From Bisporella sp. PMI_857 (Eukaryota > Ascomycota > Leotiomycetes > Helotiales > Helotiaceae): DNA of 64,000 nt. The notes beneath the pieces are model-generated. The model ran no database searches. It was not told the DNA's origin and worked only from the letters and a program-made list of their open reading frames with translations. This document shows positions 1-64,000 of this stretch, piece after piece. The stretch covers positions 558,001 through 622,000 of the forward strand of contig JAJSPD010000003.1 of NCBI GenBank assembly GCA_021307315.1, given 5' to 3'. Both the position numbers and the translations under genes were made by a program. Position 1 is the first letter of the stretch. The number at the start of each line of letters is the position of its first letter.

Positions 1-1783
1 CATTGAACTGTTTCTACAGCAGTCATTCTGCGAAACCATATCTGCAAGCAGTGTCACCATGCCTGATGCAAAGGTTAGATCTGCCATCGTTGGTCCAGAA
101 ACTTCTTTCGCACTTCCTGTGCGACCATTTCAAATGAATATTTTTTTTAAATACATATCTCATGTTACAATATCTATGCAGCTCCTGGGCTATAATTCCA
201 ACTTCTGCACTCTAGATGATGCTGTCGAACTGTGAATGTTGAGGTGGCTTTCAACACAATATCGGACTTCCAACTCGCGCAATTCGAATACAACGATCAA
301 GAATATCTCGCAATGTTCTTGAGGATATCACGAGCTGTATCTTTAGACCATATTGTGGTCTGCAGCTTTCAATTGACTGTAGAATCTCAAAAGCCCCCTC
401 TGACCTGTCGTGCATGGTTCCTTAGTAGCTAATTCAGCCTCGCCAACGGTTTTGTGTAGCAAGCAAATGTTTTTGAGGCACAGTGTTAATATGTGGAAAA
501 TGATCGCTAATGTTTTCCTTAGCAATTATGCCCCTGGAATTTAGACTTAATCGATCGATCACTTGATATGAATAATATCCTCACAGCCTGTTGCAAGGAG
601 CGGTCAAGATTGTAGCTAGTAGGTGCAGTAGGAGAAAGGCAAGAGCGGATGGATTTATATAGGTTACATGCCGCAGAGAATATTTCTTGCTGGCAGTGGC
701 TTGCGTCAGGAAGCACTGTGCCTGCAGCTGCACTATAGTTATTGCATAATTGGTAGAGGAATGATTGAAGTGTCCGGCAGGTACCTTGGAGCAAGCCAAG
801 ATTTGTTTCGCTTAAACGATGGAGTGCAAGAAACCCCTAAGTTTGCGCTATGTATGACAATCACCGTTGAGCAAACTTTTGACAGTTGTTTGCCTTTTTT
901 TTATGCCAATAGCCTCGAAGCTATCTGTCAAGAAGCTATCAGGCTGTAGCCCTCTCTGAAAGCAGGAAGACGGAGATTTTTTGAAGCCTGTGGGGGCCTG
1001 CCAGTGGAGTGCTCTGTTGGTGCTCAAACGGAAGGATGCGTACATCTCTAATATGTGTGGGGTAACAGGCAGGAAGCCCGGAATCTTCTGACCTCTGGTT
1101 ACGATATGAATCTTTTGTCTGAGAGTGGGCAGTTTTCATCAAAGTCAACTCTTCTATTTAGCAGGACTTGGTAGTCCATTGACTGGGGCTGAACTTCAGC
1201 CTGTCTTAGCCTGTCGAGAAGGCATAACCAAAAATGCAACATTCTTAATCATTTAACGAGACTTGTCTAACATCTGTTTGCAGCAGAGAGCTTCTATTGC
1301 CTTGTATATTTTAGTGAGATGATAGGTACAAGCCCATACCTTGATTACTGCAGCTATCCGCCACTGGCCCCACAGACTCAGAATGCCTTATGAGGCCGTT
1401 AACCTTGAGAAAGACGGCTATGTGTTATGGAGGATAGTACCAACATACTGCACAAATTATACATTCGACTTATCACATTTGAGAATTCATGCGTGAGGAA
1501 CACTACCTCAGTAGCATGGGGGCAAACATGCAAGCCGATTAAACCTGATGTGACCGAAAGAAGCTGTGATCCATCAAATAGACTGTCATCCCACCAGCCA
1601 AAACGGTCTGGTTATATCACGCTCGCTCAGTATCTAAGAAAGCTCTCCCCTCCAGTCTTTGTTTTCAGTCCCTTTTCCACCTCCCCTCGTTTTCTTATTG
1701 CATCAAACAAGGTATGTGGACACTATGGCTCCCGACAAACCTATGTACTTGGGATTCTGACGTAGAATTTAATCTTCAAGTAG
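1..1783. other. No supported gene
   Basis: Only short unrelated reading frames occur in this stretch. None has a recognisable domain, signal peptide or convincing splice continuation. A 113-codon frame at 1427-1765 resembles nothing I know and ends just before the first exon of the following regulator, so this stretch probably includes that gene's promoter and 5' leader. Confidence 0.5.
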
Positions 1784-3283
1784 ATGGGTTCAGGATCCCG
1801 TTGTTATGGGAGTGATAGTGAGCTGGGATTTCGTCGACGCATTAATGGGCGTGGCCAAGGATATCCTATCTCGCATGATCTACCCCAAGGACCTTACATT
1901 GACCACCGACATTCTCACGAGGCACGGAATAGTCAGTCAACGGGATCAGAAACGAATTCATCCGGTGTGAGACGCAGAATTCCAGTCGCTGTTAGTATAT
2001 TTCTACAGGAGTTTACTTTATCAACTCACCCTATTGAAGAATCCATCTTGGCTGAGCCAATCTGATTGCATCTACAGTGTGGCCGTTGCAGAAAGCGGAA
2101 GATCCGTTGTAGTGGTGACACAGGAAATGGGGGACCATGTACAAATTGCAAGTCAGCTGGCAATGATGTATGCCAATTCCTGAGAGTAAGTTACGTTCGA
2201 TACTCATCATTCACTCCATTTAGTGAGCTTCGAGCTTGCACTTACTAGGCTCTGTAGGTTCAATCTCAAGAGGCACAATTCAAAAGTGATGCAAGCGATT
2301 CTTCATTCGAAGCTCCAGCTACAGTTGTCCGACCTTTCCGACTGAGTGTTCCAAATGGAACCCAGTATCTTTCAACTCTAAGCCTGGATGGCTTTCCCTG
2401 TCGACAAAACTCGGTGCCGTCTATTCCGTATCCGATAAAATACTACAACCTGCCATCTTTGTATAGCGAAGTTGCTGACGGCAATGTTGACTACAGCCTT
2501 CATACACCCCCTTATCCTTTATTGGGTCCAGATCAAGTCGGCGTTTCTGCCTACGGCGGATCTTCCAGTGGCTCTGGAAGATGGGTACATCCAATTTTCT
2601 CGGAAACTCTGCTTCAGCCTGGATGCCAGGGAACTGGATATTCAATTCGACCTACCATAGGCCCCGAATCCAAAAACCTCTCACTGAACGGTATGGCCTC
2701 ATCTCTACCCGTTGCCGGTCCCGATCGGGTCCTTCCCTATCCCGCGACCGGCCGTCAATCGCAGGCTCCGCTTGTTCGGCCCATTGATGGCCATGCCAAT
2801 ATCCATGTTTCTCAACCTAGCCGCAGCCTGGATGGTCTTCAGACTTACAATGGTGTCGTGAGCCATGGTCCAATGAACATATTGAATGCTTTGAACGACA
2901 ACTCGATCGCTGATAATTCGCCAATGACAACTTCATATCATGCATTATCTGGCAACTCTGAGACACACCTAAATTACGCCTCTCCGGCAGGTACATCGCA
3001 TCAGGGGAATGAAATGTATACTGCTAGTGAAGTGAGCAGATTATACAGTGGATCGCAAAGCTCCTGCGAAGATCTGCGCCGTAGAACAGCGTCGCGAAAG
3101 CAAAGCCACCCTGACATCGCAGGCACAATATCATCGCCGTCACCCACTGGCACACATGGGTATCAGCCGCTACGAAACAATGGATATTATCCAGTGTCTC
3201 CAATGATTCATCCTCAGCTGGAGATACCTGCAACATCTCGTCAGAGCAACGTTCACATCATCACCGCTGTCTCCGCATCTTAA
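1784..3283 (+). CDS. Zn2Cys6 transcription factor, three exons
   Basis: This is a predicted nuclear DNA-binding regulator of 446 residues. Exons are 1784-1990, 2078-2185 and 2258-3283, and both introns (87 and 72 nt) sit in phase 0. Splicing exon 1 to exon 2 joins a basic stretch (RRRIPVA) directly to CGRCRKRKIRC, completing a Zn2Cys6 cluster with cysteines near residues 70, 73, 80, 90, 93 and 101. The remainder is rich in Ser, Pro, Gly and Tyr and has no middle-homology region. That matches a conserved Pezizomycotina family with an N-terminal cluster and a disordered tail, including an NLSLNGMASSLP-like stretch. The tail looks diverged, so it may be a paralogue. The start is the first ATG in the exon holding the basic stretch; a further upstream exon is possible. 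Its targets are unknown. Confidence 0.75.
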
Positions 3284-4749
3284 TGTCATCACTGAGATTG
3301 GTTGAAGTCATATACCCATTCTTATTAGCGACAAGGCTAATAGCCAGGTAAAGTATCCGTTGCGGCGCCTAGGCCCGTCCACGGCGTTTTCACATTCTCC
3401 GCAGATTTCATAAACTCAAGTTTCATATCATTAAAGGGATCAATAAAGTGAGCATGCATGGGCGGGTTTGGTGTTTAAGGGAAGACAAAATCTACGAAAA
3501 CCAGAACAGAGGGCACGGTGCTTGAATGTTTCAAAGGGATGTATGTACAATATAGGTATGGTTTGGTGGGATAATGATTGGAGAGGAAATTCTGAGTGCG
3601 GAGGGTGTATCTGAAGTGGAGGAAAGCTATCCGAGGAGGCTGATTTGGTCTCTTGTACCTTCTGCCCAATTTATTTTTAATTCATATGGTGAATTCAAAG
3701 TCATCTTATGGTCGGGGGTAGGGCGGCGGCGGGGGAGAGGTTAGTGCTAATGTTTGTTAGACACAGCTGCTGGCAGTGTATGCAAATACGCGTTTACGAC
3801 GCCTCTTTTCTCTTTTTTTTTTGTCAGAAACCTCCTTTGTGAAATTTCGGGCCATGGTAAGTCGATGTGGCACCGAAGCTGTTTGCTGGCTTGCTTGTTT
3901 GCACCTCCGTCTCTTTCTCCTTCTCTCAAAATTGTGGAGCCTTCGCTTAATCAAAAAAAGGGGGAGTCACTTCTGCCTGCGATAATCCTGACAAGGGAGG
4001 AGGGTAGGAAGAGGCTTTGCATGTTCTTCTGCGGGTTAACTCGATAACCATCATCTTCTGTACTGAGAAGTCCACGATGAGCGTCTTTGTTACGTATTTG
4101 TTATTGGTAGTGGAAGGTCTTGCATTATATTTCCCCTTTGTCGCATCATGATCGGAGGGCGGGTAAAAGCCCATTAAATACAAACAGGTGAGCTTGGTAA
4201 CTGTCCAATGGGAACTTGCTCGGATTCTCTATCAAGTGTTAAACTCCATGCGAGTCTTTGTGAAACCAAACGTTATTCTGCCACGAGACGTGAAATCAAG
4301 AGTCGATTGATTCTACGTGCGCAGCTCGATCCCGAAAATTACCAAGCAGATTACTTATGTTTGTATTGTGTATTGGGGCTTGAGGAGGGAGCTCGATGAG
4401 CACTTTACCTTGTGGCTCCTAGGTCGTGTTCTTTGCCTGAGATATGCAATTTGCATCCTGTGCATCCATCGGCATGGTACGCTTTCCGCTTATGTCCTTT
4501 CTGTTACTCCTGTTGTCATAGACCCGCATGATTAGCTTGATGAAGGTAGCCGTAATATGCGGTGAACAACCTGAAGCCAGGTGGAATGCGATGGAACAAT
4601 TGACCAGACCGGATCCCGACTTGGGTAGTCCTGCAACTTCCTTTCTCAGTATTTGCATTCTGTCCGGCACTGCAGACCAAGTTGTTTTGCACTCGCACAC
4701 GTCATGCCTGGCTACTATCATTATACATTTTATTCACCTATTTTATATT
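3284..4749. other. Intergenic, no supported gene
   Basis: This lies between the convergent 3' ends of the regulator and the acyltransferase. It contains only overlapping short frames on both strands and T-rich runs near 3808-3826. I see no domain, RNA gene or repeat. Confidence 0.5.
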
Positions 4750-6186
4750 CTAGGTCACTCTGACAAAGTAATGCTTTTCAAACCACCATACAAGGCACAG
4801 GCATGGCCGCTCAACCACCCTCCGGAAAAGATCAGCCACATATATAACTAGCGGTGCCATTACCAGGAACGCAAGCGCGAATCCTGATTGGTACTGAGCA
4901 GCCGTACTCTTCCCAGTATATTTCCATGCATAAGGAACAAGTGCGTAGCCGAAGGTTTGAAGCATTGGTCCGTGGACTAGGTAGATACTAAATGAGATCT
5001 TGCCCAGGTACTGTGCAAAGGATGTCAGGAATAGCTTCTGTAGGGAGGGCGAACGACCAAGCGTATAGATCAAGAGTAATGCCGAATATGCTTTCCAGTT
5101 ATTGTCGTTCTCGGACAGTTGTGCTAGCCACATGAAACCAGGCGCTTTCTCTGCTGAAACCTGCGGGAACGATCCTAGGTGCAATGCCACCAGGAGGCAG
5201 AACAACAGAAAGCATTTCCGAAGGTAAGTAACACCACCCCTCCTCTTTTCATATATACCGTCGTGGTGGCCAAGGCTTAGACTGGCTATCTGCTCGATGT
5301 CTCTTTCTGCCAGGAACATTCCTCCGAGAAATGTTGACACCTCCCATTGACCGTGGAGCATCCAATAGACAAAGAGCAGTACAAGGAAGTACTTCCTGAC
5401 ACTTGATTGCAGCCTGGACGTCCCAAGCAGGATGACAAAGATTGCTATAGACGCTCTGAACTGCACCGGGATTGTCCAGAGGCTGGAATCGTATGTCGTC
5501 TTGCGTTGCTGCCAGTTCCACACGTTGGTCAACTCGTCTCGAGCAAATCGAGCATATTCCTCCATCTGATCTCCAAAAGAAGAAAACACTGACAGTCCCT
5601 GGGGCTTATGGCCGGTCATATCTTTCGACGGAATACGTAATAGCCCAAGCTGAGTAGTGATGGCGATGTAGAGTGAAGACACCAAGGCTGGCAAGAATAG
5701 TCTCGGACCTCGTCTGAAAACTGATGTGGTTAATATGTTCCCAAGGTTCTCATATGATCGATTCCTGATCAGAAGTAGAGGCTTGTATGAGATCACATAG
5801 CCTGATATCAGGAAAAAGACTGCAACGGATGGACCGGAATGGACGGCTCGGATGATAGGTAGCTGCAACCAAACATGGTTATCTCTTTCGCCATATGCAT
5901 GATAGAGACCTTTTTGCCATGGACGAGAAAAATTCTCGACGAAGACGAGGCAGGCAAATACACCACGAAGCCCGTCTAGATAGGCCGTTGCCGAAAGCTT
6001 TGCGTCTTTTTTCGGAAACCTGCTATAGTTATGAGCATAATACCTGGGCAAGAGGAATTGCTGTAATCGTAAAGAACCGTCATGTCGGAAACTCATGAAT
6101 GAGTCGTTGGGGTATGAATAGGTCTCATATAGAGGAGGAGGAGGTGGTGGTGGTGATGGTGCACGTAGTGCCTGTTTGGGTGCCAT
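4750..6186 (-). CDS. Acyltransferase-3 family membrane protein, atypical active site
   Basis: This single-exon gene encodes 478 residues. After a proline-rich N-terminus (eight consecutive prolines near residue 12) comes the family signature YLDGLRG at residues 69-75, then about ten hydrophobic segments, including the FFLISGYVIS segment that follows the first loop in this family. Members move acyl groups onto sugars, sterols or small metabolites at a membrane. The family normally has Arg followed 11 residues later by a catalytic His. Here Arg74 is present but residue 85 is Asn (VFVENF), so catalysis is doubtful. The first ATG gives a full-length protein. It is divergent from nothing nearby and its substrate cannot be told from the sequence. 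Confidence 0.82.
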   Translation of the reverse strand: MAPKQALRAPSPPPPPPPLYETYSYPNDSFMSFRHDGSLRLQQFLLPRYYAHNYSRFPKKDAKLSATAYLDGLRGVFACLVFVENFSRPWQKGLYHAYGERDNHVWLQLPIIRAVHSGPSVAVFFLISGYVISYKPLLLIRNRSYENLGNILTTSVFRRGPRLFLPALVSSLYIAITTQLGLLRIPSKDMTGHKPQGLSVFSSFGDQMEEYARFARDELTNVWNWQQRKTTYDSSLWTIPVQFRASIAIFVILLGTSRLQSSVRKYFLVLLFVYWMLHGQWEVSTFLGGMFLAERDIEQIASLSLGHHDGIYEKRRGGVTYLRKCFLLFCLLVALHLGSFPQVSAEKAPGFMWLAQLSENDNNWKAYSALLLIYTLGRSPSLQKLFLTSFAQYLGKISFSIYLVHGPMLQTFGYALVPYAWKYTGKSTAAQYQSGFALAFLVMAPLVIYVADLFRRVVERPCLCLVWWFEKHYFVRVT

Positions 6187-8469
6187 TTCTAAAGATGACC
6201 TTTTTCTGAAAATGTCATTGCTGGAACCTCATGATAATGTATGGAGACTAGATGGATGGTGTCGAGGCACAGCAAACGACGGTCACCACGCTGAACTCTT
6301 TTGGAACCTAGAATTTTGGGATATATAGATAAAGGAATAAACGGCGGAGAGGCACAGCACAGGGAACAGTCAAGTAGTGCGCAGCGGCATCAAAAGTACT
6401 ACACCAATGCCGATCGAGGACTGAAAGAAGCCGGTAGATTCGGGCAATGGCGCAAAGTACCGCAGCATAGTCCATCTACCCATTTAGCACGGTGAAGCTT
6501 CGTATCAGATAGTCGAAATTGGCCTGCGCGTTTGCTAGTCAGCCCTGCGACCAGTTTTAAGTGCAAGGAAGCCTAAACAGCATGCAAGAAGAAACGGCGT
6601 GCATGCCACGCCAAACGTCTAAGTAAAGCTAGCTGTAGACGTCATACTAGTCCTCAAAGCTTAAACCTCCTCAAGCATCCCATCAGCCGCCCTCCAGTAC
6701 TTATACCGTTGCATCACTACTGTAGTCCTGGAGACAACGCTTCTAGCCATACCGTTAACGATACTAGAAAAGGTCGGATCTGTATTACATGTTCAAAAAG
6801 AATTGATGAGTGGTCTACTTACTTTCTCAAGAAATCGCCGAAAAGTAAACGCCGCAAAAGACTATTTAAATTGAAGGTACTAAAACGCCAGCAGGTGATG
6901 TACCGCCAAGACTGAATTTCTCCAGACTCCCAGCGCATCCCTTGCAACACTCTTGACCATGTTAATGCCGAACAGCTCCGCGTTGGCAGTTCACCTCGTG
7001 GAAGCCTCATCTTCGACAATTTGAAACAGTCCTATTTCGCGTGGAACCTTGTTGATCTTAGCATACATAGTTCATCAAGCTTGAACAGGCAAATTTTCAC
7101 CACAAAAGGCCATCGACTCCCCTTGGAATCAGGAGCCGGAAGAGACGAAGAACTATGTAGCGCGTTCAGTCAGGGGGAAAAATAGGGGTGAAATTGTGCG
7201 TGCGTGCGTGTTGTGTTGAAGGATTAAACAAACTCTCTTTCCATCGTCCTGCCCATAAAACCTCCTTTACACGTCAGGGATGGCGAGTCATCATGAAGAT
7301 TTGCAAGGCCGGGGAATCTGGAGCTTCCATGGGATGCGGCCCTTGTCACAATGTTTAAGGGGGAGCCATTGATGTGCTTGGACGTGTATCCTTGGCCTCT
7401 TCGCGTCGCGGCTCTCGCCGTTTGAATTAATTAATAGGGTTAGTGACGCGTTAGGGAGATTACTTATTGGGAGAGAAAGAGACTTTCCGTTTGACAATGA
7501 GGAGCCAGGCAAAATAAAACTTTGAAAGGTGGATTTTTCTTCCCAGGGCTGGGTAAATTTATGTGTTGGACGTCGGACTCCAGGCTGGTAATTCGAGATT
7601 CCTACAGTGCTGTACTCCAGGGCCGTAAACGCTGGGTACTGCTCGGCTGCACATATTTTCCGATGAGAAGCTATACGAAAATCTCCAAGCAAGATACACC
7701 ATGCGCGACGGAACTTCCTGCATCAACCAGTTTTCACATGCCGCAGTCTAAACGAAATGTTGTGGTCCGGTCTTTCCATAGTATTTATTAGCTGCAATCT
7801 TGGCGACGTTTGATACAATTTTGACTTTTTGGATCCCTTGAAGCCACCTTGGTGCTTGCTTGTCGCATTAAAAGTATGCGAATGCGAGACTCTCCTAAGG
7901 TTCCCAAAGTTTATATGATCTAGACGCGTCGGCAAGTTCCATTCAGACAGTAAGTCGGATGCGCGGTTTTTTATGTATGGCACATGGTACTTGATTAAGA
8001 TTTTGATGGATCACCTATCACTAGATAACAAAGTGTAAATAATATGGTATAGACATTCTTCTCCTCGCCCTAATCTTCAAACGCCCTTCCTTCGTACGCA
8101 ATATATGATTATGGAAAGCCTTATGAAATCTCGTTAATTCTCGATGATACTCGAGTTCGTTAAACAGTATTGCCTTTAGCAATTTAGTTCCCCAATCGAT
8201 GGCTAACATATCTGTATTTCTTCAGCGCTTTCCTTATTCGTGGAGCTGATCTCAAACCTGTGTTTATATTCGGTGATAGGGTAAAATAGCCTAGTGAGCA
8301 TGACAATGGCCATGATAATGTCTCCAGTCATCAGTGACGCAGGCATCTTCACTCGAAGAACATGGCCGTTCACTCTCATCATCAATTCCTGATTTTGTGA
8401 CTGACTCAAGTCTGGAACTAGGGCCATTGGTTGTCGAAGTTGCGCATCGGCCTCTTATAAGATTCAGCC
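6187..8469. other. Intergenic, no supported gene
   Basis: About 2.3 kb lies between the acyltransferase start and the 3' end of the double regulator. A 133-codon minus-strand frame (7291-7692) and a 62-codon one (8021-8209) have no recognisable features. The part nearest 8470 (8200-8470) is open in two minus-strand frames, so it could hold a further 3' exon of the regulator, but no good splice join was found. Confidence 0.4.
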
Positions 8470-11400
8470 TCAACCAGAGGTTTCCCTTGAAACATATAGA
8501 CTCTCCAACGTTTGAGTGAACCCGTCCAAAAGATTGGTTCGATCGGCTTCCAGATGCGATAGTATAGTGATGCAGGATCTGAAGGCAGATTCGGGAGAGA
8601 TGACCACTATATAGTCCTTCAATCGCACAAGATCCAGTCCTGCACAAAGAATGGTGTGCGCAAACGTCCATGTCATGGGATAGAAATATGACTTTGGCCC
8701 CACTGATGAATCAGAGAGATATCGTGTCATTATTGTCGAGCTTTCTTCAAGGACCTCTTTGCTGCTGATAAGAAAGCTGTTGATCGTGCGCAGCTTATCT
8801 TCAGCAGGAATTGGCACAGTCGAATAACGCTGAAGAAGCAAGTATGTCTCGTAGTACACAAGATTTCCCCAAGATTTCAGATCCGCCAGAGTGCTTTCCT
8901 CAGTATAAATTCTCTGGTTCGCGTCGATCTCAGCATTCCAGGCGACGCTCCAATTGTTGAGCTGTGATCTACACTCCTCAATGGTGCTCTCAATTTTCTG
9001 ATGAGCAGAAATGCGATCAGGATATTTCTTCATGAGAGAATCATGCAGATGGACCTTAATGCGTGTTAAATGGTAATAATACAAGGCTATTCTTCCCTGA
9101 CTTGGAACTGAGCTGGCCTTTGGCAACAGTGGTGACGGATCAGGTCGTTCAGGTAGCTGTGCTGGGCGACCGAATGCAATCGAAACATTGGCGTCTAGGC
9201 AATGAAGCGTTCGGTACATCAATAAATATGCCTGACGCTCCGTTTGGTCACGCTTTGCCATGTTTCCAATATCAACGCAAACCCGCGAGGCAAAGGCGAC
9301 CATCCTCCAAATGTCTCCAGCTTGAGGACGCAGCATCAGATAGATGCATACAAGTAGCGTGATTCGAAACGACTTCATGCTATATCGTCTCAACATCGCA
9401 CGCCCGCTTTTGCATGGCCGTGTTCCCTCTGTGAAATACGCTATCGAACTCGCAGAGAATGATGGATCGCCCTTACTCAAGACTTGTAATGCAATTGCAA
9501 GTATGAGATGGATTATCTGCTTGTCATAAGTATCTAGAGAATTTTTTGCCTCGTAAGCGGTTGTACAAAGCTGTTCAAGTTTTTCCTGCTCGATGATATT
9601 ATAGAGTAGATTGATAGAGTTGTTGAAGATTTCTAGGAGCATGGTCGTAGTTGCCTTTGGAGGAAGAGCTGGGTCTTCACGAAGGATTTGCTTCGAAAGA
9701 TCCTTCAAGTCTTGGTGCGTTGCTTTTGGCCAATTCGGCTGATCTCTCTGAACTAACGTCAGGCATGCTTTGCGCTCTGCCATCTGCGAGACAGCGCTCG
9801 TGTAACCGAAGAAAGTCGCATCCGCAATCTCAGGTTTGGTCGAAATAAATGCGTCCGGTATCTCAATCTCGGAATCATCCATTGTGGAGGCTAACCTAAC
9901 ATGAACATGCGCAGAGTTCCCTGGGGTTTGAGGAAGGGTTTGCGTCGAATTTGTTATTACAACGGCATTCGACCGAGGTTGTTCCTGAATATTTAGCAAA
10001 TTATGAAGTCTTTGCTGCAAAGACTCAATATAGCTGACGAAATAGACAGCAGTTAGCATGATATGAACTCGATAATACAAGGTATACAAGGGACAGGTAA
10101 GCTGGCGTCTTAATAAACGTTGTCTTACCTGCAAGGGATATCTCGAGAGAGTAGTTTGTCCTTGTAAATACAAATATTCCCAGAATCTATGCAGTTTTGA
10201 CACTCAAGCACCTCTCTTTCGCACTTTATGCGACGTGTCCGGCAACGATTGCACGACGGCAAGAGCTTTGCAAGATCCAATCCAAACGGACGTTCTTTTG
10301 GTGGTGACTGAGAGCGGATGGTCAGTGTATCATTCCAAGACTGGGAATCAGCATCGCAGTCTTGTTTAATTTCGGTCTCAGTATGCGTGACATCATATGT
10401 TGCAGATTGCATCCAGTCCATGTTACCAAATCCTGAATCTCTGCCAGATATCCCTGAAAAATTATGATTCGTGAAACTGAAATCTGTGCTAGGGGAAGAA
10501 TGTATCCAGCTGTCATATCTGGAAAATGATGGGATCTCAAAAGTGGGGGTTTGCTCCTGGACTGCAGTGTTCGTAGTTACAAGCTCTGAGCAGGAAGTGG
10601 CCTCGGCAGTTTTGTGTAGGACAATGAGCTCCAACTGATCAGGGTGGTACAAGCTATAAGCCGTTGGAGATGTGTTTGGAATTGCAAGAAACTTGTTCAC
10701 TGCCGCCTTTTCAAGATCCTAACAAACGAGATTCTGTATTAGTACACTTCTTCATTAAGTATTATAACTGTAGATCTTCTGGCATAGGAAAGATTGGACT
10801 CAAAACTAAGCACGTACATGTAGGAATGTGCCAATTTTTATGGCGGCTGGCCACCTTTCAGCAAGAAGGTCCTGCATATTATAAGCCTGATTCACGGGAC
10901 GAGGTGTGACAACTCACAAATAAACCGGACAAGGAGGTGATAAGATCTATCACATTCTGATTACCATATCGATTGTGCATCATTTTCGCATGATGCTTGA
11001 GGCCATATAGTATAATTGTGGTAGCCTCAAACCCATTATGGGCATTGTGGAAAGGGTAGGTAAGATAGCCATTCTTCAGTAGCTCCCTTGAGCCTTTTGA
11101 TAAGCCCATGGCTGCTTCTACGCAAGCCATCATTGACTTTTCTGACGGTGTTGCGTTTCGGGGGGAAGGCCGATGGAGCATAAGATAACACTGCCAAACA
11201 GCATGATGAAACCAGTCAGGAGCCATCTCTGATTGAGACAATGCTGTTTGTTGCCAGTTAATAAGCCTGTTCTCCATATCAGAAGCCCATGCGCTGTAAG
11301 TGTCAAACTGTATAGAACGGCCAAAAAATTGAACTGCCAGAATCTCGGACTGGATCTGACGGAAGCGGATATAGTTGAGAAATTGTAACTTTGTTCGTCT

Positions 11401-12939
11401 TCCTCCGGGAATTATACCATTTGATCTTATATGCGAGTCCTCATACTCGGTAGGGAATTCGGCATTGATATGTTCGTCCTTTAGTATAAACTGCCGATGC
11501 GAGGTAACCGTAATTGACCTTTCCAAACAGTAAACCTGCAGAGTGTAAATGATTAATAATAACAGACGGCTCTTTACATTTACTTACTGTCCAGAAAACT
11601 CTCCGTCGAAGATCAAGAGATACGAAATCGACCTTTGCAGCTTCATGCGGATCTTGGTGGAGGCCGAGCTGTAAAGCAAGACTCACAGCTTCGCCTGCAA
11701 GATGCCAAAGAGACCCAGTAGACGGAAGTAGCTCCGCAAATTGCATGAGTAGAAGAATCCCTTGCAAAGCAACTATCCCCGGCCTAGAAAGGAACTTACA
11801 GTTCTTCAATGCTTCACGGTGCAGAGATTCGCTTAAAGAGACAATCTTGTTGAACTCGTATGCCTTAGATGTCATGGTACTAATCGCTAGTACCATAGAT
11901 ATCATGAAAACACTTATCTCTGACGGCTTCTTACCAGGTGTGCAGTACACTGCATCGAAGTGCGCACGGATATCGTCTTCAAAGAAAATTGGATTTTGGA
12001 TCATGATCTTATCCACAAAGACGTCGAAGAGCCGCTTAGCAAACTCGAACGGCAGCCTCACATCTCTACCAAAATTCTCTAGAGGAGCTTGCACTGATGA
12101 CTCATTATTCGATTGCATGTCAGTTACTGGTAGAGGTAATTCCGTGCTTAGCAGCATGGAACGCTTATATGGGAGCCCTTCAAAATCATCTAGAACTGTG
12201 TTAGGCGTTGCGATGCCTGATATCCGTGCTGAAGTAGCCGCCTTATGGTAAGAATCTGAGCTGGGTACGCTAAAGGTATCGTTTTGAAAAGAACGAATCG
12301 GGAGTACGCTCTGAGATAGATGGCCTTGCTCAGCGTAGAAATTATCAAGAGACTTAGCTCGAGGAGACACAGCCAGCGAAGAAGACGCCAGTTGCATCTC
12401 AGCTTTTGAGATCGACTGTTCCAAGTACTGAACGATACTTTTTGTTGTTTATCAGCAACATTTTCATTCAAGAGAGATCAACAAAATCAAACGACTCGGA
12501 GATATCATGAACTTTCACTCAAGTATTATCATAATTAAAGAAGGGGAAACACCGGGTGTCGATGCAGAGTTGCATAGGAATAGACACCATTGATGAGTAT
12601 GAAGCGCCTAGCAATCAGTGTTGCTGTGGCAGTATCTGAACAAGTGTATCCGTACGAACTCTCAATGATATAAACGGGGAGCCAAATACCTTCGCGGAGC
12701 ATCGCCGTTCCTGGTAGGGTTCAGACCGGTGCATTCGACACCTGCTTGCTGACAACCACTACAAGAGGGGAATTTTCTATCACACTTGATTGTGTTAGTC
12801 ACCGCCTACAGAGAGACTCTGGGAAAGTGAGCCTTACTTTTCGTTTTCTCTTGTGGCATCGCGCGCAGACATTCACGGTGCGGCGCCTGTGGGCTCCAGT
12901 AGTCCCGGATACAGTCGGAGAGGTAGCTTGATATGCCAT
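8470..12939 (-). CDS. Double Zn2Cys6 transcription factor (two complete regulators in one frame)
   Basis: Seven exons join in phase: 12939-12838, 12784-12690, 12437-11588, 11535-10918, 10871-10818, 10718-10129 and 10033-8470, giving about 1290 residues. Module 1 has a Zn2Cys6 cluster (Cys25, 28, 35, 42, 45, 52), a linker helix (QYLEQSISKAE) and a fungal middle-homology region with RRRVFWTVYCLERS. Its C-terminal part (LLAERWPAA) is typical of a regulator tail. Without any stop, the frame continues into module 2. That module has a second cluster (Cys729, 732, 739, 746, 749, 756), a second linker helix (SYIESLQQRL) and a second middle-homology region near FGRPAQLPERPD. Most introns are 46-99 nt; intron 2 (252 nt) is the least certain. 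Met673 or Met676 could start a separate second protein, but module 1 would still lack a stop. It is probably nuclear; its targets are unknown. Confidence 0.7.
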
Positions 12940-13906
12940 TATGCTCTGGTTATGGGGTTGATGCGCGTGTGTGCGTGGACATCTTCTTCGAACTTCAAAG
13001 GAAGCTCCCTTGGCGGATGTTTGCGAACAGCATTCTTAAGCATCGACGGCAGATGCAGAAGCGGTTGACGTGGTATATTGGCTGGACTGACTAAGTAAGT
13101 GAGTACTTCGAAAGTGGTTGGGGGTGGTTTTTTAGTAATTGTTTGTGCGACGTGAAGATGGAAGGAAACGAGGCGAAGCCGCAGCACAACAGAAATTGGA
13201 GGTTTAACGTCAGAACACCCTTATCTGCTCAAACACCACTAAGACGCTGCTGAGTTCCGCTGAAGCCATGCGGGGGAAACAGGCCCGAACTGGGATGCCG
13301 TTGAGATGCTGTCCGGGGGGTTATTGGAACGCCATTGGGATCCCTCCGGGGGTTTCCACCGGCATCAACGGGGGTTCTTATTTGCCAAGTCCCCTGGAAC
13401 ATGTGAGTGCTCTGCTTGGGATGTTCTAGTGCTTACACAGGCTACTACTCATTGGCTGCTGCATGACTGAAGGCGATATTAGTCGGGCCCGCTTCATTGC
13501 GTATTAGGGTTAGCCCCTGGAAGCCGTCCCGGCTTGTGTTCAAGCCATTCCCCCCCCATCAACGACGGCAGATGGGCAAGCCCTCCGTTCACACACCAGC
13601 ACCAGTTTCATATCAGACTCTGGTCTGGATTTCTACTGGTGGATCCTCAGCTCAGGTGCCGTTGAAGAAACGGTTGATCAGTCAATAAAAGTATGGGCAG
13701 GCCTCGAATTTTCATGGCTCTTTTATGTTAAATATATCTACGGGCTGAAGGCCCCAAAGATGGGTATCGTATTGTACATGTACAGCCTTCGGCACGCATC
13801 GTCAATTTATCTCGTAGTCTGGCTGCTAAAAATTTCATCGCACCATCATCAATTGACCATGCTCTCGCTAAATTGCGCTTCATTAAATGCCATAGATTTT
13901 CGCGAC
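12940..13906. other. Promoter of the double regulator, no gene seen
   Basis: This lies between the start of the double regulator and the stop of the nucleoside transporter. A GC-rich patch at about 13,260-13,400 has several G or C runs and partly self-complementary segments. I see no coding potential. Confidence 0.4.
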
Positions 13907-15889
13907 TCACAAGGCAAACAACATTCCAGCTAGAGATGCGGACATGAAAGTGGCCAACGCACCGCATACACATGCAGAAACGGCCTCCTTTGCAAAGTCT
14001 CCTCGTCTCTCAGGCGAAAAAGAACCATAGATACCTAGCATAATAGCGATGGAGCCAATATTCGCAAATCCACAGATGCCATACACTGAAATGATCTGCG
14101 CTCGTTGAGAAAGGTCGGCATATGCAGCTCCGGTAGTGAGGGCTCCAAACGCAACGAACTCGTTCTGGATAGTCTTGATTCCCAACAGTTGCCCAACTTT
14201 GTATAACTCATCTCGTGGAACGCCCATAAGGAACGCAACAGGATAGAAGACATATCCGAAGATTTGCTCAATCGTCAAATTGGGGGCTTGGATGTACTTG
14301 AAGGTCCAGTGCAGAATACCGTTGGCAAGTGCCACCAAGGATATGATCACAAGAATATTTGCTAGAACCATACCAGCCACTTTGAGACCCAGCCATGCAC
14401 CATTGGCTAGAGCGTGTAGCACTCCAGTCTCTGTGTTGCCATCTTCCGGCTCCATATTGATGATCGAAATATGCGCCGTTGTCATAGGTTCTTCGGTCTC
14501 TGGTACCCGCATTTTGGAGATAACGATCGAGATCGGAATTGACATAAGACAGGACGAAATGACTGCTTGACCATTTGCACCCATACTACGTTGAGACGAA
14601 CGAGTTAGCGAAGGTACAACCTCAAGTTAGCATCCTGAACTTACTTGATGTATACAACCATGAGGGCTCCTGATATTGTTGCAAAGCCGCAAGTCATGAC
14701 TTGGTGGATCTCCGCCTGTGTCATATGGGGAATGAAGCCCTTTATTAGGATAGCAGCTTCACCCATCCCAAGAAATGGAGTAACAACTGCAACAACAGCC
14801 TCGACTCCTGAAATATTCAGCATCCAATAAAAGATGTATGAACACTTGGGAACAATCCATTGAATGAAGCCCTGTTCATGAGTATTTAGCTCAAGTCTTG
14901 TCACTGTAAGGTACGTAGTTACTTACTACATAGTACGCCATTTGCACTATTGCCGTGAAGAAGATGAAAACTGGAAGACTTCCAATGACAAACCAAAAAG
15001 ATTTGGATGTTGCTTCATCCGTAAGCCATGCCACCCCAACGTATGCGAAGGATAGGAATGTTGTCAAGGCTTTCGACAAAAACTGAAATATATCTTTCCC
15101 AAGGGTGGTACGGAGGACAAAGATAGCAATAATAAATTGCACCAGGATGCCCACAATCACTGAGCGCCAATTAATATGGCGTCTGTGTCTGCTCGTTATG
15201 TATAACCCCAGGAGGAAAACCAGATAGCCAAATAGACTGACAGCGCGATCCCTGCGTTTGTTGTATTCATTTTCGCCTGGCGCAAAAGCGCCAATGATAA
15301 CTGCAGCTAGGACGATGAAAGCGCCAACAGGTGTTCGAAACTTCTCGGGGACAATCTTTTCCATTTGTATAACAGTATGGCCCCAGACAAACCGAAATGG
15401 AATCAAGGCAAATCGTGCTGGGATGAAGAGCGTCACGATCCGAATTGTGATTGCGAGCCATAGCAAGAAAGGTTGAACCCAATTGTAGTAAACACGTCCA
15501 TCCTCCCCGTTTCTGTGATAAACCAAGCCCACTATCCACCAAGTTGTGACAAGCAACCAGCAGGATATGCAAATGACAAGCTTATTTGGCCGAATTCGTC
15601 TCCAGAGTTTCCGGAACGGACTGGATGTAGCATCAGACCGTTGGCCTTGTTCCAGATCTGGGTTGATATGGCTAGGCTTGCCCTGACTATCCAGATCATT
15701 GTTCGAATTGGTAGACTTCTTCTCAGAGAGATCAATTGGTGTGCTGGGTAACGAAGTGTTGGTGGCGCTCTTCGCTTTTATCTCTGGAGTTGCATTTTTC
15801 TCAAACACCGTTTCTTCCACCGGATTTCCGTATCGATCGTCATGCACAGTAATGGTGTGCGGCACCGAATGGGTTGGGGCCGTCGACAT
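13907..15889 (-). CDS. Concentrative nucleoside transporter (CNT family)
   Basis: Exons 15889-14927, 14871-14645 and 14585-13907 give 622 residues, with introns of 55 and 59 nt. An N-terminal hydrophilic tail of about 90 residues precedes about ten membrane segments. The central part contains the CNT core: a GxGE-like loop (FLGMGEAAILI), the segment MTCGFATISGALMVVYIN completed by the second splice, and the C-terminal region with FVAFGAL and CGFANIGSIAI. CNT proteins (human SLC28 relatives) are cation-coupled plasma-membrane importers of nucleosides. The gene is divergent from a nucleoside hydrolase across a 1.06 kb shared promoter, so imported nucleosides may be its role here. The ATG at 15889 is the first in frame and gives a complete family-length protein. 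Confidence 0.92.
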
Positions 15890-16950
15890 GATGACAGCCT
15901 GACCTTGGAAGCCTTAAATGGTTCCCAAAATTCGGGAGATGATGACAACGGTAGTCAGAAGTGTAGGGAACGTGAGGTTAATAAAGTTCAAAGGTAATGA
16001 GGCTTCCGCAAGCGACCGGGATTGGTGTAATTACTCAATATCGCGCGATAAGTGAACAACCTGGGAAAGGGAGAAAGGGGCTCCTGGTCATTGCTTAATG
16101 CAGTCGTGCTCAAGAGATTGTCAATTGATGGAAATTTAAAGCAATCGACAGCAATTGAATCAGAGAAGCAGATGAACTTGCATCACTGGCAGTCTGGTGT
16201 GCAGATTTCTGGGTTCAGGACGAGTTTTGAGCGTCTGAATTGCTGGTCCGCTGGCCAGTAGCAACGTAAGTCGAGGACGGATGCTGCACGCCCAATCATC
16301 CGATCTGCCTCTTTGGGACCGTCTCCCACGTTGTACTCGTCAAGTTTTGTGGAGGGGGGAAAGCAAAAGCAAACATCAAATATCGTTTACGGGGAAGCTA
16401 ATCCGTCTTGAGTAGCGGCGGATGTAAGCGTGGAGGGGGTTATGAATGGCGTACTGGCCTGTGCCCGGCTTTAGGCTTGAGTGAAAATAGGGGCATTGTA
16501 TAGGCCGTATAAATGCACGTATAGGTAGTATTCCAGGCGTTGATAGGCCGAGACAGTGGTCGCATCAACGCATAACCACACCACGCAACTAGTGGCGTTT
16601 TGTGTGTAGAAATGCCAGAGTACAAAGCTATGCAGAACATAATAATCCTCACCACCTTCCCAAGTCACACTTCGCAAACCGCCGCTGGAAAAGCCAGCTT
16701 CCTAGGCTTTGCGCGCCGAATGGTAATAATCGAGAGTCCAGCCCCGCTGCGGGGTGATATTCAGATCGATGGGAGACGGCGATAGCGCCTCAAGTCTACT
16801 TTTCCAAAACGACGAAAGCTTTAGGGGCCCTTACGTGAGCCCCAGGTCCACTCTTGTTATATCTACTTGACTGCGGCTTCCCTTTCACGATGGTCGTAGC
16901 TTTCTTTGGTGTCTATTCAGGGCTTACAGTTGGATTTTTGCCACTTGAAA
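15890..16950. promoter_or_regulatory. Shared divergent promoter of transporter and nucleoside hydrolase
   Basis: This 1.06 kb region separates the two start codons of a functionally matched pair, so it probably holds control sites for both. I found no clear operator. Only short meaningless frames occur. Confidence 0.45.
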
Positions 16951-18434
16951 ATGGCCCCTGAGAAGGTAATCATCGATACAGGTCGGTTGTTCTATCTAAA
17001 CTTCAAGACCAGATTACTGACGCAGATACATAGACCCGGGAGTCGATGACATTTTGGTCAGTACAATATATCAAGATCTTTGAGACTTCTGAGGCTTGCA
17101 GGGCATCATTGTGCCAATGCCTTCCAAAAAGCCGTACTGTCTTAAGCATAATTGATTCAGCGGCATTATTTTCTTATTTATACTTCGTCTCTCAATACTA
17201 CCGCTGTTTCATAACAAGCATCACTAACGTATGGCCTTTCATGTAGGCTATTGCGCTTGCTTTGAATCATCCAGAAAAGCTGGACGTTCTACTTTTTTCT
17301 GTAACGCACGGAAATGTAGGAGCGGTATCCTGCCTGAAGAACCTCGTAGCCCTACTCGGAGTGTTGGATGCTGAAAAGCTATTCCAAAAAAGTAACCGTT
17401 CTACGGGGAAACCACTCGTAGCCCTAGGTGCGGATAAGCCAATATCGAAGGAGCATGCACACGGTACACCTGACAACTCAAGGAGTTGGGAAGGTTTCCA
17501 TGGAATCGATGGTTTGAATGGTGTTCATTCCAAGGTGAGGCTCCCCACCATTTTTGACATAAGCACTCCAAGCAGAGTCTTCGTATCTGGAAGCTGACCG
17601 TTCTCGCAGTTGCCAGATCTAGTTTCTGCGGACTTTCGGGAATCATTCAATGCTGAGTCTGAACTTGCCAAAGCCTACAGCTACTTTCAACCTTCGTGCT
17701 TGCCAGCCCATCGAGAAATTCTCAATCAACTAAGATCGCATGAGCCAAAGACCATCACCATAGTAGCTATTGGACCTTGCACGAATCTAGCACTAGCAGT
17801 AGCCGAAGATGCTGTAACTTTTGCCCGTGTTAAGAAAATTATTATTATGGGTGGTGCAGTACGAGGGCCAGGCAATCAAACACCACGGTCTGAGTTTAAT
17901 ATTTATGCGGATCCTGATGCTGCGGCTGACATCTTTAACCTCACTTTAAGAAGTTTAGCACCCGAGCAACGAGTGGAGGTTGTTCTTGTCCCCCTGGATG
18001 TGACATGTAAACATGAACTCACTCAAGAAACGTGGGAAACGTTCTCGAAACCACTGGTCCAGTCCGGATCTCCCCTAGCGGTTTTCATAGATGGGATTCT
18101 TGATCGAACTTTTGAGAAGATGAGGAGCTTATTCAACAATGGAACTTTTGGATGTCATGACGCACTCACGATCCACTGTCTACTAGAACCCAGCCTTGTG
18201 AAATATGAGGATGGACTAGACATCCGGGTTGAGAGACATGGAGAGTGGACAAGAGGAGAAACAGTGCTTGACCAGCGACCATCAGTAATATGGAACGATA
18301 CCCTGGATGCAGTGATCCGCGATAATGGAGGTTGGGTCAGCGGTCTGGAGCGCAATAGCATTACGGTTTTGGCGTCATCTGGTGTAGATGGACCTGCCTA
18401 TGGTTTGAGGCTTTTAGAAGGCATATTTCTATGA
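16951..18434 (+). CDS. Inosine/uridine-preferring nucleoside hydrolase
   Basis: Exons 16951-16981, 17034-17056, 17247-17534 and 17610-18434 encode 388 residues. The first splice completes the family fingerprint DTDPGVDD (Asp9-Asp16), which binds the calcium ion and the ribose. Further hallmarks are the EFNIYADPDAA segment, the IIIMGGAV strand and a late GCHDAL segment holding the His-Asp pair. The enzyme hydrolyses the N-glycosidic bond of nucleosides, giving free base and ribose for salvage or as carbon and nitrogen source. The second exon is only 23 nt and intron 2 is 190 nt, but all phases agree. Its divergent neighbour is a nucleoside transporter, which supports joint function in nucleoside use. 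Confidence 0.93.
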
Positions 18435-21400
18435 TGTATATATTTTCTGTAGTATAAACGCTTCGGTATAGAAGTCCAGAGCATTTCTGGCATCCTCAGC
18501 CAGAAATGCTACCAACTGATATCACGGCCAGTTTAAAGTAAGATGCATATACAGAACCTTGAACGCACAACCCTCATGCAGCTACATTGCCAATAAAAAA
18601 GGAGGAAGTCTATTGTCACCTCCCAATTGCCAAATCGCCTCCAGCTTTATAAATTGTGATATTTGAAAATTACGGTACCGACAAAGTTGCCGAAATCTGT
18701 GCATGGAGGGCTGTGCCGACTGACCTTAATTGTGTCGCGATGCAGACCAACCAGCTAGGTATGGCATATCTTGGATAGTTGCATGTGGCGAACATTCATT
18801 CGAGAAGCAAGTTCCGCATTGACAGAGGCGTACGACATGTCAGGATTCTATGTCAAAAATGGCGCACACATAATCTCCTGTTTGGCTTTGTGTCCGCCTT
18901 GCCGCAAGTTGTTTCTCTCTTACCCGAGTAGCCAGTATAGCCAAAGGATGGTAATTAGAAAGAGGAAGGTTTACCCCTTGACTAAGAAAGGACCCTAAGA
19001 GGATAGATAAGATGTCGGCGTCCACGGATGGACGAGCATGTGAGCATGTTTCTGCTCACCGCTAAGATGGAACGCACGCCCAGATACATTATTATCTCAT
19101 CGTCCATGCTCGCGTAGAGTAAGCCGTCGTTGCAAGAAAGGATCGACCCGTGCACCCAGCAGCGTGGGTCGATTGGCAACCCGACGGCGGGGATAAAGTT
19201 TGGCTGGGACGGCTCTGAGCGAGGATCTTCACAGGAGTGGGGAATTAGCAGTTGTATCAAGCTTACAGGGTGGATACGTTCAGTATGCAGGCCCGTTTAT
19301 GCTGAGGCTCTTTCATGATCAATAAAAACACATAGCCGCCATAAATCTAAATGCCACACTGTCTCCCTCCGTGCCCTCTGGAAACACAAATATTCCGCGG
19401 AGCTAGGAAACCGGAATTGACGAGCAATGCAGCAATGCCCGCCCCATCAGAGGTACCTGAAGGATATTAGATTTAGTCGTCAATCAAAAGATTGCCTTTG
19501 TGTCCAAGCTGTGGTCAGCTTGATTAATACTGTTTATGGTATTCCCTGATGAACCATCGAATGGTTATAGTCGTAAGTGATAGACCAGGCAGAGAGAAGC
19601 CAGAAACAATACTCGAAGCACAACATTTTAAGGGTAAGAATTCTCCTGAAGCAATTTACATGATAATTTTGGTGAGCAGCAGCGAAACATCGGGACACCA
19701 CCTTCCCAGCCTTAGGCATTTTTATTCCGTGTGAGATACTTCGTATTAGCAGAGCGGATACGTTGATGGTGTGATATCTGCCGTAGGTAGGAGAGTGGAG
19801 TGAAAATTAAGCTTTAGCCTTGGCACCCGACAAACTCCTATCTGCTGCCGATAAAATGGGAACATAATTACGGGTCAAAGCATGCAGCCAACGACATCGA
19901 CGAGGGTGAGGCTTCCCTCACCTCGTGAAACACCAAGATTAGCACATAATAGTACCTCGACATGCCTGGATCGCAATACATTCGAAACAGATCTTCTGCA
20001 TCCAGAGTAGATGTGAATCATGGAGCCTATTTCCAATGCTCGTATAAGTCGATCTTATCTGGGAGCATGCTGGTTTTGTCTCAGGAAGAAAAGGAGAATA
20101 CTTCGTACATTCTCTCAGGTGGTACACTTCTGGTTGCACAGAACCTTAGTGCTTTTGGTGCTATGCATCGGATACATTGCTCTCCTTAGCTCTCCTTTTA
20201 GGAACTTACGAATGATCTCCAAGAATTCGGTCCGGGGACATACCACTTCCTTCACTGGGTTGAATTTCTCCTGAGGTTGAAATATTGTATACATGGGCCA
20301 CTACCTCATGGCCACGAGTGTTTTAGCCTGAGGAATGCTGGAGGAAGAACAAGCACACTCATATCAGAAGACTTCCTTGCCGCATTAGACATCATTGAGA
20401 GACACAACAAGAGTGTCAGAAAAAGCATCTCTCCTATACTGTCGGCCCGAGGTGGACTTGGCCATCCACCCGAAACTTGCAACCATGCATTTGAGCGAGC
20501 CTTACCAAGCCACCCCAGTGGCTTTAATCGGTTTCGAATTTCCAGTTGAGTACATATCTAGCTCTGATTTACGCGCACCAGCAGTATTATCGTCGTTGCC
20601 GAGCCCTTCCTAAAGGAGAACATATAAGTATTCGTAACTCTAAAATATTGGACCCCGGATCTACCTACAGTTGTGTTGTATCTCCCTCACCACCAAACTT
20701 TCGATCGCATGACGATTCTTGGATCTTCGGCGTACAAGAAGGTTGGCTAATTTACCTAGATAACTGGATGGCCTTTCGACTACCATTAGATCCTGTCCGA
20801 ACATCTGGCTCATCTTTCCTCCCATTCAAATAGTCTTGCCCACGTGGCCAAAGTAGGCGGTCACAAGGCCAATTTCCTCCGGATCGGCAAATATTTAGAA
20901 GGCGGAATTATCTACAAGATAACCCGATCTGGCCTACTTTAGGCTAGCATTTTACTGCACCCTGGCTTTCCATTAAAAGGATGTCAAGGCCGACGTGATT
21001 CTTGAACTCAGTCTCTTTGTGCTATCACCTGTGCGAGCTGCATGGTCTGAATCGAAGAAGAAGTGCTTGCATTTTAGCTTCTCTTGTTAGTAAGTGTCAG
21101 CATATACTACTGAACTTGTACGAGTAGGAAAACTGGGGGACGAAAAGGATTGGGGGAATATTCAATTTCAGGATTGGCATAATAAATCACAGAGAAGTAA
21201 ATGAAAGAGAGATTGTTTGAAGTCAAATTCTATTGAATTCTATCAAGAAAGCCTTTTCTTGATGCCCTTTTTGATAAACCTTTTTTTAAAAAACTCCAGA
21301 AACTCCAGGCAATGCCGCTTTTTTTGTTAACAAAGGAAACCCAATCCGATCCCCAATCCCCAGCCAAAAGAGAAAAAAATATAAACCTAATTCCGAAAAT

Positions 21401-21440
21401 CGCACTGAAGTACAAGAATTCAGAAGACTGAATGAGACGC
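18435..21440. other. Gene-poor stretch with a possible decayed coding fragment
   Basis: No complete gene is visible in 3 kb. Between about 20,200 and 20,830 on the plus strand, three overlapping frames each read protein-like for 60-95 codons (for example around EDFLAALDIIERHNKSV and ATPVALIGFEF) and switch between frames without usable splice sites. This could be a degraded gene, but I do not recognise a family. The rest shows nothing. Confidence 0.3.
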
Positions 21441-21956
21441 TTAGTTGGCTTCCACAGCTGGCTTTGCAGCTGGCTTAGCATCTGGCTTAGCATCTGGCTT
21501 AGCATTTGGCTTTGGCTGAGCGGCACCGTTCTTTGGTGTAGCGCCGGTCGCCTTTTGGTCGCCGTTGATGGAGTCATACAATTCGGCGTTCTTAGTGGCG
21601 TCCAAGATGACACTGTTGCCATTGATGGTGATCTTGCCCTGGATCTTCTTTGGGTATTTCTTCTTGTAGGTGTTGATCTCGGTGATGCAGACATCAGGGA
21701 GCTTGTCGACCTTGACCTTGCCTTTTTGCATTGGCACAATGATTGGCTGGCTCGAAGGGTTATTTATGGTTCCAACGCAGCCCTTGAAGTTGGCAGCAAG
21801 ATCACGGCTCATCAGGCGTGTCTCGCCGCGTATCTCAACGAGGGATCGCTTGCCGGTCATCTTGTTGACGAGCATAGGAAGGGCTGCTTGCGACTCAACT
21901 GCGAACAGGAGAGCAGCGAAGACGGAGATGGCAGTAGTGGAAGTAAAGGAAACCAT
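21441..21956 (-). CDS. Small secreted protein with KPDA repeats
   Basis: This single-exon gene encodes 171 residues. Residues 1-24 form a typical signal peptide (SVFAALLFAV core, SQA-A cleavage). The mature part has only two cysteines (Cys60, Cys90), which could form one disulfide, followed by a basic Lys/Val/Ile-rich region. The last 30 residues are a Pro-Lys-Ala tail containing tandem KPDA/KPAA units, visible in the DNA as a 12-bp imperfect repeat near 21,470-21,515. I recognise no domain. A secreted, wall-associated or effector-like role is possible but is inference only. The 5' leader contains an AAC-rich (GTT on plus) microsatellite. Confidence 0.7.
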   Translation of the reverse strand: MVSFTSTTAISVFAALLFAVESQAALPMLVNKMTGKRSLVEIRGETRLMSRDLAANFKGCVGTINNPSSQPIIVPMQKGKVKVDKLPDVCITEINTYKKKYPKKIQGKITINGNSVILDATKNAELYDSINGDQKATGATPKNGAAQPKPNAKPDAKPDAKPAAKPAVEAN

Positions 21957-22032
21957 TTTTGCAATTTGCGTTTTGTTGGAGGAAAGAAGTGGTGGAGTAG
22001 AAAGTTGTTAGAAGAAGAATGTTAAGAAGTTT

Positions 22033-22063
<31 letters not shown>

Positions 22064-23358
22064 GATGATTGTGTGGATGATGAGAATAATTTTCTTGCAA
22101 GAAATCCGTACTCTCTATATACTTTTCTTCACTCATACAACGACTCCGCATTTTGCAACACTGCGTAGGATTGTATCGCAGCCATGGAGGATTAGAATAT
22201 GGTAGGATCAAGAATAACCAACGAAGCATGGCATGCTCACGAGAGGCTCAAATTAGAAGCTCGTCGGGCTCCGTGTTCACGTGTTTTAGGGCGAAGTCTT
22301 CCTTCAACACTGCCAGCCATGGTGTTTGAAACAGATCTGATTGAGGTTGGAGGTCAGCCAAGGCTGCTTAGATAATACAGGGGGAGGCTACATACCGAGC
22401 ATCGAGAATCCTTTAATCTGGGGGGAAGGAGCAAAAGACTAAATGAGGAAACCTATTTGGTGAGGTCTCACAAAGTGTGAGATCTGCCGGCATGAAGCAA
22501 CAATCATGCACGTCAAATTCGCAAAGTAGCAGTTAAAGTAGCCCCCAGCCTCATCCCATGCCAAGCCTGTATCTTCAAATATCATCCAATGACAGCCTCA
22601 CGCTCGCCATTGTGCTTTTAAGCTTAATCCTGCAATCCTAGAGCAGCTTCCGAGCCAATCACAACTCTCAACAATCTATTCTCCGAAATAAGCGAATAGG
22701 AGGAGGCTCATGAGAAAGTTGTAACATGGGGCTGTGAGGTGAGGCTTATTTTTAGCTTCGCACTCTATTCATACAGTATCAGTGGTTCTTCATCGCGAGA
22801 AGGCGAATCAATTCGAAGTCTGCTGTTGCCCGTGTTGAAGACTGTTGCAGACTTCCTCCTCCTTTCGCCTCACCCATAAAAACACAAATACAGTACATCA
22901 TCTCACAGCAACTATGCTAGAAGGATTATAAAGCCAAGCTTCAGGCCAAGGCGAATATCGACAACTTTCACGAGATATTGCATGATAGAAGAATTGATAT
23001 TGATCCTCTCTCAATGTGCAATTCTGCCAGGAACAATACGCGCCACCTCAGAAACAAGATGTAAGCAAATTGAGAAAGCAGACAAAAGCCGTATTTGAGG
23101 TTAAAAGGGCTAGGCTGGTAATTAGGTATGATATGATGGGTGTAACATTGCGAGTCAGAACTGTAAGTCAATCCTGATCTCCTGAAAAGGAATAAGTTTT
23201 TGCTGTCACCCGTTACAGCTTAAGATACCGGCGAGTTAAACCTTTGGAGCAAAGATAACGCTTCAACAATAGAATAGAGGCGCCTTTATAGAAAGAACCA
23301 ACTGTTCTTGCCGCGTAGAGAAACGGAAGATGCAGCAACTGAGCCTCTGCAAGCAGGT
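21957..23358. other. Promoter of the secreted protein and intergenic DNA
   Basis: It contains the (GTT)n microsatellite and otherwise only short frames. I see no domain, RNA gene or mobile element. Confidence 0.4.
22034..22062. repeat. (GTT)n microsatellite
   Basis: About ten tandem GTT units on the plus strand (AAC on the coding strand) lie some 75 nt upstream of the secreted-protein start, probably in its 5' leader. Confidence 0.9.
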
Positions 23359-24018
23359 TTATCTTGAGTGTGCCTCAATGTCTCTAGGGCAAGTTTCGAA
23401 AAACTCCACTTGAAATTCAAAATGTTTCCAGTTCTCCCGATTTATCCCTTTGTATTGTATTTCTTGTACAACACCGAAACCTGAAATGTAGAAGTCCTCC
23501 TCTGTCTCTTCTAGGCCTAGATTCTTCATCAGTCCCCTCATCGGTGTGTTTGCCCTCATGGTACCAGCGCCTATACTTGTAACGCTCACGTCGCTGCTCA
23601 ATCTTAGCAAGAGCTTCATGGTCAATGTTCCTATTCCACATCCCCTGGCATCTGGAACGAGCATGCATCCGATATTCCTTCATTCTCCCCTTCCCATTAT
23701 GCCTCCGGAACCCACCGTGTGATCATCAAGTTTGACTATGAAATGGAGTGCATGATGTTTTTGTGCGGAATCACAGTAACTCTGAAGCAGACTACGTTTG
23801 TCGGCAATATATGTTTCTGCATCGTGAACTCGATTCTGGAGCGAGGAAGCTGCAAATGGATTGTTCTGCGGATCAGCGTTTAATTCTAGGCTGTCATTGA
23901 AAAATTTCGGTGAGCAGCGGTAAAACTTGAGGCTCGGATAGGTGGGAACAGTAATGACCCAATCATTGGTGAATAGTCTGGTAGATTCGTAGGAGGACGA
24001 CGAAGAAAGCATTGCCAT
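23359..24018 (-). pseudogene. GNAT N-acetyltransferase interrupted by one in-frame TGA
   Basis: Two consecutive minus-strand frames (24018-23680 and 23679-23359) are in the same phase and are separated only by a TGA at 23682-23680. Together they would give about 219 residues of GNAT fold. The first part has an N-terminal strand-helix region (LHFIVKLDDHTVGSGGI). The second has the acetyl-CoA pyrophosphate loop ARGCGIGT and a MRANTPMRGLMKNLGL helix typical of the family. The stop lies between beta strand 4 and the cofactor loop, so a protein ending there would be inactive. No intron of plausible size removes it. A CGA-to-TGA change, as in repeat-induced or ordinary C-to-T mutation, would explain it, but a sequencing error cannot be excluded. 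Confidence 0.75.
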
Positions 24019-24586
24019 TTTCGTATTTAGACGACTTCCAAGGAGCAGATGCCAACACCAGTCTTGATACCCAAGCAGTCAGTGATCACACTGTGTTTTG
24101 ACAACCAGGAGCGAAAAATGGCAGAGGAAAAATAGGCACAGAAGTAGCACTTGACAACAGGATGTAGGCTATGAATGGTGCAGGGTGGGTTTGGATTGAG
24201 ACAAGAACTAGTCTAGTTTGTGATGGAGTAGGTCAATGAATCATTGTGGACACATTTTAGGCACGGCCTTTGCCGTAGGTGCCGCTTTCCCCAGAGTCCA
24301 GATAAATAGGGCCAAGGGCCAAGCGTTTAGCGATCTGCACAAGGATTGAGGAGAAAATCCAGGCGCTGAATTATAGCACTCTGTACTGTGTAGTGTGAGC
24401 TTGAATCGAAGTGAGTACTCAGAGTCCTCTGGTTACCCCAACAATCATTCGCCCTATTATTTACTGAGCGCCCTGTTGACAGTATTATGCCTGTCGTCTC
24501 GTTTTGACTGTGCGGTACAGACAGATGCAGGGTTACTATTTCAACGAGTCGGGTCGGTACTTGAGTGTGGCACACGACAGAGCAAA
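24019..24586. other. Divergent promoter region
   Basis: This separates the GNAT remnant and the Gag1-like gene, which are transcribed away from each other. An open frame runs upstream of the Gag1-like ATG but has no ATG of its own. Nothing else is visible. Confidence 0.4.
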
Positions 24587-26564
24587 ATGCATTATGCTCA
24601 TACTTCCCAAGCCACAGAACCTAGTTCAGTTCTGGACTCCTCCCAGATGACGCTGCCGAGGCCGCATCCGCACAACAACAACGACCTCGCTGCTCCTCGT
24701 GCGGCTCATTTGGACCCGTCGCGAGATGCTGCTGCTATCAATACAATCTCGAGACCCCAGACAAAGCATCCAGAGCCTCGTGTCACGACAATCAACCATG
24801 ACTCTGCGCATGCAAGAGATGATGCGGATGTGAACGCCAGTGGAGATATTCAAGGTAAGACATGCAGCTCATACTTGGAGTATTAAATTGAGATAAATCT
24901 AACCTGTGGTCATCGCAGTTGCACCTTCAACGGCTGCTAGCACTGGTATTCCCGATCCGCAACCACTTTCGCTCCTGCCTCGTGACACAACCTCTCTATC
25001 CTTACAAACAGCCCCTCCCACTACGAGTTTCACGAATAGTATAGAGCCTGAATCGCATTCATTACCTCCGGCTGTACAGCAAGAACCGCAGTCTACATCA
25101 CATACAGTATCATTAAGTGCTGGGACCGAAGGATACAAGGGTACATCGAAGCCAGAAGGCTCACATGAAGACAAAATGCCATTTGGTATCGGGACGCGGA
25201 GGTCCAGCACTGCAAGCGAAAATACTGGGAAACCTGCTCCAACAGTGTCGAAGGCTGCGCGAGCAAGGAATCTGGCGAATACCAATGCAGTAACAAATTA
25301 TGAAGCAGGACTACTACCCAAAGATCGTGAAGCGGAGAGAGAAGCAGTCAAGAAATATCTAGCGGCTAGGGTTAGGAATGACTGGTCTTGGCCACCTAGT
25401 GATGTCTCCAGGTAAGAGTCGAAGTTCGTGGTTGTTGAATCTTAAACTCTCAATGATTGGGAACCGAACATTAGCTTATATCTCATAGTTTTAATGCCGG
25501 AGAGAAAGATACACAATTAGGGGGCGGTGTTGTTTCACTAAAAGAGCCGACTAAGGATATTGAGGGACAACCCTCGAAGGATATCTCGAACTCAAAACAA
25601 TCGAGCGTAGAAGAGCAGAAACCAACATTCGGGGAGGAGCGGACGAAAACCGAGAATGTGGCTGGTAGTAGCTCAAACGTAGAGTAAGTTCTGACTCACG
25701 AATCCCGTCCAACAGGTATCTGTCGTGATGTTATAGTCGTTGACTTGTGCCTAGGCCACGAGACTGGAAGGAAAGGGACGATTGGAGCTATTCTAGTGAT
25801 AACAATCATGAAAGACACTTAACAGTATGTGACCAAGCACATGATGTGTACATTAAGCACCAAATTGTTGAACCGCATAGTTTCCTGCAGGACTGACAAA
25901 GTTATTTTAACAGGCAACGGAAGAGAAACCCGCCCAGGCAATTGAGAATGAAACCTCCTACGGCAAGACCCCGAGAGAGCGTCGGTGGCAGAGAAAAGTC
26001 GATATCGAAAAAGAGATGTCATGGAACGAAGGATTGCGATTCTTTACAGAACGTCGTGACGCTTGGACCGGAGCACGTTCCGGGTCTCTCGCATACAAGA
26101 AGACTCCGACTTCCGCAACTGAGGCAGCCGCCTCTAGAGAGAAGAGAGCGTCATCTCCCGGAAACGATTATGAATCTGATTGGGAAGACACTCAGATTCC
26201 GATCGCTCCGCCCATGCTTCCGGACAGTCGTATCAGGGCGCAAATCGCACCAGCAGCATATAAGACCATTTACGACAAAGTTGTGGAGCAAGGGTTAACA
26301 CCAGCTTGCCCGATAAACCTAAAGGATGTCGTAGGAAGTTGCATAGATGGCTGGAAGCGAGACGGCGTGTGGCAGAACAAGTCAGATCCAGCCGGAAATC
26401 GTAAGAGGGCTCCTACGTTTAGCAGCATACTTGGATTAAAAATTGAACCGCCAAAAGAAAAGCCAGCAGAGAATATCTCGGCCGCACGAAAAGACCATGC
26501 TTCACAGATCGGAGCCTTCAAGAGAGGGTTTGAAAAGGTCTTCAAAAAGAGATCATCGAGCTGA
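24587..26564 (+). CDS. Gag1-like clamp domain protein (formerly DUF4050)
   Basis: Exons 24587-24854, 24919-25411, 25489-25683, 25755-25824 and 25914-26564 splice in phase to 558 residues. The first 330 residues or so are low-complexity (Pro/Ser/Thr/Asn), probably disordered, with an AREAVKKYLAARVRNDW-type helix near the end of exon 2. The C-terminal exon has the conserved block of the family: a W-rich segment (RRDAWTG), PPMLPDSRIR, IYDKVVEQGLTP, PINLKDVVGSCIDGWKRDG and a basic tail. From memory of the family, the yeast-type member acts in amino-acid and TORC1-linked control; the cellular role here is not shown. The start is the ATG at 24587, since the longer frame upstream has no ATG. Confidence 0.8.
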
Positions 26565-27790
26565 TCAGGGTGTGATTTGATCAAGTTGTGAACAAGATGG
26601 AAACAGCCTAAATGTGTATCATGGGTGTGCGTTCGGGGCCTGCATAAATTGGAGCTCAATAGGAGTTACGGATCGTACGAGTTGGAATCATACATATGGG
26701 CGTTGCATATACCTTTGGAGAAGGTTAAGAGAGGAGCCGCTGTTGGAAATAGCCAGAAATATGTTATTGCATAGTACATAGTGACATAACGGCTTACTCG
26801 AGGTGCATAGGAAAGCCCCCTTCAAACGAATTGCGCAGTTCTAATGGAATCATACAGCTATGACATGGAAATCACATGTTCAATGTACTCCTTTCATTGA
26901 TAAAATTAGGGCTCTTCTGCCTCTCATTCTTCCAAATGGCAAGTTGTACTTAGTCAGTTGGTAATTTTCATTCTGCGACTTCGTCTTGATTATTGCTTTA
27001 TTTTGTTATCCTTGGAATTTGACCCATTGAGAGTCTAAATCGTTAAGAATCTAGGTAGTGTGCCCGAGCGCAGAAAATACTCATGGTTGGCTCATTTGAA
27101 AGAAAAAATCGTGGCATCTGAGCATGAGTATGATACAACCCATGCACGCACAAATGATGAAGATTACTGAGAAAGAGTAGGCGCGTCAAAGAGCGCTTGT
27201 TATGCTGACAATAGCGGGCTTCACCAAAAATGATCAAGGGAGTCGGTCTAAATGAATTGCCTATATGGTAGCGGTAGATGCTCGGGACAGTCGGGGCTTT
27301 TTTGTCAGAGCTTTTCAGCTGCAGGAAGGGGGTTTATTTTTCCTTGGTAGATAGGTTTTTGTTTTGTTTGCTTACCGAGCTATCTACTGTGGTGGCTCCT
27401 GTTTCAGTATAAAGATCACTTCTGCTTCCTTGTTTTATGAGAGCATATAGCATCCTTCCTTTCCTGTGGCCTCTTGGTAACGCGGAGGAGTTCCCTACCA
27501 CGACTGGGTCATCTAATCTCCTGTCTTGGATCTGGAAATCATAATATTTTATTCTCAATACATTATACTCAAAAATCGAGATGAGCTAGTTCGTCACCCA
27601 AGTCGAGCCCTACCCGGCCTATCCTTCTAAATCTGTCAGATTCAGCGTCTCCATCCCCATTAATATGAACCATTCCCAGCATAGGATCTCGGAGGATGTT
27701 TAACGGGCCATACTGAGACACTCTGGGGAGTGGAAGATGGCAGATGAGTAGTTGAAGGAGGCGAGTCATTAGATAGATGTTTGGTTGCTT

Positions 27791-27990
27791 TGGGGTGAGG
27801 AGATGATGGTTATGTTGAGGGTATTGAGAGGAGCGGGAGTCAAGTAAGAGGGAAATCGAGGGTTAGAGAGGGTGATGGAAGAGGAGGCAGAGAACGGATT
27901 ACAGGCTAAGAAAGGGGAGAGTCTATTGGTGGTGATGAGGACGTCTGAAGAGAAGAAAAGGAAGGATAATGGAAGGAAGAAGGAGGATGA
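27791..27990. repeat. Strongly purine-skewed tract
   Basis: Over 200 nt the plus strand is almost only G, A and some T, with about ten C residues. It contains runs such as GAAGAGGAGG and GGAAGGAAGAAGGAGGA. Such tracts can adopt unusual structures or be decayed simple repeat. Confidence 0.7.
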
Positions 27991-28085
27991 AAAAGTCTAC
28001 ATGTAGAATAACGCCAAGAAAAGAATGGAGCTCATTAAACTAGGCAAGCCTCATCATCCAGAAGAGGGGAAGAGTTTAGAGCTTT

Positions 28086-28634
28086 TCATCTGCCTGAAGA
28101 TGTTCCCAATGTGGGCGACATCTCACTTGGAGTCAGCGAGAGTGGTGTGGCAGAGGTACCAAGAGCCCGAACAACCATACGCCGTTCAACTTCCTGAGGA
28201 ACATGAAAGAGAGGACTTGGTGTTTTTAGATGATCCCCTCCACGGAGATAATGGTAGTTGCGGCAGGTGGAAGCATGATGTGCCTCCTCAAACATATCCA
28301 AGCCTTGAACTAGTGCCACCTCAGTTGAGAGCAAGAACTCGAAGTCACCGAAAAGCTCCTCTGCTCAAGCTGCTCCCTCAAGTAGCTCCTTGTACAGGAA
28401 GTCAATCCAGATTTCGAGTGAGGCCATTCCCTCAAGCAAGGCTTTGAACGATTCGAAAGGAAAGCAGAGCACGCCTGGTGTTGAATTTCTGGCCGGCAAG
28501 AGCAAGGCACTGGGTGTTAATTCAATCCTACCCGCCAATGCGGCGGCTCTTTGAGCGATACCGTGAAGGGGAGACAAAATCAAAGCTATCCTGAGGTTAA
28601 ACTCTTTAGCAGAGGAGAGCAGATGACCTTGCAA
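28086..28634 (-). pseudogene. Possible decayed coding frame, unrecognised
   Basis: Two minus-strand frames (28634-28365 and 28364-28086) are in one phase, separated by a single TGA. Read across it, they give about 180 residues rich in Leu, Glu and Ala with helix-like spacing (FESFKALLEGMASLEIW, EELFGDFEFLL). No start codon or domain is recognisable, and an overlapping plus-strand frame complicates the call. It may be the remnant of a gene or element. Confidence 0.22.
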
Positions 28635-29564
28635 CCGAGCTTAAAGGCGAGGGCGAAATCTGGCTGGATGAACTGGCATAGAGTGGAGACATGGAGGATC
28701 TCACCAAGGATCAATCGAAGCTATGCGGAGGAGGTGCGGAGGAGGTGCGGTTGAGAAGGAATTTTTAGGTTGGACGATGGGCACATGGTGTGCTGTCCAG
28801 TAAGGTTATTTCAGTGATGCTCATCAGGAACTCTCTACAGATATGGATGGCAATGCAGTTTAGCATCATCAAGATTTGATTGATACAACCAAATTGAGCT
28901 ACAATGCGTTCGATCAAACTTTGGTTAGATGTATAGAATGAGAGAGAAATGGTCAAAGTACTTTTCACTTTGCATCATAGACAAGGCAGAGAGTGGCTTT
29001 TTGTGTTGCCTCCTTTGGAAAGAAGCTTCCCAGGAAGAATAAGAGCGTGTCTTAAAACTTAAAAACGCTATCATAGTTGTGTATGATTTTGCTGCACATT
29101 ATGAATATATTCTCAAGCTTAGGCCAGGAAAGACATGCCCTCTCAGCTCATCATCTATTCCAGGGGTTTAAGCGAGCCTGGTGTATACTTGGTGGTGCTC
29201 AACAAACAAGTGGTGCGAGTGGTATGGTTTGAAAGCTCTATTCGAGTGCACGATTGGGTGGTTCTGCTGTGTAAAAGTGTGCAAAGTACCTTTCTACTCG
29301 CCAACCAAGGTACAACGAGGCCGGCGGCGCCAAGATACGTGACTTCCTTTTGCCAGCAAAGTAGGGCGAGGAAAACCGCCCTTCAACCACCCTCTTTTCC
29401 CCAACACTTGCATGAAGGAAGCGATTAAAGCGGCGAGAGGATCCTTGGCACTAGCAATAAGGTTGGACGCTTCCCCCTGACGGAATGGCAGTACAATTCA
29501 TCGCTGTTTCCGCACATTTTAATCATCGTTACACAAACACCACTCACGCTGCTTCAACGACAAC

Positions 29565-31013
29565 ATGTCTGAGCCAATGGATCCCAGCTTTAACTACTAC
29601 TTTGATTGGCCCGCTGATGGCTCCTGGGACTTCCCAACGGATGCCTGTTTTGACCCGATGCCTGCTGAAGCTGAAGCTGGCTGGGGTCTTGACAGGTGAG
29701 TTTTTTTTTTTTACCACTTGCTAACAAAAAGGGTGTCAAGTCAGATTCAAGACCGCACATACGCGAACCATTTTGACCATTTAGAAGCCATGCTCAGCTC
29801 TAGAGATTATTCCCAGCTGATTGGCACTGAAGTGGTGCACACCTACGAAAGCAGGGATTCTGTGCCAGATGATATCAGAATCCCTTCAATTGTTTCACAG
29901 CCGTCAACACCAGCACCAGCGTTTCCAGCTTCATGCACTCAGGGAATCTGTAAGTTCTAACTTTCTTGTTGCTTAGAGCAAGTCATAATTTAATTTCACT
30001 CCAGTGACTATATAGTATGTAATGAGTGTGGGAAGAATATAAATACCGATCATTTTTGGGCATATTGTTCGGGCCACGCAGCATTCAAATGTATTTCTTG
30101 CGGTGAATGTTTTAGGTATCATGACGATGTCATATATCATATCAAAAAGAATCGACACCCAGCATTTAGATGCAACGTTGCGGGATGTACTCAGACTTTT
30201 GTTAGTCTCAAGGAGCGTGCTGCTCATCATAAATTACCACATTCCACAAACGAACATGGACGAGTAACAATGGCTACTCCTTTCGACTGCGCCGAGTGTT
30301 TACAATCATGTAATTCAAAAGCGGAACTCCTCCGCCACAGCAAAGAATGTCAGCACCAGCCTTACAGATGTGAATGCGGGCAAGCCTTCTCACGACTCGA
30401 TGTTCTGAATAGGCACATTAAATCTTTCGATACCAGCGTTCCTAATTTCCCGTGCATGTTTTGTCGCCTTCATCGAGGTGAGAATGGGTTTCGAAGAGCT
30501 GATCATCTTCGGCAACATGAGCGCAACTACCACCGGCACCAAATCGAGACCGGCACCATTAATCAAGAAGAGACTCGGCCCGCCTTAAAGTATGTCTTTC
30601 CGGTCTGCTCGCATGCAGGATGCCCCAAGTACCGAAACCCAGAATTTCACCAGCTTTCACATTCGATTAGGGAAGCGAACAAACCATTCGCGAAGCTATC
30701 GGAGTATACTCAACATATGCGCGATGAACACAATGAATGCCTATATCCTTGCGATGTTGCGGGCTGTAATCGGGTTGGTCGTCGAGGCTACTTTCGCGAA
30801 AAGGATTTGATGAAGCATCGCAAAGAACAACATCCTGACGCAGATTTATATAAAGTGAGCGACCAAGTATTCATGCATACCTGTACCGAACCTGGCTGTG
30901 GCAAGACACTGGCGCTGTCTTCAGTAGGAACGCATTACCAATATCATGCGAGGCAAGCACTCCGACTCCAACGGATCGACCACCCACTGAAGATTTTCTG
31001 CAATGCATCCTGA
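29565..31013 (+). CDS. C2H2 zinc-finger protein
   Basis: Exons 29565-29695, 29732-29949 and 30016-31013 give 448 residues. The N-terminal 110 residues are acidic and Trp/Phe/Asp-rich (FDWPADGSWDF), as in activation regions. From residue 117 there is an array of zinc-binding Cys/His pairs: CNECGK, CISCGECFRYHDD, CNVAGCTQTF...H, CAECLQSC...H, CECGQAFSRLDVLNRH, then longer atypical fingers (CMFCRLHRG..., CSHAGC..., CDVAGC...H, CTEPGC...H). The finger array suggests nucleic-acid binding, probably in the nucleus. The first intron is only 36 nt with a CTAAC branch point; without splicing the frame stops at once. I cannot assign an orthologue. Confidence 0.78.
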
Positions 31014-31508
31014 TGCAATTAGATTCGCTCACAGCAACGCTCGATTTCTAATTTTTCTCTCAGATCTTTTCCTCTCTACGAACACAGAGTGTGGACGATC
31101 AAACACGTCGTAGCGAACTCTGACCGCCGCTCAATGTCTCGCCACAGCTCTGTTACTATGTTTCTTTGAGGTCTCTTGGTGTTTGTCAAATTTGAAACTT
31201 CCAGATCTGCGTTGAGGGGGTTTTCTTATGTACGCAAGCTTTATTTTGTTTTCGAAACAATCCCTTTATTGACGTGCAAATGTACCAGTATGACTTTACA
31301 TCAACTCAACTAAGTCGTCCAATGTAACGCGTCCTTGAGTAAACATATTGATCAAGATTTTCGAACTACCTGAATCTCGCATGCAGACCAAGCACTTGCT
31401 TCAAGGCGTAAAGCATGACGTAGTGCACCAGTTTAAGTTTTGCCATGAATAGACGCTCAGGGAACACTTTCCGCTAGAGCAACTGTATAGAATTTAATTT
31501 ATTATGCA
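31014..31508. other. Convergent 3' region
   Basis: This lies between the stops of two converging genes. It is T-rich and no gene is seen. Confidence 0.5.
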
Positions 31509-32614
31509 TTATCTACCAGCTCGTACACCTGGAAAACTCCTCGCACTGAGTAATACGCCCTTGACACTTCTTATACTGGCTTTGACCCTTCCGATTTCAT
31601 CATCTTCCTTTGCTCCCGTGGCACCATATCCATAACCAGCCGATCCATATGTAAAGCTCGGTGGTACATATGCTAAGCTGTCTAAGTATTCCCTTAGAAC
31701 TCCTATCGTTGTGCTTAAATCTGAGGTCTCCTGCCCTTCACTAGTGCTATCCTCCATCAATCCAGCCAAAGACGAGCTTAATCTCTCCACCTTCTCCGTC
31801 TGTTCTACAGCTGGGTTCAGCTCCTTAGGCTTCACCGTCGGACTTCCTGGCGGCGACGTCTGCACCCCAATATCGCGATGAAACAGCTCTGTTGGGTCCT
31901 CATCCTCGCTATCTACCTCCTCGTCTTTAATCGCGCGTGCAGGTGGCACCACTGACACCAGGGGCTCAAGTTTTGAGATGAGGGTTTGGAGGTTTTGAGA
32001 AGCACTGGAGAGGAGGGACAGGCGCGATGTGGTGAGCTGCGCAATCATGGGCGTAACGAGGTATGTGTTTGTGCCGTAAAGGAGGGCAGAGAGCCCGGAG
32101 AAGAGATAGAGGGTTGTTAGAAGGCGGGCTCTTGTGACCAACGGGCTAGGGGCTTGAGGCGTGGTGAGGAACTCGGGATAGGTGATTATGGGAGGTATAT
32201 CTCGGGCCTGCGAAGGCTGTGATGATTGATGCGAAGGTTGAGCTTGTGCTGTTGAATTTTGACTGGGCTGTGGAACAGCGGAGGCTGGCTGCTCAAAATT
32301 AGAAATGCTTGTGAAGGATATCCTGAGATGCTTACTTGAGAAGAGGGTGACGTTGCTTCTAGGTTTCTGGATACGCCTAGCAACTGCTGTATCTCTTCGC
32401 TCCGTAAGCTTTTGCTCTCTAAGAAGGCAATCTTCTTGTCTGTCGACTCATTGCGAACATTGTCGGCTTCTAGGAACTTCTTTGCCTGTGCTACGATCTC
32501 TCGTCGATCGGTTGGTGAGGTGTCTTTATCTGTTTCGACAGACGTATTTTTCTCTTTCTCTGGCAGTTCCAGAGTCTGTTCACCCTCTTTCTTGTCTGGG
32601 TCGGAGTCACTCAT
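31509..32614 (-). CDS. PEX14: Peroxin-14-like peroxisomal membrane protein
   Basis: Exons 32614-32336 and 32288-31509 encode 352 residues, separated by a 47-nt intron. Residues 37-80 carry the PEX14 N-terminal fold (RREIVAQAKKFL, DKKIAFLESK, EEIQQLLG), which binds PEX5 WxxxF motifs. A Gln/Ser/Pro-rich linker follows, then one hydrophobic segment around residues 150-172, a helical region with QNLQTLISKLEPL, and an acidic disordered tail. PEX14 docks cargo receptors at the peroxisome membrane. Filamentous ascomycetes also have a second PEX14-related protein (PEX33, a Pex14/17 form), and this one could be either. It is convergent with the C2H2 gene and divergent from Ies2. Confidence 0.8.
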
Positions 32615-33618
32615 TATGCAAAGTATGGAGAATGAGTTGCAAGCTGCTGGCGCATCTTCAGTATATATTGATTGTTGTCATGAGCCTCGGCTCTGAAGTT
32701 AGCTGACTAATCAGAGGCTAGCCAATTGGAAGCGATCACGAGTTTCCCCAACCAGAACGATATCGTGAATATTGGATGGCAAGTTTACAGCAACGTAGGA
32801 CAATATATTGAGCATCCTCGCTCCATTGCTGTTCGAAAGCATTGTATTTTTTGGATTGGAATGAAGGCGCTAAGCATCAACTGCATACCTAGACACTTTT
32901 GGGTACCTCCCCGCTGCCAGATTCCGTCTTGGATATTGCCCGAGAGTCAAGTCCCCCAAGTCCCAACACAACCAAAATCCACTGGTACCGGATAGCACGT
33001 TGGTCTCTTTGCCAAGTCCGTTGGAATCATGTCTGGAAAGACGGATCGACCAAGCAAACGCGTACGGAAGCTCAGCACTGACAGTGAAGGCACGGAGGAA
33101 GGAGTCTACGATTGGGCTGGGCGTAGTGGGCAATCTGGCCGGGCTGGAGCCAAGCCTAGCAAGAACGAGTAAGCATTCAAAATACCCGCTGTTGCACTAT
33201 TTTATCTGCCTTTCCATCACCATTCTCTTTGGTTGATCATTTGACATTTGCATCGGATTGCTTATCTTCCTGTGTCGCTCCCAATGCAGTGGCTGTTGAT
33301 TTTGTGGCGCCAGCCCTCCGACGTTTGTTAGCTGCCAAGGATATTTTGATCAAATTGAGGTTTGACAAACAAACGCAAGGCTGAGAAAAGACAAAGAAAG
33401 CCACGTTGTGATAGGATCAGCGTTGCGGGAAAAGCGCCCATCCTATGCAACGCACCCTCAAGTGACTGACTGTCTTGCAATTTTATCGAGGCAGTGACCC
33501 GAAAATTTCCTCAGTCACTCCATCTCCTTCCTCCCCAACATACACAAAAAATACAATCCAGCCAACTTTTCATTTGAACTCCTTATCTACCTCCGATCTT
33601 GCCATTGAAGCAGCCTCG
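32615..33618. promoter_or_regulatory. Divergent promoter region of PEX14-like and Ies2-like genes
   Basis: About 1 kb separates the two start codons. It includes the 5' leader upstream of the Ies2 ATG (33475-33618), which is an open frame without an ATG. No distinct element was recognised. Confidence 0.4.
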
Positions 33619-34948
33619 ATGTCAGCACGTCGCAGTCAGCGGTCAGCGGCGACCAAGGCGAGGTCTGTATTTGCTGACGATGTGCCGGATAGAATGACAA
33701 GACCACGTCGTACAGTCTCGGAAAAAGTAGCAACAGCTACGGTCTCACGTGGGCCCCCATCGGAAAAATCTCGAAGTCCAGAATCCATGCGTTTAACCGT
33801 TAAAACATCATCCAACAAATTGCGTGAGGCAACTCGAGCAACTCCATCTCCCGGCTCAACTATCGCGGTCAACAGCCGGGACTCCTTTCTAGGTGGAGAG
33901 ATTGTTTCTGGTAAGCGGTCGAGGAATGTGAAAAAGAGCTATGTCGTGGAAAGCGAGAGCGAAAGCGAAGCATCCGTGTCTGATTTTGGTGGTAATGGGA
34001 GCTCTGAGGCGGAAGGTGGTATCGACGTTGACGCTATGGACGAGGACGACGAAGAAAGTACGGCGCCCCCACCACCACCTCCGGTTATCAAGGTGTCTAA
34101 AGCCGCGTCCGGTCGATCTACCATAGTTGCAAAATTGCCAACCAAAGTTGATCACAAAGCCGTGGAGCAAAAGGAAATGCACCCTGGGAGCGATGATGAA
34201 GAGTTGAGTGACCTTGACAGCGATATTGAGGACGTTGAAGAGGAAGATGGTATGCAGGTAGATGGTGATGAAGATGCAGAGGGCGAGGATGACGATATGG
34301 AGGTCGATGAGGAAATTGAGGCTGAAGAAGACGCCGAGGAGGATGAGCTCGATAGTGATGATGAGACACCCGGAGATGGCAGCCGGGCCTCAACCCCAGA
34401 TCTTACGAAACTCACCAAGCGGCAGCGGGCGAGATTAGAGGAGGGCGGGAGTGGGCATCTTATGGCTCTTCCCGATGGTGAGTGCCTTTCTTTCATTAAC
34501 AATATAATGCTAAACGTGTATATAGAGGTTCAAGTCAAGAAGCACTTGACGGCGGAGGAGCATGCTATGCGACGCGCGGAAATGGCACGTAGACGAAAGA
34601 ATCTGAGCGAGAAGCGCAATGAAGAAGAAAAGGTATGTATATTCTAATGTAACCATTAGATTCATTTATTGATAAATGCAGATGGAAACGATAAACAAAC
34701 TCCTCAAGAAACAAGCACCCAAGACTAATGCAAGACGGAGCGTTTTGCAACCCACAGGCGGCGAAGGTACTCCAGAGTCAGAGCAGAAGGCTGATCCAAT
34801 TTTTGTGAGATGGGTCAGTAATAAGGACGGCCTCCGCATCGGTGTACCAGAGGAGTGGCTTGATGGCCCGATTGGATCTGTCTTCCAAGGGGGGATCAAG
34901 CAGAGTGGCGGAGGTACAGGTGGAAAGCTGATCCAGGAAGTATCATAA
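33619..34948 (+). CDS. IES2: INO80 chromatin-remodelling complex subunit Ies2 (PAPA-1 domain)
   Basis: Exons 33619-34477, 34526-34632 and 34682-34948 encode 410 residues; introns are 48 and 49 nt. The N-terminal half is basic and Ser-rich. Residues about 190-260 are a long Asp/Glu run. The C-terminal part has the PAPA-1 region: LTKRQRARLEE, the HLTAEEHAMRRAEMARRRKN helix, and KMETINKLLKKQAPKTNARR spanning the second splice. A short C-terminal domain (IFVRWVSNKDGLRIGVPEEW) closes the protein. Ies2 supports the ATPase of the INO80 nucleosome remodeller in the nucleus. The start is the ATG before SARRSQRSAA; the frame is open upstream but lacks an ATG. Confidence 0.85.
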
Positions 34949-36485
34949 TTTAGCTACTTGCTTTGGTTTTACGACTTCTATCAAGATCGCTGGCTTAGAG
35001 CAAATATCCTTAAACTGTACAATATGAACATTCTATTCCAGTCTGGGAAGCTCGAGATATGCTGAAAGATATGACACAAAGGTACGTGTTAGCCTGCGTT
35101 AATCTCACCCAGAAAATTTGGTGCTTGAACAGATGATATATCTATGTCAGCATTTGAAAACAGGGCGTCAGTAGTCTATTGCTGGGAGACTCCAGAGGTT
35201 TACACGTTGTAATATTGAGCAAAACTACAAATTATATGGGATTAATATCAGTTATATGGCGCTATGGCAACAGCAAAATTCCACTAGGTGACCAGAGCTC
35301 GGATTCCATTTATTCCTCAATAAGCATTGCTGATAGGATCCATCTAAGAACATTTCGCCTTCTTGACAATCTCCTTCAACATCTCGCCCAATCACCTGCC
35401 GCTCTCCATACGCGCTTCGGTTAGATACCATCACGCCAAACAGGTATTAGCAAATACACATACATCTCTAATGCCATGACTAATGCGGCATCACCAATAA
35501 TGCAGGTTTCGAAAGATTTGGACAAGGCCGCTCCGAGCCGGGCTTCTGGTTACCACAAGAAATGTAGAAGCAAGCTGGGGAACAGGTAAACTCGTGAACG
35601 TAGATTCGAGATGCGATTGAAGTAGCAACACCATTGTGGAAGAACACTAAAATATGCTTGAAGAATTTGATTCATGTATCAGGGACCTTTCGTACCATAT
35701 TCCTTCCGCTTTTCTAAGCCAAACTTCCTATAAACTTGAACGATTTCACAGATACAGATTAGGAGCATATATAACTCTCAGCAATCTTCGTGTATCCAAA
35801 GGCCCCTATGTCAACGTTCAAGAGGGGTGGAGCTCGACGCGCAATTATTAGAGTTCTGGAAAGTGCTCCCAATATGCCGAGTATTCCATCAGGATCCTCA
35901 ATAAGACGCCAAAACCATGCATTCTTCGGTATACCGCCTTCAATTTTAAATGTTCAGCGAATGCTAAACGCAAAAGCAGGATCGATGGTGTTTTGGGATA
36001 TCCGAGCCGGCACGATCGTGCAAGTACGGTATCTCTTAACTCTCGTGCTCAGACGTGCTTGAACAGCCGTCCTGGAGAATCGCTGACCCGCGTCTTTTGC
36101 TAGATATTCGACCTGTTTATCTACCGTGCTACGCCCGTTCTACAGCTCATTGTCCAATAAGGTATGGCAGTGGGACACTTGCTTATTGAGAATGCTCTTG
36201 AATAATACTCTATGTCACAAATACAGCTGAGGAAGCTTGAGAAGAGGCCAAGGACATGTTGTTATCGATCCGTTATATAAACAAAACTTGGTTCACTCTT
36301 TTTATCAAATGAAGTTGTGAGGGAGAAACATCAAAGCTCATTAATATGTGCTTCTATTTATATAGGCATGCAATGATATTAGATATTTTGCAAGGCCCAA
36401 ACCAAATGTTGCGCTCAAATTAACGCCTTGCTATACAAAATTTACTTGGGCGGGATCCCGCCAGAAGATCTCATAATTCTTGCGC
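34949..36485. other. Intergenic, no supported gene
   Basis: This lies between converging genes. Short plus-strand frames at 35179-35424, 35654-35851 and 35790-36062 have no recognisable domain or splice continuation. Confidence 0.45.
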
Positions 36486-38251
36486 TTAGAGCACATATCT
36501 GAAGCCTCTGGGAACAGAATTGCCCTCCTCATCCTCATCATATCCCTCGGCGCGATCCAGCTTCCTGTTCTCCCAGCTTAGCCAGAATCTCAAACAAATC
36601 GCAACAGTTGCACAAAGTCCGCAGAATAATGCGAGCGTAATGCCAGCAGTGAGATACCTTGGCTTCTGGGAGTTGGGATAGAGGTAGCTTGTGAAGAGAT
36701 GCGTGCAGTTGGCGAGAGAGTTCACCATTGCGAGTGCCGCAGCACGCTTGGACTTGGGTCTTGCGATGGTGGATGAAACCCAGGAAAGCGTGACGTTGAA
36801 GGCCGAGTAGACTCCCAAAGTCATCAGGAACATCGAGGCATATCTTCCAGCGGTCGAGGTCAGGGTCACGCAGAGGACGTTTCCCAGCATGGAGATTGTA
36901 AGCGGCAAGGCAATGTGGAAGCACCGCTCGTTCGTTCTACCGCTGTGGATTGAATTGCCGAGCGAGGTGAAGAATGCTAGAGCATAAGGAGGTGCGGTGA
37001 GGAGAAGTGTGGTGACCTTGTTGTAGCCCAATGTCGAGACAATTGAGGGGAAGAAGTAGGTGTATGCCATGCCAGTGAGAAGGGAGAATTGGAGAAGGAT
37101 AAGCATGTAGACCTTCGGATCTTTGAGGGCCTGAACCGCCCCAACCCATACACTCTCCCCGTCTTCGCCGTCTGCAACTCCGGCTGCCTCATCGGCGATT
37201 CTCCAGATTGCGAACTCTTTCTCCTCTGGAGTCAGCCATTTTGTTTCTAAAGACGAAATTAGTAAACATGAAGAGACTTTGAGCTTGTTGGGGCCATACC
37301 CTTTGGGTAGTTGGGCAAGATCAAAACGGCAACGAACGCAACGCAGATTGTGAAAACACCTTCGAGAATGAAGAGCCATCTCCAAGCACGAAGTCCGCCA
37401 ACGCCTTCCATCCCGCCAACAACACCCGCTGCGATCAACCCTCCGAAGCAGTTTGATAGGGTGTTTCCTGCATATAGAACCGCAATTCTGATATATTATT
37501 AGTTTGGTACCATTATCAACATGCAGGGTCAAATACCTCAATGGGAGCTCAGATCGGACATACCAAGATGTCAACATAAGTAGTGCTCCGGGGCTAAGAC
37601 GTGATAAGCAGGTAACCTTTTATTTGAAAGGGTACTCATACAAGAATGGAGCCTCAACGAAACCAAGGAAGAAACGGATAGCTACGACTCCTCCATAGGT
37701 TTTAGCAGAAGCCATTGAGGCAGAAACCTAGATCACAGTCAGCATACGCGGAAAGGTAAAGATTCTTTAATCTATTGGGATACTTACGCCTCCCCAAAGG
37801 ACAGCAGCGCAGGAAAGGTAGATCCCAGGACGAGGGAATTTTGACAGAATGACATTGCTGGGGAACTGGAATAGCAGATAGCCAACATACATAATCATCA
37901 AAGACGTGTTGTATTGATGATCAGTAAGTCCGATGTCGTCTTCCAAGCCTCCAAGCCGAGCATTTGTGAAGTTGTTTCTGTCAAGAATGCTGTATACCTA
38001 GATGAGCAATTGCTTTCAAGAGAGTGGATAGTAACATACTTCAGGAGGAAAAGGATGATGAGCATGGGCATGAGTCGAATGTCGATTTTGCGGACAAGTC
38101 TCTTCCGAAGGGCAGTTATTTCCTCTGGACTTTTATGTCGTAAGCTCTCTGGGAGCGTGCCGCTCACATACACCTCTCCTTTGGCTTTTTCATCCTTGAT
38201 ATCCTCGACTGTGTTGGGAGCTTGAATCTTCTCAGACGTAATGGTAGCCAT
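36486..38251 (-). CDS. MFS permease, anion:cation symporter (Dal5-like) family
   Basis: Six exons join in phase (38251-38040, 37989-37788, 37727-37636, 37593-37537, 37487-37300, 37246-36486) to give 503 residues with introns of 42-60 nt. After a hydrophilic N-terminus come about twelve membrane segments. The family signature LLNILDRNNFTNARLGG appears at the first splice, and PGALLMLTSWYVRSELPLR after the third splice marks the cytosolic loop of this subfamily. Dal5 relatives import allantoate, nicotinate, tartrate or other organic acids at the plasma membrane. Three CGGAAA elements lie 200-400 nt upstream. This ties the gene to the neighbouring A-T-R enzyme and suggests uptake of precursor or export of product. 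Confidence 0.85.
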
Positions 38252-39372
38252 TTTACGAGTTTTCTTCAATTCGAAAGAGACTGGGGTTTCGTCCTGTATC
38301 TGCTCTGGAAGGATCAAGGTGGATGCCAAATTTGCATGCAGGATATAACCATTTTATATATGCTAATCCATCCCCATACACACCCGAAGACCATGCCGAC
38401 CCCAGATCAATTGATGGTCTGGGGAAGTTCGCTGTGTGGAGAATCTCTCATGGCACATTTCCGAGACAGAAATAGTGGTGCGGAAATGCGCAATGTGGGG
38501 ATTATGGAGTTCCCCGCACTAGAAAATGGGATGACCCTGCAGTGCGGTGTAAGAACTCGCCTAGTTCACGGGCCATTACGGGATAGATGGTTGTTTTGAG
38601 AAGATGGCAATGAGCTGATGATCCTGTCGAGTTTGATTGCCTTCGGAAATACGACCTCATGACTCGAGTTGAGTTGGTTGGTACCCTTGTCGGGCGACCT
38701 AGAAGGACTCCAAGCTTACACAAGTTGATTTGTAGTTTAGACAACTATACCATGGCATCAACTTTCAGGGTGAGTAATTAATGTCACTATCGGTTGAGAG
38801 GTGGAAGTGCGAAGGCTAGATTGGCCACAAATGATTCTATACCTAAGCTACTTAGAGGCAATTAAAAAAGTGGCGACTTTAAACAGCATGACTAGCACTG
38901 AATGAACACATATATTTCTCTTACATTTACTTATGAATGAATAACACTGTTGATACATTATTTCAGCTTGCCGCAAGACAAGCCTTGTTTCCCCAAAGCT
39001 GTGGAACTCCGAGCTTTCGACATTCGGGTACCATTTTCGTCAGTCATTCTTTACTATGAACAGATCTATGAAAAATGCCCATGCGGAATACGCGTACAGT
39101 CAAAATTAGCAGCTGGAATGGGGTTTTTTTGGCTTGAAACATACCATCAGAAGCTTTTGCGAAAATGGGTCATTTGACTTGAATTGTGGTTGCGTTTCAC
39201 AACAATCAAGGACTTGTGGATGGGACAGGAACTCGTGGCCAAATTGGAAAGGACTCTATTTTATTCAAACCGGATTAGAAGCTAGAATTGACAGTGGGTA
39301 TTTAATCCTGTTTAGTAGAGGCCATAATTCGTATATCTACATACTTAACATTCGTGATTATTCTTAAAGTAT
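38252..39372. other. Permease promoter and 3' region of the A-T-R enzyme
   Basis: No gene is seen. The part next to the permease start carries the CGGAAA elements listed separately. The 38,650-39,372 part is A+T-rich with only short frames. Confidence 0.45.
38458..38650. promoter_or_regulatory. Three CGGAAA elements upstream of the Dal5-like permease
   Basis: CGGAAAT occurs at 38481-38487 and 38644-38650, and the reverse complement TTTCCG at 38458-38463. By chance one such 6-mer is expected about every 2 kb counting both strands. CGG is the half-site read by Zn2Cys6 proteins. The same element is dense in two other promoters of the cluster. Confidence 0.5.
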
Positions 39373-42300
39373 CTACAGGCTTTCTAACACGTCTAACACC
39401 TCAGCTAACACATCTTCTTGGGATCCTATAGCATCAACGGGAATAACATCGACTTCATCGTTCCAAGGCAATTCCAAACTTTGCAACTGACTCCCAATCA
39501 TCTGTACACCCATATAATGTCCTTCTCGCTCGCTCACTCTTCGCTCTAGTGTCTGATCGTCACATTGCAACATCAAGAAAACTGGCTTCATCACACGACT
39601 GTTCCGCAGCTCATCTCGATAAATTCTTTTCAACGCAGAACAGGTGACGATGACTTGCTCTGAGTCATTCTTGTTGAAGTCAAGTAAAGCCGTAGCTTTA
39701 AGTGTCTCAAGCCATACCCACCTGTCATTATCTGACAGTGCAACACAATTTGACATTTTGTCAATGGACATCTTTGAATGTAAATGGTCCCCTTCGATCC
39801 ATGAAATGCCGAGCGCTTTTGAAAGACTAGCTGCCACGGTTGATTTGCCTGTGCCACATGGTCCAGCAAAAACTATCAAGCGTTTCTTGATTTGAGAAGC
39901 CTGCACTGCCCAAGATGTCGCAAGGAAATGCGAGACAAACTTGCTAACCAATTCCTGGTTAAGAATGGGAGCAGCGGCCAGAGCTGGCGAAAGGTAACGG
40001 GCAAAAGAAGTATCATAAGTAAGGCCTGATTTGGCTATATCATTGTCGTATTTACTAGCGAAGAAGTCCACTAGTTTTATGGGTGGGTTTGACACTGGGT
40101 CGGAATTTGATGTGCGGAGAGCGTCGACCCAATCCCTTTGGTGGATCTCCTTGAAGCTAAGCCCAGCTTTGTGAAGTGCTGGAATCAGATCTTGAGTCCA
40201 GTGAAAGGATTGATGGTTGACAATATTTGTTACGCAAGTGTCAGCAGAGCTGAGAGAGATATCTAAAACGGCTGCTGCAACAACATCAACTGGTAACCAT
40301 AGAGGGTTTTCATCAAGTTTTGGTATCGCACCAATAGTAAGAGCGGATTGGATCATCAAAGGAATTGCCTCGGTGGCATTCCATATGCCATGAACTGTAT
40401 CAGCGATGACCTGCCCAATTCGCAAAACGCGAGCACGTATGCCATAGGATTTGGCAGCTGCTACGCAAATGTGTTCAGTGACAAGCTTTGACTGTGCATA
40501 TCCCATTCCTTGAGCATACTCAAGACTTTCGGGCAGATCTTCCCGCACAAACCCTCCCTTTGTGCGGGCTACAGTGCTCACAGAGCTGCAGAAATTAAAC
40601 GTTGCTGGCTCTGGTCGATGAGCCTTCAAGCACAATGCCATCAGATTATGAGCTCCAGAAATACAATCTGCCTCAAAGCTACCAAGACCTAGATTGAAAT
40701 TAACACTCCAAGCGCAATGAACGAGTCCAGTGATGTTTGATGCAAGTTCTGTGTATTTTTCTGGGCTTAGACCAAGAGACTCGTCGCTGAAGTCGGCTGG
40801 TAATGCCACAATCTTTCTGCGTGATTCGACGCCTAAGTTGTGATAAACGTAACGTTTCCGCAACGAGTTCCTCACACGAGAACGCGCATTCAAAGGAGAA
40901 GAGGCGCGGACAAGGCAGTAGACTCTTTTTACATCCAGGCGTGTGACAAGCCGGGCAACGAGATGTGCACCAAGAGACCCAGTGGCTCCAGTGACAACCT
41001 AGATAATACGTTAGAATGTCTCTGAGCACGTCAAACAATTGCAATTAACTTACCAAGTACTCTCCTTCCTTATCATTTGTTGTAGGGACATGAGGGGAGA
41101 AACTTGAATACTTCTGGATTAAGTTGTTCATCTTATCTGTTACCGAAATGACCTCGGACTGTCCGCCAATTCGCATGCGATAGAGTTCTTTAGAAAGAGC
41201 GCTGATAGATGGGAAATCAAACACGATATTGGCACCAAGCTGCTGCTTGTTGGTCTGGACATTCTTGCTGAGCACGCTACGAAGTTGAATACTTTGAAGC
41301 GAGTCCAGCCCTATAGAGAAGAGATCCGTCTCGTCTTTGATGATGGTATTGGTGCGGATGATTTTGAGGAGCTCCGTGCGAATATAAGTCTTTAATTCCT
41401 CTTCACTCAAGCACAGCTCTCCACTTGGGACGTCTGCTGCGGCATAGACGTGCTCAATCTGCTCAGAGAAGGTTCGGTAAAAAGCTGCTCGGATTACCGT
41501 ACCTTTATCGGTTCTGGGATAAGATGTACCATAAGGGAGAATTTCGACCATATCTAAAGATATCTGTGCATAGCCAGGCATGTCTTTGTTTGCTTCAGTA
41601 AGCGCAGGGACAAGCGCATTCCGAAAGTCGTCATTTGAGAGGTCTGCACCAGATTCCGAAGGGATTACCATGAGACCAGGTCGCGTCTTGCCATTGCCAA
41701 ACATGACTGCCTCAGCAATTATAGCTGAGGAGGCGCGGATCAGATGTTCAAACATGTTCGGGACAACTTTCTCTCCATTCATTAAAACGATGGTATCATC
41801 GAGTCGGGCAAAATATTTCCACGCATCGGGAATGGTGGGGTGAGCTGTAAATAAATCTTTCGTTGCATAAGAGTTATCTGGTCTGTTAGAGGCAACTTTT
41901 GATGACCAGCCATCAAGGACGATAAGCTCATAGATTCCAGGGCTTCGTAACTCCCACCTCAAATACGGCTTAACGGCATCACCAGCGCGAACATAATCCC
42001 AGGCAATGTCTCCAGAATCTCTGAAAGAAGTCATGAGCTGTCCTGTTTCGGTCGTTCCGTAATGGCTGATGAGATTTACTCCATTTTCAACAAGCTTATC
42101 TCCTAAAGCATCTGGACACGCAGAACCCCCAAACATGACTATTTTCAGCTTTGCTAGTGCAGCAGTGCCTTCTGGACTATCTCCGAGAAGTTTTAAGGCG
42201 TAAGGCACCCCATAGAATATTTCGAAAGAATACTTTTGCATAGTACTTAATAGGTTCTGTTGAGTGAGAGGAAGATCGGCGTTGTAGAGATAAATCTGTT

Positions 42301-43172
42301 TCCTTGAATGAATGCTTCGAAAGACACTGGAGATTCCATGAGCGTGGTACAGTGGAAGAGTAATGAACCCTCTCATATTAAGATTGTTAGCATAATTGTT
42401 GAGGGCGGCTTTGTGAGTCTGATAGATTGGTTTGGGAAGACCTGTAGTTATGAGAAGATTAGCAGGTTGCTCTATTAAAATTCATACAACGCCGCATACC
42501 TGTTGAGCCACTCGAATGAATAATCCATGATATTTTCTTTGTCTCAATCTCAGGATCGAGATGTGTGGACATTCTTGTGTCGACGCACTGATTGATGGTG
42601 AAATCGTATGATTCTGAAGTTGCAATATTATGGACCTGAAGACCAGGAATCTCACAGGTACCCTTAACCTCTTGAGCTACATCATTGAATGTAGAATTTA
42701 TCAACAAATGCTTAGCTCCTGTTGCTTTGAGAAGTGAGGAGTATGCAGCAACACTTATCCTGGTGGAAAGGAAGAGAACTGAAGCTGATAATTTGCTGAG
42801 CGCCAAGACGCTTATGAAGTACTCAAAGTTGGATGGCCCCAAGAGCCCAACAACTATCTCTGAATCCGATGAAGATAACCGTTGAGGAATGATATCTCTG
42901 TACCTCTGAGCAACACGCTGTGCAAAGACATCGATTTGTTGATAGGTATAGCTAACATAATCATTCCCGGACGAGGGATATGAAATGATTGTTTCATGTG
43001 GAGCTTCATGTGCTCGTCGTCTGAGTAGATCATCTATGGTAAGAATGGGCTCTGGTTCGGCAGTAAAATTGCTATTCGAATCCTCAATGTGTGCCGACTT
43101 AGTATATGATTGTTTCCAGGTGCCGTCCCATTCGACGGACGGCGAGATAATCTCAATAGCCGAGGGCGGCAT
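39373..43172 (-). CDS. Adenylation-thiolation-reductase enzyme fused to a gluconokinase domain
   Basis: Exons 43172-42500, 42441-41054 and 40998-39373 splice in phase to 1228 residues. The A domain (about 1-500) has the ATP loop HSSGSTGLPKP at the first splice, YGTTETG and a DxxVLxNGEK-like motif (DDTIVLMNGEK). The T domain carries its phosphopantetheine Ser at about 605 (IGLDSLQS). The R domain begins with VTGATGSLGAHL at about 689 and has the catalytic YAQSK (Tyr854, Lys858). From about 1059 the protein continues without a break into a complete GntK-type kinase: GPCGTGKST at 1066-1074, EGDHLHSKMSIDKM, DNDRWVWL, TCSALKRIYRDELR and REGHYMGVQMIGSQ. A-T-R enzymes activate an acid and release it as aldehyde or alcohol. 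The kinase suggests phosphorylation of a polyol, sugar acid or the released product. Substrates are unknown. Confidence 0.92.
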
Positions 43173-43373
43173 ATTTGTGTACTAAGTCTGATGGTATGAG
43201 AATTAACCGTGAGTCACTCCGAGGAAGAGTTATGATGACTTCGAAAGTTGTCTGGTTTTATATAATATATGCATTTTTACCTAAAATGTGTTAGGTCTGG
43301 AGGTTGTGAGTTAATACCAGAGCTGGAGTTACCCCACTACACCCCATTGATCTTTGTCCAAGCCGACCCATAG

Positions 43374-43455
43374 CGGAAATTCAATGAAGGTATCTGATCG
43401 GAAACGATACTTGTAGATGTTTGAGTCTCGGAAAAGTGGTCAACTTGTTCGGAAA
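43374..43455 (+). promoter_or_regulatory. Array of four CGGAAA elements
   Basis: CGGAAA occurs at 43374, 43399, 43429 and 43450, all in the same orientation within 82 bp and about 200-280 nt upstream of the A-T-R-kinase start. The spacing is 25, 30 and 21 nt. This density is far above chance and suggests a binding platform for a Zn2Cys6 regulator. Confidence 0.6.
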
Positions 43456-43514
43456 CAGAATTGCGCGGCTCGTCTCGGCAGTTTGGTCTTGGCTACCTTA
43501 TGGTCGCTTGTTTG

Positions 43515-43727
43515 CTGGCTTAGGACCGAGAAGGAGGATTTTTATTTGACACCGTTATTACTATTTCACTTTATTGTATGCTTGTCAATGTTTGAATAAT
43601 TGCGAGACAACTTCATACACTTACTTTTTACGAAGTAAATTGACTTTTCGCCTTATTAGAAAATGTTTAACGTTTGGATATTAATTGTGATACAAGGACC
43701 AAATGTTGGCAGTTGGCTAAGGTCGAT
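43515..43727 (+). repeat. Diverged 213-bp dispersed repeat, copy A
   Basis: This stretch aligns end to end with 47953-48165. Both begin CTGGCTT, share CAATGTTTG, ATTAxAAAATGTTxAA and TTGGxAGTT, and end CTAAGGTCG. Divergence is high. No reading frame or terminal inverted repeat is visible. Confidence 0.6.
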
Positions 43728-43794
43728 CTCTATTTCTCAACTGGAGAGCCACGTCCCATCCGGCCAATTAATAGCCTAAAGTCCAAGTCACTCA

Positions 43795-46299
43795 TTATTG
43801 CTCTATGATGAAGATCTCAACGGGATATAGACTTACACATGAATCAAATTCTGCCCAGCCAAGTTCGACCTCCTGGCCATACGATAGATATGCCTGATCA
43901 AATATTTGCATGGTGGCGTCGTTATGGCCATAAGCAGAAGGCTGCAAGTCCTGTGCTAATGGCATATATTCTATTGAATACCTATCGCGCATGTCCAGCG
44001 CTTGATTGGGAAGTCCTCTAGATTCTGCTAAGTCTGCTGATTGGGGAGGCTGGACTTCCAATTGACGACCCGATGCAAAGCTTCCAGAGTCTTGCCCTTG
44101 GGAGGTCAAGCGAATGACCTCTTTCTTTAGTTCATCTAGAATAATGTTGTAGCGCCTAAAGGGAGAGGTCGAGGCTGTCGTGGCGTAAATTGCGCGCTGG
44201 CAGCGATCTGCAGCTTCGAAATATTGCAAAGAAGCATCATGTTGTTCCTGGCCACTTGACTGGCCACTACTTTGTATCGTGTAAACATAAAGAGCAGAGA
44301 TGGCGCAAAAGCTGATATAATGGGTGAACCAGAAAGGCTTTCGCATTCTGCCTTGATCTAAAAGACCGTTGACGGTCTCAACGACGGCCACCGCAGCATC
44401 AATGCATTCTTTGAGGCCACCCACCAAGTTACCTGGGTATTGAGATGGCCTGCTTAGATTGACGAAGCGATCTAACAGGAGAGGCCGATTGGCGAGAATC
44501 AATGCGTGAAGATAAGCTAACCTCAATACAGTGCTCTGGCGTTGATAAATCGGAATGAGCATAGAGGGATCTACCTTGTCAGGCTCGAGGAATGCAGGTA
44601 GTGATTCCTTCCATGCTTTCAATTCAGACGTTCGTTGCTGTGCAATTTCGGTCCATGGCGTTGCTACATCTTTATTCGTGGGATATAGATCACTTGATAT
44701 TGACCCGACGATTTTTGCCAATCTACTTTGAAGTTAGCACAATGCCATAGAGAGCTTTGGGTATCGTTTTCCAAAGGCTGTGAACTAACGAACCTCGCAT
44801 GGAAGACCGGCGCGTCGGACACAGACAAGGTCTTGGATGGCTTGAACAATTCCGTATACCCTGCAGTAGAGAGGTCGTTGTTATTCAATCTTTCCGGTAG
44901 GTGTTGATCAATGTCTTCGTCCCTGAAAATTCGAGGGCGGCCGAGAATAACACTGAGATATTTATCTAGCGTATAGGCGCTCCAAAAAACACGCTTCCTG
45001 ATTTCAATCTCAATTGAGCTAGTCGATGCGCTAAAGGACTGGGTGTATCGTTTTCTATGCAAGCCCAGTGCCATGATCATTTGACTGGTCGTACCAAAAG
45101 TATACCAGGCCTGATTTATGCGAGATGACGCCAGCAAGTATATGCATAAGGCAAGCTTTGCCTGCACGGATTCCAATCGCACACGGCCGGTCTCACTTGA
45201 AAGTCTCACTTCAGCCGCGGCAAAAAGTTGGCCACTAAAAGATGTCAACCATTTGTAGCGATAATTGATATATTTAATAGTACCTGAGGACCGTCTCATC
45301 CGCATATTCCTTGTCAGTTAGCACATCCACTTCCTTCCCATATAGCGACGCAGTGGCTAGAACTAAAAGACATATAGCAGCTTCAGCACAGGAGAGAGGC
45401 TGCTTGTGATTGTTTGAGACTATTTGAGTTTCATCGTAGAAACGATCCAGCAAAAGTTCGGTTGTTTGACGATGTAGAAACCTGTAAGTAGGCATCGCAA
45501 AATCGAAATATCTAGCAAGAAGCGCATTTCCTTGCTCCTTCTCTGGATACTTTAATTCCGAGACAGAGTAGTTGGCCTGATAGCCATCGCCGAATGAGAA
45601 AATGGAGGCCTGAGAGGAACTACTTGGGTTACCGGACTTCGTAGCGGAGTCTTGTTGGAATCTTCTTTGAGCACGATAGAGGAACGCAATTGCAGACGTT
45701 GGACCAATATAATGGCCATCGAAGCGGGTCTCTTCCGGTTCCTGAGAGATCTCGCAAGAAGGCGATATAGGCGTTTGTAACCTCGTCTCAGGCAATGCCT
45801 GAGTAGATATCAATTCAGGAGATGGAGGTCTGCCTCTTCTGTGCTCAGAGTTATATTGACAGAACAAAGACTTTTTTGTACATCGTTGACAAGGTTGTGT
45901 GCCAGTGCACCGCAGCTTCCTACTGTACATAAACTGTAAGTTTACATGATTAAAAATTTGAAAGAATTGAGAAGAAAGAGCAAAGAACTTCAATGTTCAG
46001 AAATGTCATGGCACCAGAGAAAATTAGAATCCTGGGAATTGGCAAACAAAGAACAACAATGAAGTCCTCAGTTCTAGGAGCGACAAGTTTAACCTTTTGC
46101 ATGAATCGCAGGCTCGCGAAATTTTCTTTCTTTCTGCTTTCGAGAGTATTCGACTTTTCCTCTTTGCACTTGATCGGCCCTGGCTCCCATCTCTCTCATG
46201 ATAGGTGGCCGCCGAAGGCACCGAAATGGAATCTACGCCTTGAGCTTGAGAACTTGATGGCGTATCAGGAACCGTATGCGGAGAAGAATATGCATTCAT
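43795..46299 (-). CDS. Zn2Cys6 transcription factor, candidate cluster regulator
   Basis: Exons 46299-46094, 45922-45284, 45234-44794 and 44722-43795 give 737 residues. The Zn2Cys6 cluster is completed by the first splice (CDSCK + SRKLRC, Cys64-67-74, then TGTQPCQRCTKKSLFC). A Ser/Pro-rich stretch follows, then the fungal middle-homology region with IRKRVFWSAYTLDKYLSVILGRPR spanning about residues 330-355, and a long helical C-terminus. It is predicted to be a nuclear homodimeric activator. It lies between the A-T-R-kinase gene and the aldo-keto reductase and shares a bidirectional promoter with the latter. CGGAAA elements in that promoter and in two others of the cluster would fit control by this protein, including of itself. 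Confidence 0.88.
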
Positions 46300-46761
46300 T
46301 GGTCTGTCTTAGGGCAGGTGTATGAAGGAGTATGGAGCACGTGATAATACGAGGTTTCCGACTAGCATCGAAATCTGTTTGATGGCAAAGCGGAAAATGG
46401 AAAAGGATAAAAGAAATGAAGTGCGTCAATCATAGCTAGATGGGCAAGTAGAACACCACTAACATCGTTAGCACGGGAAAAAATGAGGGGTTTTGGACCC
46501 CCTTTGTCGGCACATCCACTTTGAACCTCGGAAATATGATTATGTAATCATATGCTAGTCAGTAACTGTCGGAAATATGTTATGTTTCTAGACGGAAACC
46601 AGTTAATACAATTGCCCACTCATGACTGTGGACCACCACTTTGATAGCATAGTCAATAAAACTCCAAGATGGCACTTCCTTCTGCAAAGCGTAGACACAA
46701 GTCCTCTGGCAACTGCCTGACACTATTTCAGCATCGCCCTTAAAAATCGACTTTAGACAAT
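46300..46761. promoter_or_regulatory. Bidirectional promoter of the regulator and the aldo-keto reductase
   Basis: The two start codons are 462 nt apart, facing away from each other. CGGAAA occurs at 46391, 46529, 46570 and 46593. Two of these are extended to the same 10-mer CGGAAATATG. A CACGTG box lies near 46,338. Confidence 0.6.
46534..46553. promoter_or_regulatory. Palindrome, 9-bp arms with 2-nt centre
   Basis: ATATGATTA is followed by TG and its exact reverse complement TAATCATAT. It overlaps one CGGAAATATG element, so it could be a binding site for a dimeric regulator. Confidence 0.5.
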
Positions 46762-47842
46762 ATGGCACTGAACCGGACTTTTACTCTCAATACCGGCGCA
46801 AAAATACCTGCTGTGGGGTTTGGCACCTGGCAAGCAGCGCCAAAGGAGGTTGAAAAGGCTGTCGAGATTGCCTTAAAGTCTGGCTATCGACACATTGACT
46901 GTGCTGCAATATATCGGAACGAAGCAGAGGTTGGCTCTGGTATCCAGGCGAGTGGTGTCAAACGAGAAGATATTTTTATCACTGGAAAATTATGGAATAC
47001 CAAACATAGGTAAGCTTTGTGCTCGTTTTATTTATCTATAGAGGTGCCAAAGTTCCTGTACAGACAAACCAGAAGCCTCACAATTTGTCTTATCTTTGAA
47101 ATTCTAATATACTCACAGACCAGAGGATGTCGAAGCCGCCTTAGATAAAACTCTCAAGGATCTAGGGACTAGCTATGTTGATCTCTATCTGATGCACTGG
47201 CCATGTGCTTTTAAGCCCGGTGATAAATGGTTTCCATTGGATTCGGAAGGTGTGTTCGAGCTCGATGATATAGAACCGTCTACCACCTGGACAGCTATGG
47301 AAGCGCTGCTTCAATCCGGGAAAGCAAAAGCGATAGGAGTCTCAAACTTCAACGTTAGCCGCCTTGAATCACTCTTGTCAACCTGCAAAGTTGTCCCTGC
47401 TGCAAACCAAGTCGAAGCCCACCCTTACCTTCAACAACCTTCTCTTCTTGAGTTCTGTAAAAACAAAGGCATAATTTTGGAAGCATACTCTCCCCTTGGA
47501 AACAACCAGACCGGTGAACCGCGGACGGTAGATGATGAGATTGTACACAAGGTTGGAAAGAAGTTGGGAAAGGATCCAGGTCAAGTCCTCGTGAGTTGGG
47601 GGGTGCAGCGTGGGCATGTCGTACTGCCTAAATCTGTAACAGCATCGAGAATCGCAAGCAATTTCCAAGACTTCGAAATACCTGCGGAAGAGATGGCCGA
47701 ACTCAACGCCTTAGAGCGACACAAACGATTTAACTTTCCCGCTCGGTGGGGGTACGATATCTTCCAGGAGGCTGGTGAAGAAGCAGTCAAGAGAATTGCG
47801 AAAGAAGCAGGCGAAGAAAACAAGACAAAGTTTACTGTATAA
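46762..47842 (+). CDS. Aldo-keto reductase (GCY1-like)
   Basis: Exons 46762-47009 and 47119-47842 encode 323 residues, the normal size for the family. The NADPH-dependent (beta/alpha)8 barrel is evident from FGTWQA near the start, and the catalytic tetrad is complete: Asp46, Tyr51, Lys76 and His109 ([22 protein letters not shown]). Later come [24 protein letters not shown] and the cofactor motif [10 protein letters not shown]. Such enzymes reduce aldehydes and ketones, including sugar aldehydes such as glyceraldehyde. Next to an A-T-R enzyme that can release an aldehyde, a role in reducing the product is likely. It shares a promoter with the cluster regulator. Confidence 0.93.
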
Positions 47843-47952
47843 ATTGCAAGCTATATTTTTATAGATTTCTCCTACACAAAGACAAAAGTTTTTAAGCTGA
47901 ATTGCTTTTATTGTCTTCTGCATTGCTTAGATATCTTCTCGTTCGATTTTCT

Positions 47953-48165
47953 CTGGCTTTAGGGCTGAGAAATAAGGGAGCCGATTATTAGTACGGCTAT
48001 TGCTTTTGTTGCTTTGTTGTATCAATTTCAATGTTTGCTCAATTGTGAAACAGTCAAAACAAACTTACTAAAATAGCTTAACTTCTCGCTTTATTACAAA
48101 ATGTTCAATGTTAAAATCTCGACTGTAGCAAAAGAATTAAGTATTGGTAGTTTGTGCTAAGGTCG
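47953..48165 (+). repeat. Diverged 213-bp dispersed repeat, copy B
   Basis: Partner of the copy at 43515-43727, in the same orientation. The similarity is clearest over the last 80 bp. The two copies bracket the cluster regulator and the aldo-keto reductase. Confidence 0.6.
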
Positions 48166-48378
48166 GCCACTTATAACTTAGCTGCGGAGTCTGGCTAGTA
48201 GTTGAAATAGGCACAGATCCCGGACGTCGAGCCTCGTTTTTGAAATCATAATGATATAGTACGTTTTACAATCGCCCTCAGAAAATACCGTACCTATGCA
48301 CGATGAGAGATTCTTGCGTCCAGCACCGGCCATGGCCACAGGAAAGTGGGGTGTCCCTACATCGGCGTCATATATCTA

Positions 48379-48420
48379 TGCTCTTAAGTGGTGACTCACC
48401 TCACCTTCTGCTCTTAAGTG
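48379..48420 (+). repeat. Pair of 12-bp direct repeats TGCTCTTAAGTG
   Basis: Identical copies lie at 48379-48390 and 48409-48420, 30 nt apart and 47-88 nt upstream of the exporter start. Each contains the palindrome CTTAAG. They could be regulator sites or part of the core promoter. Confidence 0.7.
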
Positions 48421-48466
48421 TATAATATACCTCTGATGTTCTTGAAGCTTCTGAACACTGTAAATC

Positions 48467-49936
48467 ATGACCGGACGTAGGGACGATGTTGTTGTCTCCC
48501 CGGAGGCGAACCTACCATATAGCATCTTCTCTTCACGGCACAAGGCATTTATTATAACAGTAGTGTCCGTGGCCGCAACCTTTTCGGGCACATCGTCCAA
48601 TATCTATCATCCAGCAATCCCCTCGATAGCAGCAGACCTGTCGACTACCCCTGAAATGATCAACTTGACGGTGACCGCCTATCTCTTATTTCAGGGCCTC
48701 TCTCCTAGCATATGGGGCGCGCTTGCAGATGTACATGGGAGAAGATCCGTATACATTGGCACGTTCCTTGTACTCTTCGCTGCTTGCATTGGGCTTGCCG
48801 AAACACGGAGCTTTGCTCAGCTACTTGTTCTGAGATGCCTCCAAAGCACAGGAAGTGCAAGTACAATTGCGATAGGCAGCGGCGTTATTGGTGACATAAC
48901 CAGAAGAGAAGAGCGAGGTGGTTATATGGGAATATATCAGAGTGGCCTACTTACTCCTGTAGCGGTTGGGCCGATTCTTGGAGGTATCTTCTCTCAGACT
49001 CTTGGATGGAGAGCTATCTTCTGGTTCCTTGCAATCTATAGCGGCGTCTTTCTCGTTATCCTGATTATTGTATTACCGGAAACTCTCCGGTCGCTAGTCG
49101 GCAACGGATCGATTCCCACCAAAGGCTTTTTGTCGACCTCCGTGGTTTCATACATCCAGCGTTATCGTCAAAAGCGAAGGGATGTGGAGAATTCCGAGAG
49201 TATTGATATATCCAGGCAGCAGATAGAAAAAAAGAAACCAGTCAACTTCCTCGGATCGTTTCAAATTCTGATCGGCCTCGAAGTCACATATGTCATCATT
49301 TTTGCGGCAATATACTATACAGTATGGCAGATAGTCATTACTGTGATGTCAACTCTCTTCAAGAAAACCTATCACCTAAGTGATCTCAGCATTGGCTTAA
49401 CGTTTTTGGGAAACGGTGGTGGATCGATCATTGGTACCCTTGTGGCCGGAAAGGTGCTTGATTACGATTACGCCAAAGTAAAAAACAGTTATACAGGCGC
49501 TATTGAAGACTTCCCTTTGGAACGTGCCCGACTACGGACAGTTTGGTTCTATAGCGGTCTACAATGTGCTTCGGTTTTGGTATTTGGCTGGACTCTACAC
49601 TATAAAATCCACATCTCGGTTCCAATTATATGTACGTTTATTATGGGATGGACTGCTACGTCCATCATTAGTATCATCTCAACTTTGGTGGTCGATATTT
49701 TCCCGAGAGATGCTGCGTCAGCCACCGCCGCAATAAATTTACTTAGATGTCTCATGGCAGCCGGCAGTATTGCTGCCGCTCTGCCAGTGGTTAATGCGAT
49801 TGGTAGTGGTTGGACTTTCACAATCCTTACAGCATGGCTAGTGGCCAGCTTGGGGCTTATATTTTTGCAATTAAGGCATGGACGGAGAAAGAGGTTAATA
49901 AGGGAGCAAAGGGAAAGGGATTCTGCTGAGCGATGA
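48467..49936 (+). CDS. MFS drug:H+ antiporter (DHA1 family)
   Basis: This single-exon gene encodes 489 residues with about twelve membrane segments. Between segments 2 and 3 is the MFS motif GALADVHGRRSVYIG. The motif-C-like stretch GPILGGIFSQTLGWRAIFWF follows in segment 5, marking a proton antiporter of the 12-segment DHA1 class (quinidine/fluconazole-resistance relatives). It probably sits in the plasma membrane and exports toxic or end products. Its place beside the reductases suggests export of the cluster metabolite. The first ATG fits a short hydrophilic N-terminus of about 25 residues. Confidence 0.92.
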   Translation: MTGRRDDVVVSPEANLPYSIFSSRHKAFIITVVSVAATFSGTSSNIYHPAIPSIAADLSTTPEMINLTVTAYLLFQGLSPSIWGALADVHGRRSVYIGTFLVLFAACIGLAETRSFAQLLVLRCLQSTGSASTIAIGSGVIGDITRREERGGYMGIYQSGLLTPVAVGPILGGIFSQTLGWRAIFWFLAIYSGVFLVILIIVLPETLRSLVGNGSIPTKGFLSTSVVSYIQRYRQKRRDVENSESIDISRQQIEKKKPVNFLGSFQILIGLEVTYVIIFAAIYYTVWQIVITVMSTLFKKTYHLSDLSIGLTFLGNGGGSIIGTLVAGKVLDYDYAKVKNSYTGAIEDFPLERARLRTVWFYSGLQCASVLVFGWTLHYKIHISVPIICTFIMGWTATSIISIISTLVVDIFPRDAASATAAINLLRCLMAAGSIAAALPVVNAIGSGWTFTILTAWLVASLGLIFLQLRHGRRKRLIREQRERDSAER

Positions 49937-50814
49937 ACTCAAATCGGGTGATGAGAGAGTGAGTATCTCAGCCTAAGTGGACACTGTGAACCAGGCCTTT
50001 TGTAGGTGTAGTTGGTGCCAATTATGGAAGTCACTCAATACTAGTCTTTAGCAATCGTGGGCTCATCAACCATCTGAAGAAATGAATATAAGGCCATTTA
50101 GAGAGCCAATATAGTTCCCGCGTAGGGTCAGTAGACTCTAGAATTCTCAGATGAGACAATAAAGGCATAAAACCAAAAGAGGTGGGTGGCTCTTCCAATG
50201 TCTCGTTCTGCTATACGCATTGTCAACCAATTTGGAATTAAGTCCTACTCCTATGAATGCATGCTCCTTCCTCATGATATGTTTGCTCATTTCTTTAATT
50301 TTGGGGTCATCATTAAGGCTATTTGTTTGCTTTTAGATACATCCTGGTAGCCCAAATGCATACTATATCTTTTATTCAATAAATTTCAAAAGGATACTCG
50401 GCTCGGCGAGAATAGAGGCTTAGTGCTGGAGCATAATGATTACGCTAAGACTTCGCATTCCTATTTGCAACAATATAATATAGAATGATTGCGGAACATG
50501 GATCTTCCAGGCTCGCTGGGGCAGGAACACAGGAGAAGTATCTCGTAACAAGGAACTCATGCTAAACACATGAGGTACATGCCTTTGGTTGTGAAGTCGA
50601 AGATCTATCAAGAAGTGCTAAAGCAATGGCAAAAGTTGATCCTATGAAATATTTGATGCTCAACATTGTGATTCATGTAGCTAACCTTGTTCAAACATCA
50701 AATTATGTCTTATGAAAGCACCATTCCCATAAAATCACATCCCGGAACGATAAATATTTATCCATTTCTTTATATCGTGATACCTATGTTTCACGAATTT
50801 TATCATGACTTCTC
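49937..50814. other. Convergent intergenic region
   Basis: This A+T-rich stretch between converging genes has no supported gene, RNA or repeat. Confidence 0.5.
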
Positions 50815-51798
50815 TCAATCTACCTGACGTAATTTCGTAAAGCTATCATCCAAGGCATTGACAAGCGCATATAGTGTCCGCAGCAAAGGTGTCGATACTT
50901 TATGTTCCTTGCCGAGTTTGATCACATTGCCAACAATGGCATCGACTTCCATATTTCTGCCAGCTGAGGCATCTGCCATCATACTGGGTTCTACACCTAT
51001 TTGGCGTCTAGCCGCCATGCCTAATTGTCTTTCCACGGTCTCGGCATTTAGAGAGGTGAAGCCGGAGGCATTAGCTACGGAAACAACTTCAAGCATAACA
51101 TCACGGATGAAGTCCTCGGCGTCAGGACTCGAGTCCAAGAATGACCTGTCCCGAGATCTGGATAATGCACAGACCGGGTTCCATGCTGCATTCATGATAA
51201 CTTTTGACCAACGTTCTAATTGCACATCTTCGTGAAGCTCGGTTGTCCCGTTGCCTGCCGTAATCATTGCCGCGAACGCTGCAGCAGCATCCTTGGCTAT
51301 TGACGAAGCATTGCTTGGATATGTCCCGATATGAAGATGCGCGATATCTCTGTGCTGAATCACGCCTGGGGCCGTTTGAGTGGCGGGTAGGTAGACGACA
51401 GTGCTCAGCAATGGGTTGTTCGGAAACAACTTTGCAAACGGCTCTTCAATGGCAATACCATTTTGGACTAGAACGATACTTGTAGTCTCAGAGATAGCAG
51501 GCTTGATGAGCTCCGCCGTAGATGGGTCGCTCGGCACTACTTTAGAGCAGACAAGTATGTAGTCGAACGGTACAGGACTCAGCGCCACGGCCTCATTGAT
51601 GGAACGTGCTACAGTTGGTCTAACTTTCTGATTCTCACCCCACATCGTTGAATGAATCGTAAATCCGTCTTTTGAAGTTGCATCGTAATTAGACCTGCAA
51701 ATCGCAACAATGTTGGATTCTGGTATTGCACGGGAAATGATCAAGGCACAAACTGCGCCAATGCTGCCAGTGCCAAAAATCAGCACTCGGGGAGGCAT
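50815..51798 (-). CDS. Ketopantoate reductase-like (ApbA/PanE family) oxidoreductase
   Basis: This single-exon gene encodes 327 residues. The N-terminal Rossmann motif GTGSIGAVCA (residues 9-18) binds NADPH. The C-terminal helical domain has the family's Lys-Asn pair (RWSKVIMNAAWNPVCAL) and a later GRNMEVDAIVGN segment holding the conserved Glu. The family includes 2-dehydropantoate 2-reductase of coenzyme A synthesis, but fungi have many paralogues acting on other 2-oxo acids in specialised metabolism. At the edge of the A-T-R cluster, a role in reducing a 2-oxo acid or keto intermediate is plausible. It could equally be an unrelated neighbour, since no CGGAAA element was seen in its promoter. 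Confidence 0.85.
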   Translation of the reverse strand: MPPRVLIFGTGSIGAVCALIISRAIPESNIVAICRSNYDATSKDGFTIHSTMWGENQKVRPTVARSINEAVALSPVPFDYILVCSKVVPSDPSTAELIKPAISETTSIVLVQNGIAIEEPFAKLFPNNPLLSTVVYLPATQTAPGVIQHRDIAHLHIGTYPSNASSIAKDAAAAFAAMITAGNGTTELHEDVQLERWSKVIMNAAWNPVCALSRSRDRSFLDSSPDAEDFIRDVMLEVVSVANASGFTSLNAETVERQLGMAARRQIGVEPSMMADASAGRNMEVDAIVGNVIKLGKEHKVSTPLLRTLYALVNALDDSFTKLRQVD

Positions 51799-52614
51799 GC
51801 TAACGCTGATAATGATGATAATGACAATCAGATTGTTCCGAGGACTCGAGTGACTTTCTACTAAAATCTACAATGATTTCACTGTTTCATGTTTCTTGCA
51901 AATATGATAAGTTTACTTGATACATTGAGAGGCTAATGGAATATAAGTGCAGCCTCTCAGCAATTAGGTAGTTGTTGTCATTAGCCCCCCACCTATTGCC
52001 GCACGTGAAAATGGCAGTTTGAGGCGTTGTGGGAGCGCATTCTTAGCCCATGAGAATTTCAGGCTTCTAGAAACTGGTCACGAATCACATCTCGTCATTT
52101 GAGCATGCTCTCTCTAGCTTCCTTCGCCATCAGCTCAAACTTAAGCCACACCAAAACATCCAAAGTAGTCCAAAGAAACGATAGGTTTTTTATACTATAA
52201 GGAGCCTTTTCTCTCATGGTGCTTTCGCACTAGTCTTAACATTTTACACCTAAAATTGCTCCACAGCTGCTATATCTACACTGAGAGATTACGCCGGCCA
52301 CGTAGCATGTCTTTACTCATATCTACCTCTATTCCTTCGAATTTCTCAAGATAGACTCCTCACTTCCCTCCAATTACCCCTCCTCCTCTACGTCGATTAA
52401 CAGCCGTGCGCCCGGGACCAACGATACCACAGGTCGAACTTCAACAAGGCTGGGAAGAGGAGGGAGTGCCTTTGCACGAAACGGGCACCAGCTCGCAGAT
52501 TTCGAGGAGTTTGAGCTTGCAGACTTTCAAGGCATACAGGAGCGAAAGGAAAGGGAAACTAAGAGAGCGATCAAACGGGCTCAAAAACTCCGAGACTTGG
52601 AGGACGTAGACGAG
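51799..52614. promoter_or_regulatory. Divergent promoter region of the PanE-like and phosphate-transporter genes
   Basis: Apart from the CACGTG listed separately, no element stands out. Short plus-strand frames upstream of the transporter have no family match. Confidence 0.4.
52002..52007. promoter_or_regulatory. CACGTG box upstream of the phosphate transporter
   Basis: CACGTG is the core site of Pho4/NUC-1-type bHLH regulators of phosphate genes. It lies about 610 nt upstream of the SPX transporter start. A single copy this far away is weak evidence. Confidence 0.3.
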
Positions 52615-55411
52615 ATGAAGTTCTCTCACAGCATCCAGTTCAATGCGGTACCAGACTGGAGCAGTCACTACATCGCATATAGTAATTTGAAGAAGCTGTG
52701 AGCCTGTTATGATCCCCAAACTTACGCCATGTTGCTAAAGAGTGAAACAGCATTTTCCAACTCGAGAAAAGCGTACATAGACCAGTTGGAGGTGAAGATG
52801 CGGAAATTTCCCCCCTAATACAACCTGATTTTGACCCAGATCAAACGTTTTCACGAGCCTTGGATGTGGAATTGGAGAAGATATCCTCGTTCTACCAACT
52901 GAAGGAGCTTGAGATTTATGGCGAGGTGTCAGAATTCCTGCGGGATGAAGAATCATATGAGGCGGAAAACTTTGGCCAACCTGAGGGTCAAGATGGCAGA
53001 CCTGGAACAAGTGGGCGTACTAGTGATCGGCCGCGGCAGGGTAGCGTATTTAGAAGTTTCACGAACAGGATCCGGCGGACGAGCACGATTAGTAAGTCAA
53101 TCGATGGAGGCATTGAGGACAGCGAGGACGACGATGATGATGATGAGAGCACTGCTTTGCAGAGGCCTGTAAGGCCAGTAGGTGGCGCACGGAGCAAGAG
53201 TACACCTTACGACGCACATCCGGGACGCGACGGAGCTGTCGACGATATGAGAGCATCAACTGAGTTTACCAAATCAATTCGAAGAAACAGCCAAGCGTAT
53301 GACGATTTTGCTGAGCAGGCTTTCTCCGCTCTATACTCCTCTGGTATCACCTTAAAGAAGCGAGCAATCAGCCTGTATGTACAGCTTTGCGAGTTAAAAT
53401 CTTTTATCCAGTTAAACAAGACTGGCTTCACCAAAGTGTTGAAAAAGTACGATAAAATATTAGACCGGAGTCTGAAATCTAAATATGTCCAGAAATATGT
53501 ATCTACGGCACATCCTTTCCTTCCAGAGACCATAAAGCATATTGAAGAGAATATTAGTCGCATGGAACAAGCTTATGCATCCATTGTTACTCAAGGCGAT
53601 GTGGCTCTTGCTAAGAAGGAGTTACGCTTACACCTTCGTGAGCATGTAGTATGGGAGAGAAATACAGTTTGGCGTGAGATGATTGGCATTGAGCGGAAAG
53701 CGCAAGCTGCGAATATGGGTCTGAGAAGGACTCTTCTTGGAACAGACAACGATCCTGCAAAAGCCCGTCTTCAAGGGGATGATGATGATATGGTAAACAT
53801 GAAAGAGCTTGAAACTCCAATTGGGAGATTCCGGTGCCCAACCTGGCTCTTCAGTTCAACAATGCTTACTTTAATTGTCATAATTGGAGTGTTTTTCGCG
53901 CTTCTATTTATTCCAATCATGAAGAAGCCAGAACAGCAGAATTGTTTAGCGATGCTGATTTTCGTCAGCTTGTTATGGGCAACTGAGGTATGAAGTTCAT
54001 TGACGTTTTGTATATTCTTGCTAATAATCCTAGGTCATCCCCCTATTTGTCACTTCTCTGCTGATACCGTTTCTCTCCGTGGTTCTGAGAGTGGTCAGGT
54101 CAGAAGATAAGCCTCATCGAAGACTCGACGCGGACGCAGCAACCAAATACATAGTTGCAGCAATGTGGACACCAGTTATTCTATTGCTTCTTGGTGGCTT
54201 CACAATCGCTGCCGCTTTGTCGAAATATGATATAGCGAAGAGGATCGCCACATTTGTTCTTAGCAAAGCAGGTACCAGACCACGCACTGTACTTGTGACG
54301 AATATGCTTGTGGCAGCATTTGCAAGTATGTGGATAAGCAATGTCGCAGCTCCAGTGCTATGCTTCTCCATTATTCAGGTAAGCTCTCGAGCTGAAGGGG
54401 AATCTATTTGCTAATCATCTTAGCCCATGTTACGAAACCTACCCTCCGACTCTCAAATGTCAAAGGCGCTCATTCTTGGCATTGCCCTTGCCTCTAACAT
54501 TGGTGGTATGCTCTCACCAATTGCTTCACCGCAGAACATTGTCGCTCTCCAAATAATGGATCCACAGCCATCATGGGCTGTGTGGTTCTTCATCGCCATT
54601 CCTGTAGGCATAATATCGATCATCATCATTTGGTTTTTGCTTCTGTTCACCTTTCGACCTGGGAAAGGAACCACTATCGTGGCCATTCGTCCCGTGAAAG
54701 ACAAATTCAGCGGCGTTCAGTGGTTTATCTCGCTTGTCACACTGGGCACCATTATTCTCTGGTGTGTAAGTCATCAACTCGAGTGGCTATTTGGTGAAAT
54801 GGGCATTGTGGCTATCATTCCTATTGTCCTCTTCTTCGGCACCGGCATCCTTACTAAGGAAGACTTCAACAACTTTCTATGGACTATTATAATTTGGCCG
54901 CCGGTGGCTTATCGCTTGGCAAAGCAGTCAATTCTTCGGGTCTACTGCATACTATCGCTAATGCTATTACTAATGAAGTGCAAGGATTGTCTTTGTATGC
55001 CGTAATGGTCGTCTTCGCCTGCTTGATCTTGGTTGTAGCAACCTTTATTTCTCACACTGTTGCCGCACTAATCATCTTACCACTGGTTCACAGCGTTGGA
55101 ATGGGCATGGAGGAGCCACATCCCAACCTTTTGGTAATGAGCGGTGCACTGATGTGCAGCGCTGCCATGGGATTACCCACTAGCGGCTTCCCTAACATGA
55201 GTAAGTCATTCTTTGGACTCATATAGACGAAAGTGTCTGTGACTATACGTACTAACGTAAAGTAGCTGCTATCATGATGGAAGATTCTCAAACAGGCCAA
55301 CGATACCTCCAAGTCAAGCACTTCATCAGTCGTGGGGTGCCTGCCAGCGTCATGACACTTGTAGTGGTAATATCCGTTGGATATGGATTGATGTTCGTAG
55401 TAGGGATGTAA
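52615..55411 (+). CDS. SPX-domain low-affinity phosphate transporter (Pho87/90/91-like) with a frameshift
   Basis: Exons are 52615-52697, 52751-53987, 54034-54378, 54424-55200 and 55266-55411, for about 862 residues if read through. The N-terminal SPX domain (MKFSHSIQFNAVPDW, then KTGFTKVLKKYDKIL) senses inositol pyrophosphates. The rest is a divalent-anion/sodium symporter-type membrane domain with motifs ATEVIPLFVTSLL, SNIGGMLSPIASPQN and SHTVAALIILPL. Exon 4 is 777 nt where intron phases require 778. At 54893-54895 a TTT run breaks the frame between FNNFLWTII and the LAAGGLSLGKAV-like segment. Either one T was lost in the genome or the sequence has a homopolymer error. If real, the protein would lose its C-terminal membrane segments. 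It probably sits in the plasma or vacuolar membrane. Confidence 0.85.
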
Positions 55412-55789
55412 ATATAGAAACATGTCTCGGTGTAGGAATGGAAGCGCCTGTCCATTTATTGAGCGAGTGTTGTCCATACAGTGGGAAGGCACTTCGGCGA
55501 AAGAATAGCTATTTAGTTGATACCAGTATACAACTATGATGAACTCTGACATGACGGCTTGTTTTAAGCAAACGTCGTTACACTCATTCCTGTGATGTCC
55601 CTTCGGGGTCCGAGGAGACAAAAGGGGTTCGCTTCTTCGCAAGGAATTCGGAATGTTTTGATTCACATTCCTAATATTCTCTGCTTCGTCAGCTGCGGCT
55701 ATTGCTTATCTGTATGGCATATTACTCCTCTGATGCTCCCTCACACATTACGTGACGCGAAATAAGAAAACGTATACCAGGTTCTCACT
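55412..55789. promoter_or_regulatory. Promoter of the secreted cysteine-rich protein
   Basis: This 378-nt stretch has no gene. It contains a small CGTGACGCG-like patch at about 55,751 and no clear TATA box. Confidence 0.35.
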
Positions 55790-56288
55790 ATGCGAAACCT
55801 CATTTTCCTCCTCATTACCACCTTGATGGCCCTCACAGCCAACGCCAAACGCATAAAACTCTACGGTGACCCCTCTGGTCTGCTCGCCATCCAAGATTTA
55901 CAATCTACCAATGCCGTACACCCCCGTCTCTTTCTTCCTTTTCCCGCTTCTAATGCAATGAGTACAGGGTAGCAGGCAAGACCACTGTTTCCGCGGGACC
56001 TCCTTCTGCTGTACCATACGCACCTCAGCAGGCGCCGGGAAAGGAAAAGGGAAAGGAAAGAGGAAGGGGACGACCTGCATATTTGATAGCGCGCGGGGAC
56101 AGCCGAGCAATCTGAAAGGGTGTGAGAGCAGAGGGGGCACGAGTGTTTGTTGTGGGAATGGGGCTGCGGGACGGCATTGCAGCGGGATGGAAGGCTTGGT
56201 TTCACCTATTGGATTCAAAGATGCGGATGGTGAGGGACGAGGAAGGGGAGCGGGGGATCAGGGGGCGAGGCACGTGGGCTTGGTCTGA
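55790..56288 (+). CDS. Small secreted 8-cysteine protein (two exons)
   Basis: Exon 1 (55790-55915) gives a signal peptide (MRNLIFLLITTLMALTANA) and 23 mature residues. A 52-nt intron with a pyrimidine tract and TTCTAATG branch point ends in TACAG. Exon 2 (55968-56288) joins in phase 0 and reads to a TGA, giving 148 residues in all. Exon 2 has eight cysteines ordered C-CC-C-C-CC-C, with gaps of 6, 21, 14, 8 and 8 residues, and a basic GKGKGKGKRKG stretch between the third and fourth. The order recalls hydrophobins, but the protein is hydrophilic and gap 5 is too long. A disulfide-rich secreted peptide or effector-like protein is more likely. The gene is hidden because each exon alone is short. 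Confidence 0.6.
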
Positions 56289-57291
56289 TGTTGGGGGGAA
56301 GAGGATGGATGAGCAGGAGGTTTGGGTAGCAAAAGGCAGGCATCTATGGTGCTTGTTAAGAACTCGATGTGCCTATAGTATGCAGTATCAGTTTTTGTTC
56401 TAAGGCAGGAGATATCGGAGGTTGTCATGCTCTTTTCAATCTCAAGATGAATCCGAAAGTGGAGGCACTCAACGGAAATACTTAACATGCTACTGAATGC
56501 CAGGCCTTAGCTGATACTCTTGCCAGCCATGGATCTGATTGCTCCATGAATATTTGGGAAGAATGGAGATCATACACGGAGGACACGTGCCATCAATTCG
56601 TGAATCTCAACCCGGCCCAGGCGCTCACAACATTAGATGAGGGATCTGCATAGAGCTGGCTTCTTCTCCCTCTTCGGCCTGCTCATCCGCATCCTCCACC
56701 ACCTCTTCTCCCGATTTTCTGCTCATTTCGTCCTTTTCGGTGATAGGCCGTATGCTTTTGATCTGTATTGCTAGCCTTACGTATATCATCAGAATGTAAA
56801 GAGGTGTCAAGCCTTAAGTATCATCTTTTATGCAGTCTGGCAACAACACTTCGTTTCTCCAATAGTACCAGGGCAAGACTAAAGGCGATACAAAGAAACA
56901 TGACAAACATCCAAGTTACCGAAAGATGTGTAATGTCCTAACATGCATCAAAAGCAGAAATAGTGAAACATGGGCGGCAGACTTGTGGCCCTTTCCCTCC
57001 GATGAAAGTGTCTGTTGTGGTATCAAGCATGCTTTCGTGACCCCTTTGACCAGAGGTGGCAGAGAAGCAAAGGAACACCATCTCTATAATTGTGGGCAAA
57101 GTACTTACACATTTATTATGCAAGACCTTCTACTTAGGTACCACATCATCGTGGCAGATATTCTTTAAAAATTGTGAAGTCGGCCTTTGTTATCCAGGCT
57201 TAAGATCTGACTGATGGACGGCCGTGGAGGCCAGTTGCAAGTTCCAGTTTTGTTTCGATATTTTTCAAAGAATGGTTTTGCGGCAACTTAC
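56289..57291. other. Intergenic, no supported gene
   Basis: Only short frames without domains occur; the stretch includes the 3' side of the rhodanese gene. I see nothing structured. Confidence 0.45.
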
Positions 57292-58569
57292 TCAGTCAAT
57301 AGTCTTGACTTGTATTCTAATATCATGAACGCCTCCCAATCCCTCCTCCCCCCTCAGTAACTTCTTTGACTGAGTTAGACGATCGCCCCAAAGCCTTGCT
57401 TCGCGTTCCAGTTCACAAACACAAATTGGTTTCTGACTCTTTGGAAGATTCATTACATCAAGAGCAAGCTCTGAGTCTAAATCTCGGCAGCTTTGACAAC
57501 ATACTGGCCGAGTTGATTCCTCACATAGAGCACAAACCACCAGAACAAGATGGCACCTTTTTGAGCAGCACTTGCTCAACCTATCTGATCGCATGCCACA
57601 CACATGGCAGGAAGAAACTGGTTCCAATCCTTCGCTTTCCTCCAGTCCAATAGATCCTCTTGCATCAAAAACATAGTTCTTTCCGTGGAAGAGCGAATCG
57701 TTGGGACATTTCCTCCCTGCTTTGATCTCTTTGTCCATCCAAGCCAGGTAAGCCGAAATGCCGCCCTTCAAAGTACATATCACATCTCCATCCCGTTGCT
57801 CCATTTTCTCAGCCATCCACCTGACTCCCTTTTCGCATCTAATCCCTCCAGTGCAATAAGTCATGATGTTCCTCCCTTTCCCAGTCCCAGCATCGGTTGC
57901 TTTTGTTTCTAATTCTGACATATGGGTCTTGACATAAAGCGGAAACTGCGAGAACCGCCTGACTTCGGGAGTGATAGCCTTCTCTCTTGTCTTTGGATCA
58001 ACGAAATAGCCTATCCGACTCTCATAGTGATTTCTGACGTCAACCAGGACCTTCTTCTCATCTTTCCAGCACTTCTCATGAAATTCCGCTGGCGTAAGGC
58101 TCTTCACCATATCCCAATCATTCGGCACATAATTCGTAACACCAAGGGGCGTGATCTCTGCTGCCACTCTTACATTCGCACCCTCAAAAGCACAAGCACA
58201 TCCGCCCGCGCTTGGTTTGAAGAATGCTTCCTGCTGTTCCCTCGTATCAAGGTCCAACCCATCAAAACTCCAGTGCAGCATACAACTTTCCATATAAATC
58301 TCGATCTCATCCTTTGTGCCTCCGACAGTAATATTAAACCCTTCCGTCGCGATCCGAATCTTGCCTCCAAGGTGTAGCTTCTCACACAAGTCTCTATGGA
58401 ATGCTGCTAACTGTTCAAGATCACTAATTCGAGGAGTGTGAATTTTAGGCAGCGAGGGAGGGGCAGCGAAGTAGCGGTAAAACAACAGGATACTACCGCC
58501 ATTAGACTGGGCAGGACAGATACAATTGAAAGACACAGGGTCTGATGTCCCAACCTTATGGACTTTCAT
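57292..58569 (-). CDS. Rhodanese-domain protein of the TrhO/TSTD2 type
   Basis: This single-exon gene encodes 425 residues in three parts. An N-terminal ferredoxin-like domain contains IATEGFNITVGGTKDEI (residues 73-89). A central rhodanese domain has LVDVRNHYES (175-184) and the active-site loop CTGGIRCEKG with Cys239. A C-terminal part has paired cysteines (CHVCG, CCSKRC, CALC, CCQSC) that probably bind zinc. Bacterial relatives (TrhO) hydroxylate tRNA wobble uridine; the eukaryotic TSTD2 type is little characterised. A role in tRNA modification or sulfur transfer is inferred from family only. The ATG at 58569 starts the conserved region without excess. Confidence 0.88.
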   Translation of the reverse strand: MKVHKVGTSDPVSFNCICPAQSNGGSILLFYRYFAAPPSLPKIHTPRISDLEQLAAFHRDLCEKLHLGGKIRIATEGFNITVGGTKDEIEIYMESCMLHWSFDGLDLDTREQQEAFFKPSAGGCACAFEGANVRVAAEITPLGVTNYVPNDWDMVKSLTPAEFHEKCWKDEKKVLVDVRNHYESRIGYFVDPKTREKAITPEVRRFSQFPLYVKTHMSELETKATDAGTGKGRNIMTYCTGGIRCEKGVRWMAEKMEQRDGDVICTLKGGISAYLAWMDKEIKAGRKCPNDSLFHGKNYVFDARGSIGLEESEGLEPVSSCHVCGMRSDRLSKCCSKRCHLVLVVCALCEESTRPVCCQSCRDLDSELALDVMNLPKSQKPICVCELEREARLWGDRLTQSKKLLRGEEGLGGVHDIRIQVKTID

Positions 58570-59067
58570 ATTGTATTTGCCGTTGATCTGTTGAGAAGTG
58601 TCAAACGCGAATTTTCCTGAAATGCTGTCAAGTCACGTGCTGGCCTCATCTTGGTATCGCTTAAACTTGGACCTCCTTTTCCTCCCTGGTGAGAAATGAG
58701 GTCTATACCCGAAACGTTCACGAATTTAATATTTAACAGTTCATCCAGCATTTGTCTGTATAATAATAATACCTATTAGCAGTAGTCACTCCTGCGAGTT
58801 CTCTATCAGAGTCACATAATACAAGCTATGCACGAAAGATAATGAACATAGCTTACACCTTGTAATAGCATCTCTTTCAAGCTTACTTTCCGGGTCTGGT
58901 ACTTACAAAGCGCGTCAATTTTTAAAGGTAAGGGGCATTTATGTGTCAACTTAGTGTAACCTAACAAATAGAGAGCATACAATGGATGCACACATGAGTG
59001 ACTCAATTGCTACTTTTGTTGAGTTCAGGCTGCGAAAACACACTAGAAAGACCGGGCTCCTCTTCTG

Positions 59068-59118
<51 letters not shown>

Positions 59119-59840
59119 ACAACGATGCTTTTGGCTGGAGATGCTCCTTCTCTACCATCACATCCGAACTTGTCTGCTGGTGATATTCCTACATTTCAGA
59201 ACGAGTCGCAAACATACGCCCACAGCCATGATGTGAACAGCCTGCAGATCTGTGCTTATAATAAAAATGAGTCCAAGCATATCTCTCACTGGAAAACAGC
59301 CACACGTAGTTTCTTTCTTCAGCGCAGGGCACCGATAAGAGTTTTCCATGATTCGGAGTTGGGAAATCGGGAATTCGCATGAAGATGGTCAAATAGCAGG
59401 CGTTGTAGGAAGTTTCTTACTATCTTCAGGTTTTGTAGGGAAGTGACGAGTGAATACAAGGCAGAAATATCTGCGTACTCGCTGATTCTGAAAATTTTCT
59501 TTGGTTGGTAAAGATGGCAAGGAGAGCTTCCGGGCGAAGTAGGATGTTTTCCGAGAATGATTCATCCTGTGCACCTTTCCTGTGAGTACAGTTGTTACTT
59601 GAATAATTCCGCACGTGAGGGATGGGAGGCATATCTCAGTTGAGAAGATATGCATGACGATAGACGATTCTCGATAGTCGAGAATAATTGATCAATTATA
59701 ATTCCTTCCTGCAGGCTCTGGCAACCTGTAACAGAGGATGTTCTGCTCTTCCCACTGATGAGGTGAGGTCCACACCTGCATCTACCGCGAAAACCATCGC
59801 GTCTTCACAGAGTACATTCGAGCATCACTGTATTATTCAT
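58570..59840. other. Intergenic, with one long CT microsatellite
   Basis: No gene is supported between the rhodanese start and the 3' end of the regulator. Small frames around 58,982-59,655 depend on the repeat or lack features. Confidence 0.45.
59071..59116. repeat. (CT)23 microsatellite
   Basis: An uninterrupted run of 23 CT units. It lies outside any supported gene. Confidence 0.97.
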
Positions 59841-62751
59841 TCATTCTATCCAAGAGCCTTGGGTCCAGTCTATCGTGTTAAGCCAATCCATTTCTCCGAA
59901 CGGCTCAAACATGGGGTCAAATGGAAGTTCTACCACATCACTATTACCAGCAACTTCCTTCGGTGGATCAAGAACTCTATCCAAAATTCTTTGCAACACC
60001 TTTTTCAGCCTACCCGCAAGCATAAAATTTCCATCAGTAGGTCGGATCCATTCCAGGAAGGCAATGAATATTGTCAGCTTTTGAATAGCTGAAGAGCGGG
60101 GTAATACAAGTTCGCTTTGCCCATTTGCTTGCTTAAGAAGCTCAACGCAAACGACGCCAGCGCATGGAATACCGTAACAAGTGATTATCCAATCAAATAA
60201 TGACGTATATATCATAAGCTGGTCTCTTTTTCTCCAGAACATCGTTGTTATATCCATCATTTCCACTGCTGTATCGAGAAGTCGTTGCCCGTTCTGGAAG
60301 CCACGCGCGATAGCCACTCGGTCGATCAGAAAGCTATTCTGAAGCAAGCTGAGGTACAAATATGCTTGAACCATTAGATGGCCAGCATCATTTGGACTTG
60401 TTGATTCTTCACGTGGAGAATAACGAAGTTGATTGGGGAAGTTTGCATATGTCTCTTGACATAGTCGATGAAGATCACTTATGCTAGTAAATAACTGACC
60501 ATGCAGAGAACGGGCGAATTCTTACTCTATTCTTGATGCTGGGACAAGGGCATCTACTCCAAGAGACGCTTCCAGAATTTGCTCCCGAATATCTACTATT
60601 AGACTGAAAGCTCTGAAGAAGGTCGTGCGATAGATTCGGCTTTCAGTATTCCAACCGTTGACGTCAAGTTTGTCAACCGCTTTACTCATTTCCTCGGAGG
60701 ACATGGCTAGATAATTTTCAGGGAGATCCAGCGGGAGCCGAACTACACAGTATCTCGCACTGGCCATTATCAGTACTACAGTCTGTGGCTCAAGATAGAG
60801 AAGCTGAGAGCTCAAGGGCCCATCATTAAGAAATCAGGGGGGGGGGGGGGGGGGGACAACGAACTAGACAGCTCTAAGACAGCTTTCGAGTGTTATCACA
60901 TGGCAAATTGCAATACAATAGAAACTCATTTACCTCAGTGCTGGTGGGGTTCCATTGAAAGCTTGTGATGTTACCAGAGTTAGTTTTGCTTGTTGGTTAC
61001 CAGTACTTACTCACCAGCATGATTCTTGTCAGCACAGTAGATAGCAGACCACAATCGCCTCTTATATTCTGTGGCAGGCGTCATTTTATTGTTGGGCCCG
61101 TAATCAGACATTCTATGTAAGCCTGCCGCAATAGCGTAGACCACAATATCGCCGATCTGTCGCCTAGTCTGGAAACCTGAATCGTATTAATTTTGAACTG
61201 AGCACATATTGGCTAGGAAAGATTACTTTCATCCCCTATGCAAACGGTTTCTAATACAGCGATGCACATCACTGTTACCAAGTATTGTAAGTATCTATAG
61301 AATCGATGACCGGCTAGCCTGATAGTATGCTTCGAAAACCATGTTGAGAAAATGTAGATGTTGCAACTCACTTAAAGCTAAGGAGATTTCGTTGATCTCC
61401 TCTGACATTTCACACATCCTGAAACATACCTCGGCGCCTAGAAACACATGACAGGAGTTAGTTAGCGTCTTGAGGCTAAATTTGACATGATATAATAACT
61501 CAAGAACTCTGTGTTTTTGGCACGTCAACGTACACATAAATGCTTGGAGAGTTAAGAAGCCCCTAATCAACTCAGTGTAGAACGGCAAGCGACTCATACT
61601 TACATTCTTTCATTCTCCAAGTCGTCTGCTTTCTATCACGACCATCGTTTTCCGGCACTTTAAAAAGCTCATCGTGCTCTTGCAAGCACTGATAGGAGTA
61701 GCCGAAGAAGCCGAACAACAGTCCAAGCATCTCAAATCGTAAATTCAGACCCATGAAGCCATCAATCCAGGCATATCCGTTTTCAGGTGCCTATAGCTGC
61801 GTTAGCAGGTGCGACATTAATATTCAGCGGCATTAGCAGTCACAAAGAATAGAGTCCACCATGAAAGTTGGCAAGATCTTACAGGGGGCAACGGCCTCTC
61901 TTCACTTTTAAAACAGACATTAGCTATTACTGATAACTTCTCAGATGTGCGAGGCTCAGCCAGCTCAGCCCCAAAGGTTGACCATAGGGTTTCAATGCAG
62001 TGTCGCATTATTATTTCATCCAGCATCGAATGATGAACGAGGGGATTATACATTGCTAAGAGTTTGAAACATATCTCCTTAGAGGGGATATTCGTTAGGG
62101 CCTTCAATACCTGGTCCATCCGCACTGTAGGAGCCGAAGGTCTATTCCGTCCAAGAAGTGGTTGTCCGAAGGGCCAGGTAGCCGGATGCTTGCGGCTATT
62201 CTCACTAATATTGATATCTTCTGAGACATTGGCATCTCTGAATATAGCTGAGAAGCTGGTTGGACCATAATACCTCGCAGACCGTTGAAATGTGGCATTT
62301 TTATCCCAATACATGTGTCGATGAAGCGGATTATTCCGTGTAGCATCATCTGATCCCAGGAGCGGTCCATCAGTTGCTTTATTTATAGCAGATGTCAGAG
62401 GATCAATAATCTGCTGAGTCGGAGATTCTTGACCTAAACTTTGAGGGGAAGATAAATCATGACTTGAACCACCTGAAGTGGTAGGAGTATGCTGCGCGGA
62501 CCCCAAGGAAGCCACTATTGCTCCTCGGGGCCTCGTCATCGGCGCAGGGTGGTAAATGCATTTTGCAGTCAGTTTTCGCCTAACGCATCTTCCGCAATGA
62601 GGCAGACTGTGGTCACAGGCTAATCTATAATGAAAGGGTCAGCATGCTGCGAATGATAAATGATATGGGGTGAGTACTTCGCCTTACGGCAGACCTCGCA
62701 AGCTTGCTTCTTGCCATTTCTTCTTAAGCCAATGCCTCCACCCGATGACAT
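59841..62751 (-). CDS. Zn2Cys6 transcription factor, nine exons
   Basis: Exons 62751-62678, 62624-61883, 61790-61604, 61437-61372, 61313-61227, 61176-61015, 60961-60934, 60759-60526 and 60483-59841 sum to exactly 741 codons (740 residues). The first splice completes the cluster CEVCRKA + KLACD, with cysteines at 18, 21, 28, 35, 38 and 47. A Ser/Thr-rich linker precedes the middle-homology region, recognisable by GFFGYSYQCLQEHDELF, QIGDIVVYAIAAGLHR, YKRRLWSAIYCADKNH and FNGTPPAL-SARYCVVRLPLDLP. The C-terminal exon is helical and ends acidic. Intron 3 (166 nt) and intron 7 (174 nt, with a G19 run) are long, and the join into the 66-nt exon 4 is the least certain. It is predicted to be a nuclear regulator; targets are unknown. 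Confidence 0.8.
60837..60855. repeat. G19 homopolymer within an intron
   Basis: Nineteen consecutive G on the plus strand (C on the coding strand). It lies in intron 7 of the regulator, so it does not disturb the reading frame. Length errors here are likely. Confidence 0.95.
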
Positions 62752-63469
62752 TTCAGATGTATAAGAATACCAGTATTAATTGTGACTGTCACCAGTCTAG
62801 GGATATCGGTGCTATGGAATTGTGACAAAGCTGCAGGCCTGGGCCACCTTAATTAGACGTAGATGGTTATACAAAGCTCACACTATAACATGCACATCGC
62901 TCGTGGACACACGTCCTCCTTTGCCTCTGTGTTCGAGTTCGGGCGCCGCGCTCGTGATATTGATCGAACTCTCACTAGAGTGGGGACTTGATATGATGAC
63001 AGTGTCACGTGTATATAAACTAATGCTAAGCGAGGCTTCAGGGGCAGGAAACAAAGAGCTCTCATATGTCTCTATCGATTTATCTGGAAAGCACTAAATC
63101 CTAATGTCACATTGGCTCGTTGGCAAAAGGGTGTGAGCAAGGCTTCGATTATATGACTATTGAGACCTATTCAAAGCTAGCTGCCTTGTAGAAGTCTCCT
63201 ACGGAGTACTACATGCTTCGAGTCCGTTGAGCGGACAAATCTGCGCAACACTCTACTTAGCTAGCGTTTTGCTTTGACCTTATCAGTTTATAATTTCTAC
63301 ACATCTACTAATGGAGAGCGTATGGCGAAACAGTTGCCTTGCATTCCGTAAGCATTCTGCGTCGTGTTCTGGTGAGACATCCAATTCTTCTCAAGTTTTC
63401 TGGGAGAAATATAGGCAGTATGCCCGGCCTCATGCACCATTATTCAAGTGTTCAGATACGTCTGTGGCA
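62752..63469. promoter_or_regulatory. Promoter of the nine-exon regulator; 3' region of Dsc3
   Basis: No supported gene. Small frames at 62822-63097 and 63339-63623 have no domain, and the latter overlaps the Dsc3 end antisense. Confidence 0.45.
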
Positions 63470-64000
63470 TCAAGACATCACTCTTAAGACCCCAAAGGTA
63501 AGGCTTAACAAGAACCCAGTAAACACGGCTATTTGCCGTCTTTTGGACCATATGCCACCGCCTTCTCTCATAGCCCAACCCACGCAACCCAGAGGCCACA
63601 AGAAACCTATTATATTGCCATAAAGCAAATCATCAAGCGCACCTCCACCAAGACCATCATCTCCAAAATCGAACCCACCCTCTTCAGTCCCTAATCCAGA
63701 ATTACCCGCATTATTATCTATCCATGCATCCTCCATACGGCGCAGGGTTGCTGGAGAGGGCATTGTGGCTTCTGTGTGTATACTTGACTGAATTGAGAGG
63801 AACTGAAGCCGTAATTGGTTGACCTCAGCCGGAGTAAAACCACCTGACAAAAGCCGGTCGAATCCCTGCGGTGCAGGTGTGGTCGTGGACAATGGCGGAA
63901 CATTTTTGGACGAATTCTTGGATTTCCTATCTTTGCTTGACTTCTTTCTTGATTCAGCAGCTGCTAGAGCTTCTGTGGACAGTTCAGCAGATGTCAGGAC
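63470..64000 (-). CDS. dsc3: Dsc E3 ubiquitin ligase complex subunit 3, C-terminal part
   Basis: The frame is open from the window edge to the stop, giving 176 residues of C-terminus; the start lies beyond 64,000. After a Lys/Ser-rich linker comes the family's C-terminal domain (former DUF2407_C): GFDRLLSGGFTPAEVNQLRLQF, MPSPATLRRMEDAWIDNN, a Gly/Asp-rich loop, then two hydrophobic segments (LLYGNIIGFLWPLGCVGW and QIAVFTGFLLSLTFGVLRV). Dsc3 is a membrane subunit of the Golgi/endosome Dsc ubiquitin ligase that triggers cleavage of the sterol and hypoxia regulator SREBP in fungi. The N-terminal ubiquitin-like part would be upstream. Confidence 0.85.
   Translation of the reverse strand, partial: VLTSAELSTEALAAAESRKKSSKDRKSKNSSKNVPPLSTTTPAPQGFDRLLSGGFTPAEVNQLRLQFLSIQSSIHTEATMPSPATLRRMEDAWIDNNAGNSGLGTEEGGFDFGDDGLGGGALDDLLYGNIIGFLWPLGCVGWAMREGGGIWSKRRQIAVFTGFLLSLTFGVLRVMS

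Follow-up and report, generated by a model that had tools for sequence, protein, structure and literature searches.

The window analysed here, a 64,000-nt stretch of contig JAJSPD010000003.1 of Bisporella sp. PMI_857 (assembly GCA_021307315.1, positions 558,001 to 622,000), holds a gene whose product carries a kinase domain behind a complete carboxylate reductase, with a gene for a transcription factor directly upstream and several possible pathway genes nearby (Table 1). The coding region starts with an ATG at 43172, ends with a stop codon at 39375-39373 and consists of three exons on the minus strand (43172-42500, 42441-41054 and 40998-39373). The two introns, of 58 and 55 nt, both have GT..AG borders, the splice sites having been set by consensus and by the length of homologues. 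The third exon comprises 1626 nt including the stop, has no internal stop codon and encodes the thioester reductase (R) domain together with the kinase (541 residues). The preliminary description of this DNA had placed both domains in one 1626-nt exon free of stops and introns; its coordinates are exact, and open reading frame and translation agree with it.

Table 1 Features of the Bisporella locus (positions in the window; residue numbers refer to the fusion protein)
Feature	Position	Strand	Evidence
A-T-R-kinase fusion gene, 1228 aa, three exons	39373..43172	-	splicing and translation, ORFs
Adenylation core (AMP-binding), aa 51-367, spans intron 1 (42499-42442)	42014..43022	-	PF00501 E 1.1e-34; SSGSTG at 220, PxxH His257
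Adenylation C-terminal subdomain (AMP-binding_C_3), aa 439-560, Glu448 of NGEK	41435..41800	-	PF23562 E 6.8e-38
Thiolation (carrier) domain, aa 578-642, Ser605 in GLDSLQ	41189..41383	-	PF00550 E 9e-6
Thioester reductase domain, aa 689-930, TGATGSLG, Tyr854/Lys858	40270..40995	-	PF07993 E 5.4e-43; fold match 8aep
GntK-fold kinase domain, aa 1062-1224	39388..39876	-	TIGR01313 161.8 bits; Foldseek 1knq TM 0.87 by target length
Kinase P-loop GPCGTGKS, aa 1066-1073	39841..39864	-	motif; Lys kept in 125/125 fused
Ser1098, at the Asn of stand-alone gluconokinases (E. coli chain position 47)	39766..39768	-	alignment
Zn2Cys6 transcription factor, directly upstream of the fusion gene	43795..45996	-	PF00172, PF04082
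MFS transporter gene, several exons, tentative pathway member	36486..38353	-	best NCBIfam TIGR00893 (D-galactonate transporter), far below cut-off
Aldo/keto reductase exon, possible pathway member	47108..47842	+	PF00248 E 2.6e-33
Ketopantoate-reductase-family gene, possible pathway member	50815..51867	-	TIGR00745 200.4 bits, cut-off 141.35

When the spliced protein was searched against Pfam, AMP-binding, AMP-binding_C_3, PP-binding and NAD_binding_4 were found in this order (residues 51-367, 439-560, 578-642 and 689-930), followed by AAA_33 at residues 1061-1187. The same order recurs in many named fungi, and the Bisporella fusion is therefore neither a chance event nor an assembly join; on both counts the claim of a genuine fusion between an A-T-R enzyme and a kinase is borne out. 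That the fusion is an artefact of the gene model or the assembly, and that two separate proteins are made, is extremely unlikely. We rejected this explanation, since a single uninterrupted exon encodes R domain and kinase and many fungi sequenced independently carry the same fusion.

The comparisons below draw on 213 long proteins: the Bisporella fusion and 212 others from two protein searches. In the first, residues 980-1228 were the query and targets were limited to 0.55-1.75 times the whole length, which gave 111 proteins; in the second, a kinase-less relative was the query, and 120 among the matches listed were used out of 1265 matches. Scored with a model derived from 120 fungal kinases of the stand-alone kind, at a threshold of 100 bits, 125 of the 213 (the Bisporella protein included) carry the kinase, a fraction that is no measure of prevalence because the query of the first search was the kinase region itself. 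Ninety-seven of these 125 are at least 1100 residues long, and the adenylation motif SSGSTG is present in 95. Where full-length, the fusion mostly measures 1180-1245 residues; its carriers include species of Colletotrichum, Fusarium, Trichoderma, Penicillium and Aspergillus, and the nearest fused relative in the protein set is P0001 from Stipitochalara longipes, with 74% identity over the A-T-R columns.

In the Bisporella fusion, adenylation (A), carrier (T) and thioester reductase domains stand in the order of the NRPS-like fungal carboxylate reductases (CARs). The enzyme of Neurospora crassa (NcCAR) is an A-T-R protein and is not known to carry a kinase. According to the available part of PMC5826065, which assigns NcCAR to type III, its activity is abolished by changes at His237, Glu433, Ser595, Tyr844 and Lys848. 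The A-T-R order and all five essential residues have counterparts in the Bisporella fusion, namely His257, Glu448, Ser605, Tyr854 and Lys858, assigned by motif and by a near-constant offset (20, 15, 10, 10 and 10 residues) rather than by aligning the two proteins. The A10 Lys is replaced by Thr539 in the Bisporella protein, in keeping with the hydroxyl residue described for fungal CARs at this site, which in NcCAR is also Thr (available part of PMC5826065). The R domains of the two proteins are 26% identical in the Foldseek alignment to 8aep; for the adenylation exon, a sequence search for solved relatives returned weak matches alone (best E 5e-4). The reductase motifs are also widely kept among the fused proteins: by simple pattern searches of the 96 that reach at least 1100 residues, the Bisporella one excluded, PxxH is found in 96, GxDSLQ in 94, GYAQSK in 93 and TGxxGxxG in 88.

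The kinase, too, is preserved at its catalytic positions. The NCBIfam GntK model TIGR01313 scores 161.8 bits on the domain, above its curated cut-off of 113.75. An AlphaFold2 model of the exon for R domain and kinase (541 residues; input alignment of 48 proteins) reached a mean pLDDT of 92.1 and a pTM of 0.91, and Foldseek matched the modelled kinase to E. coli GntK (1knq) with a TM score of 0.87 and the modelled R domain to the N. crassa structure 8aep with 0.76, both by target length. With E. coli GntK and the fungal stand-alone gluconokinases the Bisporella kinase has in common the fold, the P-loop and the EGD, CSAL..YR, GHY/F and Q motifs, but unlike them it is carried on a 1228-residue multidomain protein. 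Among the 125 fused kinases, a set selected by a score above 100 bits that leaves out decayed kinases, every member retains the P-loop Lys, Asp40 of EGD, Arg95 and Gln137 (numbered as in the E. coli chain); Arg124 and Ser88 are retained in 124, His43 in 121 and Arg62 in 120. With its catalytic residues kept, the Bisporella domain is not a degenerate kinase, a possibility that we rejected. The catalytic residues of reductase and kinase being both intact, two activities on one chain would be the natural reading of the sequence.

One residue sets the fused kinases apart. In the motif D-x-x-H-x-x-x-N-x-x-K, the Asn is replaced in Bisporella by Ser1098, and the G-x-P-L stretch reads CVAL. This Asn, at position 47 of the E. 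coli chain, is present in none of the 125 fused kinases, compared with 120 of 120 fungal stand-alone GntKs (the best 120 of 2864, mutually close) and 79 of 80 bacterial ones (the best 80 of at least 589). Ala (97) or Ser (22) takes its place in 119 of the 125, and Asp (3), His (2) or Thr (1) in the others. Three further positions are relaxed: Lys50 is kept in 81, Gly54 in 66 and Pro56 in 71 of the 125. Consequently, the earlier statement that every GntK hallmark is present does not hold in detail. The domain has the P-loop, the catalytic residues, the fold and the TIGR01313 score of a GntK-type kinase, but its description as a complete gluconokinase is doubtful, the position-47 Asn being gone from all 125 fused kinases examined.

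This bears on the explanation that an ordinary gluconokinase has been fused to the A-T-R enzyme, phosphorylating gluconate or a close aldonic acid while the reductase acts on this sugar acid or one related to it. The score above the curated cut-off is consistent with it, as are the 40% identity over 134 residues between the fusion kinase and exon 2 of the stand-alone GntK gene in this genome, the label 'gluconokinase' that UniRef, a source of database names, gives to many fused members, and the D-galactonate transporter model that is the best, if far sub-threshold, match of the adjoining transporter. Set against these are the loss of the position-47 Asn, with the relaxation around it, and the stand-alone gluconokinase that the genome already encodes (C2:1009669-1010216). 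The GntK family can be strict: according to the available part of PMC4045858, human gluconokinase accepted gluconate and its lactone alone out of 122 compounds. The Asn might, on the other hand, be structural rather than a contact to the sugar acid. On balance we regard a gluconokinase function of the fused domain as unlikely, and an acceptor other than gluconate as the better reading.

One published record of this architecture comes from Phialocephala subalpina, like Bisporella a member of the Helotiales. Its protein PAC_02202 is tabulated as 'A-T-R-Kinase' with 1227 residues in secondary-metabolite cluster 5 (PMC5148876 Table 5); the available part of that paper states neither its function nor the kind of kinase. 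Aspergillus flavus AFLA_054270 is tabulated as 'A-T-R-gntK' with 1251 residues (PMC4073137 Table 2). In the available part of that paper it is listed among the backbone genes of secondary metabolism, its cluster includes a transcription factor, its expression in the four strains tabulated is 0.0-0.3 RPKM, and no product is given. Compared by published description rather than by sequence, both match the Bisporella fusion in domain order, PAC_02202 also in length and AFLA_054270 with a similar length. With its kinase behind the R domain and about 1230-1250 residues, the Bisporella protein fits the A-T-R-GntK class as it appears in the available parts of these two papers. A survey of fungal carboxylate reductases covering 84 members in seven clades uses neither 'kinase' nor 'gluconokinase' in the available portion of its main text (PMC9605436) and was set aside as a guide to the clade or substrate of the Bisporella enzyme. 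ANN3 of Verticillium was considered as a characterised relative and rejected, as the available part of PMC13065033 describes it as a protein in which an AMP-ligase domain and a carrier domain are accompanied by five membrane helices. The rarity implied by the preliminary description is not borne out, given 125 fused sequences and two papers that tabulate the architecture, at least in their available parts; its statement of being aware of no characterised enzyme of this kind holds within the open-licence PMC literature, where we found no characterised A-T-R-kinase member. As far as we found, then, the architecture is already on record and a characterised member is not.

We examined the history of the fusion with two trees. 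For the A-T-R part, 185 proteins of at least 1000 residues were reduced to 181 with a recognisable R end, thinned to 106 and analysed with FastTree. All 54 kinase-bearing rows fall inside one clade of 67 rows, the other side of the tree consisting of 39 rows that all lack the kinase. Nested within the 67-row clade are nine kinase-less rows and four that are decayed or cut off, and because these sit among kinase-bearing ones, a parsimony count of the kinase label gives 11 changes as the minimum, of which well-supported branches require at least 10. We read these nested rows as losses and gene-model faults, the count alone being unable to tell gains from losses. The second tree, thinned to 84 kinase domains, unites all 34 fused ones in a single clade (SH-aLRT 97) that excludes 22 domains of fungal stand-alone kinases and 28 of bacterial ones; fused and fungal stand-alone kinases lie together on one side with the bacteria on the other (support 88), an arrangement that does not settle the source of the fused kinase. 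Repeated gain of the kinase is not supported, as there is one fused-kinase clade inside one A-T-R clade. On the basis of both trees, a single fusion event followed by several losses or decay of the kinase fits the data and is likely.

The nested rows differ in what is left of the domain. Eight of the kinase-less ones (P0107, P0109, P0295, P0296, P0297, P0302, P0322 and P0329) end after the R domain, and P0104 ends in a kinase remnant. Counting each kinase-less protein as a loss was rejected on account of this remnant and of the possibility that some gene models are too short. P0102 and P0103 are decayed kinases in which the P-loop Lys is lost, P0105 has an internal deletion, the sequence of P0330, scored as decayed, ends within the P-loop, and P0294 is a partial record. 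Kinase-less A-T-R sisters from Aspergillus likewise end after the R domain; an example is P0108 from A. alliaceus, which is 55% identical to the fused P0001. Given that some A-T-R relatives lack the kinase or have it in decayed form, phosphorylation and acid reduction can be uncoupled.

Relatives without the domain that are otherwise normal A-T-R enzymes, together with the decayed kinases of P0102 and P0103, agree with another explanation, in which the domain phosphorylates no metabolite and is an ATP-binding structural or regulatory part of the reductase; the predicted pTM of 0.91 for R domain and kinase together also hints at a fixed packing of the two. A mere remnant, however, would hardly need the P-loop Lys, the EGD Asp, Arg95 and Gln137 all at once, and these are kept in 125 of 125 members of a set chosen above 100 bits. 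A purely structural or regulatory domain thus appears improbable, and we retain an active kinase as the preferred reading.

The gene directly upstream of the fusion encodes a regulator whose homologues recur beside A-T-R genes. In 25 gene models of kinase-less A-T-R proteins, nearly all from Aspergillus (also Talaromyces), a homologue of the regulator forms the N-terminal part; whether merged neighbours or true fusions, these joined models mean that the two genes lie side by side there too. When one of these joined regulators was used as the query, its best place in the Bisporella genome was the regulator of the window and its second was C1:1238129-1239915. With the exon of the window regulator as query, the C1 gene again stood out in the genome (127.7 bits, the next match 52.7). 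The reductase paralog that is closest in the genome shows no kinase and lies some 3 kb from this C1 regulator gene. The long paralog on C1 has no assigned place in the A-T-R tree. We infer that the pairing of regulator and reductase is old. The MFS transporter of the window also has a homologue at the C1 locus, which is the fifth-best match in the genome, and for this reason a conserved three-gene cluster of regulator, transporter and A-T-R enzyme was dropped and co-location kept for the regulator alone. In the one genome and the joined gene models in which co-location was examined, the regulator stands repeatedly beside an A-T-R gene and co-location of the transporter is weak. On the other side of the fusion gene lie a second MFS transporter, the aldo/keto reductase and the ketopantoate-reductase-family gene, and none of these three has a match in 40 kb of the C1 locus.

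Taking the domain evidence together, we lean towards reading the Bisporella protein as a carboxylate reductase of the fungal type to which a P-loop kinase with the GntK fold has been added, a predicted bearer of two activities whose kinase is probably not a gluconokinase. In the mechanism we propose, the A domain would form an acyl-adenylate from an organic acid, the T domain would hold the acyl group as a thioester and the R domain, using NADPH, would set it free as an aldehyde. At the C-terminus, the kinase would use ATP to phosphorylate a hydroxyl group of a small molecule from the same pathway, candidate acceptors being the hydroxy-acid substrate or a hydroxy-aldehyde or alcohol derived from it. 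Phosphorylation may be an optional extra step, because some related enzymes keep A-T-R without the kinase, and gluconate is probably not the acceptor, given the replaced Asn of the fused kinases and the separate gluconokinase that the genome encodes. Two activities, a shared small molecule and a non-gluconate acceptor are what we infer from the sequence. Going further, and only tentatively, the fused kinases may form a distinct family of small-molecule kinases with an acceptor other than gluconate, which together with the A-T-R part of the same protein could yield phosphorylated aldehydes or alcohols from hydroxylated organic acids, in an as yet undescribed fungal pathway with a regulator of its own.

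The fusion is found in many fungi, yet no product was found for it in the open-licence PMC literature. To the existing record the present analysis adds that the fusion probably arose once and was followed by repeated loss of the kinase, that the kinase lacks the Asn of the stand-alone enzymes, and that a regulator recurs beside the reductase. If the kinase acts on the substrate or product of the reductase, we would know of no earlier carboxylate reductase with a built-in phosphorylation step, and the database name 'gluconokinase' would be misleading for the fused proteins.

In the Bisporella genome, the Zn2Cys6 gene most closely paralogous to the window's regulator lies in a second locus on contig C1, where it is accompanied within ~9 kb by a kinase-less A-T-R gene and an MFS transporter gene. 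A myo-inositol oxygenase gene is found close to this locus, separated from it by a KAR9-family gene. In Aspergillus and Talaromyces, a Zn2Cys6 regulator and an A-T-R enzyme form one predicted protein of roughly 1700–1830 aa in 25 gene models (lying between P0235 and P0285 among the matches listed for a kinase-less relative), reflecting either a true fusion or an annotation merge made repeatedly.

Beside the fusion gene, the exons of a transporter gene did not yield a single open frame with the splice sites tried, indicating either wrong introns or a damaged gene. Elsewhere in the genome, a gluconokinase-like stretch on the 19-kb contig C129 is interrupted by three stop codons. The AAA_33 genes on contigs C241 and C263 (L006, L007) have identical scores, as do their regulator genes, and these contigs may therefore carry one common stretch, duplicated or haplotype-like.

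In the window, a Na+-dependent nucleoside transporter gene lies close to an inosine-uridine nucleoside hydrolase gene, perhaps forming a nucleoside salvage pair.

Positions of the features discussed
Feature	Position	Strand	Remark
Paralogous A-T-R locus (L110, L111)	C1:1231507-1240567
Myo-inositol oxygenase	C1:1224597-1225565
Gluconokinase-like stretch (L011)	C129:1901-2050		gluconokinase-model score under cut-off
Transporter	window 36486-38353
Nucleoside transporter	within window 13907-18434	minus	two exon ORFs
Nucleoside hydrolase	within window 13907-18434	plus
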